Shown here piece by piece: positions 1-64,000 of a DNA stretch of 64,000 nt. The DNA lies in NCBI GenBank assembly GCA_032622095.1, contig CP136066.1, positions 202,080,978 to 202,144,977 of the forward strand, given 5' to 3'. The stretch's first letter is position 1; every line of letters starts with the position of its first letter. Below the pieces are notes generated by a model. It searched no databases, was not told where the DNA came from, and saw nothing but the letters and a program-made list of their open reading frames with translations. This DNA is from Siphonodentalium dalli (taxonomy: Eukaryota; Mollusca; Scaphopoda; Gadilida; Siphonodentaliidae). Made by a program: the position numbers and the translations under genes.

Positions 1-20
1 CTTGTTAAATTGATAATAAA

Positions 21-131
21 GATACTTTCCAGAGAAGATGAGGCCTAAGCAGAATGAGGTCCCCAAAAGGTGAATTTAGTGATGCTAACCCATTGTGCAG
101 GATAGCCCTCTGGGGACCTCATTCTGCACAT
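21..131. repeat. Family E hairpin MITE, partial
   Basis: Contains the E hallmark gcagaatgaggtcccc and its inverted copy ggggacctcattctgca around a short loop. The outer ends and the partner hairpin are missing. Confidence 0.75.
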
Positions 132-181
132 GTCTGGCACCATATTTTCTGGCCTGATACAGTTATTGTATTTCACATATA

Positions 182-384
182 CAGTAATGCTCTAATTAAT
201 CAACTCCTTAAACACATCAGAATTATGGGTAACTTTTCAGGATTTAGTCGGAAATATGGCTTGTTGCCATTCATCGGAAAGCTCTCTTTCCGATGAATGG
301 CAACAAGCCATATTTCCGACTAAATCCTGAAAAGTTACCCATAATTCTGATGTGTTTAAGGAGTCGATTAATTTGAGCATTACT
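182..384. mobile_element. Family A palindromic MITE, complete
   Basis: Termini cagtaatgctctaatt and the inverse, flanked by TA on both sides as in Tc1/mariner-type insertions. The arms (about 95 bp) are almost perfect complements around cggaaagctctctttccg, so a single strand folds into one long hairpin. No coding capacity. Confidence 0.9.
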
Positions 385-489
385 GTACTTATAATGGATC
401 TCCTCCTACAATATTTTGGTCGTCATTCTATGATTATACCCTCGTCTCCTTCACCAAGTGACGTCTGCCATAAAACATACAAAGTGTCT

Positions 490-626
490 CTAAATAATTG
501 ACTCCTTAACCACAGCAGAGCTTTCTGATGAATGGCAACAAGCCATATTTCCGACTAAATCCTGAAAAATTACTCATAATTCTGCTGTGGTTAAGGAGTC
601 GATTATTTAGGGCATTACTAGCCATG
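490..626. mobile_element. Family A MITE, internally deleted
   Basis: The right arm is intact to ttagggcattact. The left arm is cut after accacagcag, which joins directly to agctttctgatgaatgg. The deletion removed the palindrome centre. Confidence 0.75.
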
Positions 627-1622
627 GATATTTAATTTACGCTGTGACGTCACCATACTCATACTCATGATGTAACATGTATGCCATTTTGATTCTTCCA
701 CAATGGCAACAGCGCTAATTTTTTATGACGGGGACTTACTATTGCCTAAAAATGAATACTCGACAGATGTGGGTTACTTTTTCACTATGTTATAATTCAT
801 GTTTCCCCTAATGTTATAAGTAGGCTAAACGACACAAGACATACAAACAGCCAAGAATATCAAATCTAGTAAACAGTTCAGCTGAAATTCAGAGAATAGC
901 ATGCACGAGAAATGTCCGGTATGCCTATAGATGCTGTGAACAAGTTTCTAATCTGCTTTTGTGATGCATATATATACTATGTAGGCTACCAAATGCGTGC
1001 ACACACTGTTTAAAATCCAAATTATATAGACACATAGAAAACTGTGTAGGCCTACATGTATATGACTTGAAGGTTGTGTATAGCATCATAAAATAAATTT
1101 GAAATAACCAGAATGACGTCACAGTGTAAATTTAAGCTCCCATCATGAAAGGGTTAAAATAATTAATGAATATACCTGTTATTGCTGATATATTAATTGG
1201 CAGCTTACTAGAACATAATGGTATAAAATGTGTTACGTCGATGTACATGTTGGGTGCTAATGTCAATGTCTAAGATGGAAACAAGATTTGTTTTCTTTCA
1301 TATTTTGAGCTCTCTCGTTATCAATATACATGTATTGTGTGTAAATAATAGGTTACTTCAGTTGTTTCTACGTCCAGTAAAATGCTTTCCCAATGAAATT
1401 GACACTTTGTGCAGTCTTTCTGAGTGAACTGCTGATCAAACTGACAACGTGGTAAATATGCCTGAAACAACAATATATATCCCAATAATCAAACTTTGTA
1501 TTTAAAAATTAAAAAAAAAATATACAAATATATGTTATTTTGAAGGCAGACTGTTTAGGGCATATCTTTATGAGACTAATCATATACAATGATCCATGTA
1601 AACACACAGGCTACATTTGGAG
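627..1622. other. Intergenic, no gene seen
   Basis: AT-rich unique sequence. The short open frames here have no recognisable product and no repeat family was identified. Confidence 0.5.
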
Positions 1623-2075
1623 CAAGCCTGAATTTAGTGTGCCTGTCATTTGCAGAATGAGGTCCCCAGAGGGTGAATTTAGTGACGCTATCCCACATAG
1701 CAGGCTAACATCACCAAATTCACCCTCTGGGGACCTCATTCTGCTCTGGAAAGTTTCTTTATTATAAAATTTCTATAGAATTTCTTCACAAAGATTCTAG
1801 TTCTTTTTTAGTTTAGTTTCTCTTTATCCCCAAATTGGCAGACGACATATTGCACAATCGAGGTTCCTAATGGGTTTACATCACAATATTCACCATTTGG
1901 GAACTTCAATCTGAGTCTATGTCTCCCATAACAGATGAGGTCATGCAGAATGAGGTCCCCAGAGGGTGAATTTAGTGATGCTAGTCCAGTATGTGGGATA
2001 GCGTCACTAAATTCACCCTCTGGGGACCTCATTCTGCAAATGACAGGCACACTAAACTCAGACTTGTGTATGATA
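1623..2075. mobile_element. Family E MITE, composite two-hairpin form
   Basis: Two hairpins (about 1650-1745 and 1945-2045), each built on gaggtccccagagggtgaat, flank a middle section. Outer ends are aagcctgaatttagtgtgcc and its inverse. The same layout recurs at 35969, 43456, 58249 and 59405. Confidence 0.82.
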
Positions 2076-2162
2076 ATAAATGTGTGCTATTGGAGCTATT
2101 GTAATTTATTTTTTTGGCACTTCCTTGTCAGGATCAATTACTAGCTGCATTGACGAAGGAAA

Positions 2163-2807
2163 TAGGGCTCTGCGAATCGGGCATTTTCATTTCGAATCAA
2201 ATCTTGAATCGAATCTGCCAAATGATTCCGAATCGCATCGAATCTCGAATCGAATCATTGTATAAATAGTGAAGATGTAGATGTCACTGACTGAGTGGCC
2301 ATAACGGTATTAATTTGCTCACTTCTTAACAATGATAAGTGATGCCATTTGACTTAATGGCCTTTTAATGGTATAAATTTGCTCAATTCATAACAACGAT
2401 AAGTGATTGTCGGTATACATGTAAATATTATCAATAAATGGATCAAATGCTCATCTAATATAACCTATTAAGTGAGTATTCTTTGCTATACAATAATGAA
2501 ACATTATCAGAAGCAATAATGAAGCCAGATTTATAGCCAGTAAGCAATCACATTCATGCATCTCAAGTTTGACATATATATGAAAATTTTCTAGATCAGT
2601 TATATATCAGTCTTACAATGCTTCGGTGGTCTATAGTATAGTTCAATCAGTGATAATGTAATCTGTTTTTCGTTGGTATCATAATATATCTTCATCAAAA
2701 AAGCAATATGGTCAGTTGAATTAATGAGAATGCAACTGGTGCCAATGATTCGATACAATTTGAATCAGGTCAGCAGATTTTGAATCGAATCGATTCGCAG
2801 GACCCTA
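2163..2807. mobile_element. hAT-like non-autonomous element, perfect 8-bp TSD
   Basis: Starts tagggctctgcgaatcg and ends cgattcgcaggacccta, flanked on both sides by gaaggaaa (2155-2162 and 2808-2815). The 8-bp duplication and TAGGG end fit hAT elements. The interior is AT-rich and non-coding. It shares ends with the element at 45701. Confidence 0.88.
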
Positions 2808-2967
2808 GAAGGAAACTTTGTATACATTTTGAGTGAAAGGTAAATGTTTAACGTGAGAGTGATATACATGTGTTATTTTTTCCGCTGACATCCATTTCAA
2901 GAGCAATGCAATCAATGGCAATCATAAAACATTATTTCTATGCTTTTAGTTAACTTGTATTTTACAG

Positions 2968-3143
2968 CTAAGCCTTACATGCGTATCAGCTTCTTCATAA
3001 GTCTTACGTGCGTATCAGCTTCTTCATAAGTCTTACGTGCGTATCTGCTTCTTCATAAGTACTGAATAATGTCCATCTTTGGTATCTTACGTGCATATCA
3101 GCTTCTTTGTAAGTACTGAATAATGTCCATCTTTAGTATCTTT
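2968..3143. repeat. Short tandem repeat, ~29-bp unit
   Basis: The unit cttacgtgcgtatcagcttc occurs four times. The last two copies are spaced by an added gtactgaataatgtccatc segment. Confidence 0.8.
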
Positions 3144-3157
3144 ACCACACGGGGTGA

Positions 3158-3352
3158 ACAAGTCTGGATATAGTGTGTCTGTCATTTGCAGAATGAGGTC
3201 CCCCAGAGGGTAATTTAGTGGGCTAGCGTCACCAAATTCAATCTCTGGGAACCTCATTCTGCCTATGTTTCAACTGTGTGGGATAACATCAATAAATTCA
3301 CCCTCTGGGGACCTCATTCTGCAAATGACAGACACACTATTTGCAGGCTTGG
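3158..3352. mobile_element. Family E hairpin MITE
   Basis: Ends aagtctggatatagtgtgtc and gacacactatttgcaggctt enclose three diverged copies of the gaggtcccc/ggggacctc core. Confidence 0.75.
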
Positions 3353-3867
3353 TCAGTAATGTATAAGACATCCATTTAAAACCTCACTTATAAACTTAAT
3401 GTTTAACCCACAGGGAGCCTCACACAGATGGAAGCATGCACTACAGAGTGTTGTCTGCTCCAGTCTATATGGGGCTCTCTATGGGTCAGACACTATTTGC
3501 AGGCTTGTAAAACATTATAAAAAAAAATCACCCAATTTGCTAGGTCTGTCTGCCCATCATATTTGTGCACTGCAGTTGTAGTTTATCATCCGTAGTATAG
3601 TAGAACTGCTGGCTTCCATTGCATTGTGCGTTCATATGTTTGAGTTGTATCATAATTGTTTGCATGAATGTACATGGACACATGTACGGAATAAAATTAT
3701 GTAATATTAAAACTGTTGATAATTCTCTTTTCCCAAAGATACTAGTAGTTGTGAGTTGCATCAAGTTATTTCTCGATGAATTGAAAGACACAGGTGGCCT
3801 TGGTTGTAGGTTATAATTTAGAAATAAAAGTTTACAAATTATGAATTTCCTCAAGAACATACTAATA

Positions 3868-4452
3868 CAGTAATGCCCTAAGTAATCGACTCTTTAACTA
3901 CAGCAGAATTATGGGTAACTTTTCAGGATTTAGTCGGAAATAAGGCTTGTTGCCATTCATCGGAAAGCTCTCCCCGAGAGCTTTCCGATGAATGGCAACA
4001 AGCCATATTTCCGACTAAATCCTGAAAAGTTACCCATAATTCTGCTGTAGTTAACCCTTTACCCAACAAAACGGCCAAAACCGGCCAAATAAAGCTTCAA
4101 CAGCCTAAAATATCTTCGGTCTGTCTCAATAGAACCATACAAATATGGATATCATTGGAACCGGCTCCTTGACCACATTGTGATAGTTACAGTTATGCCC
4201 TGTGCCAATGCATAGGTCGCCTCGCATATATAAGAGAATGCATTGGCCTAAAAAAAATTCTTTTTTTAACACTTTTTACCATTTTTTCTTACATTCTTTA
4301 ACAATTTTATAATTTTTAATGTGTTAAGCCAATGCATTCTCTTATATATGCGAGGCGACCTATGGTCGACTCGCATATATAAGAGAATGCATTGGCACAG
4401 GGCCCTTCTGTTGGGTAAAGGGTTAAAGAGTCGATTAATTAGGGCATTACTA
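3868..4452. mobile_element. Family A MITE split by a nested family B MITE
   Basis: Left part 3868-4050 and right part 4427-4452 join to a normal ~210-bp family A copy once 4051-4426 (insert plus one TTAA) is removed. The left TA flank is intact. Confidence 0.9.
4055..4422. mobile_element. Family B TTAA-flanked MITE, nested
   Basis: Bounded by TTAA on both sides (4051-4054, 4423-4426), as in piggyBac-type insertion. Terminal inverted repeat ccctttacccaac. Inside are two copies of the palindromic module ccaatgcattctcttatata, one truncated. Confidence 0.9.
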
Positions 4453-4648
4453 TGTATGTTATATTACCCACAAAACAAACTTTGTGTGAACCGAGTATTT
4501 CTTTATATACAGCAAGTTTTTAGGAGAGTGATTTACGATGAAATCTTGAGTGGCTAAGATTAGCCAGCGCTATATCGGTATGTCTCCCCAGTGTTGAGTG
4601 TTTTGCGCGTTGCACACTCTTTACTCTCTGTTCTGTACAATCCTTTTC

Positions 4649-4760
4649 TGTCATTTGCAGAATGAGGTCCCCAGAGGGTGAATTTAGTGATGCTATCCCG
4701 CATAGTGGGCTAGCATCACCAAATTCACCCTCTGGGGACCTCATTCTGCTTACACCTCAG
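4649..4760. mobile_element. Family E single-hairpin MITE
   Basis: Arms gcagaatgaggtccccagag and the inverse around cccgcatagtgggctag. The outer aagcc ends are missing. Confidence 0.75.
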
Positions 4761-5335
4761 TGATTCCAGTGAAATTTGTATTAATTACAACAGACCTACA
4801 CTATTACTTACTTACTTACTCTAAATTTCAAAGTTAACCCTTTCGATACCTTGCAGCATACGCATACGTTCTGAATTTCAAAATTGGTAAAACACAACTA
4901 TGTAACACGGTCCCATCTTTATCTTAAACTTCCGGTGTAGGAAAATCATGTTCCTGAAGCTTTTTAAACTTTTATGACTTACATGCATTTTAATTATGAT
5001 GGTGCATGATTCTACGATACTGGTACGCATACGCTTGTCATATAGTATGCACTTATTCCCTAAATTTCAGAACACCAAGCATACTTCTGTTATGCTCCTG
5101 TTATTTATTTGGCTTCTAAATTGTCCATGTGGCGCTTCAGAATGCGTACATAGTTTTAGTATACACCTTTGTCCATGTTACCGAAGACAGACCGGTTGAC
5201 TCCTGTATTGTGCGGTGTTCCCAGCCCACCTGGATCTCTATATCTACAACAAATATATTGATGCAATCTATACGTTTTTGTACTTGGATTTAATTATCAG
5301 GAATAACTCTCTTGTTTAGATTAAGGCTATGAGCT
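4761..5335. other. Intergenic, no gene seen
   Basis: AT-rich sequence with a (ttac)n stretch near 4805. Nothing else recognised. Confidence 0.45.
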
Positions 5336-5337
5336 AT

Positions 5338-5806
5338 AATATATGTGACCCGCCATATAAAATCCAGTCAGAAGTCGGAATTTTTTTACCCTGTGCCAAT
5401 GCATTCTCTTATATATGCGAGTCGACCATAGGTGGCCTCGAATATATAAGAGAATGCATTGGCCTAACAATTTTTTACAATTTTAATAATTTGTTCTTGT
5501 ATTCTTTAACAATTTTATAATTTCACCCATACAGAGCCCCAGACAAACATGAGCAGACGACACTCTTCTAGGTGCTTCTATATATGTGTGGGGCTCCCTG
5601 CAGGGTAATGGATGTTTTTTTATTTTATGTCCTAAAAATTGTAAGAAACATTTATTTAAAAAACATGATAAAAAATTGTTAGGCCAATGCATTCTCTTAT
5701 ATATGCGAGGCGACCTATGGTCGACTCGCATATATAAGAGAATGCATTGGCACAGGGTAAAAAAATCCCGACTTCCGACTGGATTTGATATGGCGGGTCA
5801 CATATA
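5338..5806. mobile_element. Family D long-TIR MITE
   Basis: Ends tatatgtgacccgccatat and atatggcgggtcacatata. Arms of more than 100 bp include the shared module ccaatgcattctcttatata. A near copy lies at 7331-7790. Confidence 0.82.
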
Positions 5807-5844
5807 ACTTCATAACCTTAATCAAAACAAAAGTTATTTCTTAA

Positions 5845-6324
5845 AGGTACTCAATCCGAACAGAGGGTCCTCATCTCAACAGATTCCAACAACAACAATT
5901 CGATCAGAGGGTCCTATATTACTATTTCTTTGGCTTTGGGGGTAAAAAATAGTTGATTCGAGTAGAGGAACCCATCAAACAAAGCTCAGAGTTATTAGAT
6001 ATTGATTTTTGAAAATTGTTATTTACTCGAGATGAGTACTAATAATTGCCTTCAACTGCCGTAATCTGCTCGGGATGTGTACACCAAAATCTATTCAAAC
6101 ATACAAGGATGGATAACTCTAAAATCAAGTGGTAATAATAACGCAATTTTGACTGAGTTCTGGGCCAGAAAGTATTCCCGATAATGAAAAATAATAGATT
6201 TCTAAAATCGATATCTAACAAATCTGAGCTTTGATGGGTGACTTTCTCGACTCGAATCAAATATTTTTGACCCCCGAAGCCATTGAAATAGTAATTGAGA
6301 GGAGTTTTATCGGATTGAGTACCT
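5845..6324. mobile_element. Family F TTAA-flanked MITE
   Basis: Ends aggtactcaatccga and tcggattgagtacct with TTAA at 5841-5844 and 6325-6328. The interior carries inverted gattcgagt/actcgaatc segments. The right TTAA is shared with the next element. Confidence 0.8.
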
Positions 6325-6328
6325 TTAA

Positions 6329-6724
6329 AGTGATGTAAAATACTCAGGCTGATCAAATATACATAGAGAATAATTTTGCTCAAAGTAGTTATTTTTTACA
6401 AATATTAATCCAAACTGACAACAAACACCGTCATTTTTAAATATTAATTTAATTTGCAATCACTCTCGATGGCGAATTATTTGTGTATACACTATACACT
6501 ATTTGTGTATAGTTTACTGTCAATAATTGTGTCCCGATTTGAGATGTAAATATTTACAACTGAGCATAGTTCAGACGGTGTTTTCTATGGATGGGTGGGT
6601 ATACGGTCAATTTCTTTGAAATATGTTTGGTGATGTTAGTAGAATGTTACATTCCCCAGCTTGGCATAGCGCCTGCGTGTTAACTTATCAACTTCAGGCA
6701 CCCGAACAAGTCCATAATATGTCA
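6329..6724. mobile_element. Family G TTAA-flanked element
   Basis: Starts agtgatgtaaaatactcagg and ends acaagtccataatatgtca between TTAA at 6325 and 6725. It is the same family as 29889-30256. Its left end is the ancestor-type sequence of the 55-bp satellite at 49752. Confidence 0.8.
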
Positions 6725-6728
6725 TTAA

Positions 6729-7152
6729 AGGTACTCAATCCGATTCGATGGTCCCTGTATCATCAGATTCCAACAACAACAATTTTTTGGAAATGCCGCT
6801 TCAGTCATCAGAATCGATTAATTGCCCAAAAATAATGCTAACCACAGTCAACTATAGTATAAAATTGCCCAAAACCTGTTATTTATCAACATTTTGTTCA
6901 GCGAAATTTTGCCGGTTTATCTGACACAAAATAGCCACTTGATTTCAGAGTTTAATCCATCTTCATCCGCAATTTAGTCCGAGAAGTCTTCTTGTCGACT
7001 TTTACTGGGCCACTAAATATTCCAGGTGGTGAAAAAAATAGATTTTAAAAATCGATATATCATCACTCTGAGGTTTGATGGGTGGTTCCTCAACTCGAAT
7101 CAAATATTTTTTACCTCGAAGCCAAAATAAATATTATTTGAGGGGCGCTTAA
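6729..7152. mobile_element. Family F MITE, right end lost
   Basis: Starts aggtactcaatccgattcg directly after the TTAA shared with family G. It contains cctcaactcgaatcaaatat near its right side but lacks the terminal gattgagtacct. Confidence 0.7.
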
Positions 7153-7330
7153 TGGTTATTATGCTATTACTTGTTCACTATCTATGATAAGGGCCATGTG
7201 AATCGATTTGATGCGATTTGGAATTGTTTGTCTGTTTCTATTCGATTCGAAATTGGCTGCCTTTATTCGAATTTGATCGAATCTGTTCTCTCAGGTGCAT
7301 TGACCGCAGCAGTCACATGGCTTATATGTG

Positions 7331-7790
7331 ACCCCGCCATATCAAATCCAGTCGTAAGTCGGGATGTTTTTACCCTGTGCCAATGCATTCTCTTATATAT
7401 GCGAGTCGACCATAGGTCGCCTCGCATATATAAGAGAATGCATTGGCCTAACAATTTTTTTTCATTTTTTTAAAATAAATGTTTCTTACATTTTTTAGGA
7501 CATAAAATAAAAAACATCCCTTACCCTGCAGGGAGCTCCACACATATATAGAAGCATATAGAAGAGTGTCGTCTGCTCATGTTTGTCTGGGGCTCTGTAT
7601 GGGTAAAAAAAAAAAATTTTAAAGAATACAAGAACAAATTATTAAAATTGTAAAAAATTGTTAGGCCAATGCATTCTCTTATATATGCGAGGCGACCTAT
7701 GGTCGACTCGCATATATAAGAGAAGGCATTGGCACAGGGTAAAAAAAATCCCGACTTGCGACTGGATTTGATATGGCGGGTCATATATAG
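7331..7790. mobile_element. Family D long-TIR MITE
   Basis: Second copy with ends tatatgtgaccccgccatat and atatggcgggtcatatata. It lies just inside a degraded sequence rich in gattcg (7190-7300) that resembles hAT-element interior. Confidence 0.8.
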
Positions 7791-8124
7791 ACTACAAGGT
7801 ACTTAGACCATTACTCCTAAGAAACTTTGCGATGCTAGCGAATGCATCACATACAGACAACACTGTTGCAAATGATCCAGGAGTTGAATGTCAGAATGAA
7901 ATTACAGCCAAACTCATTCGGCAAACCTCACATGTCTCCATTTCATATACTGCCATATATAGGTCAAGGAGTTCAGAATGATACAAATTAAATGGCGGAG
8001 TTCAGTAAAACATGGAGAGCTTCGAAGGTTGCCGCTACGAACGGTCGAAAGCACATTATAAAGAGTTACTCCCCATCCACTACTCAACGATTCGCACCCA
8101 TCAGTAACTATGAGGATAATTAGA
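7791..8124. other. Intergenic, no gene seen
   Basis: No repeat family or coding exon recognised. Confidence 0.4.
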
Positions 8125-8708
8125 TTACTTTTGCCAAATAATTTGCCAAATGAAAATATTTTTTGCCAAATTCTTTTAGAATTTGGCAAATATTATTCCT
8201 GATAGTATCATTTTCAGCAACCTGGATTGAGTCTTATGTTTCGACACTCGTGGATTGATATCGATAAAAAAGCAGTTAGTTAATAATTATACTCGCATCT
8301 CTATATATATATATTGTGGTTATCATACAACAATAAACCAATCAACGAACAATACAATGGTAGAAGCGTTGCTTCATCCGAAGGGATCACAAGAGGATTA
8401 GCCATGTAAACACCACCATCACACTAAATACGGGTAATCCCTCCAGCCATCGATATTAATGATATCAGCACAACTGCATCTTAATGGAGGTGTTAACTTT
8501 TGCGAAACTAAATAAAATGCAAAAAATATAATTCCATTGTAATGTTTTTCTGTGTAAAATGAATGGTATTAATTGACCGATACTTTTCAACTTTATTGAG
8601 GAATTAAAAAGTGACTTGCCAAAACTTTTGCCAAATGAAAATATTTTTGTCCAAATGTGAATTATTTTTGCCATTGGCAAATTTGGCAAGTGGCAGCGCG
8701 AACCCTGA
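8125..8708. mobile_element. Fragments of hAT-like family H (ttgccaaat-rich)
   Basis: Two blocks rich in ttgccaaatgaaaatattt (8125-8200 and 8610-8708). The second ends gcagcgcgaaccctg, the same terminus as the element at 40793-41579. The 54-bp array begins immediately after. Confidence 0.6.
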
Positions 8709-11700
8709 TTATAGGTAATATAAAATCCAATGGTGATCAGTTATTAAGACGCATTAATATCATTGTAGGTAATATAAAATCCATTGATCAGTTATTAAGA
8801 CGTATTAATATCATTATAGGTAATATAAAATCCATTTGTGATCAGTTATTAAGATGCATTAATATCATTATAGGTAATATAAAATCCATTGGTGATCAGT
8901 TATTAAGACGCATTAATATCATTATAGGTAATATAAAATCCATAGTTGCTCAGTTATTAAGATGCATTAATATCATGATAGGTGATATGAAAGCCAATGG
9001 TGATCAGTTATTAAGACGCATTAATATCGTTATAGGTAATATAAAATCCATTGGTGATCAGTTATTAAGACGTATTAATATCATTATAGGTAATATAAAA
9101 TCCATTGGTGATCAGTTATTAAGATGCATTAATATCATGATAGGTAATATGAAATCCAATGGTGATCAGTTATTAAGACGCATTAATATCGTTATAGGTA
9201 ATATAAAATCCATTGGTGATCAGTTATTAAGACGTATTATTATCATTATAGGTAATATAAAATCCATTGGTGATCCGTTATTAAGATGCATTAATATCGT
9301 TATAGGTAATATAAAATCCATTGGTGATCAGTTATTAAGACGTATTTATATCATTATAGGTAATATAAAATCCATTGGTGATCAGTTATTAAGACGCATT
9401 AATATCATTGTAGGTAATATACAATCGATTGGTGATCAGTTATTAAGACGTATTAATATCATTATAGGTAATATAAAATCCATTGGTGATCAGTTATTAA
9501 GACGTATTAATATCATTATAGGTAATATAAAATCCATTGGTGATCAGTTATTAAGACGCATTAATATCGTTATAGGTAATATAAAATCCATTGGTGATCA
9601 GTTATTAAGACGTATTAATATCATTATAGGTAATATAAAATCCATTGGTGATCAGTTATTAAGACGTATTAACATCGTTATAGGTAATATGAAATCCAAT
9701 GGTGATCAGTTATTAAGACGCATTAATATCGTTATAGGTAATATAAAATCCATGGGTGATCAGTTATTAAGACGTATTAATATCATTATAGGTAATATAA
9801 AATACATTGGTGATCAGTTATTAAGATGCATTAATATCGTTATAGGTAATATAACATCCATTGCTGATCAGTTATTAAGACGTATTAATATCATTATAGG
9901 TAATATAAAATCCATTGGTGATCAGTTATTAAGAAGCATTAATATCGTTATAGGTAATATAAAATCCATTGGTGATCAGTTATTAAGACGTATTAATATC
10001 GTTATATGTAATATAAAATCCATTGGTGATCAGTTCTTAAGACGTATTAATATCATTATAGGTAATATAAAATCCATTGGTGATCAGTTATTAAGACGTA
10101 TTATTATCATTATAGGTAATATAAAATCCATTGGTGATCCGTTATTAAGATGCATTAATATCGTTATAGGTAATATAAAATCCATTGGTGATCAGTTATT
10201 AAGACGCATTAATATCATTGTAGGTAATATAAAATCCATTGGTGATCAGTTATTAAGACGTATTAATATCATTATAGGTAATATAAAATCCATTTGTGAT
10301 CAGTTATTAAGATGCATTAATATCATTATAGGTAATATAAAATCCACTGGTGATCAGTTATTAAGACGCATTAATATCATTATAGGTAATATAAAATCCA
10401 TTGGTGATCAGTTATTAAGATGCAATATCATGATAGGTGATATGAAAGCCAATGGTGATCAGTTATTAAGACGCATTAATATCGTTATAGGTAATATAAA
10501 ATCCATTGGTGATCAGTTATTAAGACGTATTAATATCATTATAGGTAATATAAAATCCATTGGTGATCAGTTATTAAGATGCATTAATATCATGATAGGT
10601 AATATGAAATCCAATGGTGATCAGTTATTAAGACGCATTAATATCGTTATAGGTAATATAAAATCCATTGGTGATCAGTTATTAAGACGTATTATTATCA
10701 TTATAGGTAATATAAAATCCATTGGTGATCCGTTATTAAGATGCATTAATATCGTTATAGGTAATATAAAATCCATTGGTGATCAGTTATTAAGACGTAT
10801 TTATATCATTATAGGTAATATAAAATCCATTGGTGATCAGTTATTAAGACGCATTAATATCATTGTAGGTAATATACAATCGATTGGTGATCAGTTATTA
10901 AGACGTATTAATATAATTATAGGTAATATAAAATCCATTGGTGATCAGTTATTAAGACGTACTAATATCATTATAGGTAATATAAAATCCATTGGTGATC
11001 AGTTATTAAGACGCATTAATATCGTTATAGGTAATATAAAATCCATTGGTGATCAGTTATTAAGACGTATTAATATCATTATAGGTAATATAAAATCCAT
11101 TGGTGATCAGTTATTAAGACGTATTAACATCGTTATAGGTAATATGAAATCCAATGGTGATCAGTTATTAAGACGCATTAATATCGTTATAGGTAATATA
11201 AAATCCATGGGTGATCAGTTATTAAGACGTATTAATATCATTATAGGTAATATAAAATACATTGGTGATCAGTTATTAAGATGCATTAATATCGTTATAG
11301 GTAATATAACATCCATTGCTGATCAGTTATTAAGACGTATTAATATCATTATAGGTAATATAAAATCCATTGGTGATCAGTTATTAAGATGCATTAATAT
11401 CGTTATAGGTAATATAAAATCCATTGGTGATCAGATATTAAGACGTATTAATATCGTTATATGTAATATAAAATCCATTGGTGATCAGTTCTTAAGACGT
11501 ATTAATATCATTATAGGTAATATAAAATCCATTGGTGATCAGTTATTAAGACGTATTAATATCTTTATAGGTAATATAAAATCCATTGGTGATCAGTTAT
11601 TAAGACGTATTAATATCATTATAGGTAATATAAAATCCATTGGTGATCAGTTATTAAGACGTATTAATATCATTATAGGTAATATAAAATCCATTGGTGA

Positions 11701-12286
11701 TCAGTTATTAAGACGTATTAATATCATTATAGGTAATATAAAATCCATTAGTGATCAGTTATTAAGACGTATTAGTATCATTATAGGTAATATAAAATCC
11801 ATTGGTGATCAGTTATTAAGACGTATTAGTATCATTATAGGTAATATAAAATCCATTGGTTATCAGTTATTAAGACGTATTAATATCATTATAGGTAATA
11901 TAAAATCCATTGGTGATCAGTTATTAAGACGTATTAATATCATTATAGGTAATATAAAATCCATTAGTGATCAGTTATTAAGACGTATTAGTATCATTAT
12001 AGGTAATATAAAATCCATTGGTGATCAGTTATTAAGACGTATTAATATCTTTATAGGTAATATAAAATCCATTGGTGATCAGTTATTAAGACGTATTAAT
12101 ATCATTATAGGTAATATAAAATCCATTGGTGATCAGTTATTAAGACGTATTAATATCATTATAGGTAATATAAAATCCATTGGTGATCAGTTGTTAAGAC
12201 GTATTAATATCATTATAGGTAATATAAAATCCATTAGTGATCAGTTATTAAGAGGTATTCGGTTCGTTATACAGCGACCAATTTAA
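8657..12286 (+). other. 1209-codon open frame across the 54-bp array, probably not a gene
   Basis: Because 54 is a multiple of three, one frame stays open and encodes about 66 copies of an 18-residue unit, INIIIGNIKSIGDQLLRR. The other plus frames stop in nearly every unit (for example taa in gtaatataa). The N-terminus falls in the family H repeat and no promoter or splice context is visible. Both indels seen are 3 bp. Coding status is unproven; I favour a by-product of the repeat length. Confidence 0.3.
8711..12256. repeat. 54-bp minisatellite, ~66 units, 27-unit higher-order period
   Basis: The unit runs from ggtaatataaaatccattgg through gatcagttattaagacg to attaatatcattata, 54 bp. Variant order recurs after 27 units: the block ggtgatatgaaagccaatgg is at 8981 and again at 10436, 1458 bp apart less a 3-bp deletion. 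A 9-unit (486-bp) period appears in the tail, with atctttata at 11561 and 12047. Units differ mostly by single substitutions. Confidence 0.97.
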
Positions 12287-13097
12287 GTGTTTCTTGAACT
12301 GTTCGAGATTCGATTCGAAATGAAAACCCCTGATTCGCAAGGCCGTATTTCCGTTTAAACGTAAACAAATCGACGTCTGTTAGTCGTAATAAACCGGAAT
12401 ATTATGTGCATAAAATTTCAAGTTAACACGAAAGTTAGATTACAATACATCATTATGACCATAAAGACACTCATGTACTGATATTTTTTTGGTAAAATAG
12501 ACGACAAATCCCGCCACCAGGTCTGGGCATAAAGCCTGTTCTATATAGGATGGGACGTAAACCAGCACATCGTTAAATGGTTTACGTACGAGCAGACTTG
12601 GACTATTCAAATCCCCCTGGCTTTGGTAGTGGCTTTAGTGGTATTATTTAAAAAAAAGAAAAAAAGAATCCTTTGCCGACCAATTACGCGGTATTCGGCC
12701 ATTTCAGGCGATACGCGCGGGATTTATATCGTATTCTGGATTCAACAAAAAGGGCGGCACGCAGCTTTTATAACATAAAATAAAAAAAATAAAAAAATTC
12801 TGGATTAATCAGGATTAATGACATATTTTTATGTAATTCATGCAGTTAAATACCTCTTGATATGTTGAAGTTATATGTATACTACTTCAGCATATGTGTG
12901 AAAACTATGGTATTTAGTGTCAACTTACATGTACAGTGAGTGACATGTATTCCATAGTTGCTTAACTGGTATGCAGGAATCACCCCTCTAACTCCACCCC
13001 TCTAACTCTCTGTTTATGCATGGTATTAATGATTCAGGGTAGGGGTGACACATCCATGTGGGTGGGGGCAGCGGAGCCCGTTAAAAGACACTGGCAT
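12257..13097. other. Intergenic with dispersed repeat pieces
   Basis: A hAT-like end (gattcgattcgaaatgaaaa near 12309) is followed by a segment about 12440-12560 that recurs inverted at 42430-42610 and 62090-62250 (atgaccataaga-type core). No gene seen. Confidence 0.5.
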
Positions 13098-13475
13098 CAG
13101 GGGGGGGGGGTCGGAAAACATTTCCAGGCACGTATGCTGATTTTTTCCTTGTTGGGACCCACCCACCCCCGCGTCCAATTTCTTTTACATTTTCGGCATT
13201 TTTTTCCGACCATTTTTGGACACCCACCCTGTGAGTTGAGGGGGAAAAAATTGTTGGTCCCATCGACCACCCACCCACCCCAGCATACGTACCCGGAAAA
13301 ATCCCCCCCCCCCTTGTTATTGCAAAACAGTCATTGCATAAAACAGTCAACAAAAATTTTGTTGAGTTACCGAAAAAATTATTTGTTGGTCCCATAAATT
13401 GTTTGTTGGTCCCATCGTCCACCCACCCACCCCGGCATATGTGCCCGAAAAAAAAAAATCCCCCCTCCCCTGGTG
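13098..13475. repeat. Family J element with homopolymer G/C ends
   Basis: Begins with a run of 10 G then tcggaaaacat and ends in C-rich aaatcccccctcccc. It holds inverted copies of ttgttgggacccacccaccc and caggcacgtatgctg. A second copy is at 56381-56760. The open frames here are low-complexity shadows. Confidence 0.7.
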
Positions 13476-13707
13476 GCACGACAACTTACACTCGGAAAAA
13501 TAGTAGCACGACTTTAGTCCACTCCCAAGTCGACGCTTTTGATATCGCCGAATAAAAATAGAGTTAGCTCTCTTTGAATGGAAAGATATTATATTCTGCA
13601 AATTATGTTTTTGTTGTGCAAGATGAGACTCGGACCCTATCACCACTATTTTGACATGCGACTCTGAAGATGAATGGTCATGGATCCTTGACGTCAGATA
13701 GGTGAAC

Positions 13708-13891
13708 ATGGATCCCGATATAGGTTTGAGGGAGTCAGGAATGTCCCCAGGTGTGAAACGTTTGATCTGTGCCGACGGCGTTTCCCAAACAGTCGATGAC
13801 GCAATACTCAACCATGTGCATGTGGCGGGAAAGTTTGGCGACGAAGTCTACACAGTGTTTGATTGGAATCGCTTGAGTACTTTCATTCCTG
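13708..13891 (+). CDS. ERMARD: ERMARD-like exon 1 (start codon)
   Basis: Residues 1-61 plus one base. The ATG at 13708 is the first in frame after the TAG at 13699. The segment [11 protein letters not shown] matches the conserved LSPSV..IIC start of vertebrate ERMARD. It ends at CCTG followed by donor gtgagt. No TATA box or 5' UTR exon was recognised upstream. Confidence 0.85.
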
Positions 13892-16800
13892 GTGAGTTAT
13901 TGAAACAATATTCCTTTATTTATTCACAAGAAACGTCGACCTAGAGATATGGCTATAGTATATGTCCAACTTATTTCAATCTAAAATTGTAACCGAAAGT
14001 AGATAAAATATTCCCTTATTGGTACTGAATTGGAAAAAATAACTAATTTTGTAGTTGGAAAGTTAAAATATCGGAACAATTTCAGCCTATTTCTGAAATT
14101 TCCTCTGAGCAGCACTGTTGATTCAGGCATGAACTTAACAATTGTTTTTCAGATCACAGTCCTTCCAAATGATATATTTCAAGTTGTTGACTGATAATTT
14201 AAAATATCATTTTATTTAATATTTACTAATTATATAATACCAGCTGAGGTAGTCCAACAAATTAGACTTTCGGATTAATTGGAATTTTAATATTTGGACA
14301 TTTATGGACCATTTAATTTATGGACCATTTTAGAAGGAGTAATACAATCGTAAATGTTGAAATATTAAAATATGTATTAATCCGAATAGTCTAATTTGTT
14401 GGACTACAGCTGAGGGAGCCTTTATTCAACATCGGAGGGTCCCTGTCCTGCACAAAGGGGCTGAAGCCTTTGTCTGTTAGGGGCCTGTTGCACTTTGCGC
14501 ACATTTTGATCTTAAACAGAGTATTTATTCAATAGGGGCCCATTTGCACACTTCGCGCACATTTTTTGATAATTTAAATATGTGGATTTAAAATAAAAAT
14601 ATATTTAATAATAATTTATAATATATATATATTTTTTTTAATTAAATTTTTTTTTTTTTAAATTTATTTAATTAAATTTTTTTATACCAACATTATATGA
14701 AAAACTAACACCGATATAACATCTGCCAGGGAATCACTAGTCACCACCCCAAATTTGGTTGAAATCGGTCAAGGGGTCTGAGGAAAATCTGAACAGACAG
14801 ACAATACAGACAGACACATCCTACACTTTAGATTATTCTATTCTTATATGTATAGTATAATATTATATACTTGGTAAATTTTAATTAAAATTAAAATTTT
14901 AGCACTTATTACAAAAGTTAGAAGGACTAGGTTCCAAATTTTGAATATTTGGTTTGAGGGGGTGGGGTTGAGACACCTCCCCAAATCCCCATCACATTGT
15001 CCCTGTCTATCAATTGAGATTAGTGCCACATATTAGATTTTATAAATTGTCGCAAATTAGTTAAGTCCTAATTAATCACAATGATCCTTGTAAATTATAT
15101 ATGAGGGTGTCTTATATTACACATATACTTATATGCGGGATACAAGCCATTTTCAGACAGTACTCATGTTTCATACCCCCTGTTAACTGGTACTCGCGAT
15201 TCATCCATGCCCAATTTAACCGGTATCCAGGATTCAACAAAAAGGCACAAAATTACACAAATTTTTACTATTTTCCAGCTGAAATTACATATTTTGGAGT
15301 AATTCAGTCTAATACCGCTTGATATGTTATGGATACTACTTCAGCAAATTTATGAAAACTATGATATTTAGTGTAAAAATTACTAAGTATATATTCCCTG
15401 CTAAGCGTAAGTGTCCAAAGAGTAAAATAAAACTGTTATAAACTTGGGATATTAAACTGTTTCTTCTAAAAATCGAAAAGATGTCATTGCTACCTTTTTT
15501 AATGTGGCCGACATTAATGTAAATTTGGTAACACACGTGTTATGTATGTTGCGAGAACGTGCATATTGTATACAGTGCATGGTCGGACAATAGACTGAAT
15601 AGAGCATTGTCCTTCCCAGGTCGGTTTCCGAAACCCATCGAACCCTATCCAGTTACGCCCATGTACATGTAGGTCATGCAAGCACATACACATTTGTGCA
15701 TTTGATAAAAGAGGGATAATCAAAAATTATATTTTACAAAACTGATTAAAAATTACATTTGATGTTGCATTATTTCACTCTATCTTATAAGAGATACATA
15801 CGACAATTCTGTTTCAGTAATTTTCCGCTATTTTATAGGCATGCATATGATAAATACATGTACTGTTTGTCAGACACACTATTTCCAGGCTTGTCTATGC
15901 ATGTACAGTAATGCCTTAATTAATCGAGCAGAATTATGGGTAACTTTTAAGGATTTAGTCGGAAATATGGCTTGTTGCCATTCATCGGAAAACTCTCAGT
16001 GAGAGCTTTCTGATGAATGGCAACAAGCCCTATTTCCGACTAAATCCTGAAAAGTTACCCATAATTCTGCTGTGGTTAAGGAGTCGATTATTTAGGGCAT
16101 TACTTTACTTGTTTTCAGACAATGAAGACAGTGACCAGTATTTCACAGTTGCTACCAATCGGCTTGTTCCAGTATTCAAAGCATGTGAGCAACATTTGTG
16201 TGGAATGGATTCTCAGATATATAGGAAACAATATGCCAAATACCTTGCTTGGACAGGTAACGCTGAGGTGAGTAGGGAGAAAGCCTCGATGACAGTACAA
16301 TTCTAGAACATGTATCATGGATTCATTGAGCCAGCTGAATGATAAACATTTCCCAGATGTTTGTACTGGGGCCTTGCGAACCGTTGATGCACAACAACTG
16401 ATTGTCATTCGGTTGGACTTTAACCCTTTACCCAACAGAACAGCCCTGTGCCAATGCATTCTCTTATATATGCGAGTCGACCATAGGTCGCCTCGCATAT
16501 ATAAGAGAATGCATTGGCTTAACACATTAACAATTATAAAATTGTTAAAGAATGTAAGAAAAAATGGTAAAAAGTGTTAGGCCAATGCATTCTCTTATAT
16601 ATGTGAGGCGACCTATGGTCGACTCGCATATATAAGAGAATGCATTGGCACAGGGCATAACTGTAACCATCACAATGTGGTCAAGGAGCCGGTTCCAATG
16701 ATATCCATATTTGTATGGTTCTATTGAGACAGACCGAAGATATTTTAGGCTGTTGAAGCTTTATTTGGCCGGTTTTGGCCGTTTTGTTGGGTAAAGGGTT

Positions 16801-19800
16801 AAATGCAGATATAAACCACGAACAGAGGATTTTACATGTGCTTAAAATGTATGTAATCATCAACTGGTATGAAACGTTCCAATCTGATTGCGGATTCAGC
16901 AAATTTATATATGTCATAGAAATGAAACAGTCAGAAGTTAGCTACAATGTATCAGCAATATAGGAATATAACCAGGGTTTATTTACCACATTTAATTGAT
17001 GTGCCACAGGACCGTTAACTGCGATGCAGTTATTGTTTGACCACAGTTATAAATGCATAATATACTGGCAAGCCTTGAAATAGGGTGTCTGTCATTTGCA
17101 GAATGAGGTCCCCAGAGGGTGAATTTAGTGATGCTACCCCGCATAGCGGGCTAGCATCACCAAATTCACCCTCTGGGGACCTCATTCTGCAAATGACAGA
17201 CACACTATTTCAAGGCTTGGAGGAAGGCCAGTGGGTGACAGCTTTGATTATTGAGCAGCTACATTGTGTTAAATATTAAAGGTACTCAATCCGATTAAGC
17301 ACCCCTAAATTACTATTTCTTTGGCTTCGGGGGTAAAAAATATTTGATTCGAGTCGTGGAACCCACCCATTGATTTTTGAAGTTTGTTAATTTTTGGATA
17401 TGTGGGACAGATCCACGCGCTCAAACAGACAAATTGCGGGTGTAAGATGGATAACTCTAAAATCAAGTGGTTATTATTGTTAATAGTAACCACTTGATTT
17501 TCGAGTTATCCATCGTACGACCGCAATTTGTCTGAGCACGTGGATCTGTCCCACATCTCCAAAAATTAACAAACTTCAAAAATTGATATCTGATCACTCT
17601 GAGCTTTGATGGGTAGGTTCCTCGACTCGAATCAAATATTTTTTACTCCCAAAGAAATAGTAATTTAGAAGCATCTAATCGGATTGAGTACCTTTAAATG
17701 CTGATTTAACTACACGGCTCCTCTGATTATTGAGCCACCAAGAAGACAGGAAACGGCCTAGAGGCCCGGTGACTTGGGAACCATCCTAGAGGGTGACTTG
17801 GAAGACATCTTTATGCACCTAGGCTGTTCCCTGCTACAAGATTCTAATTGTTATTTTTAAATCTGTCCAGCTGTTAATGGATTTATATATCTTATTCCAG
17901 TTATTTGTTGAAAGCCTCCATTTACTACAGACTAGAGAGAGTGGATTGGACGTTCTGTCTCTGTTGGTCATGACATCCGGGCTCGAGCGAGCTCTAGGTG
18001 ATGTACGTATCATCGTATGACAAGTGAGGTTATCTATAGTATATTAAATGAAATTATGAAATGTATTCAAGCCCTCAAGTTTAAACAAGAACATAACAAA
18101 TTTACTTGAAGGCATGGATGGCCTTCACAGTGGGTATACTGTTAAAATAGTCACACCCATTAAAACTGCCATAAACAGAAAGAATATTAAAATATAGACA
18201 TATTTTGTTCTTATAACAATCATAGATATCGTGTAAATAGAATGTTATTGTCAAGTTCATACCCTTTGTTATGTAAACAAAAGCCAGGTTCTGTAAAGTT
18301 TTTGATATTTGTTTACATAAAAAAGCATACTAACTTGACAATAACATACTATTTATGCGATATTTATGATTGGTATAAGAACAACATTTGTCTATATAAA
18401 TAATATAATTTGTTTTCTGTTTATTAATACCCAATTACATAATTATTTATTGAAAAATTATCAAAATAATTGTTGGTTTCCCTCCAAAACATCAGAATGT
18501 TATGAAATAAATGCATAGAAAATTCAACATTGGTCAACCTTCCTATTCCAAACATGTTATTTCAAACACTAGTATCAAAAGAAATAGCAAAATTGGTTTT
18601 GTCAAGAGTGCCTGGAACCATAAATACATCCTTATATATTTGGTAATGTATTTGATCTATACACCCATCAGTAAGCCCATCCCAAAATTATCATGGGGGC
18701 ATTCCTCTAGATAAGCCCACCCCCATTTTTAGAACTTTAGAGGGTGAGTATATATTGATGTCACGTTAAAGAAAATGTTCCATTGTGCTGTGAAAGGTGA
18801 AGATAATCACACCAAATTTGATTTTAATTGACCCATTCTACCGCTGTGAGTTAAAAATCCAGCTAATCCACGTTACTTCATGATTGGGGAAATCATCAGA
18901 CAAAAAACGTGTACATAATATAATTGTTCTTGAAAACAGATGAATATTTTTCAATCCATTTAGTATTTTCTCCTAACACATACCAAATAAGGAATTTCCT
19001 ATGATAGTATTGTGAGTTGTAAGTTGTAGACACACCAAATTAGGGGTTTTACAACCGACATATATAAATGCACACAAATCTAAATAAGGAAATAATGAAA
19101 TATCGTGACTCTGCTTATAAACAATTCACTGTGCTTTTTTCGAGAAACTAAACAATGTTCAACATGCATTTTCTCTAAAACAAAGTGTGTTTAGTGAATA
19201 ATATCACATTAATATCATCATTAGGCTATACTATTAGTATATTCTTGAGGAAATTATCATAATTTGATAAATGTTATTTTCTGAATTATAACCTACAATG
19301 AAGGCCACCTGTCCCTTTAAATCTGATTCAAAATGACAAACTCATTAATACTAACTGCCCCATTGTGTTTCACAAAATGCTGTGTTTAGTGAATAATATC
19401 GCATTAATATCATCATTATGTTATACTATTAATTAGTATATTCTTGAGGAAATGATCAATTTATCATAATTTGATAAATGTTATTTCTAAATTATAACCT
19501 ACAATGAAGGCCCCCTGTCCCTTTAAATCTGATTCAAACTGGCGAACTCATTAATACTAACTGCCCCATTGTGTTTCACAAAAAGCTGTGTTTAGTGAAT
19601 AATATCGCATTAATATCATCATTATGTTATACTATTAGTATATTCTTGAGGAAATGATCAATTTATCATAATTTGATAAATGTTATTTCTAAATTATAAC
19701 TTACAATGAAGGCCACCTGTCCCTTTAAATCTGATTCAAACTGGCGAACTCATTAATACTAACTGCCCCATTGTCTTTCACAAAATGCTGTCTTATAATA

Positions 19801-22800
19801 TATAAGATGATCTTTGTGTCTTATCTGCTATATAATTTGGATGTTATAGACTCGAAAACTGCTTGACCGATCTGACTCAAATTTGGTATGTAGACCTACT
19901 TTGATACGGGGAACAACATGGGTGGGTCCAATTTCACGTGCGACCGTGACCTCGACCTCGCTCTTATATGCTCATATAGGCATGTTTCTGGACCTCGACC
20001 GATCCGACTCGAGTTGGTATGTAGGCCTACTTTTTTCCTGGGAACAATATGGGCGGGTCCAATTTCACGTGCGACCATGTCCTTGACCACGCTCATATAT
20101 GCTCATATAGGCATTTTTCTGGATTGATGCTGTATATTCTTCCCAGATGGAGGTGATCACAAAGAAATCCCTAAATAGCCCATACGAAGTCGGGCATATC
20201 AGCTAGTTTTAAATATTTATCTACCGGTAACATAATAATACACAAAACAAATTATTTCCATAATAATATACATCATCATTTATATCACTGTGGAGGATCT
20301 ATTCCTAGAAATGTGGTGCTCTACCAATTTTTTTAGCAATTTTTATCGTGACATTCCGGTGCTTTACTGGGGATTATTTATTTTCGCCGCACAAAAGTGA
20401 AGAAAAATTACAGATTATGTAAGTATATCGCAGGTTTCTTTTAACCAATGGATTATTTATATTGATGTTCACATTGATATGTGAGAAACTGTAAGAAATC
20501 CCACAGGAATGCCCGTAAATCAACATTTTATAATTATATTCCGATACTTTACAGAGTGCTCAGTGCTCTCCCAATAGTCAAGCGCTCTCCCCAGGATCAT
20601 GTATTGTGCTATAACAAGCAAAAAAGCGAATAAATACTAAATATTATGCGTTGGTTAGGAGGTAATAAACTTAATATGTTATTTTGCGTCGCATATACAT
20701 CCATAAAGGCATACTTTGTTCGTTTAATCACGTATTTCAGGGGTAGCAAACGCAATGGGGAGTATATGAATGAACTATGTAATCTATAATTATTTCAATG
20801 TGTTCTATTGGATATAACTGATAACAAACGCTCAATTCTTGTTCAGGAAATGATTGTCGAACGTATTTTTATTGTGTAACTGTAATTGTGGCCAATCGGA
20901 ATAACGATTATTCAACTCACAAAGCACCGGATTGACTCAGTAAACCACCGGAATACACATGTAGACCTATTTTATGGTCGTTTTCTTCGATTGGTATGTT
21001 ATTAATGATATTTTCATGTTGCATTGACTTCAGGAATGTATTGAGGAACAGGCGTTCAAAGTTACAATATACAGTATTCAGTATTAAGTCGGTAATATGC
21101 CGTTGAAGTGACGAATTTTCCAAAAAACGCAAAATATCGAGGAATTTATTTATATTACTGGGCAGTATGCCAATATAGTGGCATAATATTACAACATATA
21201 TTACTCACCTTCTTTGCCACGTCCATCCCGTATACATTCGTCCAATATTTGCATTTAAAACATTACTAAAATGCGTGTTTATTAATACCCACGCATGTCA
21301 TCTCTGTCGCACAATGAGCAAAATGTGACAGAACCCCGGAATATTTGCTCGCTAAGCACGTAAATATTACTCGGGAGAGCACCACATTTCTAGGAATAGA
21401 TCCTCCACATTGATTTATATTAAACATGACATTTGATCAGCACTATAATGAATGAAAACTGAGATCATCCCCAACCCCATATTTAATACAGCATTAAAGA
21501 TCCTGTGCCAGTGCATTCTCTTATATGTATGACTCCCTTAGGGAGCATTGTATATATGAGAGAATGCACTGGCTAACATTAGGTCAAGTTAAATATTGTC
21601 AGGCCAATGTATTCTCGTAATATATACAAACAAGTCTCCCATAGGGAGCCTAGCATATATAATAGAATACACTGGCTTACAAGGTCAAGGTTAATATTGT
21701 CAAGTCAATGTATTCTCTTATATATGTGAGGCTCCCTATCATCATAATATCATAATTTTTACAGCTGTACCAAGTTATGGGAACAGAGAAAGTCCCTTCG
21801 ATGCTGAAAGACCTTCTGGTAACTGATGAACTTCAGACATCACTCGGCAAAACTGTGGTAAGTTATAGTAATGCTCTAATTAATCGACTCCTTAACCACA
21901 CCAGAATTATGGATAATTTTTCAGGATTTAGTTGGAAATATGGCTTGTTGCCATTCATCAGAAAGCTCTCGGGGAGAGCTTTCCGATGAATGGCAACAAG
22001 CCATATTTCCGACTAAATCCTGAAAAGTTACCCATAATTCGTCTGTGGTTAAGGAGTCGATTATTTAGAGTGTTACTGTATGTTACATATTTCAAATATA
22101 ATGATTTCACTTGAAGCCAATAAATGTTTATTAAATTTTTAGCAGCTGTCTGTCACCTGTATACTAATTCAATACCTAATATTTCAAATGTGTGATTTTT
22201 ATGAAAATATTCTTGAAAACTATAAAAATAATCCTTAACGTAGGGGGTTGAAAATAGGGTAGGTAGGGAAACCCGAACCACAACTATATATTTTTGTTTT
22301 GCCTAATGACATCCTAGTGACTAACCGAATGCCAGTGTGATTTCCATTAATTAGCAACAAAATGACATTTGGAGGACTAAAATCGAGACAAGAAATGTTT
22401 CATTCTGATTACATTTATATAAAGTTTTCCATTTCGGGGCAGTGGGTCAAATATCCCCAGTTGTACATCACATATGTTGAGTGATGACACAAGGATTGGT
22501 CATTGTTTTATGGTGCCCATATTCAGAATGAGCAATGGGTGATGCCACAGTGTCCTGGTCCCGCAAACAAGGTACCCTGCTTTGCTCACCGGAAGCTTAT
22601 ATTCTGCTAATGATGAACAGACAGTCTGCCATCAGAGCAGTTTTAGCCAGTCAAAAATAAAAAATAGTGTAAATAAAATTGTAGAGAACCCTGAATCTTA
22701 TGATTTGCTTACACCATGGAGTCCACTTACAAAGCACAACATGTGCAACTTTAAATCCCACACACAGTCCTGGTCAGGTTATTTTGTTTATATAGGTAAT

Positions 22801-25800
22801 CATCGAAGGTGCCATTGTTAACAGCGAGAGGTACCGGATTCCTCCGAGATCGCGGCGGGCGCACGAATATATGGAGGTATCTGGTGAGCAAGGCAGGGTA
22901 CCTTGTTTGCGGGCCAAGGACACTGTGGCATCACCCATTGCTCATTCTGAATATGGGCACCATAAAACAATGACACAAGGATTGGTCATCAAGAACACCA
23001 AGGGTTAAATGAGAAGCCATGCCAACACCACCCCTGGTTAAGTGGTCCTGCTAATTTGCTATGATGCTGGTAGGGAAAACCGATGCTGTTAAGAAAAAGT
23101 TGTTATTTAAATTTTTTTTTTTTATTCAGGTCTCAATGTATAACAGATATATACAAGAATCAAAGAATTAATGAAACAAAAATACAATTATTACACAATA
23201 AGCGTACAGTATCTGTGATATATATGACTTGTGTCTGACTATCCCAAAGGGTAATAAATTATGTGAAATATAAAGGGCATTTTCAAATGGGCATTTTCAT
23301 TGTCTGTGTTATCAAGCATGTATGTGCTCAGATCAAAATTAATGCTATAAATTTATTATTATAAATAAGTATTGTCTATCATGAGTAGATGTTGCTTAGC
23401 TTATCACATCTTTCCATAAAACATATCTCTTTCTTTGACTTAAGAGATGAGGATAATTCATATTCTATAATTTTGTATTGTTTGATGCGCTTCAGAAGTC
23501 CTTGGACTTTAGGCTTCATCGATCTTATTTTGCAACAGTATATAAATCTCTTGTATAATAAAAAACATATATAACGTATATCCAAGTCTGATTTGTCTGT
23601 TCCTAAACCAAGGATTATATATTCTGGGGTTAAGAAAAAGTTGTTATTTTTGCAGTGTTTGCAGTGTTTGAGCAAAAGCCAGTGTCTGTATGAAATATTC
23701 AACAAGCTATAAAATATTTTAATATTGTTGGCACTGGTGTTTGCAAAATTACAAGGATAGCCATCATAATTATTGACGGTTTGCAACAACCAATACAGCC
23801 ATTGTTAAAATATTTCATAATATGCATCTTTTTAAATGTTTTCTACACAGAGTGACTTAGTTATCCTTGATTTGGTCACATCAGTCAAACACTGTGAAGA
23901 TGACGACTTTAAATAAAATAACTTAAAAGCATCGCTTTGACATACCAGCATCATAACAATTCAACAGGGCCCACCAGCATCATAGCAAATTAGCGTGACC
24001 ACTTAACCAGGGGTGAACACAGGGTCCAATCAAACACGGATTGTATTTGTGACGACGTTTTGTCTTGTTGTTCATTGCTACTATTTGACCCTCTCTTGAC
24101 GGGAGCTGCGCTAGTTCAGCATTCAAGACCCTGTACCAGTGCATTCTCTTATATATGTGAGTCTCCCATAGCGAGCCTTTCATGACGGGAGCTGCGCTAG
24201 TCAGCATTCAAGACCCTGTAACAGTGCATTCTCTTATATATGTGAGTCTCCCAACCAGGGCATTCTCTTCTATATGTGAGTCTCCCATAGCGAGCCTTTC
24301 ATGTCGGGAGCTGCGCTAGTTCAGCATTCAAGACCCTGTACCAGTGCATTCTCTTATATATGTGAGTCTCCCATAGTGAGCCTCTCATGAGGGAGCTGCC
24401 CTAGTTCAGCATTCAAGACCCTGTAACAGTGCATTCTCTTATATATGTGAGTCTCCCAACAAGTGCATTCTCTTATATATGTGAGTCTCCCAACCAGTGC
24501 ATTCTCTTATATATGTGAGTCTCCCATAGTGAGCCTCTCATGAGGGAGCTGCGCTAGTTCAGCATTCAAGACCCTGTACCAGTGCATTCTCTTATATATG
24601 TGAGTCTCCCATAGTGAGCCTCTCATGAGGGAGCTGCCCTAGTTCAGCATTCAAGACCCTGTAACAGTGCATTCTCTTATATATGTGAGTCTCCCAACAA
24701 GTGCATTCTCTTATATATGTGAGTCTCCCAACCAGTGCATTCTCTTATATATGTGAGTCTCCCATAGTGAGCCTCTCATGAGGGAGCTGCGCTAGTTCAG
24801 CATTCAAGACCCTGTAACAGTGCATTCTCTTATATATGTGAGTCTCCCAACAAGTGCATTCTCTTATATATGTGAGTCTCCCATAGCGAGCCTCTCATGA
24901 GGGAGCTGCCCTAGTTCAGCATTCAAGACCCTGTAACAGTGCATTCTCTTATATATGTGAGTCTCCCAACAAGTGCATTCTCTTATATATGTGAGTCTCC
25001 CATAGTGAGCCTCTCATGAGGGAGCTGCCCTAGTTCAGCATTCAAGACCCTGTAACAGTGCATTCTCTTATATATGTGAGTCTCCCAACAAGTGCATTCT
25101 CTTATATATGTGAGTCTCCCAACCAGTGCATTCTCTTATATATGTGAGTCTCCCATAGTGAGCCTCTCATGAGGGAGCTGCGCTAGTTCAGCATTCAAGA
25201 CCCTGTAACAGTGCATTCTCTTATATATGTGAGTCTCCCATAGTGAGCCTCTCATGAGGGAGCTGCCCTAGTTCAGCATTCAAGACCCTGTACCAGTGCA
25301 TTCTCTTATATATGTGAGTCTCCCAACAAGTGCATTCTCTTATATATGTGAGTCTCCCATAGCGAGCCTCTCATGAGGGAGCTGCGCTAGTTCAGCATTC
25401 AAGACCCTGTACCAGTGCATTCTCTTATATATGTGAGTCTCCCAACAAGTGCATTCTCTTATATATGTGAGTCTCCCATAGCGAGCCTCTCATGAGGGAG
25501 CTGCCCTAGTTCAGCATTCAAGACCCTGTACCAGTGCATTCTCTTATATATGTGAGTCTCCCATAGTGAGCCTCTCATGAGGGAGCTGCCCTAGTTCAGC
25601 ATTCAAGACCCTGTAACAGTGCATTCTCTTATATATGTGAGTCTCCCATAGTGAGCCTCTCATGAGGGAGCTGCCCTAGTTCAGCATTCAAGACCCTGTA
25701 ACAGTGCATTCTCTTATATATGTGAGTCTCCCAACAAGTGCATTCTCTTATATATGTGAGTCTCCCATAGCGAGCCTCTCATGAGGGAGCTGCGCTAGTT

Positions 25801-28800
25801 CAGCATTCAAGACCCTGTACCAGTGCATTCTCTTATATATGTGAGTCTCCCAACAAGTGCATTCTCTTATATATGTGAGTCTCCCAACCAGTGCATTCTC
25901 TTATATATGTGAGTCTCCCATAGTGAGCCTCTCATGAGGGAGCTGCCCTAGTTCAGCATTCAAGACCCTGTAACAGTGCATTCTCTTATATATGTGAGTC
26001 TCCCAACAAGTGCATTCTCTTATATATGTGAGTCTCCCATAGTGAGCCTTTCATGGCGGGAGCTGCGCTAGTTCAGCATTCAAGACCCTGTAACAGTGCA
26101 TTCTCTTATATATGTGAGTCTCCCATAGTGAGCCTCTCACGAGGGAGCTACGCTAGTTCAGCATTCAAGACCCTGTAACAGTGCATTCTCTTATATATGT
26201 GAGTCTCCCAACCAGGGCATTCTCTTATATATGTGAGTCTCCCATAGTGAGCCTCTCATGAGGGAGCTGCCCTAGTTCAGCATTCAAGACCCTGTAACAG
26301 TGCATTCTCTTATATATGTGAGTCTCCCAACAAGTGCATTCTCTTATATATGTGAGTCTCCCATAGCGAGCCTCTCATGAGGGAGCTGCGCTAGTTCAGC
26401 ATTCAAGACCCTGTAACAGTGCATTCTCTTATATATGTGAGTCTCCCAACCAGGGCATTCTCTTATATATGTGAGTCTCCCATAGCGAGCCTTTCATGTC
26501 GGGAGCTGCGCTAGTTCAGCATTCAAGACCCTGTAACAGTGCATTCTCTTATATATGTGAGTCTCCCATAGCGAGCCTTTCATGAGGGAGCTGCGCTAGT
26601 TCAGCATTCAAGACCCTGTAACAGTGCATTCTCTTATATATGTGAGTCTCCCAACCAGTGCATTCTCTTATATATGTGAGTCTCCCAACCAGTGCATTCT
26701 CTTATATATGTGAGTCTCCCAACCAGTGCATTCTCTTATATATGTGAGTCTCCCATAGCGAGCCTTTCATGACGGGAGCTGCGCTTGTTCAGCATTCAAG
26801 ACCCTGTGTCATTGCATTCTCTTATATATGTGAGTTTCCCACACTGAACCTTGCATATATATGAGAATGCACTGGTTTACAAGGTCAAGGTAAATATTGT
26901 TAGGTCATTGTACTCTCTTATATATACCAGGCTCCCTATCAGAGACTTGCAAATATAAGAGAATGCATTGGTACAGGGTTTTCGCAAAATTGCAGGAAGC
27001 TCCAGTCATGGAAAGGTTAACTTTTTTAAGTTTCTCTTGTGTTACAGATATCATTGCTGCGCATTCTGATAGGCCCACCCACTTCACTTAATCTGAGAAA
27101 TGTTGCATGGCATGGTTTTCCTGCAAGCGGAGAAATACCATTGAGGTTAGTGATCGATCTATCTACCTATTCTATGTATGTACATGTATTTTCAAATTTA
27201 TGATGGTATTTTTTTTTTGATTGATTAGGGTTTAATATCAGTTTAGCAGCTAGTCCATAATGACAGTAATTTATGACATCATGAGGCAGTGTTGTAAACC
27301 GAATATTGCACAATTAAGTGCATGTTACAAATTCTAGCCAGTCCTCTACTTTCAACCCTTCATGGAGGAGTAGTCTTAGTCTTAGTCTCCATGAGGCAAC
27401 CTCCCCTACCCCCTTGGAATCTGGCTTTTAAAAAGACATATGGATCAGTTTAAGAATCTTACAAGATTGAACTATTTTTGGAGAAAAACAGCAGTTAATT
27501 TAAACAAAGAAGGCCAATATAAATAAATTTCTAAATTTACATCCAACTTTTCAGAGAAATTGGGTGTGAGGGCAAAATAAACTTGTTGTATTTTATTCTT
27601 CCTAACATAAATGGTCATGGATATTCTATATATTGAAGCAGAATCATATCTTATATAATACAAGGTAACTTACATTGTCCAATTTGATCAATATAGACTG
27701 ATTAATTGCACAGGTCCCCAGAAAAAATATTGACCCCACCCCCAATAGTACTTAATCCTATAGATTAAGTACTATTGGGGGTGGGGTCAATTTTTGTTCT
27801 GGGGACCTGTGGGTCGGGAGGGTATGTGTATCAAACAAATTTTTGTTATGTTGGTCTAATAACCCCATATTTAGTGTAATTCATGGAGCGCGTTGGTCAT
27901 TTGGCGAGATCACTATCCCACTGTGGCGGAGATAGTATAGGCCCAAAATTGTTACCATATCATGGTGTATGGAAATTAATTATGTTACTTCAGTGATCTT
28001 TATAGTGAACTAAGTGAACAGGTATGTTTACTAGATTTTAAAAACACAAGATTGTGAAGAATATGAAGTAATATGACTGAATTGTTGAATTTCACTGTCA
28101 CAGGATCCAGTTATGGAATTGGAGTCTGGCATATGATACAGACGGAATCCGGCGTATAGCTCCAAAACACCCGAAACCTGGCATATTCAAAAAAAAGGGG
28201 GGGGGGGGGGTAGCCTCCTCACTCAATATTATTACAAAAAATAAGTGAACAAATTTCATTTATTGACAGTTAGTTATTTGGCCAGAAGTCCTGAACTTGG
28301 AATCTTTATTTTATATTCTAGAGACAATATAGAGAGAGTCAAGAGTCTTGAATACATCTGAGCATAGTAAAATACCATTAACAGTTTCTATACAGTTACA
28401 ATAGTGTACATTTGAATGGTCTATTATTCATCTGGAGGGGTGTTCAGAAAGTCAATCAGGATTTATAGTATAGAAAGGATTATCCCTTCCATGACTGGAA
28501 CTTCCTGAAATGTAGCGAAAACCCTGTGCCAATGCATTCTCTTATATATGCAACTCCCTATGGGAAACTGGCATATACAAGAGAATGCACTGGAACAGGA
28601 TCTTAATCATGGCTCAAAATAAGTGGCCGGTCACGGTCATTGTCCAACGAAATATAGCTTATGACCAGTGCACTTCTGTATCTGTCGGACATTTTGTCAA
28701 ATGCAAATTTTTAAACAATCTGTATCTGTTTGGGTATGTCAAAGGAGCCACTATGGCCAAATCTGACATTGAAATTAAAAAATAGTTCTTTTTTAATTTC

Positions 28801-31800
28801 AGATCAATTCAGAGTGAATATAATTATCTCATTTGTGAATTACATGTGTATTTATTAATCGACGTAAAGTTTTTAACTTTTGAAAACAAAAATAACATAG
28901 GTTTTTCCTGGGTGGCAATTGGCTCACTAAAATGTGCACATCATTGACGAATAATAAGTCGATTGGAAATTTAAATACTGTCTCATACAGTACATCTGAA
29001 AATTTGACAGGCACCATTTTGAAATTACCAACACCATCCATTTTTTGACAGGCACCATTTTGAAATGACCAACACCATCCATTTGGTGCCTGTCATTTTG
29101 ACAGTCAGTAAAACAAAAATTATTTCGAGCCTTGTCTTTAATGCATCATGAAAGAGATAATACATTTTATTTTCCTTCCAGATACATGTACACCACTCTG
29201 ATTGTTGTTCCTAGCATTGGGCATGTGTTGGCTGACCACAACATTCCACCTGAAAACCTTCCTCACCGAGAACAGATCAAACTCCATCAGGAGGAACTAT
29301 ATGTTAACACACCAGGTATGCTAACACACTGGGTATGATAACACACTGTGCAGTATAACACTGGGTATGATAATATACCAGGTATGGTAACACACTGGGT
29401 ATGATAACACTGGGCAGGATAACATACTGGGTTTGATAACACATCGGGTATGATAGTGCACTGGGTATGATAATACACACCGGCTATGATAACACTGGGT
29501 ATGATTACACACTGGGTATGATAACACATCGGGTATGATAATGCACTGGGTATGATAACACACCAGGTATGATAACACCAGGTATGATATCACACCGGGT
29601 ATGACAATATACCCTGTATGATAAGACACCGGGTATGATAACACACTGGATATGATAACACACCAGGTATGATAACACTGGGTATGATAGCACACTGGTT
29701 TGGGTATGATAACACACTGGGTATAATAACACACCGGGCATATAACACTGTGTATGATAACACACCGGGTATGATTACACACTGTAATGTTTGTTCTATT
29801 GCCAGAACAATTATTGGATTTCATAATGGATTATTTAAACAAATAGTGAACCACAATTGACTATATGTATATGATAATAGCCATTTAAAGTGATGTGAAA
29901 CACTCCGGTAGGGTGATCAGATAGAAACTGAGAATAATCTTGCTCAAAGTAGTTATTTTTTATGAATATTAATCCAAATTGACAACACACGCCATCATAC
30001 TTATATATTAATTAAATACAATGACTCTTGATGTCAAAATAATTTGTGTTAGTTTGTCGCCAATAGTTGCGTCCCGAATCGAGATGTAAATATTTACAAT
30101 TGAGCGCTGTTCAGATGATGTTTTCTATGGAGTGGTTAGGTAGATTTCTTTGAAATTTTCGGCGATGTTAGTAGAATGCTACATTCCCCATGTTGACATA
30201 GTGCCTGGGTACTAACTTATCAATTTCACGCGCCCGAACAAGTCCATAATATGTCTTTAACAGATTTCGTAACTGATCATCCTGATGGTTTAATACATTT
30301 ATCAACTATAAATGTTTGTGTTGAGCTGTCACCGTTATAATTGGTTACATTAGATAATAATCAACTATAGTCTATATGTATGTTGGACCTGTTGGTATGA
30401 TAAACTTTGTCAAGCAAACAAATCTCATTTGACACCCATCAATTACTATCAGTTTTTTTCAATGTCAAATTTTAAAATTGATTTTTTCTATGCACCTTGA
30501 CTTATACGGAAATGCCATTTTGATAGGTTACATGAGGTTGGGAAAAGAGGTTGTTTGTGATTACAACATCTGGTTGTGACGAGCGAAAATAATCATAAAC
30601 AACAGCTTAGGTCCACACAAATTCTCATCAGAAATCAATTGACAGAATCATGATCAAGGACTCGCAATTTATCAGCAATAATCGCTCGTTGTTTTATCTT
30701 TTCATACTACCTTGATATATTACATGTTTGGCAACTATGATACTGCAGCTGGTAATAGTTGGGATTCAAATTCTATATTGGGATTTGAATATGCTAGTTT
30801 TTAATATTGTCCTCCGAAAATATTTCAGAGGACTATTATAATCAACATGTCTGTCCTTGCGTGCGTGCATCCGGCTTATCCGGTTGATAACTTCAACACT
30901 ATTGTTCGGAATTCAATCAAATTTGATATTTTTATGCGTAGTTCAAGTTCAAATTTGGGTACGAACCGATGATTTCGGATGGAGTTACGCCCCATTTTGA
31001 CTTAAAATTTGATGGTTTTCTTGATGTCCGAATGATGACTTGAGAAATATTTGACAGAATGCTATGAAATTTGGTATGTGGTGTTTATATGAGAAAGTCA
31101 CTATATGGTTCAAATTTGGGTCCGGTAAAATTAATTCTGACAGAGTTAATTTACGCCCCCTTTAGACTTAGAATATGACAATTATCTCAATGTCCGAATG
31201 ATAACTTGAGAAATATTTGACTGAATGTTATGAAACTTGTTAAAGCAACTTTTGCAACTGGATCAGGCCAAATAAAATAGTACCGTCGTTTCCGGTAACG
31301 GAGGGCAAAAAATTAGGGTAGGGAGGGGGGTAAACCTCTTCTTTTTTTCTTCTTTTTTTTTATTCCCATAATGCACAAGGTAATAACATCCCTTAATGTA
31401 TTGTAGATACATGTACAGATATACTATGTAATAATGTATATATAGTCTATCTAGATATAATATTGTGATAAACTTGCAAGGCACTTTATTTTATATTCTT
31501 TTATTTAAGTTTTTATTTATCATATGGCCTGGCAATAACAGGAGTTAGACTGCTCTTTGTACAAATCTCGCATATATAGGAGTGGCTGTCTTGAATCTTT
31601 TGTCTTAGGGAAGCTTTCACCACACCAATACCTTCCCCACATTGGGCACAATAATACTAAGTCAATACCTCTATAAAACTGGTAGAGACTTTATTCTAGT
31701 TAGTTGAATTTTTATTTACAAATTATAGTCAGGACTATTATATATGATTGATTCTTGGTATAATTTAGTACATGCATGTAGAATTAAGTAGTTATTCCAT

Positions 31801-34800
31801 AATAACATGTTGCGTTAAAGCATGAGTTCCCTGTATGTGAACAATATTGACCTGCTAAAAAAATTCCCACCTCCCTGCACCTTCCCACAAATCATCAATG
31901 TTTCATCCAATTTTCATACTGGGGTTACATGCTTCAGTGCCTAAAAATCTGAAAATTTAACAACAGATTGTTGAGAATTTGTATGAAACAATCAATTGTC
32001 ATATATGTCCAAAGCCGTTTAATTTCTATTAATCAACACCCCCAAACATTTCAAATTGAGTTTATAAACATATTCCATACCCATCAGTCTAAAAGACTTT
32101 GGGTTAAAGTTGCCTATTTTCGAGGAATCATGTTTTTGTATGTTTGTTAGCCCACTATCCCTGGTTTGGTGTGTTTTGTGAGTGCGATTTTGCAAGTTAA
32201 TTAGGCTAATGACTCATTGAATTGAAACCAGCAACTTAAACTAATAGAAACTGGAAGAATAAACTTCAATAAAGTCAAGTTGGGAAATGAGATTTGTAAT
32301 TTTCAGACTGTAAATTGGGAACTTTTGAAATTTTTTTTATTTTGCAAATAAAAAGTTTACGGGGGGCCATCTGGCTAGCGGGGGGTAGGGTTACTGGAAA
32401 CAAAGCTATTTTTGTTTATGCCTCATACAGGAACCTTTGAATCAGATGTCTTGATTGTTATATTGTGTTTTGATTTACACTGATATCTGTTGAATATTAA
32501 TTACAGCTGTAAACGATTTACACTGATATCTGTTCTATATTAATTACAGCTGTAAACGATTTGCACTGATATCTGTTCAATATTAATTACAGCTGTATAC
32601 GATTTACACTGATATCTGTTCTATATTAATAATTACAGCTGTAAACGATTTACACTGATATCTGTTCTATATTAATTACAGCTGTAAACGATTTGCACTG
32701 ATATCTGTTCAATATTAATTACAGCTGTATACGATTTACACTGATATCTGTTCTATATTAATAATTACAGCTGTAAACGATTTACACTGATATCTGTTCT
32801 ATATTAATTACAGCTGTAAACGATTTGCACTGATATCTGTTCAATATTAATTACAGCTGTATACGATTTACACTGATATCTGTTCTATATTAATTACAGC
32901 TGTAGACGTAAGTGTCCTTGAGATGTTCACCAATAGTGTTCTGTGTCGAGAGAGCTACCTATTCACATCCTGGATGAGGAAAAACCTTGAGGCGGCTTTC
33001 AAACTTTATTTGAAACAGGAGTATGTACAGGTTCTTTATCAACTTGATACTCTATATTATTTGATAAATTGGAATCATTTAATTGGATTTCTTGGTAAAT
33101 TTAGCCACAAAGAAAGACCTTTAACACTTCTATGATTGGAGCTTCCTGAAATTTTTCGAAAATCCTGTGCCAATGCATTCACTTATATATGCAAGTCTTG
33201 CATATATAAGAGAATACATTGTCCTAACAATATTTACCTTGACCTTGTAAGCCAGTGCATTCTCTTATATATGCAAAACTCTCTATGGGAGACTCGCATA
33301 TAATGCCATATATAAGAGAATGCACTGGCACAGGATCTTTAATTCTGCACCATTGCAGCTTCTGTCATGAAGGGTTTATTAATAATTTAAATAATGTAAA
33401 TGACATTGAACAAAAACAATAAAATGACACTTGCTTGTTTGAAATATTAACCATATAATGTACATTTTTTTCAGATTTGCATACTATAAATATATAGTGT
33501 TACCACTGTCCTAGTTTGTTTTGTGATGTTTCCACTTAATCAACTTTAAATAAATTTGCTTTTGAATCTTAATATTATTGCTGCATGGTTCATTTCCTCT
33601 GTTGCCAGTGTTTCCATCGTAATAGAAGAAATATTTTTAAAAGTTAAAAAAAATATATAGTGTACCCACTGTCCCAATTTGTTTCAAGATTTTGCCATTG
33701 AAAAATGAAAATAAATAGCAAGATATGATACTAATAGTTACACGTATAATAAATTCACGCAACATATGTCACCACTACCTATTTAGTCTGTTTGATGTCA
33801 AAATTTGATGAAATAACGTCCAGATATTTCCAATGTTTCCACATGTTTGAAGGGCCTCTATTTACCCAGATATGGGTACAGCAATGTCGAAATTCTTATA
33901 CGGGTTAAGCACCCATCAATGTATAATTTTTCAGGTACGGGTACAGCATTGTATAATTTTTCAGATACGGGTACAGCAACGTATAATTTTTCAGATACGG
34001 GTACATCACCTGCCTATGTATAATTTTTCAGATATGGGTACATCACCTGTCTATTTTTATTATGTATAATTGTTTAGATACGGGTACAGCACGCATGAAT
34101 GTCAAAATGTTTGTGAATGCATCCTCAATGTATAATTTTTCAGATCCAGGTTCAGCACCCATCAATGTATAATTTTTCAGAAACGGGTACAGCACCTGTC
34201 TATTTTTATAATGTGTAATTTTCCAGACATGGGTACACAACCTGTCTATGTTTGACTTGTATAATTGTTCACATACGGGTACAGCACCTGTCTATGAGCG
34301 GATAGCTCAGTTGGTTTGTGGGCCGACCTCTGAGCTACACCTTCGACACGGTCAAGGGTTCAAATCCGACAAAATATCGGTCGGACTTTGTGTCGCCATG
34401 TGCATTCCCAGTACCATGGGCATCACAAATCAATCATCGATGCCACGATCGGTGATCCCAGAAGCCAAAGAGTCTCAGACAAAATTTGAAAAAATGCGTA
34501 CTGGACTAACTTCGTACCTCTGCTCCTCTCGTAATGTCATGACCAGGGATGACACTACACTTGGCACACCGTCGGATCGGGAGCCGACGCTAATGGCTGT
34601 CCCATGTGCAACAATGTGCGCACGTTAAAGATCCCTACCGTGGCGAAGAAGTCACGGGTTCGGCAAAAAAAACTTCCTGGAAAAATTATGGATCTACTCG
34701 ATCCCGTCCTGTAAAAGCCAGCCCTGGTGACTAGGACGTAACTACAGATATGTATAACTTTGTAGTTACAGGTACAGCACCTGTCTATTTTTTACTTGTA

Positions 34801-37800
34801 TAATTTTTTAGATACGGATACAACAGTACCTTCTATGGATATTTTTTAGATACAGGTTCGGCACCTGTCTATGTATATTTTTATATGTGGGTACAGCACT
34901 TGTCTATGTATAATATGTTTAGATATGGGTACAGCACTTGTCTATGTATATTTTTAGATATTGGTACAACACCTATCTATGTATATTTTTAGATACAGGT
35001 ACAGCACCTGTCTATAATTTTTCAGATATGGGTACATCACCTGTCTATGTATATTTTTAGATATGGGTACATCACCTGTCTATGTATAATTTTTCAGATA
35101 TGGGTACAGCTCCTGTCTATGTATATTTTTAGATACAGGTTCAGCACCTGTCTGTATATTTTTAGATACGGGTACAGCACCTGTCTATTATTGACTCAGC
35201 TGGAGCATGGGTTGCGGAGATTATTTGCTAAAGTAAACAACGCTCCCGAGAGGATGGTCACAGCTGAGGTAAGCTGCTAAGATTCATTAAAGCATATATT
35301 TCCTAGATTCCTAAATGCTACATGGTTATTTGCTAATTGACTTTGTGACTCTCTTTCTTAACAACTCTTCCAATAACAATAAAATTGTTCATGAAATATT
35401 TCAACCATTTGATTGTTTTAGTGTTCCAGAACACAGTGTCATGCATATTTAACCCTTGCTTCGCGATTTGTAAGTTTGTGATTTGGCAAATGTCTTTAAA
35501 CTGTGTAATTATAATAAAAATACTATAGAAAATAGAGTTACAACCCTTTGATTGTAATTTTTCGTGGTTTAGCACCCAGGAAAATTTGTCTTTGTTGTCC
35601 CACATTTGTTGAATTACTTACAATAAGCCGATAAACTTCTTGGGTCCTGATATAATGTTTGTCACACTGCAGTGGCTGCGAAGCTTACTTTTGAACTTCA
35701 GACTCTGTAAAGACATATTCAGGGTTCCAGACCTCCAGTTACAACAACAACATGAAAAATCATATTGTGTTTTGTTCTGTTGAAAAAATGTTGAAAACCA
35801 AATATGACACATAATAAACTGCATGGAACTATATAAAATACAAATAATATCATTTTGTCATTCATTAATTTATAAAATAATTTTTGGTGTCCCTCTAAAA
35901 CATCGAAATGATATGAAATAAATTAATAGACAATTAATTCAATATGAAACAAAATAGCATCTTTCATGCAAGCCTGCAAATAGCGTGCCTGTCATTTGCA
36001 GAATGAGGTCCCCAGAGGGTGAATTTAGTAATGCTATCCCGCACAGCGGGCTAGCATCACCAAATTCACCCTCTGGAAACCTCATTCTGCTTAGGCCTCA
36101 TCTTCTGGGAAGTATTTATTGTATCAAATTAACACTGTTTTTAGTTACATTTTCCCTTCTGGAAGTTTCTATACCCCCTAATTTGCAGAAGATAAAATCC
36201 ATAATCGAGGCGCCCAATGGGTGAACATCACCAACTTCAACTGGGGAACTCCAATCTGATCCTAGGTCTACCATAGCAGTTGAGGGCCTAAGCAGAATTA
36301 GGTCTCCAGAGGGTGAATTTAGTGATGCTAGCCCGCTATGCGGGGTAGCATCACTAAATTCACCCTCTGGGGACCTCATTCTGCAAATGACAGACACTCT
36401 ATTTGCAGGCTTGATTTCATGTAGCACGCCTTGTTTTAAACATGTTATTATATGCTAGAAACTAAATCAAATGTGTTTGTAAAAATAAGCCCGGAACTCT
36501 GAATACATCTTTAAAGATGCATAATCTGATTAAGCACCCCTTAATTACTATTTATTTGGATTTGTGGGTAAAAAATATTTTGATTTGAGTCGAGGAACCC
36601 ACCTATCAAAGCTCAGAGTTATATTAGATATCGATTTTTGAAATCTATTATTTTTAACAATCGAGGCTTATCAGTAGCCAAGTAAAAAGTCAACGAGCCG
36701 ATTGAAGATGAATTGCCGATGAAGATGGATAACTATAAAATCAAGAGACTTTGTGTTGATAATAAGGCCAAATTTTGACAAACAACATTGTTGATAAAAA
36801 ACACGTTTCGGGCAATGTTATACTAGAGTTACAGTGGTTAGCATTATTTTTGGACAATTAACCAATTCTGATAACTGAAGTGGCATTTCTAAAAATGTTG
36901 TTGTTGGAATCTGATTATATGGGGACCATCAAATCGGATTGAGTGCCTTTAAGTTAATTAATGCTACATTGTTACTATTTGCAGGCTACGACTCTCTATA
37001 CCACTTTCGATGAGGTATGTATGTCTACAAGTATATCTAATCCTGCCATCCAGTAAACTATTTTCCAGTAATGCGTTCATTCCAGTGCAATGTTTTGGCC
37101 GAGGTACGCTTTCACGCGGGTGATATAACACTGTTTTGGCCGAGGTACGCTTTCACGCGGGTGATATAACACTAACTAGACTTGGTCTATTACGTTTACA
37201 GCCTTGAATTAGTGTCTGTAATTTGCAAGATGAGTCCCCCAGAGGGTGAATTAGTGACAATATCCTGCTCAGTGGATTAGCGTCACCAAATTTATCGCCC
37301 TCTGGGGACCTCATTATGCTAAGGCCTCGTCTTCTGGGAAGTATCTATAGTCTCAAAATAACATTGTTTTCAGTTTCTTCTGTCCAGTTTCTATATCGAC
37401 TAATTTGCAGAAGATAAAATGCATAATCGAGGTAACTTAAATTGGTGAACGTCACCAACTTCAACTGTGGAACTTCAATCTGATCCTAGGTCTCCCATAA
37501 CAGTTGAGGCCTAAGCAGAATGAGGTCCCCAGAGGGATAGCATCACTAACTTCACACTATTTCAAGGCTTGTTTGTTTGAACTAAAACCTATTCTAAGTC
37601 CACACAAACTTTTTTTATATCTGTTTCTCAGACATTACTTTTTTTCAATGGGAAGGCAGGTTTTTATTCCCACTTTTTATGACAAAAATTTCCCAGCAGG
37701 TCTGTTTTTAGCTCAACTTTACTTTGGGATCTGTTGTCCTGCACCTGCGATTATGAGGTCCGTCTGACTTTTGTGTGTGGAGTTATCCTTGGATAATCAG

Positions 37801-40800
37801 GTTGAGATTAATAAATCCAGGCTAATTACCCAACCTGTTTTCTTCGCATTTCTGTTGCCTTTTTTTGGCTGCTATTGTATATCAGTTTTTGAATTTGTGA
37901 GAAACTGTTTCCGATTAGGAGTGCGGTACTCTAGTGTCCCAAATAGAAGAACAGACCGGAATAGTAGTACAGGGTGGACAATTGGGCAAATTTCAATAAT
38001 AGAATAGACCGGAATAGAAGTACAGGGCGGACAAATTCTTAGATATGTCTCAATATTCGAACAAGCCGATCATTGGCTATCAATATGTCAACCCTCCCTT
38101 GGTATTTGCTGGTACTTGAGTGTCCAATAACTGTAATTGAATTCAAAGTCAATGACATCCTGTTTTTTATATCTACCAGTACCAATACCAGTACATGTAT
38201 ATATATATATATATATATATGAGCATCAAGATTTAATTAACTATAAATATTTATTATAACCAATCACGTTCATGAAAGTTGCTTGCTGATGGTAGGGGTG
38301 GGGTCTACCTATGAAATTTCCTATTGCACCCACATCTTTTACCCTTTCATGGCTCCCAATTGTTCGACTGGCCCGTGCCCATCTGGATGAAATTTTAGTT
38401 GGGGAAATTTCGCGGGGAAATGTGCGTGCCCATATGACGTCGCTTTGGATACAACTTATGATGTCACCTAATAGTTTATGTGAACGTGAACATGCTTTTA
38501 CTAATTTATTAAACTAAAGAATAGTTTATTTAGTGATATGACAAACATTTTAGACATTTACGAGATAAGTCATGTTGTTTTCGCGATGTGGCTAACTAAA
38601 TGTGCAGTTTTAAATAATTTCCGTCATTTTCCAAATGGCATAGCAACCCGAGTCAGGTCGGCAATATTTAGGATTTAAGTAATGATTATTGTTTAAAGTA
38701 TAAACCATGTAATGTCTTCATGCAATGAATACTGTTTTGTTGGCTATATGAAAAGTAATATTTTGTAGTTTTAATTTAATTGTAATGACGTTTCCAATAT
38801 GGCGGCGCCTCAAAATCAAGATGGCGGTGCCTTAAATTCAAGATGGCGGTGCCCATGTTGAAAAACGAACTCAGTATAAGGACGATTCAGCGCATGTGTT
38901 GCTATGCCATGCTATGCATGCTGTGCCCAGCTGGTCGTCTTTAAAAAAACCTCCGTGCACTGCTTTCTCTTCGTTTTTGCTTTCTTTCAGATTCTAGACA
39001 AAAGTTTGCCAAGTGACACTGAAAATAAACTAGTCCCGATGCTTGGTGAATCCCACATGGTGAGTGGTATGTTCTGTCACCTACATCTGCTTTACATTCT
39101 ATAAGTCATTGTTGAGAGTTGTACATGATGGTCTCAATATTAATCCTTTCATGATGGGAGCTGTGCTGGGGCAGCATTAAAGATCCTGTGCCAGTGCATT
39201 CTCTTATATATGCAAGTCTCCCATAGGGGGTAAATGGAGTGCACCCTAGAGACAATAAATTTTGGCGCACTTCACCAATAAAAAGTTAAATTCTAAAAAT
39301 TTCTGACTGGCAAGAGAATTCACCCTTCCATGACTGGAGCATCCTGAAATTGTGCAAAAACCCTGTGCCAATGCATTCTCTTATATATGTGAGTCACCCA
39401 TAGGGAGCCTCACATATAAAAGAGAATCCATTGGCCTAACAATATTTACCATGACCTTGTAAGCCAGTGCATTCTCTTATATATGTGAGGCTCCCTATGG
39501 GAGACTCGCATATATATGAGAAAGCACTGGCACAGGATCATTAATGCCGCACCAGCGCAGCTCCCATCATGAAAAGGTTAACCTAACTGTAAAAGTCTTT
39601 ATCATCATTTGGACAGCAAAATAAACACGTCTGATGATTTATTTCAAGCCTACCAACCGACCCTATTTTTTTTCGGCTTGTAACCCAAACCAGACATTTT
39701 ATTTTTTTTGGCCTAAGGGTCACACTGTATTCTATTTTTATATATATGAAAATCACCAAAAATGTTGCGGGGTAGGGGTAAAAAGTCACCTCATGGTGCC
39801 GAATTTATAGCAATTTGTAAATAAAATTTAGCGAAGATATTCAAACACCAATTTTCAATTTCATTACACACATGCTTTACTGAATCTTCTAACATGCTGT
39901 ATGTTTCCTTATTTCTTTGTGAATTGCATGATTTATTAAAATTTGTATATTTATTTTTGTCCAAATGTGTCTGCTTCATAAAAAATCACCTGCGTAATTG
40001 TTTCAGTTCCGGTTTCAAGTTAATGTGAACACCTCATTTACTCTATTTTCAGGATATCCTGCTTGATCTGCTGATTTATCCAGAAGGTCCGAGAATCCGA
40101 GACAAATTGAGCCACGGTGAAACGCCCTTGCCCCAGTTTCCGAGGTCTCTTGCCACAGCTGTTATCTGTCTTATAATTTCTGTATCATGTAGTGTTTGTG
40201 AAAGTCCACAGGTAAGGGTTATTCTCTTCAATCATTGCTTTGATTAACCCCTTCATGACTGGAGCTTCCTGAAAATTTGCGAAAACACTGCGTCAATGCA
40301 TTCTGTACATGATACTCAAGTGATCATACGGCCATATTTCATTGAACAACATGTTGATAAATAACATGTTTTGTGAAATTTTATATATGCGAGTCTGGCA
40401 TATATAAGAGATTAATTTTGCCTAACAATATTTATCTTGACCTTGTAAGCCAGTGCATTCTCTTATATATGCGAGGCTCTCTATGGAAGACTCGCATATA
40501 TAAGAGAGTGCACTGGCACAGAATCTTTAATGCTGCACCAGCACAGCTCCAGTCATGAACCTCATGAAAGGGTTAAGAAGTAGCTTTCAGATGAATCCGT
40601 TGCATTGGTACGTACATTGCGTCGAAATGATCCGTTGTCTGCGTCAAATCATTCACACAGATGCGTACATTGCGTTATAACACAGATTCTTATTAATAAT
40701 TGCAGCTAAATAAGTTTGATATTGGAATAAATGCAATATTACAAATCAATCTATCTGTAATAAATTAATTCTATGATAATGTCAACCCAGGCCAGGGTTG

Positions 40801-43800
40801 GCGTTGGACCCAAATTTTCTCTTGCCAAAACTTTTGCCAAATGAGATTTTTTTTGGCCAAATTTAAAAATGATTTGCCAAATTTATTTGAGGGTATATAA
40901 TTTGGGAAATTGAAGAATGTTCTAATCTTTCTATTGTTATATAATGTAAAACCTAACCACATACACAGGTAAAATGAGCTAGTGAAGCAAGCTAGTATTA
41001 TTAATATATATCAAAGTAACAATAAATATCTAAGTGACACCAGAAATTACATTTAATGTTGCTAAGACAGTTATCAAATTTAAAGTATCTGTCATCACAG
41101 CAGACCTAATATTTCACCCTGTGTCTCAGTTGTCAATAAAGCCGAACCACCAATTAATCCCTCGCTCGACTGATTAACCTATAGTCTTATAATCGCTGGT
41201 CACAACACCCGGATATCATATATACGCGGTGTACAGTGTCGACAGCAATGTCCATACAAAGGGGATTAACTGTAAAAACTATTTTATAATTACATTTTGC
41301 GGTTGATTAACAGTTTGATGGCAGTTTGATATATACAGAAAGATATTACTGTTTGGTGAAAACTAAAGACTGATTGCTGGGTTGATAGATTTGTTGATCG
41401 GGTTTCATTTCGGCACGTGTAACGGATAATCCACCTTTGATGATGTTTTATGACTAGATAGTTCACATCACATAATTTAAAAACCCACTTGCCAAAAATT
41501 TTGCCAAATGAATTTTTTTTTGCCAAATGAAAATATTTCTTGCCATTGGCAAATTTGGCAAGTGGCAGCGCGAACCCTGGTCAAACCTGTCAAATCCCAA
41601 CAACTAACATTTTATGATATAATACAAATGATTTTCCTTAGCTTCGAAGACATTCGCCATCTTTTATCGATTGAAGACCAAGAAACGTCATGATGCACTC
41701 CATATGCAATACACCTTCTTTTGTATTGAAAAATAGAATATCTTTGTTGTGTGCATTAATGGATGCATCGTAATGGTCGCATCACAGCCATATATTTACA
41801 TACTAAGTGTTGTCATCACTAAATCCAGTATTCTGATTGGTCGGCGCCCACATGGCTAGTTGCAATTATTTCTCGGTGAATGCGCAACAGCTAATAACTG
41901 CAAGCTCATAACAACATCGATACGTCATTTGGGTTTGGAAAGACGAACGCGTAATGTTTTGGGCGCATTTGGATTCGCGCAGGATTGACTTAATAAATCA
42001 TCGAAACCAATTGTTCCTGTTAACTTTTGCCAACGGTGCTATGGGGTATTTTGGGCCGGTTTTGTCACGATACACTTTTCGATTTAAATACATTTACAAA
42101 AGTGCCTTTTTCGATAAATGTATATAAATATAAGGATTAACTGTCATGTGGACTGTTTTTATGGAGATGTAACCGTGAGGTTAGTGGTCATAACTTGTAT
42201 GTAAAACCCTTCGGGTTTTACACAAGTTATGACCACTTACCTCACGGTTACATCTCCATAAAAACAGTCCACATGACAGTTAATCCTTATATGAACGCCA
42301 ATTTCAAGCAACACACACAACAGTCCAAGTGTCCTTCAACATAAACCAGCAAGTGAAATCGTGACATAAACCAGCTGATGAAATCGGTTGGGATTATAGT
42401 GCTTGTTTTACGTTGAAGTCCCATTCATCATATACATCCTATATCAACTTTATGCCCTGATCCAGAGGCGGGATTTTTTGCCAGTTTTAATCTATTTTAC
42501 CTAACAAATAAATACATGATGCTATATATATCAGAAAGAGTGACATCTTATGGTCATAATGATAAATTATAATCTAAATTTCATGTTAAATTGCACATTG
42601 AATATGTCGTGCAAATACAGTAACCTCACTTTGTTTACATATTAAAGGCCCACTTAATATTCTAATGCCCAGATCACATTATTCACAACATAGTCCATGT
42701 TATATACCATTTGGAAGAGGAACCAAAAATATATATATTCCACCAGAATACGGAACAGCTGTGGCCTAGGAGTGTCCACCAAGCGATAGAGATTCTCAGA
42801 TTCACCCCAAGAGATACAGTTATTCCCCTTCCATTGAGAATAATAAAATGGTATATAATATGGAATGTGTTGTATATAATGTGATCTGGTAATTCACAAA
42901 TTAAGTGGCCCTTTAATACACACAGGCACTTTGCATTACATTACTACTTTCAGTTGATAATTCTTGTGGAGATCAAAACAAATATCATAGTTTTATGGAA
43001 TAAACAGGTATGCTATATCTTCGCCCGTGCGACTTCCCCATGAAATTTTGTGAAAACCCTATGCCAATGCATTTTCTTAAATATGCGAGTCTCCCATTGG
43101 GAACCTCACATGTATAAGAAAATACATTGGCCTAACAATATTTACCTTGACCTTGTAAGCCAGTGCAATCTCTTATATATGCGAGGCTCCATATGGGAGA
43201 CTTTATTGCTGCACCAGCTCATCTCCCATCATGAAGCTCAAACTTGTGTTGTTCTGTTTATTTCTAGTGTTGTTGGGCAAATGTTGTATCTTGATGTAGT
43301 TTCTTGATATTCCATCAGGTACCAGAGGCAGATGAACTTCGTGATGTTCTAAGCTTCTGCAAGAAATACGAATCCATGTTTCATCCAATTTCTATATTGA
43401 AGTCCAAGGTAATAACTACTATTGTCTATATACAAGATGCAAGGACATGATATACAAGCCTGGCTATAGTGTGTCTCACATTTTCAGAATGAGGTCCCCA
43501 GAGGGTGAATTTAGTGACGCTATCCTGCACAGTGCAGGCTGGCATTACCAAATTCACCCTCTGGGAACCTCATTCAGCTCAGGCCTGAACTGCTATGGGA
43601 GACCTAGGTTCAGATTGTAGTTCCCCAGTCAAAGTTTATGATGTTCACCCATTAAGTCACCTCGATTAAGCAATTTATCTTGGCAAATTAGGGGATATAG
43701 AAACTGAACTGAAAGGAAAAATTAACTAAAAACAATGTTAATTTGAGACTATAGATACTTCCCAGAAGATGAGGCCTAAGCAGAATGAGGTCCCCAGAGG

Positions 43801-46800
43801 GTGAATTTGGTGATGCTAGCCCACTGTGCCAGTTAGCGCCACTAAATTCACCGTCTGGGGACCTTATTCTGCAAATTACAGAATGACTATATGCAGGCTT
43901 GATGATATTTACTTGTTATTGCTGCTTCGTCTCACATCTTGTTGAAGAGGTCAGGTTGCTGGATCAAACGAGCTGCCACAGGTGTCGAGTTTGATCCAGC
44001 GATCTGACCTCTTCAACGAGACGTGATGTGAAGTAAAGCCCAGATCAATTTACTGCAGCGATAACAGGTTTATTATATGACATGCTTTTTATTTAAAAAG
44101 CACAATTTAATTCTGTCATTAATTATGAAACCACATTTAGGCCACTAGCTAGTAACAAAAATAGAGAAGGAACTGTTTTTGTATAGTAAATAGTCCGGCT
44201 TTTTATTGACATTGCACTATGCGAGATAGAGAAGGGTGGTATGACATCTGATCAAACTATAGCTTATCCGATGGTCGGGAAATGATCACTTTACTATAGT
44301 GGTATTGGGGAAAGATAAACGATAGTCATATAATAAATAGAGGATATGAAATGAGTGTTTCTCTCATATGATATTTATGAAACGAGTCTAAGAATTTTCA
44401 GTTTTCTCGAGCCTTCCGCAAGAGAAAACTGAAAATTCGTGACGAGTTTCATAAATATCATATGAGAGAAACACGAATTACATATTCTATTTATCATATG
44501 ACACCTATAAATTGATTATGATGTCCAAAACGCACACAAATCACTAAATAGCTATATGACATCGGCAGCAAAAGGTTAAATGTGACGTCACTTCATTGCA
44601 CCGGAAGCCCAATTACACCTGGTGAACTAGCAGAAATAATATGCACGCGAAGATATAGTGCGCTATTCTGTTCTCAGTTTGTGACATTATATCGTATGTT
44701 TATTAGATAAATACGAATTACATATTCTATTTATCGTATAACAATGTCCAAAACTATATATTTCAAGATTATAATTGCGAGAATTTCGGCATCGTGTTGA
44801 TTGACGCGCACGAATTTGAGCTGCATTTAGTCAGAGATGCGGCTCGGCCCCCGGCTGCCATTCAGCCAATCAGAACACACTTTTTGTCAACAAACCAATC
44901 AAATTATCGGAAGGTGATATGAATTAGTAATTGATATGAAATTGATTTATGACATAGTTTCCAACGTAAATAATGATTGAGTCATATGATAAATATATTT
45001 CTCAGTTTATCCATATTTGATTCGCACCTAAGTTCCTTACCTTAATTTTTTTTAGTATAGACCTTTATTTTCCCCAACTTCAGGGAAGTTCCAGAAATGT
45101 CAAAAGTTCCATTTGAAATTCCTTTCGGATCCAGATATTACATAATAAGTAGCCATGTAATTATTTCACTTACAATGTATTGGGATTATGCAGCTTCTCT
45201 GTCCATCCATCCATCTGTCTTGCTGACATTCTGTGGACACAGCTTTCTAGTCAATTTTTCTTTAAGATTGTCTGTCTTTTCATGGCATCAATTCCAAAAA
45301 TAACATAAAAATTTCTATGAAATACATTTTGGTGGCATGTAAACATTGTGGTTCCAATCTGGTGTAACTTACAAACATTTTTCGATATCCTCTCAAAACA
45401 TTAGATATTCTCTATATATTTAAATATTTTCATTCACTATGATGCTGAACTACAGTAATTCCCTAAATAATCGACTGCTTAACCACAGCAGAATTATGTG
45501 AAATTTTTCAGGATTTTGTCGGAAATATGGCCTGTTGCCATTCATCGGAAAGCTCTCACTGAGAGATTTCCGATGAATGGCAACAAGCCATATTTCCGAC
45601 TAAATCCTGAAAAGTGACCCATAATTCTGCTGTAATAAAGGATTTGATTATTTAGGGCATTACTGTAAGTCACCTTTGTGCTGACTTGGGACCTATCTGG
45701 TAGGGACCTGCGAATCGGGGATATTGTATCGAATCGAATCTCGATATCGAATCTCCTTCCTGATATCGACATCGAATCCAATCTCGAATCGAATCAGCTA
45801 GTGATTGACATTGTTTACCAGTATTTTATTTCAGTGTCTCATGACAAAAGACTGCAAAATTCACTAGATACTGTATAACAATGTTAATCCCCATAAACAT
45901 CCGTTGGAACTTTTTTAGGAAAATCATGACATAGGCATAGGGTTTGGGATATGTTGCATTGAATTTTTATCTGGCTGTGTCATGGCGAACATGACACCAG
46001 AAGTGACAGAAAGACACTTAAAGACAGTTTAATCAACGTATACCACAAACCCCATGGGGTGAAAGTCCCAATTGGACATGCATGGGTACACCGTTCAGCT
46101 ATACAATAGTTGTAGTCCGTTACTAATGGTAGGTATCTGTTAAACTGTTCGCACCACAATAGACCAAACACCTACAGCACATATTCACAGTAGTTGTCTT
46201 CACGGAGGGGGTCCCAGAAAACAGACACAAATTACAAGTTTTAAATGTTACTAACAAGATACAACGGATCAAAAGTTGATGCAACGCGCTCGATTTCCCG
46301 GGAAACAGAAATTAGGAAATTTCTAGGAATTATGCCGGCAGTGTCACAGATAACTGGTCGCACATAATGACGTCCATTTAAGAACGTAAGAGACCGATTG
46401 TTCAAGATTTCTGTTCATTCCAATCTATGTTTTGTCGCGCATAACGGCGGCTGACATTGAATTTTATTAATATAATCTGAATTGGATATCTAAAGTTCTA
46501 AACATAAGGTAATCAATTGCGATCATGTGTAGACAACTTATATTGTGTCGATACAGATTACGAATATATGCGGCGATTAATCACCATCACGGTTGCGAGC
46601 GAAGCACATACTTTGCATAATGCACATCTATTCTGAATAGCATACATTTAAAATTACCTACGTTGGCTAACTTGGCAACCTTGTGCTTCAATTTTTGTGA
46701 TCTCAGGTCATTTGGCATGTGTTATCTAACGCAAAAAAACGAGACTACACCAAAGTAACGCCGATTCGAAAATACCGAATCAGCCGACCAATTCGGTGTC

Positions 46801-49800
46801 GACCTCGAATCGGGTGCCCGATATCGACATCGAATCGAATCTCGAATATTTGTTCGCAGGTCCCTACTATCTGGATAAATTAAGTGACATACTTCTTTTT
46901 TCTAATATTTCAGGAATTTATAACTTACGATTTAATTCTTTGTCGTTCCAGGTGAAGAGATTAACAGACAATCATGATTTGTTGTGTCGGTCGCTAAAGT
47001 ATACTCCAGACTTCAATCAGCGGTATATTATCAAAACATATTATCTATAGAGTCTGCAAATAGTGTGTCTGTCATTTGCATAATGAGGTCCCCGAGAGTG
47101 TGAAATTTGTATTCTATCACATACAATGGGATAGCATCACCAAGTTCACCCTTATTCTACTTAGGTCTTATATTCTGGAAAGTATCTATAGTCTCAAATT
47201 AACATTGTTTTCTGTGGGATAGCATCTCTAAATTCACCCTCTGGGGACCTCATTCTGCAAATGACAGACACACTATTTGCAGGCTTGGATAGAACTACTG
47301 AACCATACAGTTTTACAGTCTGATTGTGCTCAAAATTGTTGGCTAAAAGGTTGGAAAGACTAACAAGCCTTGAAATAGTGTGTCTGTCATTGCAGAATGA
47401 GATCCCCAGAGGGTGAATTTAGTGATGCTACCCCGCATAGCGGGCTAGCATCACCAAATTCACCCTCTGGGGACCTCATTCTGTTTACACCTCAGCAGAA
47501 TGAGGTTCTCAGAGGGTGAATTTGGTGATGCTAGCCCGCTATGCGTGGTAGCATCACTAAATTCACCCTCTGGGGACCTCATTCTGCAAATGACAGACAC
47601 CCTATTTCAAGGCTTGGGTTGCACAGTTCTTGGAAATGTTTTCAAAAAACCTAAAAAAATAAACATTTCCACCGGCTTTTGAACAATCATCAAATCACAG
47701 TACACATAAAAAGTCTATAACTATAAATATAGTTTATATAGTAACTATTGTGGTGGAAATTGTAATTTGTTCACTTTTTAACACATATTTCCGCAACTGA
47801 TAACTGTTGCTATTCGAAACATGATTTGTGATGCATCATGGCAACATTCTGCATTGCATTGCAGAGAGAGAATCGTGATGCATTTAAATTACCATTCATC
47901 ATCGCAGGCCAACAATGTTTACTAATTTTTCACAATGCAAGATTTATGCTGTCACACATAAATACAACCTTATGACTTTACAATTGATTTATCACTCTTT
48001 TCATATGAAGGAATGAAAACAAAGATGATAATGAATGGTATGGAAATGATAACAAATTTGCTGATTTTATGGCAAGAATACAAACTGTGAGACAAGCAAT
48101 TCAGGACTGCAGGCCACAGGATCCATGGCTGACTGTAGATGAAAGGTAAGCTCTATAATACCTGAATCGTCATGGTGACATAATATGGCTCTCTAAAACT
48201 CTCTATATATCATGTCAGGAGAAGATTATAAGTATATGTAGTATATACCATACCTTACAAACCTTTTACATGTCAATTCATTTCTTCCAAAGTTACAGTA
48301 ATGGCCTAAATAATCGACTCCTTAACCACAGCAGAATTATGGGTAACTTTTCAGGATTTAGTCGGAAATATGGTTTGTTGCCTTTCATCGGAAAGCTCTC
48401 AGTGAGAAAAATTACCCATAATTCTGCTGTGGTTAAGGAGTTGATTATTTAGGTCATTACTGTATGGCCCCTAGAGTGTAAACTATGTCCATCCCAGTAT
48501 TTCCATCATGATAATTAGATCAGATGTGAATTATTTTTTGGTATTTTCATGAACCATAATGAGATGAAGTATACCACATGTAAATTTATCAAGTCATCGC
48601 AGACTGAATTAAGACATCTGTCGAATTAACCCTTTACCCAACAGAACGGCCCTGTGCCAATGCATTCTCTTATATATGCGAGTCGACTATAGGTCGCCTC
48701 GCATATATAAGAGAATGCATTGGCTTAACACATTAAAAATTATAAAATTGTTAAAGAAAGTAAGAAAAAATGGTAAAAAGTGTTAAAAACAGATTTTTTT
48801 TAGGCCAATATATTCTCTTATATATGCGAGGCGACCTATGGTCGACTCGCATATATAAGAGAATGCATTAGCACAGGGCATAACTGTAACCATCACAATG
48901 TGGTCGATGAGCCGGTTCCAATGATATCCATATTTGTATGGTTTTATTGAGACAGACCCAAGATAATTTAGGCTGTTGCAGCTTTATTTGGCCGTTTTTG
49001 GCCGGTTTGTTGGGTAAAGGGTTAAGCCACCTCAGAAAATGAATAAACCTCAGAGAACAGGAACATTTGTGGGGGATACTCCTGCTGAAGGATTCATTGT
49101 CGCCACATGTTGGTGTGTTGGGTACCCAGCTTTACGAAAAGGTGTTTTTGGTTACCCAGCTTGACCTTTGCTTTTTATCGGCATCATAACACAAAGAAAT
49201 GTGATAATTTCTATAGCATAAACCCACTAAGGTCAAGCTGGGTACCCAAAACAACTTCTCTTAAAACTGGGTGGGTAACTAACGCACCAAAATGTGGCAA
49301 CAATAACCCCTTCAGTGCACTTGTGATTTTTCTCAACCCTTTCTGTACTAAATACTTATTGACAAGTAGTTATCCCTTAGGAAATGTTCAGATAATAAGT
49401 TCAACAAATTACCATATGTCGCAAAATTTGTTGAAAGACATATTATGTTTTTGTTCAGGTGCATGAAACTGATAAGTTAGTACTCAGGTGCTATGCCAAC
49501 GGAGGGAATGTATCATTCTACTAACAGCACCGAAAATCTCAAGCAAATCGACCATACCACTCCAAAGAAAAAATTGTCTGAACTACGCTGAATTGAAAAA
49601 TATTTACTTCTCGAATCGGGATGCTTCTGTCGGCGATTAACTAATGAAAACGATTTTGCCATCGGCAGTCACTGCATTTAATTAATATATACGAATGACG
49701 GTGTGTGTTGTCAATTTAGATATAATATCTGTAATAATAACTACTTTGAACAAGATTATTCTCCGTTTTTTATGTGATCACCCTACCGGAGTGTTTCACA

Positions 49801-52800
49801 TCACTTTAAGATTATTCTCCGTTTATATTTGATCACCCTACCGGAGTGTTTCACATCACTTTTAGATTATTCTCCGTTTATATTTGATCACCCTACCAGA
49901 GTGTTTCACATCACTTTAAGATTATTCTCCATTTATATTTGATCACCCTACCGGAGTGTTTCACATCACTTTAAGATTATTCTCCGTTTATATTTGATCA
50001 CCCTACCAGAGTGTTTCACATCACTTTAAGATTATTCTCCGTTTATATTTGATCACCCTACCAGAGTGTTTCACATCACTTTAAGATTATTCTCCGTTTA
50101 TATTTGATCACCCTACCGGAGTGTTTCACATCACTTTAATATTATTCTCCGTTTATATTTGATCACCCTACCGGAGTGTTTCACATCACTTTAAGATTAT
50201 TCTCCGTTTATATTTGATCACCCTACCGGAGTGTTTCACATCACTTTAAGATTATTCTCCGTTTATATTTGATCACCATAGCGGAGTGTTTCACATCACT
50301 TTAAGATTATTCTCCGTTTATATTTGATCACCATAGCGGAGTGTTTCACATCACTTTAAGATTATTCTCCGTTTATATTTGATCACCATAGCGGAGTGTT
50401 TCACATCACTTTAAGATTATTCTCCGTTTATATTTGATCACCCTACCAGAGTGTTTCACATCACTTTAAGATTATTCTCCGTTTATATTTGATCACCCTA
50501 CCGAGTGTTTCACATCACTTTAAGATTATTCTCCGTTTATATTTGATCACCCTACCGGAGTGTTTCACATCACTTTAAGATTATTCTCCGTTTATATTTG
50601 ATCACCATAGCGGAGTGTTTCACATCACTTTAAGATTATTCTCCGTTTATATTTGATCACCATAGCGGAGTGTTTCACATCACTTTAAGATTATTCTCCG
50701 TTTATATTTGATCACCATAGCGGAGTGTTTCACATCACTTTAAGATTATTTTCCGTTTATATTTGATCACCATAGCGGAGTGTTTCACATCACTTTAAGA
50801 TTATTCTCCGTTTATATTTGATCACCATAGCGGAGTGTTTCACATCACTTTAAGATTATTCTCCGTTTATATTTGATCACCCTGCCGGAGTGTTTCACAT
50901 CACTTTAAGATTATTCTCTGTTTTTATTTGATCACCATACCGGAGTGTTTCACATCACTTTAAGATTATTCTCCGTTTATATTTGATCACCCTGCCGGAG
51001 TGTTTCACATCACTTTAAGATTATTCTCTGTTTTTATTTGATCACCATACCGGAGTGTTTCACATCACTTTAAGATTATTCTCCGTTTATATTTGATCAC
51101 CATACCGGAGTGTTTCACATCACTTTAAGATTATTCTCCGTTTCTATTTGATCACCATACCGGAGTGTTTCACATCACTTTAACTGTAAATATGTTTATT
51201 CCTTGCAGTCCTATCTCATCGTTGATATTAGTATTGTTTAAGTATGCAAAAATAATGGGAACTATTAAAGGAAAAGCGCCGGAAAGGCACAGACGGTTAT
51301 CTCATAAGTTTGCGCGTTTCCAGGATAGATACAGTAATGCTCTAATTAATCGACCTCTTAACCACAGCAGAATTATGGGTAACTTTTCAGGATTTAGTCG
51401 GAAATATGGCTTGTTGCCATTCATCGGAAAGCTCTCGCCGAGAGCTTTCCGATGAATGGAAACAAGCCATATTTCCGACTAAATCCTGAAAAGTTCTGAA
51501 AAGTTACCCATAATTCTGCTGTGGTTTAGAGGTCGATTAATTAGAGCATTACTGTAACTCTTGAAAAACATACGAAGACAACACGTTTCTCTACATTTAG
51601 TATAGAGATTGCTCTTGTTATATGTTAGCTTCTTATTTGTTGCAGGTTCTTTTTGGCGCTGCGCCCTTTTGGACCATCGATGGAATGTATTCTCCATAGT
51701 CACATAATAACATTATACAGATGTGGTTCAAACCAGGTTTGTTCTTAGTAAATTATTCTTCATAGTCACATAAAAGGTTCAATCATTTTGTTCCGATTTT
51801 CCATTCTTGAGTTATTCATCTTTGTTTATCAGGAAATGTTGACTTTTTGGTCCGTCCGATGTCTGTTCATGTCATAACTTCAACGGTTGCGCTCGGATCT
51901 CAATGTAATTTGGTATGGATGTTCACTACTATGAGAACATTCAATGGAAGGTTCAATAGTTTTGTTCAGATTTTCCATTCTAGAGTAATTCATGTTTGTT
52001 TATATGAAAATGATGATTTTTGGGTCCTGTCTGAGTATATAAGTCATAGGTTATAGGTTATAGGTTATAGGTATACCCATACTATGCAGTGTGCCACAAG
52101 GGGGTATGTACCGGACGACAGTCCATCTCTTGTTATGTACCTCAGGAAAACAACAGGCATCTCTGTGGACTCCTAGGCTACTTTATAGATGAGACAAGAC
52201 ACAGATGATTCTAATAACAACACAAATAGTTTTATATGATATAAAAATAGAAAAAAAGATGTGTTTTATGGATTTAATGATATTTTATCATTTTAATTTT
52301 TTGCAGGCGTATGAACAGTCACATGTTATGTCAAGGGAATCACAGATCATTGGTTTACTGCAGAAAATCGTCACTGAGCTGTATGATGGGGCGTCCCATT
52401 ATAATGATGCTGCATGTATGCGACAACATCAGCTTGAAACTCATCAACTGAGATCTCGCCAGAGAGAAAACACAAGAAGACTGATCGAAAGGTAATTATT
52501 TAAACTTTAAGTCTTATATTGAATTAAATGATTTAATGATTTTTTTGCCCCATGATGAAAGTGTACAATCGAAGCGGTAATGTAACGCAATGTGTCATAA
52601 TTGAGGGAAGCCTGTACACTTCCAGGAAATGACAGTTTGATGAGACTGCATTTGACTCAGTATGCAGGATTTCCATTAGTACGGCTCAGTGTCTGTAGGA
52701 TGGCCTCAATCCCCTCGCTGATGATTTGTGAGTCATACATGTACCTAAATTAAATCGCATTCTATCGTAGAAAATCTGGCTGTAATGAGAGTTCCATGGT

Positions 52801-54148
52801 TAAATAGAATGCTGGTGAAAAGGCACATCAATTCATCACTATGTTACCGGTACAAGGTCAAGAAATTATAAAAGCACCAAAACTACAACGTAATGTTTGG
52901 TGTGACATCAGAGAGTGGCGTTCTACATATGAAATTGTCATGGTAACACCGGACTGCTGAGTATTGCACTAATCAACAATAATATACCAAGCCCGATACA
53001 AACGCTTAAACAACGACGCACATTTTCACATTTTAGCGCCAAAGCGGGTACGCACAATACTCATTTATATTTCATAACACGTGGGTTAAAACTCGGCCAT
53101 AATATCAGTCCTCACTTACATTAGCAACGGATTGTGACCTAGTTTCGGGTGGCTTTCCTTGGGTTTTTTTGTTGAATCACTTTCATGCAAAAGTAATTCA
53201 TTGTAACGTATCACAAATCTTACTGGACATTGCGTCAAAAATAACAATAAAGAAAAAAACTCTACAATATAATATTAAAATCTAATATTTTATTTAACCC
53301 TTTACCCAACAAACCGGCCAAAACCGGCCAAATAAAGCTTCAACAGCCTAAAATATCTTCGGTCTGTCTCAATAGAACCATACAAATATGGATATCATTG
53401 GAACCGGCTCCTTGACCACATTGTGATAGTTACAGTTATGCCCTGTGCCAATGCATTCTCTTATATATGCGAGTCGACCATAGGTCGCCTCCCATATATA
53501 AGAGAATGCATTGGCCTAAAAAATCTTTTTTTAACACTTTTTACCATTTTTTCTTACATTCTTTAACAATTTTATAATTTTTAATGTGTTAAGCCAATGC
53601 ATTCTCTTATATATGCGAGGCGACCTATGGTCGACTCACATATATAAGAGAATGCATTGGCACAGGGCCCTTCTGTTGGGTAAAGGGTTAATTGCAGATG
53701 GCTATACTTTTCTCAGTCACCATTTCTGCTGGGATGTCCAATAACTTCGGCCTCACCAGTCTGTTTGGAATGCAGACTATTTAACAAGCTACAAGTTGCG
53801 TACATGTAGTTTGAATGATTTCACCACTATAAATAGTTTCTGCAGACTACATGTATGATGTCACAGTGCACAAATGACAGAATGAGCAATTTTTCAGTCA
53901 AATATATTATAGAAAGTTTTATAAAAGTTTTGACTGGACAAAATCACACGTATTCAAAAGACACGTCAAATGAGATCACTAGGTGCTAAATAGTTAACCT
54001 TCATAATTGCGCATTCATCTTGTTGATGTCTTAATTCCAGCACACCTTTCTTCAGCAGTGCCATTAAGATGGTTGTCTTCTATACATCATGGATCATTTA
54101 TCATATTGATGCAGCATATTTCCCATTCGCACCAGGTGTCATAGTCAA
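13708..54148 (+). CDS. ERMARD: ERMARD-like gene (DUF4209), 18 exons placed, 3' end missing
   Basis: The joined exons (13708-13891, 16119-16267, 17901-18002, 21765-21857, 27048-27145, 29182-29315, 32900-33020, 35178-35268, 36985-37014, 38991-39059, 40053-40211, 43319-43408, 46952-47022, 48011-48145, 51209-51307, 51646-51736, 52307-52491, 54041-54148) keep one open frame of about 669 codons. Residues 190-200 read [11 protein letters not shown], the hallmark of DUF4209. Residues 368-380 read [13 protein letters not shown], and about 609-615 hold LRSRQRE. All have counterparts in vertebrate ERMARD, in the same order. ERMARD is an ER membrane protein linked to RNA degradation; its biochemical activity is poorly known. 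A hydrophobic stretch in the last exon fits a C-terminal membrane segment. An in-frame TAG lies 9 bp before the ATG. Splice sites were read by eye; identity is from remembered homology, not a search. Confidence 0.88.
13892..14249. other. Intron 1, 5' part, nothing recognised
   Basis: AT-rich unique sequence after the gtgagt donor. Confidence 0.5.
14250..14406. mobile_element. Short hAT-like MITE with 9-bp direct repeat
   Basis: Inverted ends tagtccaacaaattagact and agtctaatttgttggacta. Flanked by cagctgagg on both sides (14241-14249, 14407-14415). 157 bp, non-coding. Confidence 0.85.
14416..15905. other. Intron 1, AT-rich low-complexity and degraded repeats
   Basis: Includes T/A homopolymer tracts at 14620-14680 and a common invertebrate repeat motif, aaatttggttgaaatcggtc, near 14750. 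No exon seen. Confidence 0.45.
15906..16107. mobile_element. Family A MITE at the exon 2 acceptor
   Basis: Palindromic copy with centre aactctcagtgagagctttc. Its right terminus ttagggcattact ends about 11 bp before exon 2, so the polypyrimidine tract starts where the MITE ends. Confidence 0.88.
16119..16267 (+). CDS. ERMARD: ERMARD-like exon 2
   Basis: Acceptor gttttcag, then [17 protein letters not shown] and on to [10 protein letters not shown]. It aligns with the human stretch around GLDYWGSVRLLGPV. Two donors are possible: gtaacg after 16256 or gtgagt after 16267. Only the second keeps frame with exon 3. A family A MITE ends about 11 bp before the exon. Confidence 0.88.
16424..16798. mobile_element. 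Family B TTAA-flanked MITE
   Basis: TTAA at 16420 and 16799, ends ccctttacccaac and gttgggtaaaggg. Two palindromic modules are separated by an A/T-rich spacer. Orientation is opposite to the copy at 4055. Confidence 0.92.
17069..17219. mobile_element. Family E single-hairpin MITE, near-perfect palindrome
   Basis: Ends caagccttgaaatagggtg and cactatttcaaggcttg. Arms of about 70 bp around cccgcatagcgggctag. Confidence 0.88.
17280..17693. mobile_element. Family F TTAA-flanked MITE, near-palindromic
   Basis: TTAA at 17276 and 17694, ends aggtactcaatccgatta and taatcggattgagtacct. The central arms ataactctaaaatcaagtgg and inverse meet near 17475. Confidence 0.88.
17901..18002 (+). CDS. ERMARD: ERMARD-like exon 3
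   Basis: Acceptor ttattccag, phase 0 at both ends, 34 codons from [10 protein letters not shown] to SGLERALGD, then donor gtacgt. LERALGD is conserved in ERMARD. An upstream AG at about 17870 would also keep the frame and add nine residues, so the start is slightly uncertain. Confidence 0.88.
18166..18424. repeat. Diverged inverted repeat, intron 3
   Basis: Left segment attttgttcttataacaat and gttattgtcaagtt are matched by inverted aacttgacaataac and ggtataagaacaa on the right. Arms are about 95 bp with many mismatches, probably an old palindromic MITE. Confidence 0.65.
18425..19185. other. Intron 3, nothing recognised
   Basis: AT-rich sequence without clear exon or repeat family. Confidence 0.4.
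19186..19795. repeat. ~200-bp tandem repeat, three copies
   Basis: The block starting tgtgtttagtgaataatatc recurs at 19186, 19381 and 19587, with periods of 195 and 206 bp. Length differences come from an extra ttaat and an extra tcaatttatca. Confidence 0.9.
19860..20125. repeat. ~120-bp tandem duplication
   Basis: The segment ggtatgtagacctacttt through gggtccaatttcacgtgcga to tatgctcatataggcat is present twice. It has the look of a SINE or Penelope-type remnant. Confidence 0.7.
20290..21413. mobile_element. Inverted-repeat element K, ~1.1 kb
   Basis: Left end tgtggaggatctattcctag continues to gtggtgctct. The inverse is at 21375-21413. Arms are about 35 bp. Target duplication is unclear and no transposase frame is visible. 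Confidence 0.75.
21493..21740. mobile_element. Family C MITE, partial, upstream of exon 4
   Basis: Three diverged hairpins of the attctcttatatatg module joined by aaggtcaaggttaatattgt spacers. It stops 24 bp before the exon 4 acceptor. Confidence 0.75.
21765..21857 (+). CDS. ERMARD: ERMARD-like exon 4
   Basis: Acceptor tttttacag, 31 codons, phase 0 at both ends. [18 protein letters not shown] continues into [13 protein letters not shown], matching the human KDLL/RDLLSSEEL region. The donor gtaagt is followed within 10 bp by a family A MITE. Confidence 0.9.
21867..22078. mobile_element. Family A MITE at the exon 4 donor
   Basis: Starts 10 bp after the exon 4/intron junction (gtaagttatag then taatgctctaatt). 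Full palindrome, ending agtgttactg. Confidence 0.88.
22504..22969. mobile_element. Long-TIR element L with 20-bp direct repeats
   Basis: Arms of about 85 bp start tgttttatggtgcccatatt and are inverted at 22885-22969. The flanks are identical 20-bp copies of atgacacaaggattggtcat at 22484-22503 and 22970-22989. The interior is unique and non-coding. Confidence 0.85.
22990..24100. other. Intron 4, nothing recognised
   Basis: Contains a T-run at 23107-23120 and long open frames on both strands at 23379-23789 that have low-complexity AT-rich composition and no recognisable product. Confidence 0.4.
24120..26830. repeat. Compound satellite from family C MITE, 85-bp and 33-bp units
   Basis: Long unit (about 85 bp): agtgcattctcttatatatg, tgagtctcccatagtgagcc, then gagctgcgctagttcagcat and tcaagaccctgtaac. 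Short unit (33 bp): the same first 30 bp then aac. Zero to three short units follow each long one. The long unit equals the left end of family C. Confidence 0.95.
26831..27022. mobile_element. Right half of a family C MITE, upstream of exon 5
   Basis: Continues the array into unique family C sequence (caaggtcaaggtaaatattg) and ends gtcatggaaaggttaa, 25 bp before exon 5. With the array it forms one expanded family C copy. Confidence 0.8.
27048..27145 (+). CDS. ERMARD: ERMARD-like exon 5 with DUF4209 hallmark
   Basis: Acceptor tgtgttacag, then [11 protein letters not shown] followed by [11 protein letters not shown] and PASGEIPLR, ending phase 2 before gttagt. The motif is the most diagnostic part of the gene. 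The right end of a family C MITE lies about 28 bp upstream of the acceptor. Confidence 0.95.
27146..27714. other. Intron 5, nothing recognised
   Basis: AT-rich; no exon or repeat family identified. Confidence 0.4.
27715..27813. repeat. Near-perfect 99-bp palindrome
   Basis: Arms of about 45 bp, caggtccccagaaaaaatat and inverse, meet at tccta. It folds into one hairpin; flanking duplication was not recognised. Confidence 0.88.
27814..28479. other. Intron 5, G-run at 28197-28210
   Basis: Contains 14 consecutive G after an A-run. Otherwise unremarkable. Confidence 0.5.
28480..28610. mobile_element. Family C MITE, short form
   Basis: Left end ccatgactggaacttcctga, one hairpin of the ccaatgcattctcttatata module, right part gaatgcactggaacaggatc. 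The terminal segment is truncated. Confidence 0.75.
29009..29084. repeat. 38-bp tandem duplication
   Basis: gacaggcaccattttgaaat plus accaacaccatccatttt is present twice, followed by a short inverted piece ggtgcctgtcattttgac. Confidence 0.8.
29182..29315 (+). CDS. ERMARD: ERMARD-like exon 6
   Basis: Acceptor ttccttccag. Reads [19 protein letters not shown] onward to ELYVNTP, phase 2 in and phase 1 out, donor gtatgc. The last exon bases plus the donor are the seed sequence of the minisatellite that starts here. Confidence 0.9.
29306..29785 (+). repeat. 17-bp minisatellite seeded by the exon 6 donor
   Basis: The unit aacacaccaggtatgat starts within exon 6 (aacacaccag) and crosses the donor gtatgc. 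About 27 copies follow in intron 6, many as aacacactgggtatgat. Several keep the exact ccag-gtatg junction. The long minus-strand frames here are shadows of the repeat. Confidence 0.92.
29889..30256. mobile_element. Family G TTAA-flanked element
   Basis: TTAA at 29885 and 30257. Starts agtgatgtgaaacactccgg, ends acaagtccataatatgtct. 368 bp, non-coding. Confidence 0.85.
30261..32462. other. Intron 6, degraded repeats
   Basis: Includes a ~165-bp partial duplication (gtccgaatgataacttgag near 31190, diverged copy near 31024) of a repeat type also seen at 60990. It also has a G-rich gggtagggaggggggtaaac near 31317. No exon seen. Confidence 0.5.
32463..32908 (+). repeat. ~43-bp minisatellite seeded by the exon 7 acceptor
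   Basis: The unit runs from gatttacactgatatctgtt to attaattacagctgtaaac. Ten copies of acag-ctgta occur; the last is the true acceptor and start of exon 7. Three variants (ctat/aaac, caat/tatac, ctat with extra taa) alternate in a ~131-bp higher-order period. Confidence 0.93.
32900..33020 (+). CDS. ERMARD: ERMARD-like exon 7
   Basis: Acceptor ttaattacag, then [19 protein letters not shown] onward to LYLKQ, phase 1 in and phase 2 out, donor gtatgt. The same acceptor and exon start recur in the array directly upstream. Only the copy at 32900 has the open exon behind it. Confidence 0.87.
33125..33376. mobile_element. Family C MITE
   Basis: TTAA at 33121, left end cacttctatgattggagctt, two hairpins separated by caatatttaccttgaccttg, right end cttctgtcatgaagggttta. 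It lies 100 bp after the exon 7 donor. Confidence 0.82.
33377..33865. other. Intron 7, nothing recognised
   Basis: AT-rich with a weak internal duplication (agtgttaccactgtcc / agtgtacccactgtcc). Confidence 0.4.
33866..35189 (+). repeat. ~37-bp minisatellite seeded by the exon 8 acceptor
   Basis: The unit is gatacgggtacagcacctgt then ctatgtataatttttca. The final copy gatacgggtacag-CACCTGTCTATT is the true splice junction. Roughly 25 copies are visible and the array is interrupted by a SINE at 34296-34742. Confidence 0.92.
34296..34742 (+). mobile_element. tRNA-derived SINE inside the intron 7 minisatellite
   Basis: The tRNA-like head has an A box tagctcagttgg (34302-34313) and a B box ggttcaaatcc (34358-34368). 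A conserved-looking body follows, including gcgcacgttaaagatccc near 34619, a segment I associate with deeply conserved invertebrate SINE core domains. The open frame through it is not a gene. Confidence 0.85.
35178..35268 (+). CDS. ERMARD: ERMARD-like exon 8
   Basis: Acceptor gggtacag, then [19 protein letters not shown] onward to ERMVTAE, donor gtaagc. LLTQLE.GLR..FA is strongly conserved with human ERMARD. The first 12 exon bases are repeated many times in the upstream array. Confidence 0.93.
35269..35968. other. Intron 8, nothing recognised
   Basis: AT-rich sequence without identified repeat or exon. Confidence 0.4.
35969..36412. mobile_element. Family E composite two-hairpin MITE
   Basis: Outer ends caagcctgcaaatagcgtgc and gacactctatttgcaggctt. 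Hairpins at 35990-36090 and 36290-36385 flank a shared middle with tttctatacccc and gatcctaggtc. Confidence 0.88.
36507..36953. mobile_element. Family F MITE, diverged
   Basis: Begins gatgcataatctgattaagc (degraded aggtactcaatccgatt) and ends caaatcggattgagtgcct. The interior is inverted relative to 6729-7152. Confidence 0.72.
36985..37014 (+). CDS. ERMARD: ERMARD-like exon 9, 30-nt micro-exon
   Basis: Acceptor tatttgcag, ten codons [10 protein letters not shown], donor gtatgt, phase 0 at both ends. The human protein has ALYTTFDQ at the same place, which supports this very short exon. Confidence 0.88.
37083..37180. repeat. 41-bp tandem duplication after exon 9
   Basis: tgttttggccgaggtacgct followed by ttcacgcgggtgatataaca is present twice. 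Confidence 0.85.
37196..37570. mobile_element. Family E composite MITE, degraded
   Basis: Left hairpin and middle section are present. The right hairpin is cut after gaggtccccagaggg. Confidence 0.75.
37571..38794. other. Intron 9, nothing but short repeats
   Basis: Contains a ~50-bp duplication (agaccggaatagtagtacag and agaccggaatagaagtacag) at 37950-38035 and a (TA)n run at 38198-38220. Confidence 0.5.
38795..38854. promoter_or_regulatory. Three clustered YY1-like motifs
   Basis: aatatggcggc (38797), aagatggcgg (38818) and caagatggcggtg (38839) are spaced 21 bp apart in intron 9, about 150 bp before exon 10. They match the YY1 consensus core. Function is inferred from the motif only. Confidence 0.4.
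38991..39059 (+). CDS. ERMARD: ERMARD-like exon 10
   Basis: Acceptor tttctttcag, 23 codons from [20 protein letters not shown] to SHM, donor gtgagt, phase 0. It matches the human segment ILAKHLN..KINQLPLFLGE. Confidence 0.92.
39144..39577. mobile_element. Family C MITE, composite
   Basis: TTAA at 39140 and 39578. The left end is repeated internally: a first start cctttcatgatgggagctgt and a second cccttccatgactggagcat, so one copy seems to have inserted into or recombined with another. Confidence 0.8.
40053..40211 (+). CDS. ERMARD: ERMARD-like exon 11
   Basis: Acceptor ctattttcag, 53 codons, phase 0. It reads [20 protein letters not shown], then HGETPLPQF and a hydrophobic run ending CESPQ, donor gtaagg. 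EGPRIRD.LSHGE is nearly identical to the human protein. Confidence 0.95.
40258..40572. mobile_element. Family C MITE
   Basis: TTAA at 40254 and 40573, ends ccccttcatgactggagctt and ctcatgaaaggg. The first hairpin is interrupted by foreign sequence (40300-40375). Confidence 0.82.
40793..41579. mobile_element. hAT-like family H element
   Basis: Left end cagggttggcgttgg, right end agtggcagcgcgaaccctg; subterminal ttgccaaaa/ttttggcaa blocks are on both sides. The CAGGG terminus is hAT-like. Flanks gtcaaccc and gtcaaacc may be a decayed target duplication. Confidence 0.75.
41580..42127. other. Intron 11, nothing recognised
   Basis: No exon or named repeat seen. Confidence 0.4.
42128..42293. repeat. 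166-bp near-perfect palindrome
   Basis: Arms of about 80 bp begin ataaggattaactgtcatgt and close at aaacccttcgggtttt. Only a few mismatches separate the arms. Confidence 0.9.
42430..42610. repeat. Dispersed repeat shared with 12440 and 62090
   Basis: Contains aaataaatacatgatgctat and acatcttatggtcataatg, also found at 62140-62205, and inverted near 12440-12560. Confidence 0.7.
43040..43239. mobile_element. Family C MITE, truncated
   Basis: One complete hairpin, the spacer caatatttaccttgaccttg, half of the second hairpin, then a jump to the right end cagctcatctcccatcatga. It lies about 80 bp before exon 12. Confidence 0.75.
43319..43408 (+). CDS. ERMARD: ERMARD-like exon 12
   Basis: Acceptor ttccatcag, 30 codons from [19 protein letters not shown] to HPISILKSK, donor gtaata, phase 0. 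HP.. .LK corresponds to human CHPVFQLKKQ. Confidence 0.88.
43456..43902. mobile_element. Family E composite two-hairpin MITE
   Basis: Ends acaagcctggctatagtgtg and gactatatgcaggcttg, with hairpins at both ends and the common middle in reverse orientation to 35969. Confidence 0.85.
43924..44031. repeat. Inverted repeat, ~45-bp arms
   Basis: gttgaagaggtcag and ctggatcaaac are mirrored by gtttgatccag and ctgacctcttcaac. Confidence 0.8.
44327..44503. repeat. Inverted repeat, ~80-bp arms
   Basis: gtttctctcatatgatattt and cagttttctc on the left are complementary to gagaaaactg and aaatatcatatgagagaaac on the right. Confidence 0.85.
44504..45452. other. Intron 12, nothing recognised
   Basis: A further copy of gaattacatattctatttat occurs at 44713, a stray piece of the preceding inverted repeat. 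No exon seen. Confidence 0.45.
45453..45665. mobile_element. Family A palindromic MITE
   Basis: TA-flanked, ends cagtaattccctaaataatc and tatttagggcattactg; full-length with scattered mismatches. Confidence 0.88.
45701..46866. mobile_element. hAT-like element, perfect 8-bp TSD
   Basis: Starts tagggacctgcgaatcgg and ends ttcgcaggtcccta, flanked by ctatctgg at 45693-45700 and 46867-46874. The subterminal regions are rich in cgaatcgaatc. Same family as 2163-2807. No transposase frame. Confidence 0.9.
46952..47022 (+). CDS. ERMARD: ERMARD-like exon 13
   Basis: Acceptor cgttccag, 23 codons plus two bases, [19 protein letters not shown] then DFNQ, donor gtatat. Sequence similarity is weak here. 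Support comes from matching phases and position, about 80 bp after a hAT-like element. Confidence 0.72.
47055..47287. mobile_element. Family E MITE, degraded
   Basis: Ends tctgcaaatagtgtgtctgt and gacacactatttgcaggctt; internal hairpins are partly deleted. Confidence 0.75.
47367..47616. mobile_element. Family E double-hairpin MITE
   Basis: Ends caagccttgaaatagtgtgt and caccctatttcaaggctt. Two hairpins are joined by gtttacacctcagcagaatg. Near-identical layout to 62571-62818. Confidence 0.88.
48011..48145 (+). CDS. ERMARD: ERMARD-like exon 14
   Basis: Acceptor catatgaag, 45 codons from [16 protein letters not shown] to WLTVDE, donor gtaagc. The Asn/Asp-rich start suggests a loop. Phases fit exons 13 and 15; similarity to human is low, as expected for this variable region. 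Confidence 0.75.
48296..48462. mobile_element. Family A MITE, right arm shortened
   Basis: TA-flanked. The left arm is complete to gaaagctctcagtgaga; the right arm has lost the part between the centre and aaattacccataattctgc. Confidence 0.85.
48630..49022. mobile_element. Family B TTAA-flanked MITE
   Basis: TTAA at 48626 and 49023, ends ccctttacccaacagaacgg and tttgttgggtaaaggg, two palindromic modules inside. Confidence 0.92.
49095..49304. repeat. Inverted repeat, ~70-bp arms
   Basis: ttgggtacccagctt and ttacccagcttgacctt on the left mirror aaggtcaagctgggtaccca and aactgggtgggtaact on the right. Confidence 0.75.
49440..51184 (-). mobile_element. Family G element with its terminus expanded into a satellite
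   Basis: 49440-49752 is family G in reverse (gatgctatgcc, tctcgaatcggga, tttgaacaagattattctcc). The last part, 49752-51184, is the terminal ~55 bp repeated about 26 times. The element ends gtttcacatcactttaa, about 24 bp before the exon 15 acceptor. Confidence 0.88.
49752..51184. repeat. 55-bp satellite from the family G terminus
   Basis: The unit is agattattctccgtttatat, ttgatcaccctaccggagtg, tttcacatcacttta. Variants catagcgg, cctaccgg, cctaccag and cataccgg occur in runs of neighbours, as expected from local duplication. Confidence 0.95.
51209..51307 (+). CDS. ERMARD: ERMARD-like exon 15 (donor uncertain)
   Basis: Acceptor attccttgcag, then [19 protein letters not shown] and a basic stretch [11 protein letters not shown]. 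The open frame runs on past 51330 into a family A MITE. The only donor near here that keeps phase with exon 16 is gtttgc at 51308. A gtaatg inside the MITE terminus at 51333 would break the frame. A 55-bp satellite ends about 24 bp upstream of the acceptor. Confidence 0.55.
51332..51554. mobile_element. Family A MITE after exon 15
   Basis: TA-flanked (agata / taact), ends cagtaatgctctaattaatc and attaattagagcattactg. It carries a small duplication ctgaaaagttctgaaaagtt. Its terminus supplies an out-of-phase gtaatg donor-like site. Confidence 0.88.
51646..51736 (+). CDS. ERMARD: ERMARD-like exon 16
   Basis: Acceptor tttgttgcag, then [20 protein letters not shown] and [10 protein letters not shown], donor gtttgt (not the usual gtaagt type), phase 2 in and 0 out. 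It aligns with human PVPTLFCPRIVLEVL. Confidence 0.75.
51737..52306. other. Intron 16, diverged tandem repeat
   Basis: Two ~190-bp related blocks share caatnnttttgttcngattttccattct. A 9-bp repeat ataggttat occurs three times at 52047-52075. Confidence 0.55.
52307..52491 (+). CDS. ERMARD: ERMARD-like exon 17
   Basis: Acceptor ttttttgcag, then [20 protein letters not shown] and on to [16 protein letters not shown], donor gtaatt. LRSRQR.N matches human TLRSRQRQN. The exon is rich in charged, probably helical sequence just before the membrane segment. Confidence 0.9.
52492..53293. other. Intron 17, nothing recognised
   Basis: No exon or named repeat identified. Confidence 0.4.
53298..53687. mobile_element. 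Family B TTAA-flanked MITE
   Basis: TTAA at 53294 and 53688, ends ccctttacccaacaaaccgg and ttctgttgggtaaaggg. Same orientation as 4055 and 58679. Confidence 0.92.
54041..54148 (+). CDS. ERMARD: ERMARD-like exon 18, membrane segment
   Basis: Acceptor ttaattccag, then [19 protein letters not shown] and [16 protein letters not shown], donor gtgagt. The hydrophobic run corresponds to the C-terminal transmembrane region of vertebrate ERMARD. It ends phase 2. An alternative donor at 54136 (gtgtca) would end phase 1. Confidence 0.82.
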
Positions 54149-54765
54149 GTGAGTATGTTCAGAAAATTAATCATAATTTCTGTCCAAAATAGAATTACGC
54201 ATAATACTGTCTGTATACCTGAATAGGTATTACTCATTGTTAATAATTTTATAATTATCCAAAAATATATTAAGGCCAGACAAAATTAATTTTATGTTTG
54301 TCAGATGCCGCCCCCTCATAAAGATATGGCCTTTTGGGTGCTTTTTAAAATAAAAATGATAAATCATCCTTCTGCTGGAAGCCATATCCCGATTAGAGCA
54401 AGCAACAACAACAACAACATCACCAACAGTAGATAGAAGGAAAAAGAAAATGAAATAATAATCATGTCTAGATCATTTCCATCTGTTATTTTACAGTCCT
54501 GTTAAATGTCATACCCTTTCATGACCCTTCCAAAATCTCTAAAGTGGGTTAAAGGGGAGGGCATACTGCCCTTCCAAATCCTCTCAGGTCCACCCCGAAA
54601 TCCCCAATAATCAGCGGTTCATATTTTCTTGAAAAAATCATCCTGATGCTCAGCTTCAAAGCGCGATGTCCACAATCTCTGGCCATAAATTTTGCTGGAC
54701 ACATTTCAACTTGTATTTAATATTTATCCGTGTTATATCTTATAATATTAAAGTTTTCTTTTTGG
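54149..54765. other. Intron 18 or 3' flank, nothing recognised
   Basis: Contains (aac)n at 54403-54420. No convincing terminal exon was found here. Confidence 0.4.
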
Positions 54766-54771
54766 TTTGAC

Positions 54772-55030
54772 TAATCCTATCATGACTGGAGCTTCCTGAA
54801 AATTTTACGAAAACCCTGTGCCAATGCATTCTCTTATATAATTATGTCAGTCTCCCACAGGGAGCCTCGCATATATAAGAGAATGCACTGGCCTAACGAT
54901 ATTACTTTGACCTTGTAAGCCAGTGCATTCTCTTATATATGCAAGGCTTCCTAAGGGAGACTTGCATATATAAGAGAATGCACTGGCATAGAATCTTTAA
55001 TGCTGAACCAGCACAGCTCCCGTCATTAAA
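54772..55030. mobile_element. Family C MITE
   Basis: Left end cctatcatgactggagcttc, two hairpins, right end cagctcccgtcattaaagga. The left TTAA is mutated to ctaa. Confidence 0.82.
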
Positions 55031-55102
55031 GGATTCAAAGGGTTCATGGCAGGTTTCGCTCCAAAATACACCTAATAATATTTGCTTTGGAAATTTCCCC
55101 AG

Positions 55103-55230
55103 TATTGAAACAGGCTGAAAAATACCTGATCTACATGTACCTTTCTACGAGCATTGTATGTCCCAAATACAACTTCAAACACAATGTACGGGCCCGAACA
55201 AAAACAGTTGTTACAGATCTCCATGTTGGT
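55103..55230 (+). CDS. Candidate terminal exon of the ERMARD-like gene
   Basis: After acceptor tttccccag one frame reads VLKQAEKYLIYMYLSTS, loosely like human ILQYTENLVAYTS. That frame joins exon 18 only through its weaker donor at 54136. With the stronger donor the reading ends after five codons. The open frame runs into a hAT-like element at 55239. No poly(A) signal was identified. This is a guess. Confidence 0.25.
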
Positions 55231-55238
55231 ATGTTTCG

Positions 55239-56120
55239 TAGTGTTGAAACGATTAATCGACTAGTCGAAGTCGACGTGATTATTAAATTAGTCGATCCCA
55301 AAATCTGCTAGTCGATTAGTCGAAAAAAAAGCACTACCTATGTGCTATCATGACAGCAGTGCCATTGCACGGCCATATTATCACGTAATCTAAAAGCCTT
55401 ATTGCATTGTTCCTTTAACAATGCCACTGCCATCAGTCATGCACGGGCGGTGAAATCCATGACCTGAACTGAACCCTATGTATGCACGTGTAGGCGCGGT
55501 ATCTTTTATTTTGATCATCACAGAAATGAAGTGTCGCTGCCGACTGAGCACTCTAGTTCGATGTGACGCAATTGACCAGTGATAACTTCTCACTGTGTAA
55601 TACTAGAGTAATGATGGACCAAAATGGCTTGAATGATATACGAAACATAACTCGCGTAAACTGAATAGATTCTAATACCCATACCCCCTCCCCTGCGACG
55701 CGACATAGGGTGCCTATTCAGAGAGACAATAGAACACACCCGACATCTCGTTAGCAAGACTTGCGAATGAGACTTGCCTATTTACTGGTTACCAGTGTCA
55801 ATCTTGTTTAAATAAAATGTTTTTATTACCTGCATTCCCCAAACCGTGAGATTATATAGAGGTTGCAGGAGAGCCGGGTTTAAGACATCAAATTGGGAGA
55901 CTCACGGGCAAACGGGAGATTATATAGTTCACATGCTTTCCGTTTGAACGTTCTGAAACGAAGAGTTGGATTCTCAAAACTGCGATGCCACATGGGCCAT
56001 TTCATTAGTCATATGGCCATAGAAACGGGAACTCTTAGAAGGGGTCCGACTAGTCGACTAGTAGTCGATTACATCTGGCGACTAGTCGATTCCTTAAAAT
56101 CGCTAATCGTTTCAACACTA
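55239..56120. mobile_element. hAT-like element, perfect 8-bp TSD
   Basis: Ends tagtgttgaaacgatta and taatcgtttcaacacta (last A/T differences aside), flanked by atgtttcg at 55231-55238 and 56121-56128. The ends are rich in ctagtcgact palindromes. Distinct from the tagggacc family. No transposase frame seen. Confidence 0.9.
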
Positions 56121-56380
56121 ATGTTTCGAGATACCTCTTACAAATTATGTCCACATAATTTTAGGATTGAATGAACCATGTCCTTTTAAATTGTATGCAC
56201 TTGGGTTAACAACAGACATTTATGTCAAAATTATAGTCATTGTTTGTGTGCAACAATGTTTTTTCGCTAATTAGGTGGTAATTAACCTGTACATCTGCTG
56301 GGGAGATTTTTGTCATAAAAATCTGTCTGCTGGTTAATTGTGTGAGCTAAGTAAGAATCAAATTAAAAACCTGCCTGACC

Positions 56381-56760
56381 AGGGGGGGGGGGGGGGTCGG
56401 AAACAATTTGCAGGCACGTATGCTGATTTTATTCCTTTCGACCCTTGTTGGGACCCACCCACCCCCGCTTCCAATTTTTTTTCTCCGTTTTCGGCAGTTT
56501 TTTCACCCGACCATTTTTGGACAACCACCCCCCTTTTAACACTAATACAGAGATTTGTGGGGGGAAATTAACTGTAAACAGCTGTAAATGAATTTCTGTG
56601 CATACTATTTGTCATGGATGTTCACATTGACATGTAAATAGGAACAGTTTTAAACCAAATTCATTGCAAAAACAGTCAAAAAGACTTGCAGGAAAAAAAA
56701 AATTTAATTGCAGAAAAAATTGTTTGTTGGTCCCATCGATCACCCACCCACCCACCCAGA
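56381..56760. repeat. Family J element with 15-G run
   Basis: A run of 15 G (56382-56396), then tcggaaacaatttgcaggca and ttgttgggacccacccaccc. It ends in (cccac)n. Same family as 13098-13475, diverged internally. Confidence 0.7.
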
Positions 56761-57680
56761 TAATCAACTTTGTGTGGCCTAATTACCAACTACAACAATC
56801 CATTTTAAAACCATTAATTAACAATTAAATTAATTAAAACCATTAGGGGCAATCAGCGTATTCAATTACCCATTAATACTATATAAACCTTCTTAACAAA
56901 GAACATATTGAACTCTATTTTTGGTAATAACAATTATAACTCAGGCACTGATTCCGAATCATTTTACGATTACTCAGATTAATCATTTGATAAGTGCCCC
57001 AGACCACCCCCTGATGTATATTGAAACAATTATTTCCACCTCCTACCACCCACCTTGTATCTATTTTAATGGATACTTAACATTCCTCAGAATTACCTCA
57101 GCTAGCTGACCCTAATGGAAATAAATGGGTCTCGGTCTGCTTATTATGTTGTCCCCGATAACATTCAGTCACATGACAGTGCACCCAATCTGATTTTCTA
57201 TATTCTGCGCTCTTAATTTTACACAGCTTTAAATGATATTATGACATACATTATACATCACAGTACATATAAACCAATTTTACTGATGTTATACACACAA
57301 TTTATACAAGTTGTACTATTTTTCTGTAACATTGCACTGTCAACATGTACATGTATATGAATGTTATCAAAATAAAATCTAATCTAATTGCTTGGAATGT
57401 TTTACAACAGTATCTTTATTTGAAGATAAAATACAGGTTTGTGTATAACATGCTTGATGTTTGATAAATAGTATGATATTATTCATCAAACCTCAATCCT
57501 TAAAGTGGCACATTGTCTTCATGTCTCAAAATAAACCTACTAATTGCTTGATATCGTTTTTGTTTTTATTTTTTATTTTTTATTGAGAATGAAGTATATC
57601 AATGGAGGAAGAGACAAAATACATTCACGCATTCACGCTCTCAATCAAAGACATGGAAGAGTTTCACTCTTCCATGCTCT
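56761..57680. other. 3' flank, nothing recognised
   Basis: AT-rich; a possible aataaa at 57370 cannot be tied to a transcript. Confidence 0.35.
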
Positions 57681-57682
57681 GG

Positions 57683-58060
57683 CCTACTTTCTTACCTGTG
57701 ACATGTAATTAGAAAATATGTAAAGGCACACAATGTGTTCGGACAACTTTACAAACACCGTTTAACTTAAAATCAAGATGAATCAGCGATACTAGGTACT
57801 ACCTTGACATATTTTTTACCCGAAATAGACTTTCTTTAGCTAGTACAACAATGGTGATAAAAAATATAAATAAAGAATTTCGTACTTTCTTACCTGTGAC
57901 ATATGTAATTAGAAAATATTTATAGGCACATAATGTGTTCGGACAATTTTAACGAACACTGTTCAACTTAAAAGCAAGACGAATCAGCGATACTAGGTAC
58001 TACCTTGACACATTTTTGCCCGAAAATGTACTTTCTACAACAATGGTGATAAAAAACAAT
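57683..58060. repeat. ~205-bp tandem duplication
   Basis: The block tactttcttacctgtgacat through aatcagcgatactaggtact to caacaatggtgataaaaaa is present twice. Confidence 0.88.
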
Positions 58061-58248
58061 AGATTATTTTTTTGTCTTCAGTATAACTTTAAATTTCCCT
58101 TATCAAACAGCTAAAGTGGTCGATGGTGTGTAATATTTAAGGTTTGCAGATTCAATGTTCCAAACACTATGTGCAGCTTTAATATTGCTTGATATTCTGA
58201 CGATGCATTGGTGAATATAGGTTGATCAGTAGGTGAATTACTCACAAG

Positions 58249-58650
58249 CTTGGAGAATGAGGTCCCCAGAACGTGAAATTATTGATGCTACCCAGAACAG
58301 CAGGCTAGCATCACCAAATTAACCCTCTGGGGGCCTCATTCTGCTTAGGCCTCATCTTCTGGGAAGTAGTCTCAAATTAACATTGTTTCAGTTACTTTTT
58401 CCCTTTAGTTTAGTTTCTATATCCCCTAATTTGCAGAGGATAAAATGCATAATCGAGATGACTAATGGGTAAACATCACCAACTTCAACTAGCGAACTTC
58501 AATCTGATCCTAGATCTCCCATAGCAGTTGAGGCCTAAGAGTAAGGAGGTTCCTGGAGGGGGAATTTGGTCGCTGTGTGAAATAGCATCACTAAATTCAC
58601 CCTCTGATGACCTCGTTCTGCAATGTCAGACACACTATATCCATGCTAGC
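58249..58650. mobile_element. Family E composite two-hairpin MITE, degraded
   Basis: Left hairpin 58258-58345, common middle with tttctatatcccctaatttg, right hairpin 58530-58620 with many changes. Confidence 0.8.
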
Positions 58651-58678
58651 ATACTATTCACCAAACCTCAATCCTTAA

Positions 58679-59070
58679 CCCTTTACCCAACAAACCGGCC
58701 AAAACCGGCCAAATAAAGCTTCAACAGCCTAAAATATCTTCGGTCTGTCTCAATAGAACCATACAAATATGGATATCATTGGAACCGGCTCCTTGACCAC
58801 ATTGTGATAGTTACAGTTATGCCCTGTGCCAATGCATTCTCTTATATATGCGAGTCGATCATAGGTCGCCTCGCATATATACGAGAATGCATTGGCCTAA
58901 AAAAAATCTTTTTTTTAAACTTTTTACCATTTTTTCTTACATTCTTTAACAATTTTATAATCTTTAATGTGTTAAGCCAATGCATTCTCTTATATATGCG
59001 AGGCGACCTATGGTCGACTCGCATATATAAGAGAATGCATTGGCACAGGGCCCTTCTGTTGGGTAAAGGG
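58679..59070. mobile_element. Family B TTAA-flanked MITE
   Basis: TTAA at 58675 and 59071. Near-identical to the copies at 4055 and 53298, suggesting recent spread. Confidence 0.92.
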
Positions 59071-59404
59071 TTAAAGAGGTACATTGCCTCATGACTCAAA
59101 TTAGACCTAGTAATTGCTTGATATTGTGATGATGCATGGGGTGAATATAGGTTGATTAGTAGATGAATAACTCATGTAGAAACTACATATATACCAGAAT
59201 GACGTAATGAAGTCACTAGGAAATAACCCCATGTGCAGGTATATGAAGTGCACAAAAGTAACATTGTTTTAAACTAATTCTAATAACTAGAACTTAAGTA
59301 AACCAAAACTAAAGAGTGGGTTAGGTTCTATAACCAGAACGGTAATTACCATTTCCTCTTTCGCACTTCGGTTCAGACTCTAAAGTCCACACACGATTTG
59401 TGAA

Positions 59405-59823
59405 AGCCTGGAAATAGTGTGTCTGACATTTGCAGAATGGTGTACCCAGAAGGTGAATTTAGTGACACATAGTGGGCTAGCATCACAAAATTCACCATTT
59501 GGGGATCTCATTCTGTTTAGGCTTCAATTGCTATGGGAGATCTAGGATCAGATTAAAGTTCCCCAGTTGAAGTTGGTGATGTTCACCCATTATAGTTACC
59601 TCGATTGTGCATTTTATTTTCTGCAAATTAGGGGATATAGAATCTGAACAGATCTGAGAAAAAGTAACTAAAAACAATGATAATTTGAGACTATAGATAC
59701 TTCCCAGAAGATGAGGTCCCCAGAGGGTGAATTTGGCAATGCTAGCCTACTGTGTGGGTAACATCACTAAATTAACCCTCTGTGGACCTCATTCTGCAAA
59801 TGTCAGACACACTATTTGCAGGA
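59405..59823. mobile_element. Family E composite two-hairpin MITE
   Basis: Ends aagcctggaaatagtgtgtc and gacacactatttgcagg. Middle section in reverse orientation (ggggatatagaatctgaac). Confidence 0.82.
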
Positions 59824-60651
59824 CTGTGTGTCTGCATCACTCATGATGTCTGTATCGACACTATAATTTAAATCTGACATTTTTAAAATCAATGATTTTA
59901 TTCTAACTAATTTTATCCATGCCACAGGCAGGAATTAGCATTCGGAATGACACCCAGCTACATGTAGCTATTAATAGAAATATAATACATCATTGAGCAT
60001 TAAATATATATGAAATGTTGCCACCATTATGCATACACACATGTAATAACGGTATATTAAAGATTAATTTGACGATGCTGTCTCTTTCACTTTGATCACG
60101 ATGATTTGTAGTGTACGTACACTCAGCTCCATGATTGATTGGATCAAATAAACATGTTGAGGTAAAATCAAAGGATGTGTCACTTATTGTTCACACCTCT
60201 ATCAGAGTAAATCCAATTGGATGGGGAGTAATGACTTGGTGTTTTTGTAGGATCCTTTGATAATGCGGAAGAGTGATGTATGTTCACCTGCATCACACTG
60301 TGGTGTTTTTATAAACATTACCGTGATTAATAAGCATTAGTGTAACTAAATTAACTTGTGAACTCATCATATAACTATTTTGTTCACAAATTAATCCCAA
60401 AATATACAACCTTATTCAAATTGATCTCAAATGTATAGATCTGACTATCACTATCACTGTTTCTGGTTATTATCCTGTGATTATATCTTCTTAATAACAT
60501 AAATAAGACACATTATTATCTTCATTCAATGCAAAAATATGGTATTGGTATAAAACATGATGGTAGGTTGGCACCTGAAGGCTAACTGAATGAGGGGGTC
60601 CTCGTGAGTAAGCCCTGCAGTAACCACTTTTTGAGCAAAAACGTGCACGAG

Positions 60652-60682
<31 letters not shown>

Positions 60683-60742
60683 GCTTACTGACGGGTGTAT
60701 ACAGTATTATTATATATCCTTTGATGCTGTGGTGGATCATTG
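59824..60742. other. 3' flank; 29-C run at 60652-60680
   Basis: Mostly unique AT-rich sequence. The C-run is bracketed by cacgag and gggcttactgac. Confidence 0.55.
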
Positions 60743-60746
60743 TTAA

Positions 60747-60957
60747 CACTTTCATGACGGGAGATGCGCTGGTGCATTAAAGATCCTGTGCCAGTGCATT
60801 TTCTTATATATGCGAGTCTGCCATTGCGAGCCTCGCATAAATAAGAGAATGCACTGGCTTACAAGGTCAAGGTAATATTGTTAGGCCAATGTACTCTCTT
60901 ATATATGCGAGTCTCCCATTGCGAGCCTCACATAAATAAGATAATGCACTGGCTTAC
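60747..60957. mobile_element. Family C MITE, right end lost
   Basis: TTAA at 60743, left end cactttcatgacgggagatg, two hairpins, then a switch at tggcttacaac into an unrelated repeat. Confidence 0.78.
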
Positions 60958-61157
60958 AACGTGCTTCGGGGTGTGCGTCCATCCATGCATGTTGTCCGGA
61001 TGATAACTTTAGCAATATTAAACAGAATTTCTTGATATTTGGTACATGGTTCAAATTTGAGAATCATCAGATCAATATCTGAAAATTTCCCTCCAATGCA
61101 TAGGAATCCTTCTTCATGTTGATAATATTTCTTCTGTTTGTTGTCTGCACTTTTATC

Positions 61158-61672
61158 AGGTCAGGCACATCCTGAATTCCACTATTATAGTGATATTTGA
61201 CTATAACATATTCATGTTTCCTTTATTTGCGTCGGGAATAGAAGACGGCGCATACCAGTGCACAGCCAAATGTCACTCATAACAATATCGCAGCGAATGA
61301 ACAGTCTTCAGACAAAATTCATTGTGCAATCGTTTGCGCCAGCTTTGATATTCAATCATATTATACTATTACTAATATATCCCGTGCTAATTGACAATAG
61401 CAGGATGACTCAATTGCTCCTTCATAACAATATTTCAACTAATTGCATGCTAATTGAGTTGCTTATCGTGTGCCGTCGTGATAAATCACTCTCCTGGACA
61501 AACTATATGCATGGTATCGAGTTAGTGCGATCTGATTTTGAATAATATTTCGTGGGAAATATGATTTTGGATTATCCCTCTTTTATCAAATTAACAAAAC
61601 AGTAATGGTCATATACCACTATTATAGTGGAATATCGCTATAATAGTGGAATTCGGGGTTTGCCTGACCTGT
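61158..61672. mobile_element. Inverted-repeat element, ~0.5 kb
   Basis: Left aggtcaggcacatcctgaat then tccactattatagtg. Right cactattatagtggaatat and gaattcggggtttgcctgacct. The 95-codon frame inside is not recognisable as a protein. Confidence 0.75.
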
Positions 61673-61779
61673 TTATTACCTGAACATCCCTCTAAACAAA
61701 TAATAGCTAGTTGACCATTTCAATGTATACTTGTATATATAACTGATGAAAGAATCCATTCAGTATTGAAAGCGTTAAA

Positions 61780-61995
61780 GTGATGTGAAACACTCCGGTA
61801 GGGTGATAAAATCTGAGAATAATCGTGCTCAATCGTATTAAATCCATATTGATGCCACACACGCTCATTTTTATATATTAATTAAATGCAGTTACTCTCG
61901 ATGGCAAAATTTGTTTCATTTGTTTATCGCCAATAGTTGCGTCCCGAATCGAGAAGTAAATATTTACAATTGAGCGTAGTTCAGACAATGATTTC
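61780..61995. mobile_element. Family G element, truncated
   Basis: Starts at TTAA then agtgatgtgaaacactccgg, matches family G through tcccgaatcgagaagtaaat, and is cut at 61995 by the next inverted-repeat element. Confidence 0.8.
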
Positions 61996-61999
61996 CTAG

Positions 62000-62566
62000 T
62001 CCAAGTCTTGTCGTACTAAAACCAGCTAAGATATTGGGATGGAGATGCTGGTATTTAGTCCGAGATTGCGCCCATAGCTTTCTTATGACACGAGTTACGC
62101 CCAGGATCTATGGCGGGAATCTGTGGTGTATTTTACTCGATTTACCTAACAAATCAATACATGATGCTATATACATCGGAAAGAGAGACATCTTATGGTC
62201 ATAATGGTGTATAATAATCTAACTTTAATGTTAAATTACACATAGAATATTCCGGTTGATTGCCACAAACATTGCTTTTTTTCTGTTTGTTTACGTTTTA
62301 ACTGAAAGCCGACGTGGTCCGAAGAACTCCGGCATAGCCGGAGTTTGTTCTGGGTATACTAGTTTCCGTTTCTATATATAGCGCGGGGTTTTCCGAACAA
62401 AATGGCGAAAACCGATCGCCCCAAAGTCAAATTTCCTATGTGCTTTGAGAACAATTCCCGCACTAAAAACTTAATGACACAATGGAGGATCAGAACAGTA
62501 GTTTTGTTGACGATTTTCATCCCAATATCTTAGCTGGTTTTAGTACGAGAAGACTTGGACTAGCCC
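62000..62566. mobile_element. Inverted-repeat element, ~0.57 kb
   Basis: Ends ctagtccaagtcttgtcgta through aaaccagctaagatattggg, inverted at 62522-62566. The interior holds the dispersed repeat shared with 42430. Confidence 0.82.
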
Positions 62567-62570
62567 AAGC

Positions 62571-62818
62571 CTTGAAATAGTGTGTCTGTCATTTGCAGAA
62601 TGAGGTCCCCAGAGGGTGAATTTAGTGATGCTACCCCGCATAGCGGGCTAGCATCACCAAATTCTCCCTCTGGGGACCTCATTCTGCTTACACCTCAGCA
62701 GAATGAGGTTCCAGAGGGTGAATTTGGTGATGCTAGCCCGCTATGCGGGGTAGCATCACTAAATTCACCCTCTGGGGACCTCATTCTGCAAATGACAGAC
62801 ACCCTATTTCAAGGCTTG
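62571..62818. mobile_element. Family E double-hairpin MITE
   Basis: Ends aagccttgaaatagtgtgtc and caccctatttcaaggctt. Almost the same as 47367-47616, so a recently active subfamily. Confidence 0.9.
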
Positions 62819-62885
62819 TAAGCCAATTGTGTCCACAAATTATTAAATATTAAAATATACTGTTATATGATTATAAGAAATGACT

Positions 62886-63010
62886 TGCAGATCGATTGGG
62901 GTCATTGGTTTTGACCGGCAGAATAATTAAACAAAGTTCGGGACTCACACACTTTGTTTAATTTCTCTGCCGCTCAAAATCCAAGAACCCAAATCGATCT
63001 GCAAGTCAGT
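62886..63010. repeat. Inverted repeat, ~55-bp arms
   Basis: tgacttgcagatcgatt and attaaacaaagt are mirrored by actttgtttaat and aatcgatctgcaagtca. Confidence 0.85.
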
Positions 63011-63061
63011 TCTCAATGCTATTTTTTAATAAACCTGGGTTTAATTATGTGGGTCAGTGAT

Positions 63062-63803
63062 CAGTTCTAATTAAAATTAGAGCCTCGAACAAGCTCCGCA
63101 TTACAGAGTCTAAAGAAAATATCTGGGATTTCCATTACCACATACAAGCATTATGTCAGTGTCAGCCAGTCATAACATTTATCAGTAAAGCAATGCAGCC
63201 AATCAGGCGATTGTAAGAATTCATATACAGCAGTCGATTTGTCACATAGCTAAAAATAGTGAAATACATTTTCTGTCACATTGATAATTTAATGCATATA
63301 GCCTGGGAGCTATAAATTATTACTCACATGATTGAACACCAATGATATTGCGGCTAAGCATTTATCAGCGTGAAGCAGTCATGGCTAATTATTGAGCATG
63401 ATATTGAACCTTTGTTAACGAATACGGAAAGGATATCAACATATTGCTAATTGCGATTTGGATTGTATCCAAATAAAAACAATTTCACACAGTGTTCACA
63501 ATATTAGAAATTACGATAACTAATTAAACACTAAAAGTGCCTATGAAGAGTCCAGAATTTAATAATAATACCTAACAAGGAGAATAGAAATATGTATTTC
63601 CAAGAAATTCAACAGTTTACACCAGCTTGAAGCGGCGGATAAAAACAAAACCGACAGGAGATATCTGCCATTCATAAAACTGTTTGTGCGCTGTGATGTC
63701 ATACTGCATGCAATAGTTATTTATAGCAGTGGTACACAGTTAAATCCTTTAGACTCTGTAATACGGAGCATGTTTGAGAGTCTAATTTTTTTAATTAGAA
63801 CTG
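63062..63803. mobile_element. Inverted-repeat element with 9-bp near-identical TSD
   Basis: Ends cagttctaattaaaattaga and inverse, continuing to cattacagagtctaaag (about 55 bp). Flanks gtcagtgat and gtcggtgat differ at one base. The length of the duplication suggests hAT or Mutator type. Confidence 0.8.
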
Positions 63804-63845
63804 GTCGGTGATATGTCCTGATGTTTTTATTCATATGTTTTTATA

Positions 63846-64000
63846 CAGCAATGCTCTAAGTAATTGACTTCTTAACCACAGCAGAATTATGGGTAACTTT
63901 TCAGGATTTAGTCGGAAATATGGCTTGTTGCCATTCATCGGAAAGCTCTCCCCGAGAGCTTTCCGATGAATGGCAACAAGCCATATTTCCGACTAAATCC
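63846..64000. mobile_element. Family A palindromic MITE, cut by window end
   Basis: TA-flanked left end cagcaatgctctaag. The palindrome centre ctctccccgagagctttccg is present; the right arm continues past the window. Confidence 0.9.

Follow-up and report, generated by a model that had tools for sequence, protein, structure and literature searches.

Three minisatellite arrays overlapping exon edges in two adjacent introns of a DUF4209 gene of Siphonodentalium dalli

Three tandem arrays in two adjacent introns of a single gene overlap the exons that they adjoin, one at the 3' edge of exon Ea and the others at the 5' edges of exons Eb and Ec, and each of them extends away from its exon into the intron. 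These are probably ordinary minisatellites whose founding units happened to lie across a splice junction, with selection on the coding sequence allowing growth on the intron side only. The window is the whole stretch of DNA analysed, 64,000 bp in length (C6:202080978-202144977), and genome searches covered 2.23 Gb in nine contigs.

The host gene was reconstructed from 11 hand-placed exons, all set by eye (further exons are possible), which together encode 395 residues with a match to the Pfam family DUF4209 (E = 8.5e-24). We take the gene to be ERMARD-like. Exons Ea, Eb and Ec are bounded by AG and GT and, joined in phase, give a single open frame of 119 residues. A Pfam search with these 119 residues gave no match, and one with 226 residues fell short of the cut-off (E = 0.045); a sequence search of PDB gave no match, and a search of Rfam found nothing. 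The exons, the arrays and an insertion within array 3 are given below (positions in the window; splice junctions marked by a slash).

29182-29315, + strand: exon Ea, 134 bp; acceptor CCTTCCAG/ATACATG; donor ACACACCAG/GTATGC; phase 1
29300-29782, + strand: array 1, 17-bp unit x 28.8 (TRF)
32472-32908, + strand: array 2, 43-bp unit x 10 (TRF), with a higher-order repeat of 132 bp (43+43+46)
32900-33020, + strand: exon Eb, 121 bp; acceptor AATTACAG/CTGTAGACG; donor AAACAGGA/GTATGT; phase 2
~33870-35188, + strand: array 3 as a whole, a degraded array split by an insert
33870-34296, + strand: array 3, distal part, units mostly 30-46 bp (TRF rows at 33917-34296)
34297-34747, + strand: tRNA-SINE-like insertion interrupting array 3
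34748-35188, + strand: array 3, proximal part, units mostly 33-38 bp, the final unit ending 23 bp inside Ec
35166-35268, + strand: exon Ec, 103 bp; acceptor TATTTTTAG/ATACGGG; donor GCTGAG/GTAAGC; phase 0

The unit list of array 1 begins with a unit made up of the final 16 bp of Ea and the G of its donor, and a donor-like GTATG site is present in every usual unit. The units of array 2 end in ATTACAG and open with nine bases of which eight agree with the start of Eb, the last unit reaching 9 bp into this exon. Most units of array 3 begin by repeating bases 1-23 of Ec and end in an acceptor-like TTTTTAG or TTTTTCAG; 3 of the 26 array-3 matches in the window, and 8 of the 25 in a second copy of the gene (described below), were judged not to belong to the array. 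A longer overlap, with array 3 copying 31 bp of Ec into a conserved LLLT stretch, was considered and rejected. A hand-picked form of the unit fitted Ec at 30 of 31 positions; past base 23, the majority base of each column across nine 46-bp units matches Ec at about half of the eight positions, and the overlap of 23 bp stands. The insertion within array 3 is called tRNA-SINE-like for its likeness to A and B boxes, and ARAGORN detected no intact tRNA in it.

Within the host gene, 48 of the 1184 exon bases lie inside arrays (16 in Ea, 9 in Eb and 23 in Ec). When each exon edge was shuffled 200,000 times, its match to the array unit was equalled once for array 1, 67 times for array 2 and never for array 3. 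Downstream of the Ea donor there are 15 near-copies of the 24 bp straddling the junction (matching at 18 or more of the 24 positions, within 600 bp), and upstream of the acceptors of Eb and Ec there are 9 and 10, respectively, with none on the exon side of these three junctions. The other 19 of the 22 junctions of the gene have no near-copies within 600 bp. Two claims of the initial annotation are borne out by the unit lists and these 24-mer counts, namely that the arrays sit at splice junctions, two of them at acceptors and one at a donor, and that they extend into the introns only.

A second copy of the gene lies ~540 kb upstream on the same chromosome, and may be a paralogue or a separately assembled allele. 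Its Ea, Eb and Ec are identical in length to those of the window copy, their frame is open, and both introns are present. Several CCT and kinesin genes are likewise doubled on one chromosome, 37-330 kb apart. The second gene copy carries all three arrays, which makes assembly accidents an unlikely source of them and indicates that arrays existed on these junctions before the two copies parted; their number and organisation have since diverged. Array 1 comprises about 5 units in the second copy against 28 in the window, and the end of Ea there is exactly an array-1 unit except for its last bases. Array 2 consists of 11.9 plain 43-mers without the 132-bp higher-order arrangement, and its overlap with Eb is only 6 of 9, a match equalled by 2045 of 200,000 shuffles. 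By-eye comparison showed array 3 of the second copy to lack the tRNA-SINE-like insert and to carry a different insertion instead.

In a genome search for array units that skips very common words, arrays 2 and 3 matched only the host gene and its second copy, and membership in a dispersed satellite family was rejected. For the array-1 unit, three other places in the genome show a weak resemblance (66-72%), one of them a 19-bp array on contig C1 with a different unit; all three are probably chance resemblances of short units.

The consequences of using a spare splice site were examined by following the reading frame through Ec. The frame stays open for none of the 20 spare donors of array 1 (counting GTATG sites only), for none of the 9 spare acceptors of array 2, and for 2 of the 17 distinct spare acceptors of array 3 (from 25 rows), so that in the window 44 of 46 tested spare sites disrupt the frame. 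The two exceptions, at 35061 and 35133, would add 35 or 11 residues, respectively, without a stop. In the second gene copy, 1, 7 and 1 distinct spare sites were tested in arrays 1, 2 and 3, and none leaves the frame open. The donor nearest to Ea, CAG/GTATGC, and four of the spare donors agree with the donor consensus at 7 of 9 positions; the other 16 spare donors agree at 4-6. The proposal that copies keep a valid splice signal whichever one is used thus fails for all but 2 of the 46 spare sites. Growth on the intron side would be tolerated thanks to the outermost site being retained, not because any site will serve.

Tandem arrays are abundant in this genome, covering 10155 of the 64000 bp of the window and 18181 of 140000 bp (~13%) in 14 other regions, which are 10 kb each, were chosen by hand at round-number places and include one that is 60% array. 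Within the introns of the host gene, arrays make up 19.1% of the bases, and of the gene's 22 junctions 3 fall within arrays (binomial P = 0.82). A scan for at least three nearby copies, as suggested in the initial annotation and run in this gene, found them at 16.2% of all positions (801 of 4942) and at 3 of the 22 junctions, showing no excess at junctions. A stricter null considers the straddling of a junction by the founding unit, taken as the shortest strong period, with selection ignored and array 3 counted as three arrays in the window; it predicts 0.28 straddled junctions among 22 from the array content of the window, against 3 seen (P = 0.003), and 0.44 from that of the 14 other regions (P = 0.009, bootstrap range 0.0016-0.03). 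The clustering thus does not exceed chance by position, and mildly exceeds it by founding unit. These P values of 0.003-0.009 are weakened by the locus having been picked because it looked odd, and at 25,000 genes with 22 junctions each, the straddling null predicts about 230 genes (41-750) with three such junctions by chance. The earlier view that three arrays so close together are hard to ascribe to chance is therefore not upheld.

The same conclusion about junctions as array sites was reached on a genome scale. Triple tandem copies of the acceptor motif TTTTYCAG gave 636 matches against 354 for the reversed motif, and those of the donor motif AGGTRAGT gave 3490 against 2089. Single motifs outside arrays occur at forward to reversed counts of 47:26 (acceptor) and 14:9 (donor). 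The ratios for triple and single motifs are 1.8 and 1.8 for the acceptor and 1.7 and 1.6 for the donor, and this agreement indicates no excess of splice-motif arrays. Counted as loci among the first 100 matches listed, the motif and its reverse gave 45 and 39 for the acceptor and 14 and 23 for the donor, ratios that lie below those of the single motifs; 21 of the 45 listed acceptor loci belong to two dispersed families, leaving 26 if each family is counted once, with the 39 reversed loci taken unsorted. A pattern of donor pairs at fixed spacing also showed no excess in the genome (1442 matches against 2716 reversed). A junction-specific mechanism such as R-loops, nicks or reverse splicing, put forward earlier to explain the arrays, is thus not supported by this test, which would overlook a rate of a few per cent among junctions and whose motif arrays may lie off junctions.

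Arrays of this kind have precedents. An exon-edge repeat arrangement in amphioxus Adh3, with units of 10-72 bp, was named "mirage" (PMC3087553; PMC3902484); mirages are also described in the globin genes BflGb6 and BflGb9, at both 5' and 3' boundaries (PMC3087553), and in troponin C (PMC3087553; PMC3902484), and again in lancelet PGBD5 (PMC3902484). Many of their copies contain AG/GT signals, haplotypes of BflGb6 have 6 or 3 copies, and splicing is reported by the authors to be undisturbed (PMC3087553). The present arrays resemble amphioxus mirages in spanning the boundary, in piling up their copies, many of them with splice signals, within the intron, and in their variable copy number (array 1 has ~5 units in one gene copy and 28 in the other), and differ in that three occur in one gene and that array 1 reaches 28 units. 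The undisturbed splicing is an amphioxus observation, whereas the arrays described here are known from genome sequence.

Human IFI6 (6-16, G1P3) has a minisatellite at a donor site whose repeat units are themselves donor sites (PMC4526556, citing Turri 1995), a likeness to array 1, although two downstream units are reportedly used in IFI6 while all 20 spare donors break the frame here. Repeats at exon-intron boundaries have been reported to alter genes in human segmental duplications (PMC2812944), and intron gain or change through tandem duplication of splice signals is described in the Rogers model and for potato RdRp, Drosophila and human (PMC2812944; PMC2891723; PMC4974935). The duplication of splice signals with a change in gene structure is common to these cases and ours, which differ in that existing introns are longer at their edges here and no new intron was seen. 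Among the matches listed in the open-licence literature, none described arrays of this sort in this gene. The present arrays are a known type of repeat, about to be expected somewhere in a repeat-rich genome, and what is notable is the presence of three in one gene.

In the account that we consider likely, a founding unit of 17, 43 or 30-46 bp would have straddled a junction by accident in an array-rich genome, and would have been multiplied by slippage, unequal exchange or tandem duplication. Additions on the intron side would be removed with the intron provided that splicing relies on the exon-proximal site, and a copy that displaced the exon boundary would in almost every case disrupt the reading frame and be eliminated. 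Such loss would explain why the arrays stop a short way into the exon and vary in number only within the intron. The restriction of arrays 2 and 3 to the host gene and its second copy fits with locally born repeats. Weighing against this account, three arrays in one gene are rarer than the straddling null predicts (P = 0.003-0.009); the failure of the 31-bp extension of array 3, the 6 of 9 overlap of array 2 in the second gene copy, and the 66-72% likenesses of array 1 elsewhere were also counted against it.

The reverse order of events, in which an intronic minisatellite with splice-like sites lay beside the exon and its terminal copy was adopted as the exon edge, moving the junction by a few codons, would account for the acceptor- or donor-like sites in nearly all units, for the near-identity of the second copy's Ea end to an array-1 unit, and for the weak likenesses of array 1 elsewhere. 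However, it would need three such events in one gene with phase kept, exon lengths and phases are equal in both gene copies, and arrays 2 and 3 occur nowhere else in the genome searched, making it rather unlikely. That junctions themselves promote arrays, with co-transcriptional R-loops, nicks or reverse splicing starting a duplication, so that arrays there are commoner than array density predicts, draws on the occurrence of three in two adjacent introns where the seed expectation is only 0.28-0.44. Against this are the position scan of the gene, its 19 junctions without copies, and a genome without an excess of splice-motif arrays, and we regard such promotion as improbable. Equally hard to credit is the broader picture of junctions as preferred birthplaces of minisatellites in this lineage, with introns lengthening from their edges by way of spare sites, in a genome-wide mirage process possibly operating outside cephalochordates. 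A selected function, with spare sites giving alternative isoforms or regulating splicing, could point to the two stop-free acceptors of array 3 and to the units used in IFI6, but with no donor of array 1 and no acceptor of array 2 leaving the frame open, and none of the sites tested in the second gene copy doing so, it is extremely unlikely.

Read as ordinary minisatellites founded across junctions, the three arrays provide a clean three-fold case of exon-edge minisatellites, in which the second gene copy displays how such arrays change. They are also a natural test of the spliceosome, which has to choose one among up to ~28 near-identical sites. Finally, they provide a usable null: in a genome with ~13% tandem array, roughly 1-3% of junctions would carry an array by straddling alone, so that readers of genomes can expect to encounter such genes with no special mechanism at work.

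The gene encoding the DUF4209 (ERMARD-like) protein is present in a second copy ∼540 kb upstream on the same chromosome (region L023), and identity between the two copies rises abruptly from 89–93% to 97–98.6% within array 3, the array that overlaps the 5' edge of exon Ec (window 34750–35361 against L023:5081–6889). The high identity continues for 9 kb downstream of this step. The step may be where a conversion or exchange event has its boundary within the array, or alternatively the two copies may represent allelic haplotypes differing in age. Array 3 of the second copy also carries a ∼1.4 kb insertion with long inverted ends (L023:5260–6622), a feature in which it resembles a DNA transposon; the window lacks an insertion at this position.

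In the window alone, array 2, at the 5' edge of exon Eb (32472–32908), has turned into a higher-order repeat of 132 bp (43+43+46); its counterpart in the second gene copy retains plain 43-mers. The junction itself comes close to being a palindrome: the units read TTACAG|CTGTAA, and the exon edge reads TTACAG|CTGTAG.

Two further arrays occur in the window. The first (8708–12259; 66 copies of a 54-bp unit) has a single open frame of 1215 codons, which requires just one stop-free unit because 54 is a multiple of three. The second (49752–51183) comprises 26 copies of a 55-bp unit, found once more in reversed orientation at 29890–29945, inside the intron between exons Ea and Eb; this unit is probably part of a dispersed element.

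Similar pairs occur elsewhere in the genome: each of four CCT and two kinesin loci has a second near-identical match 37–330 kb away on the same chromosome (C1, C6, which carries the window, C7 and C8), a pattern suggesting that haplotigs were retained or that local duplication is frequent.
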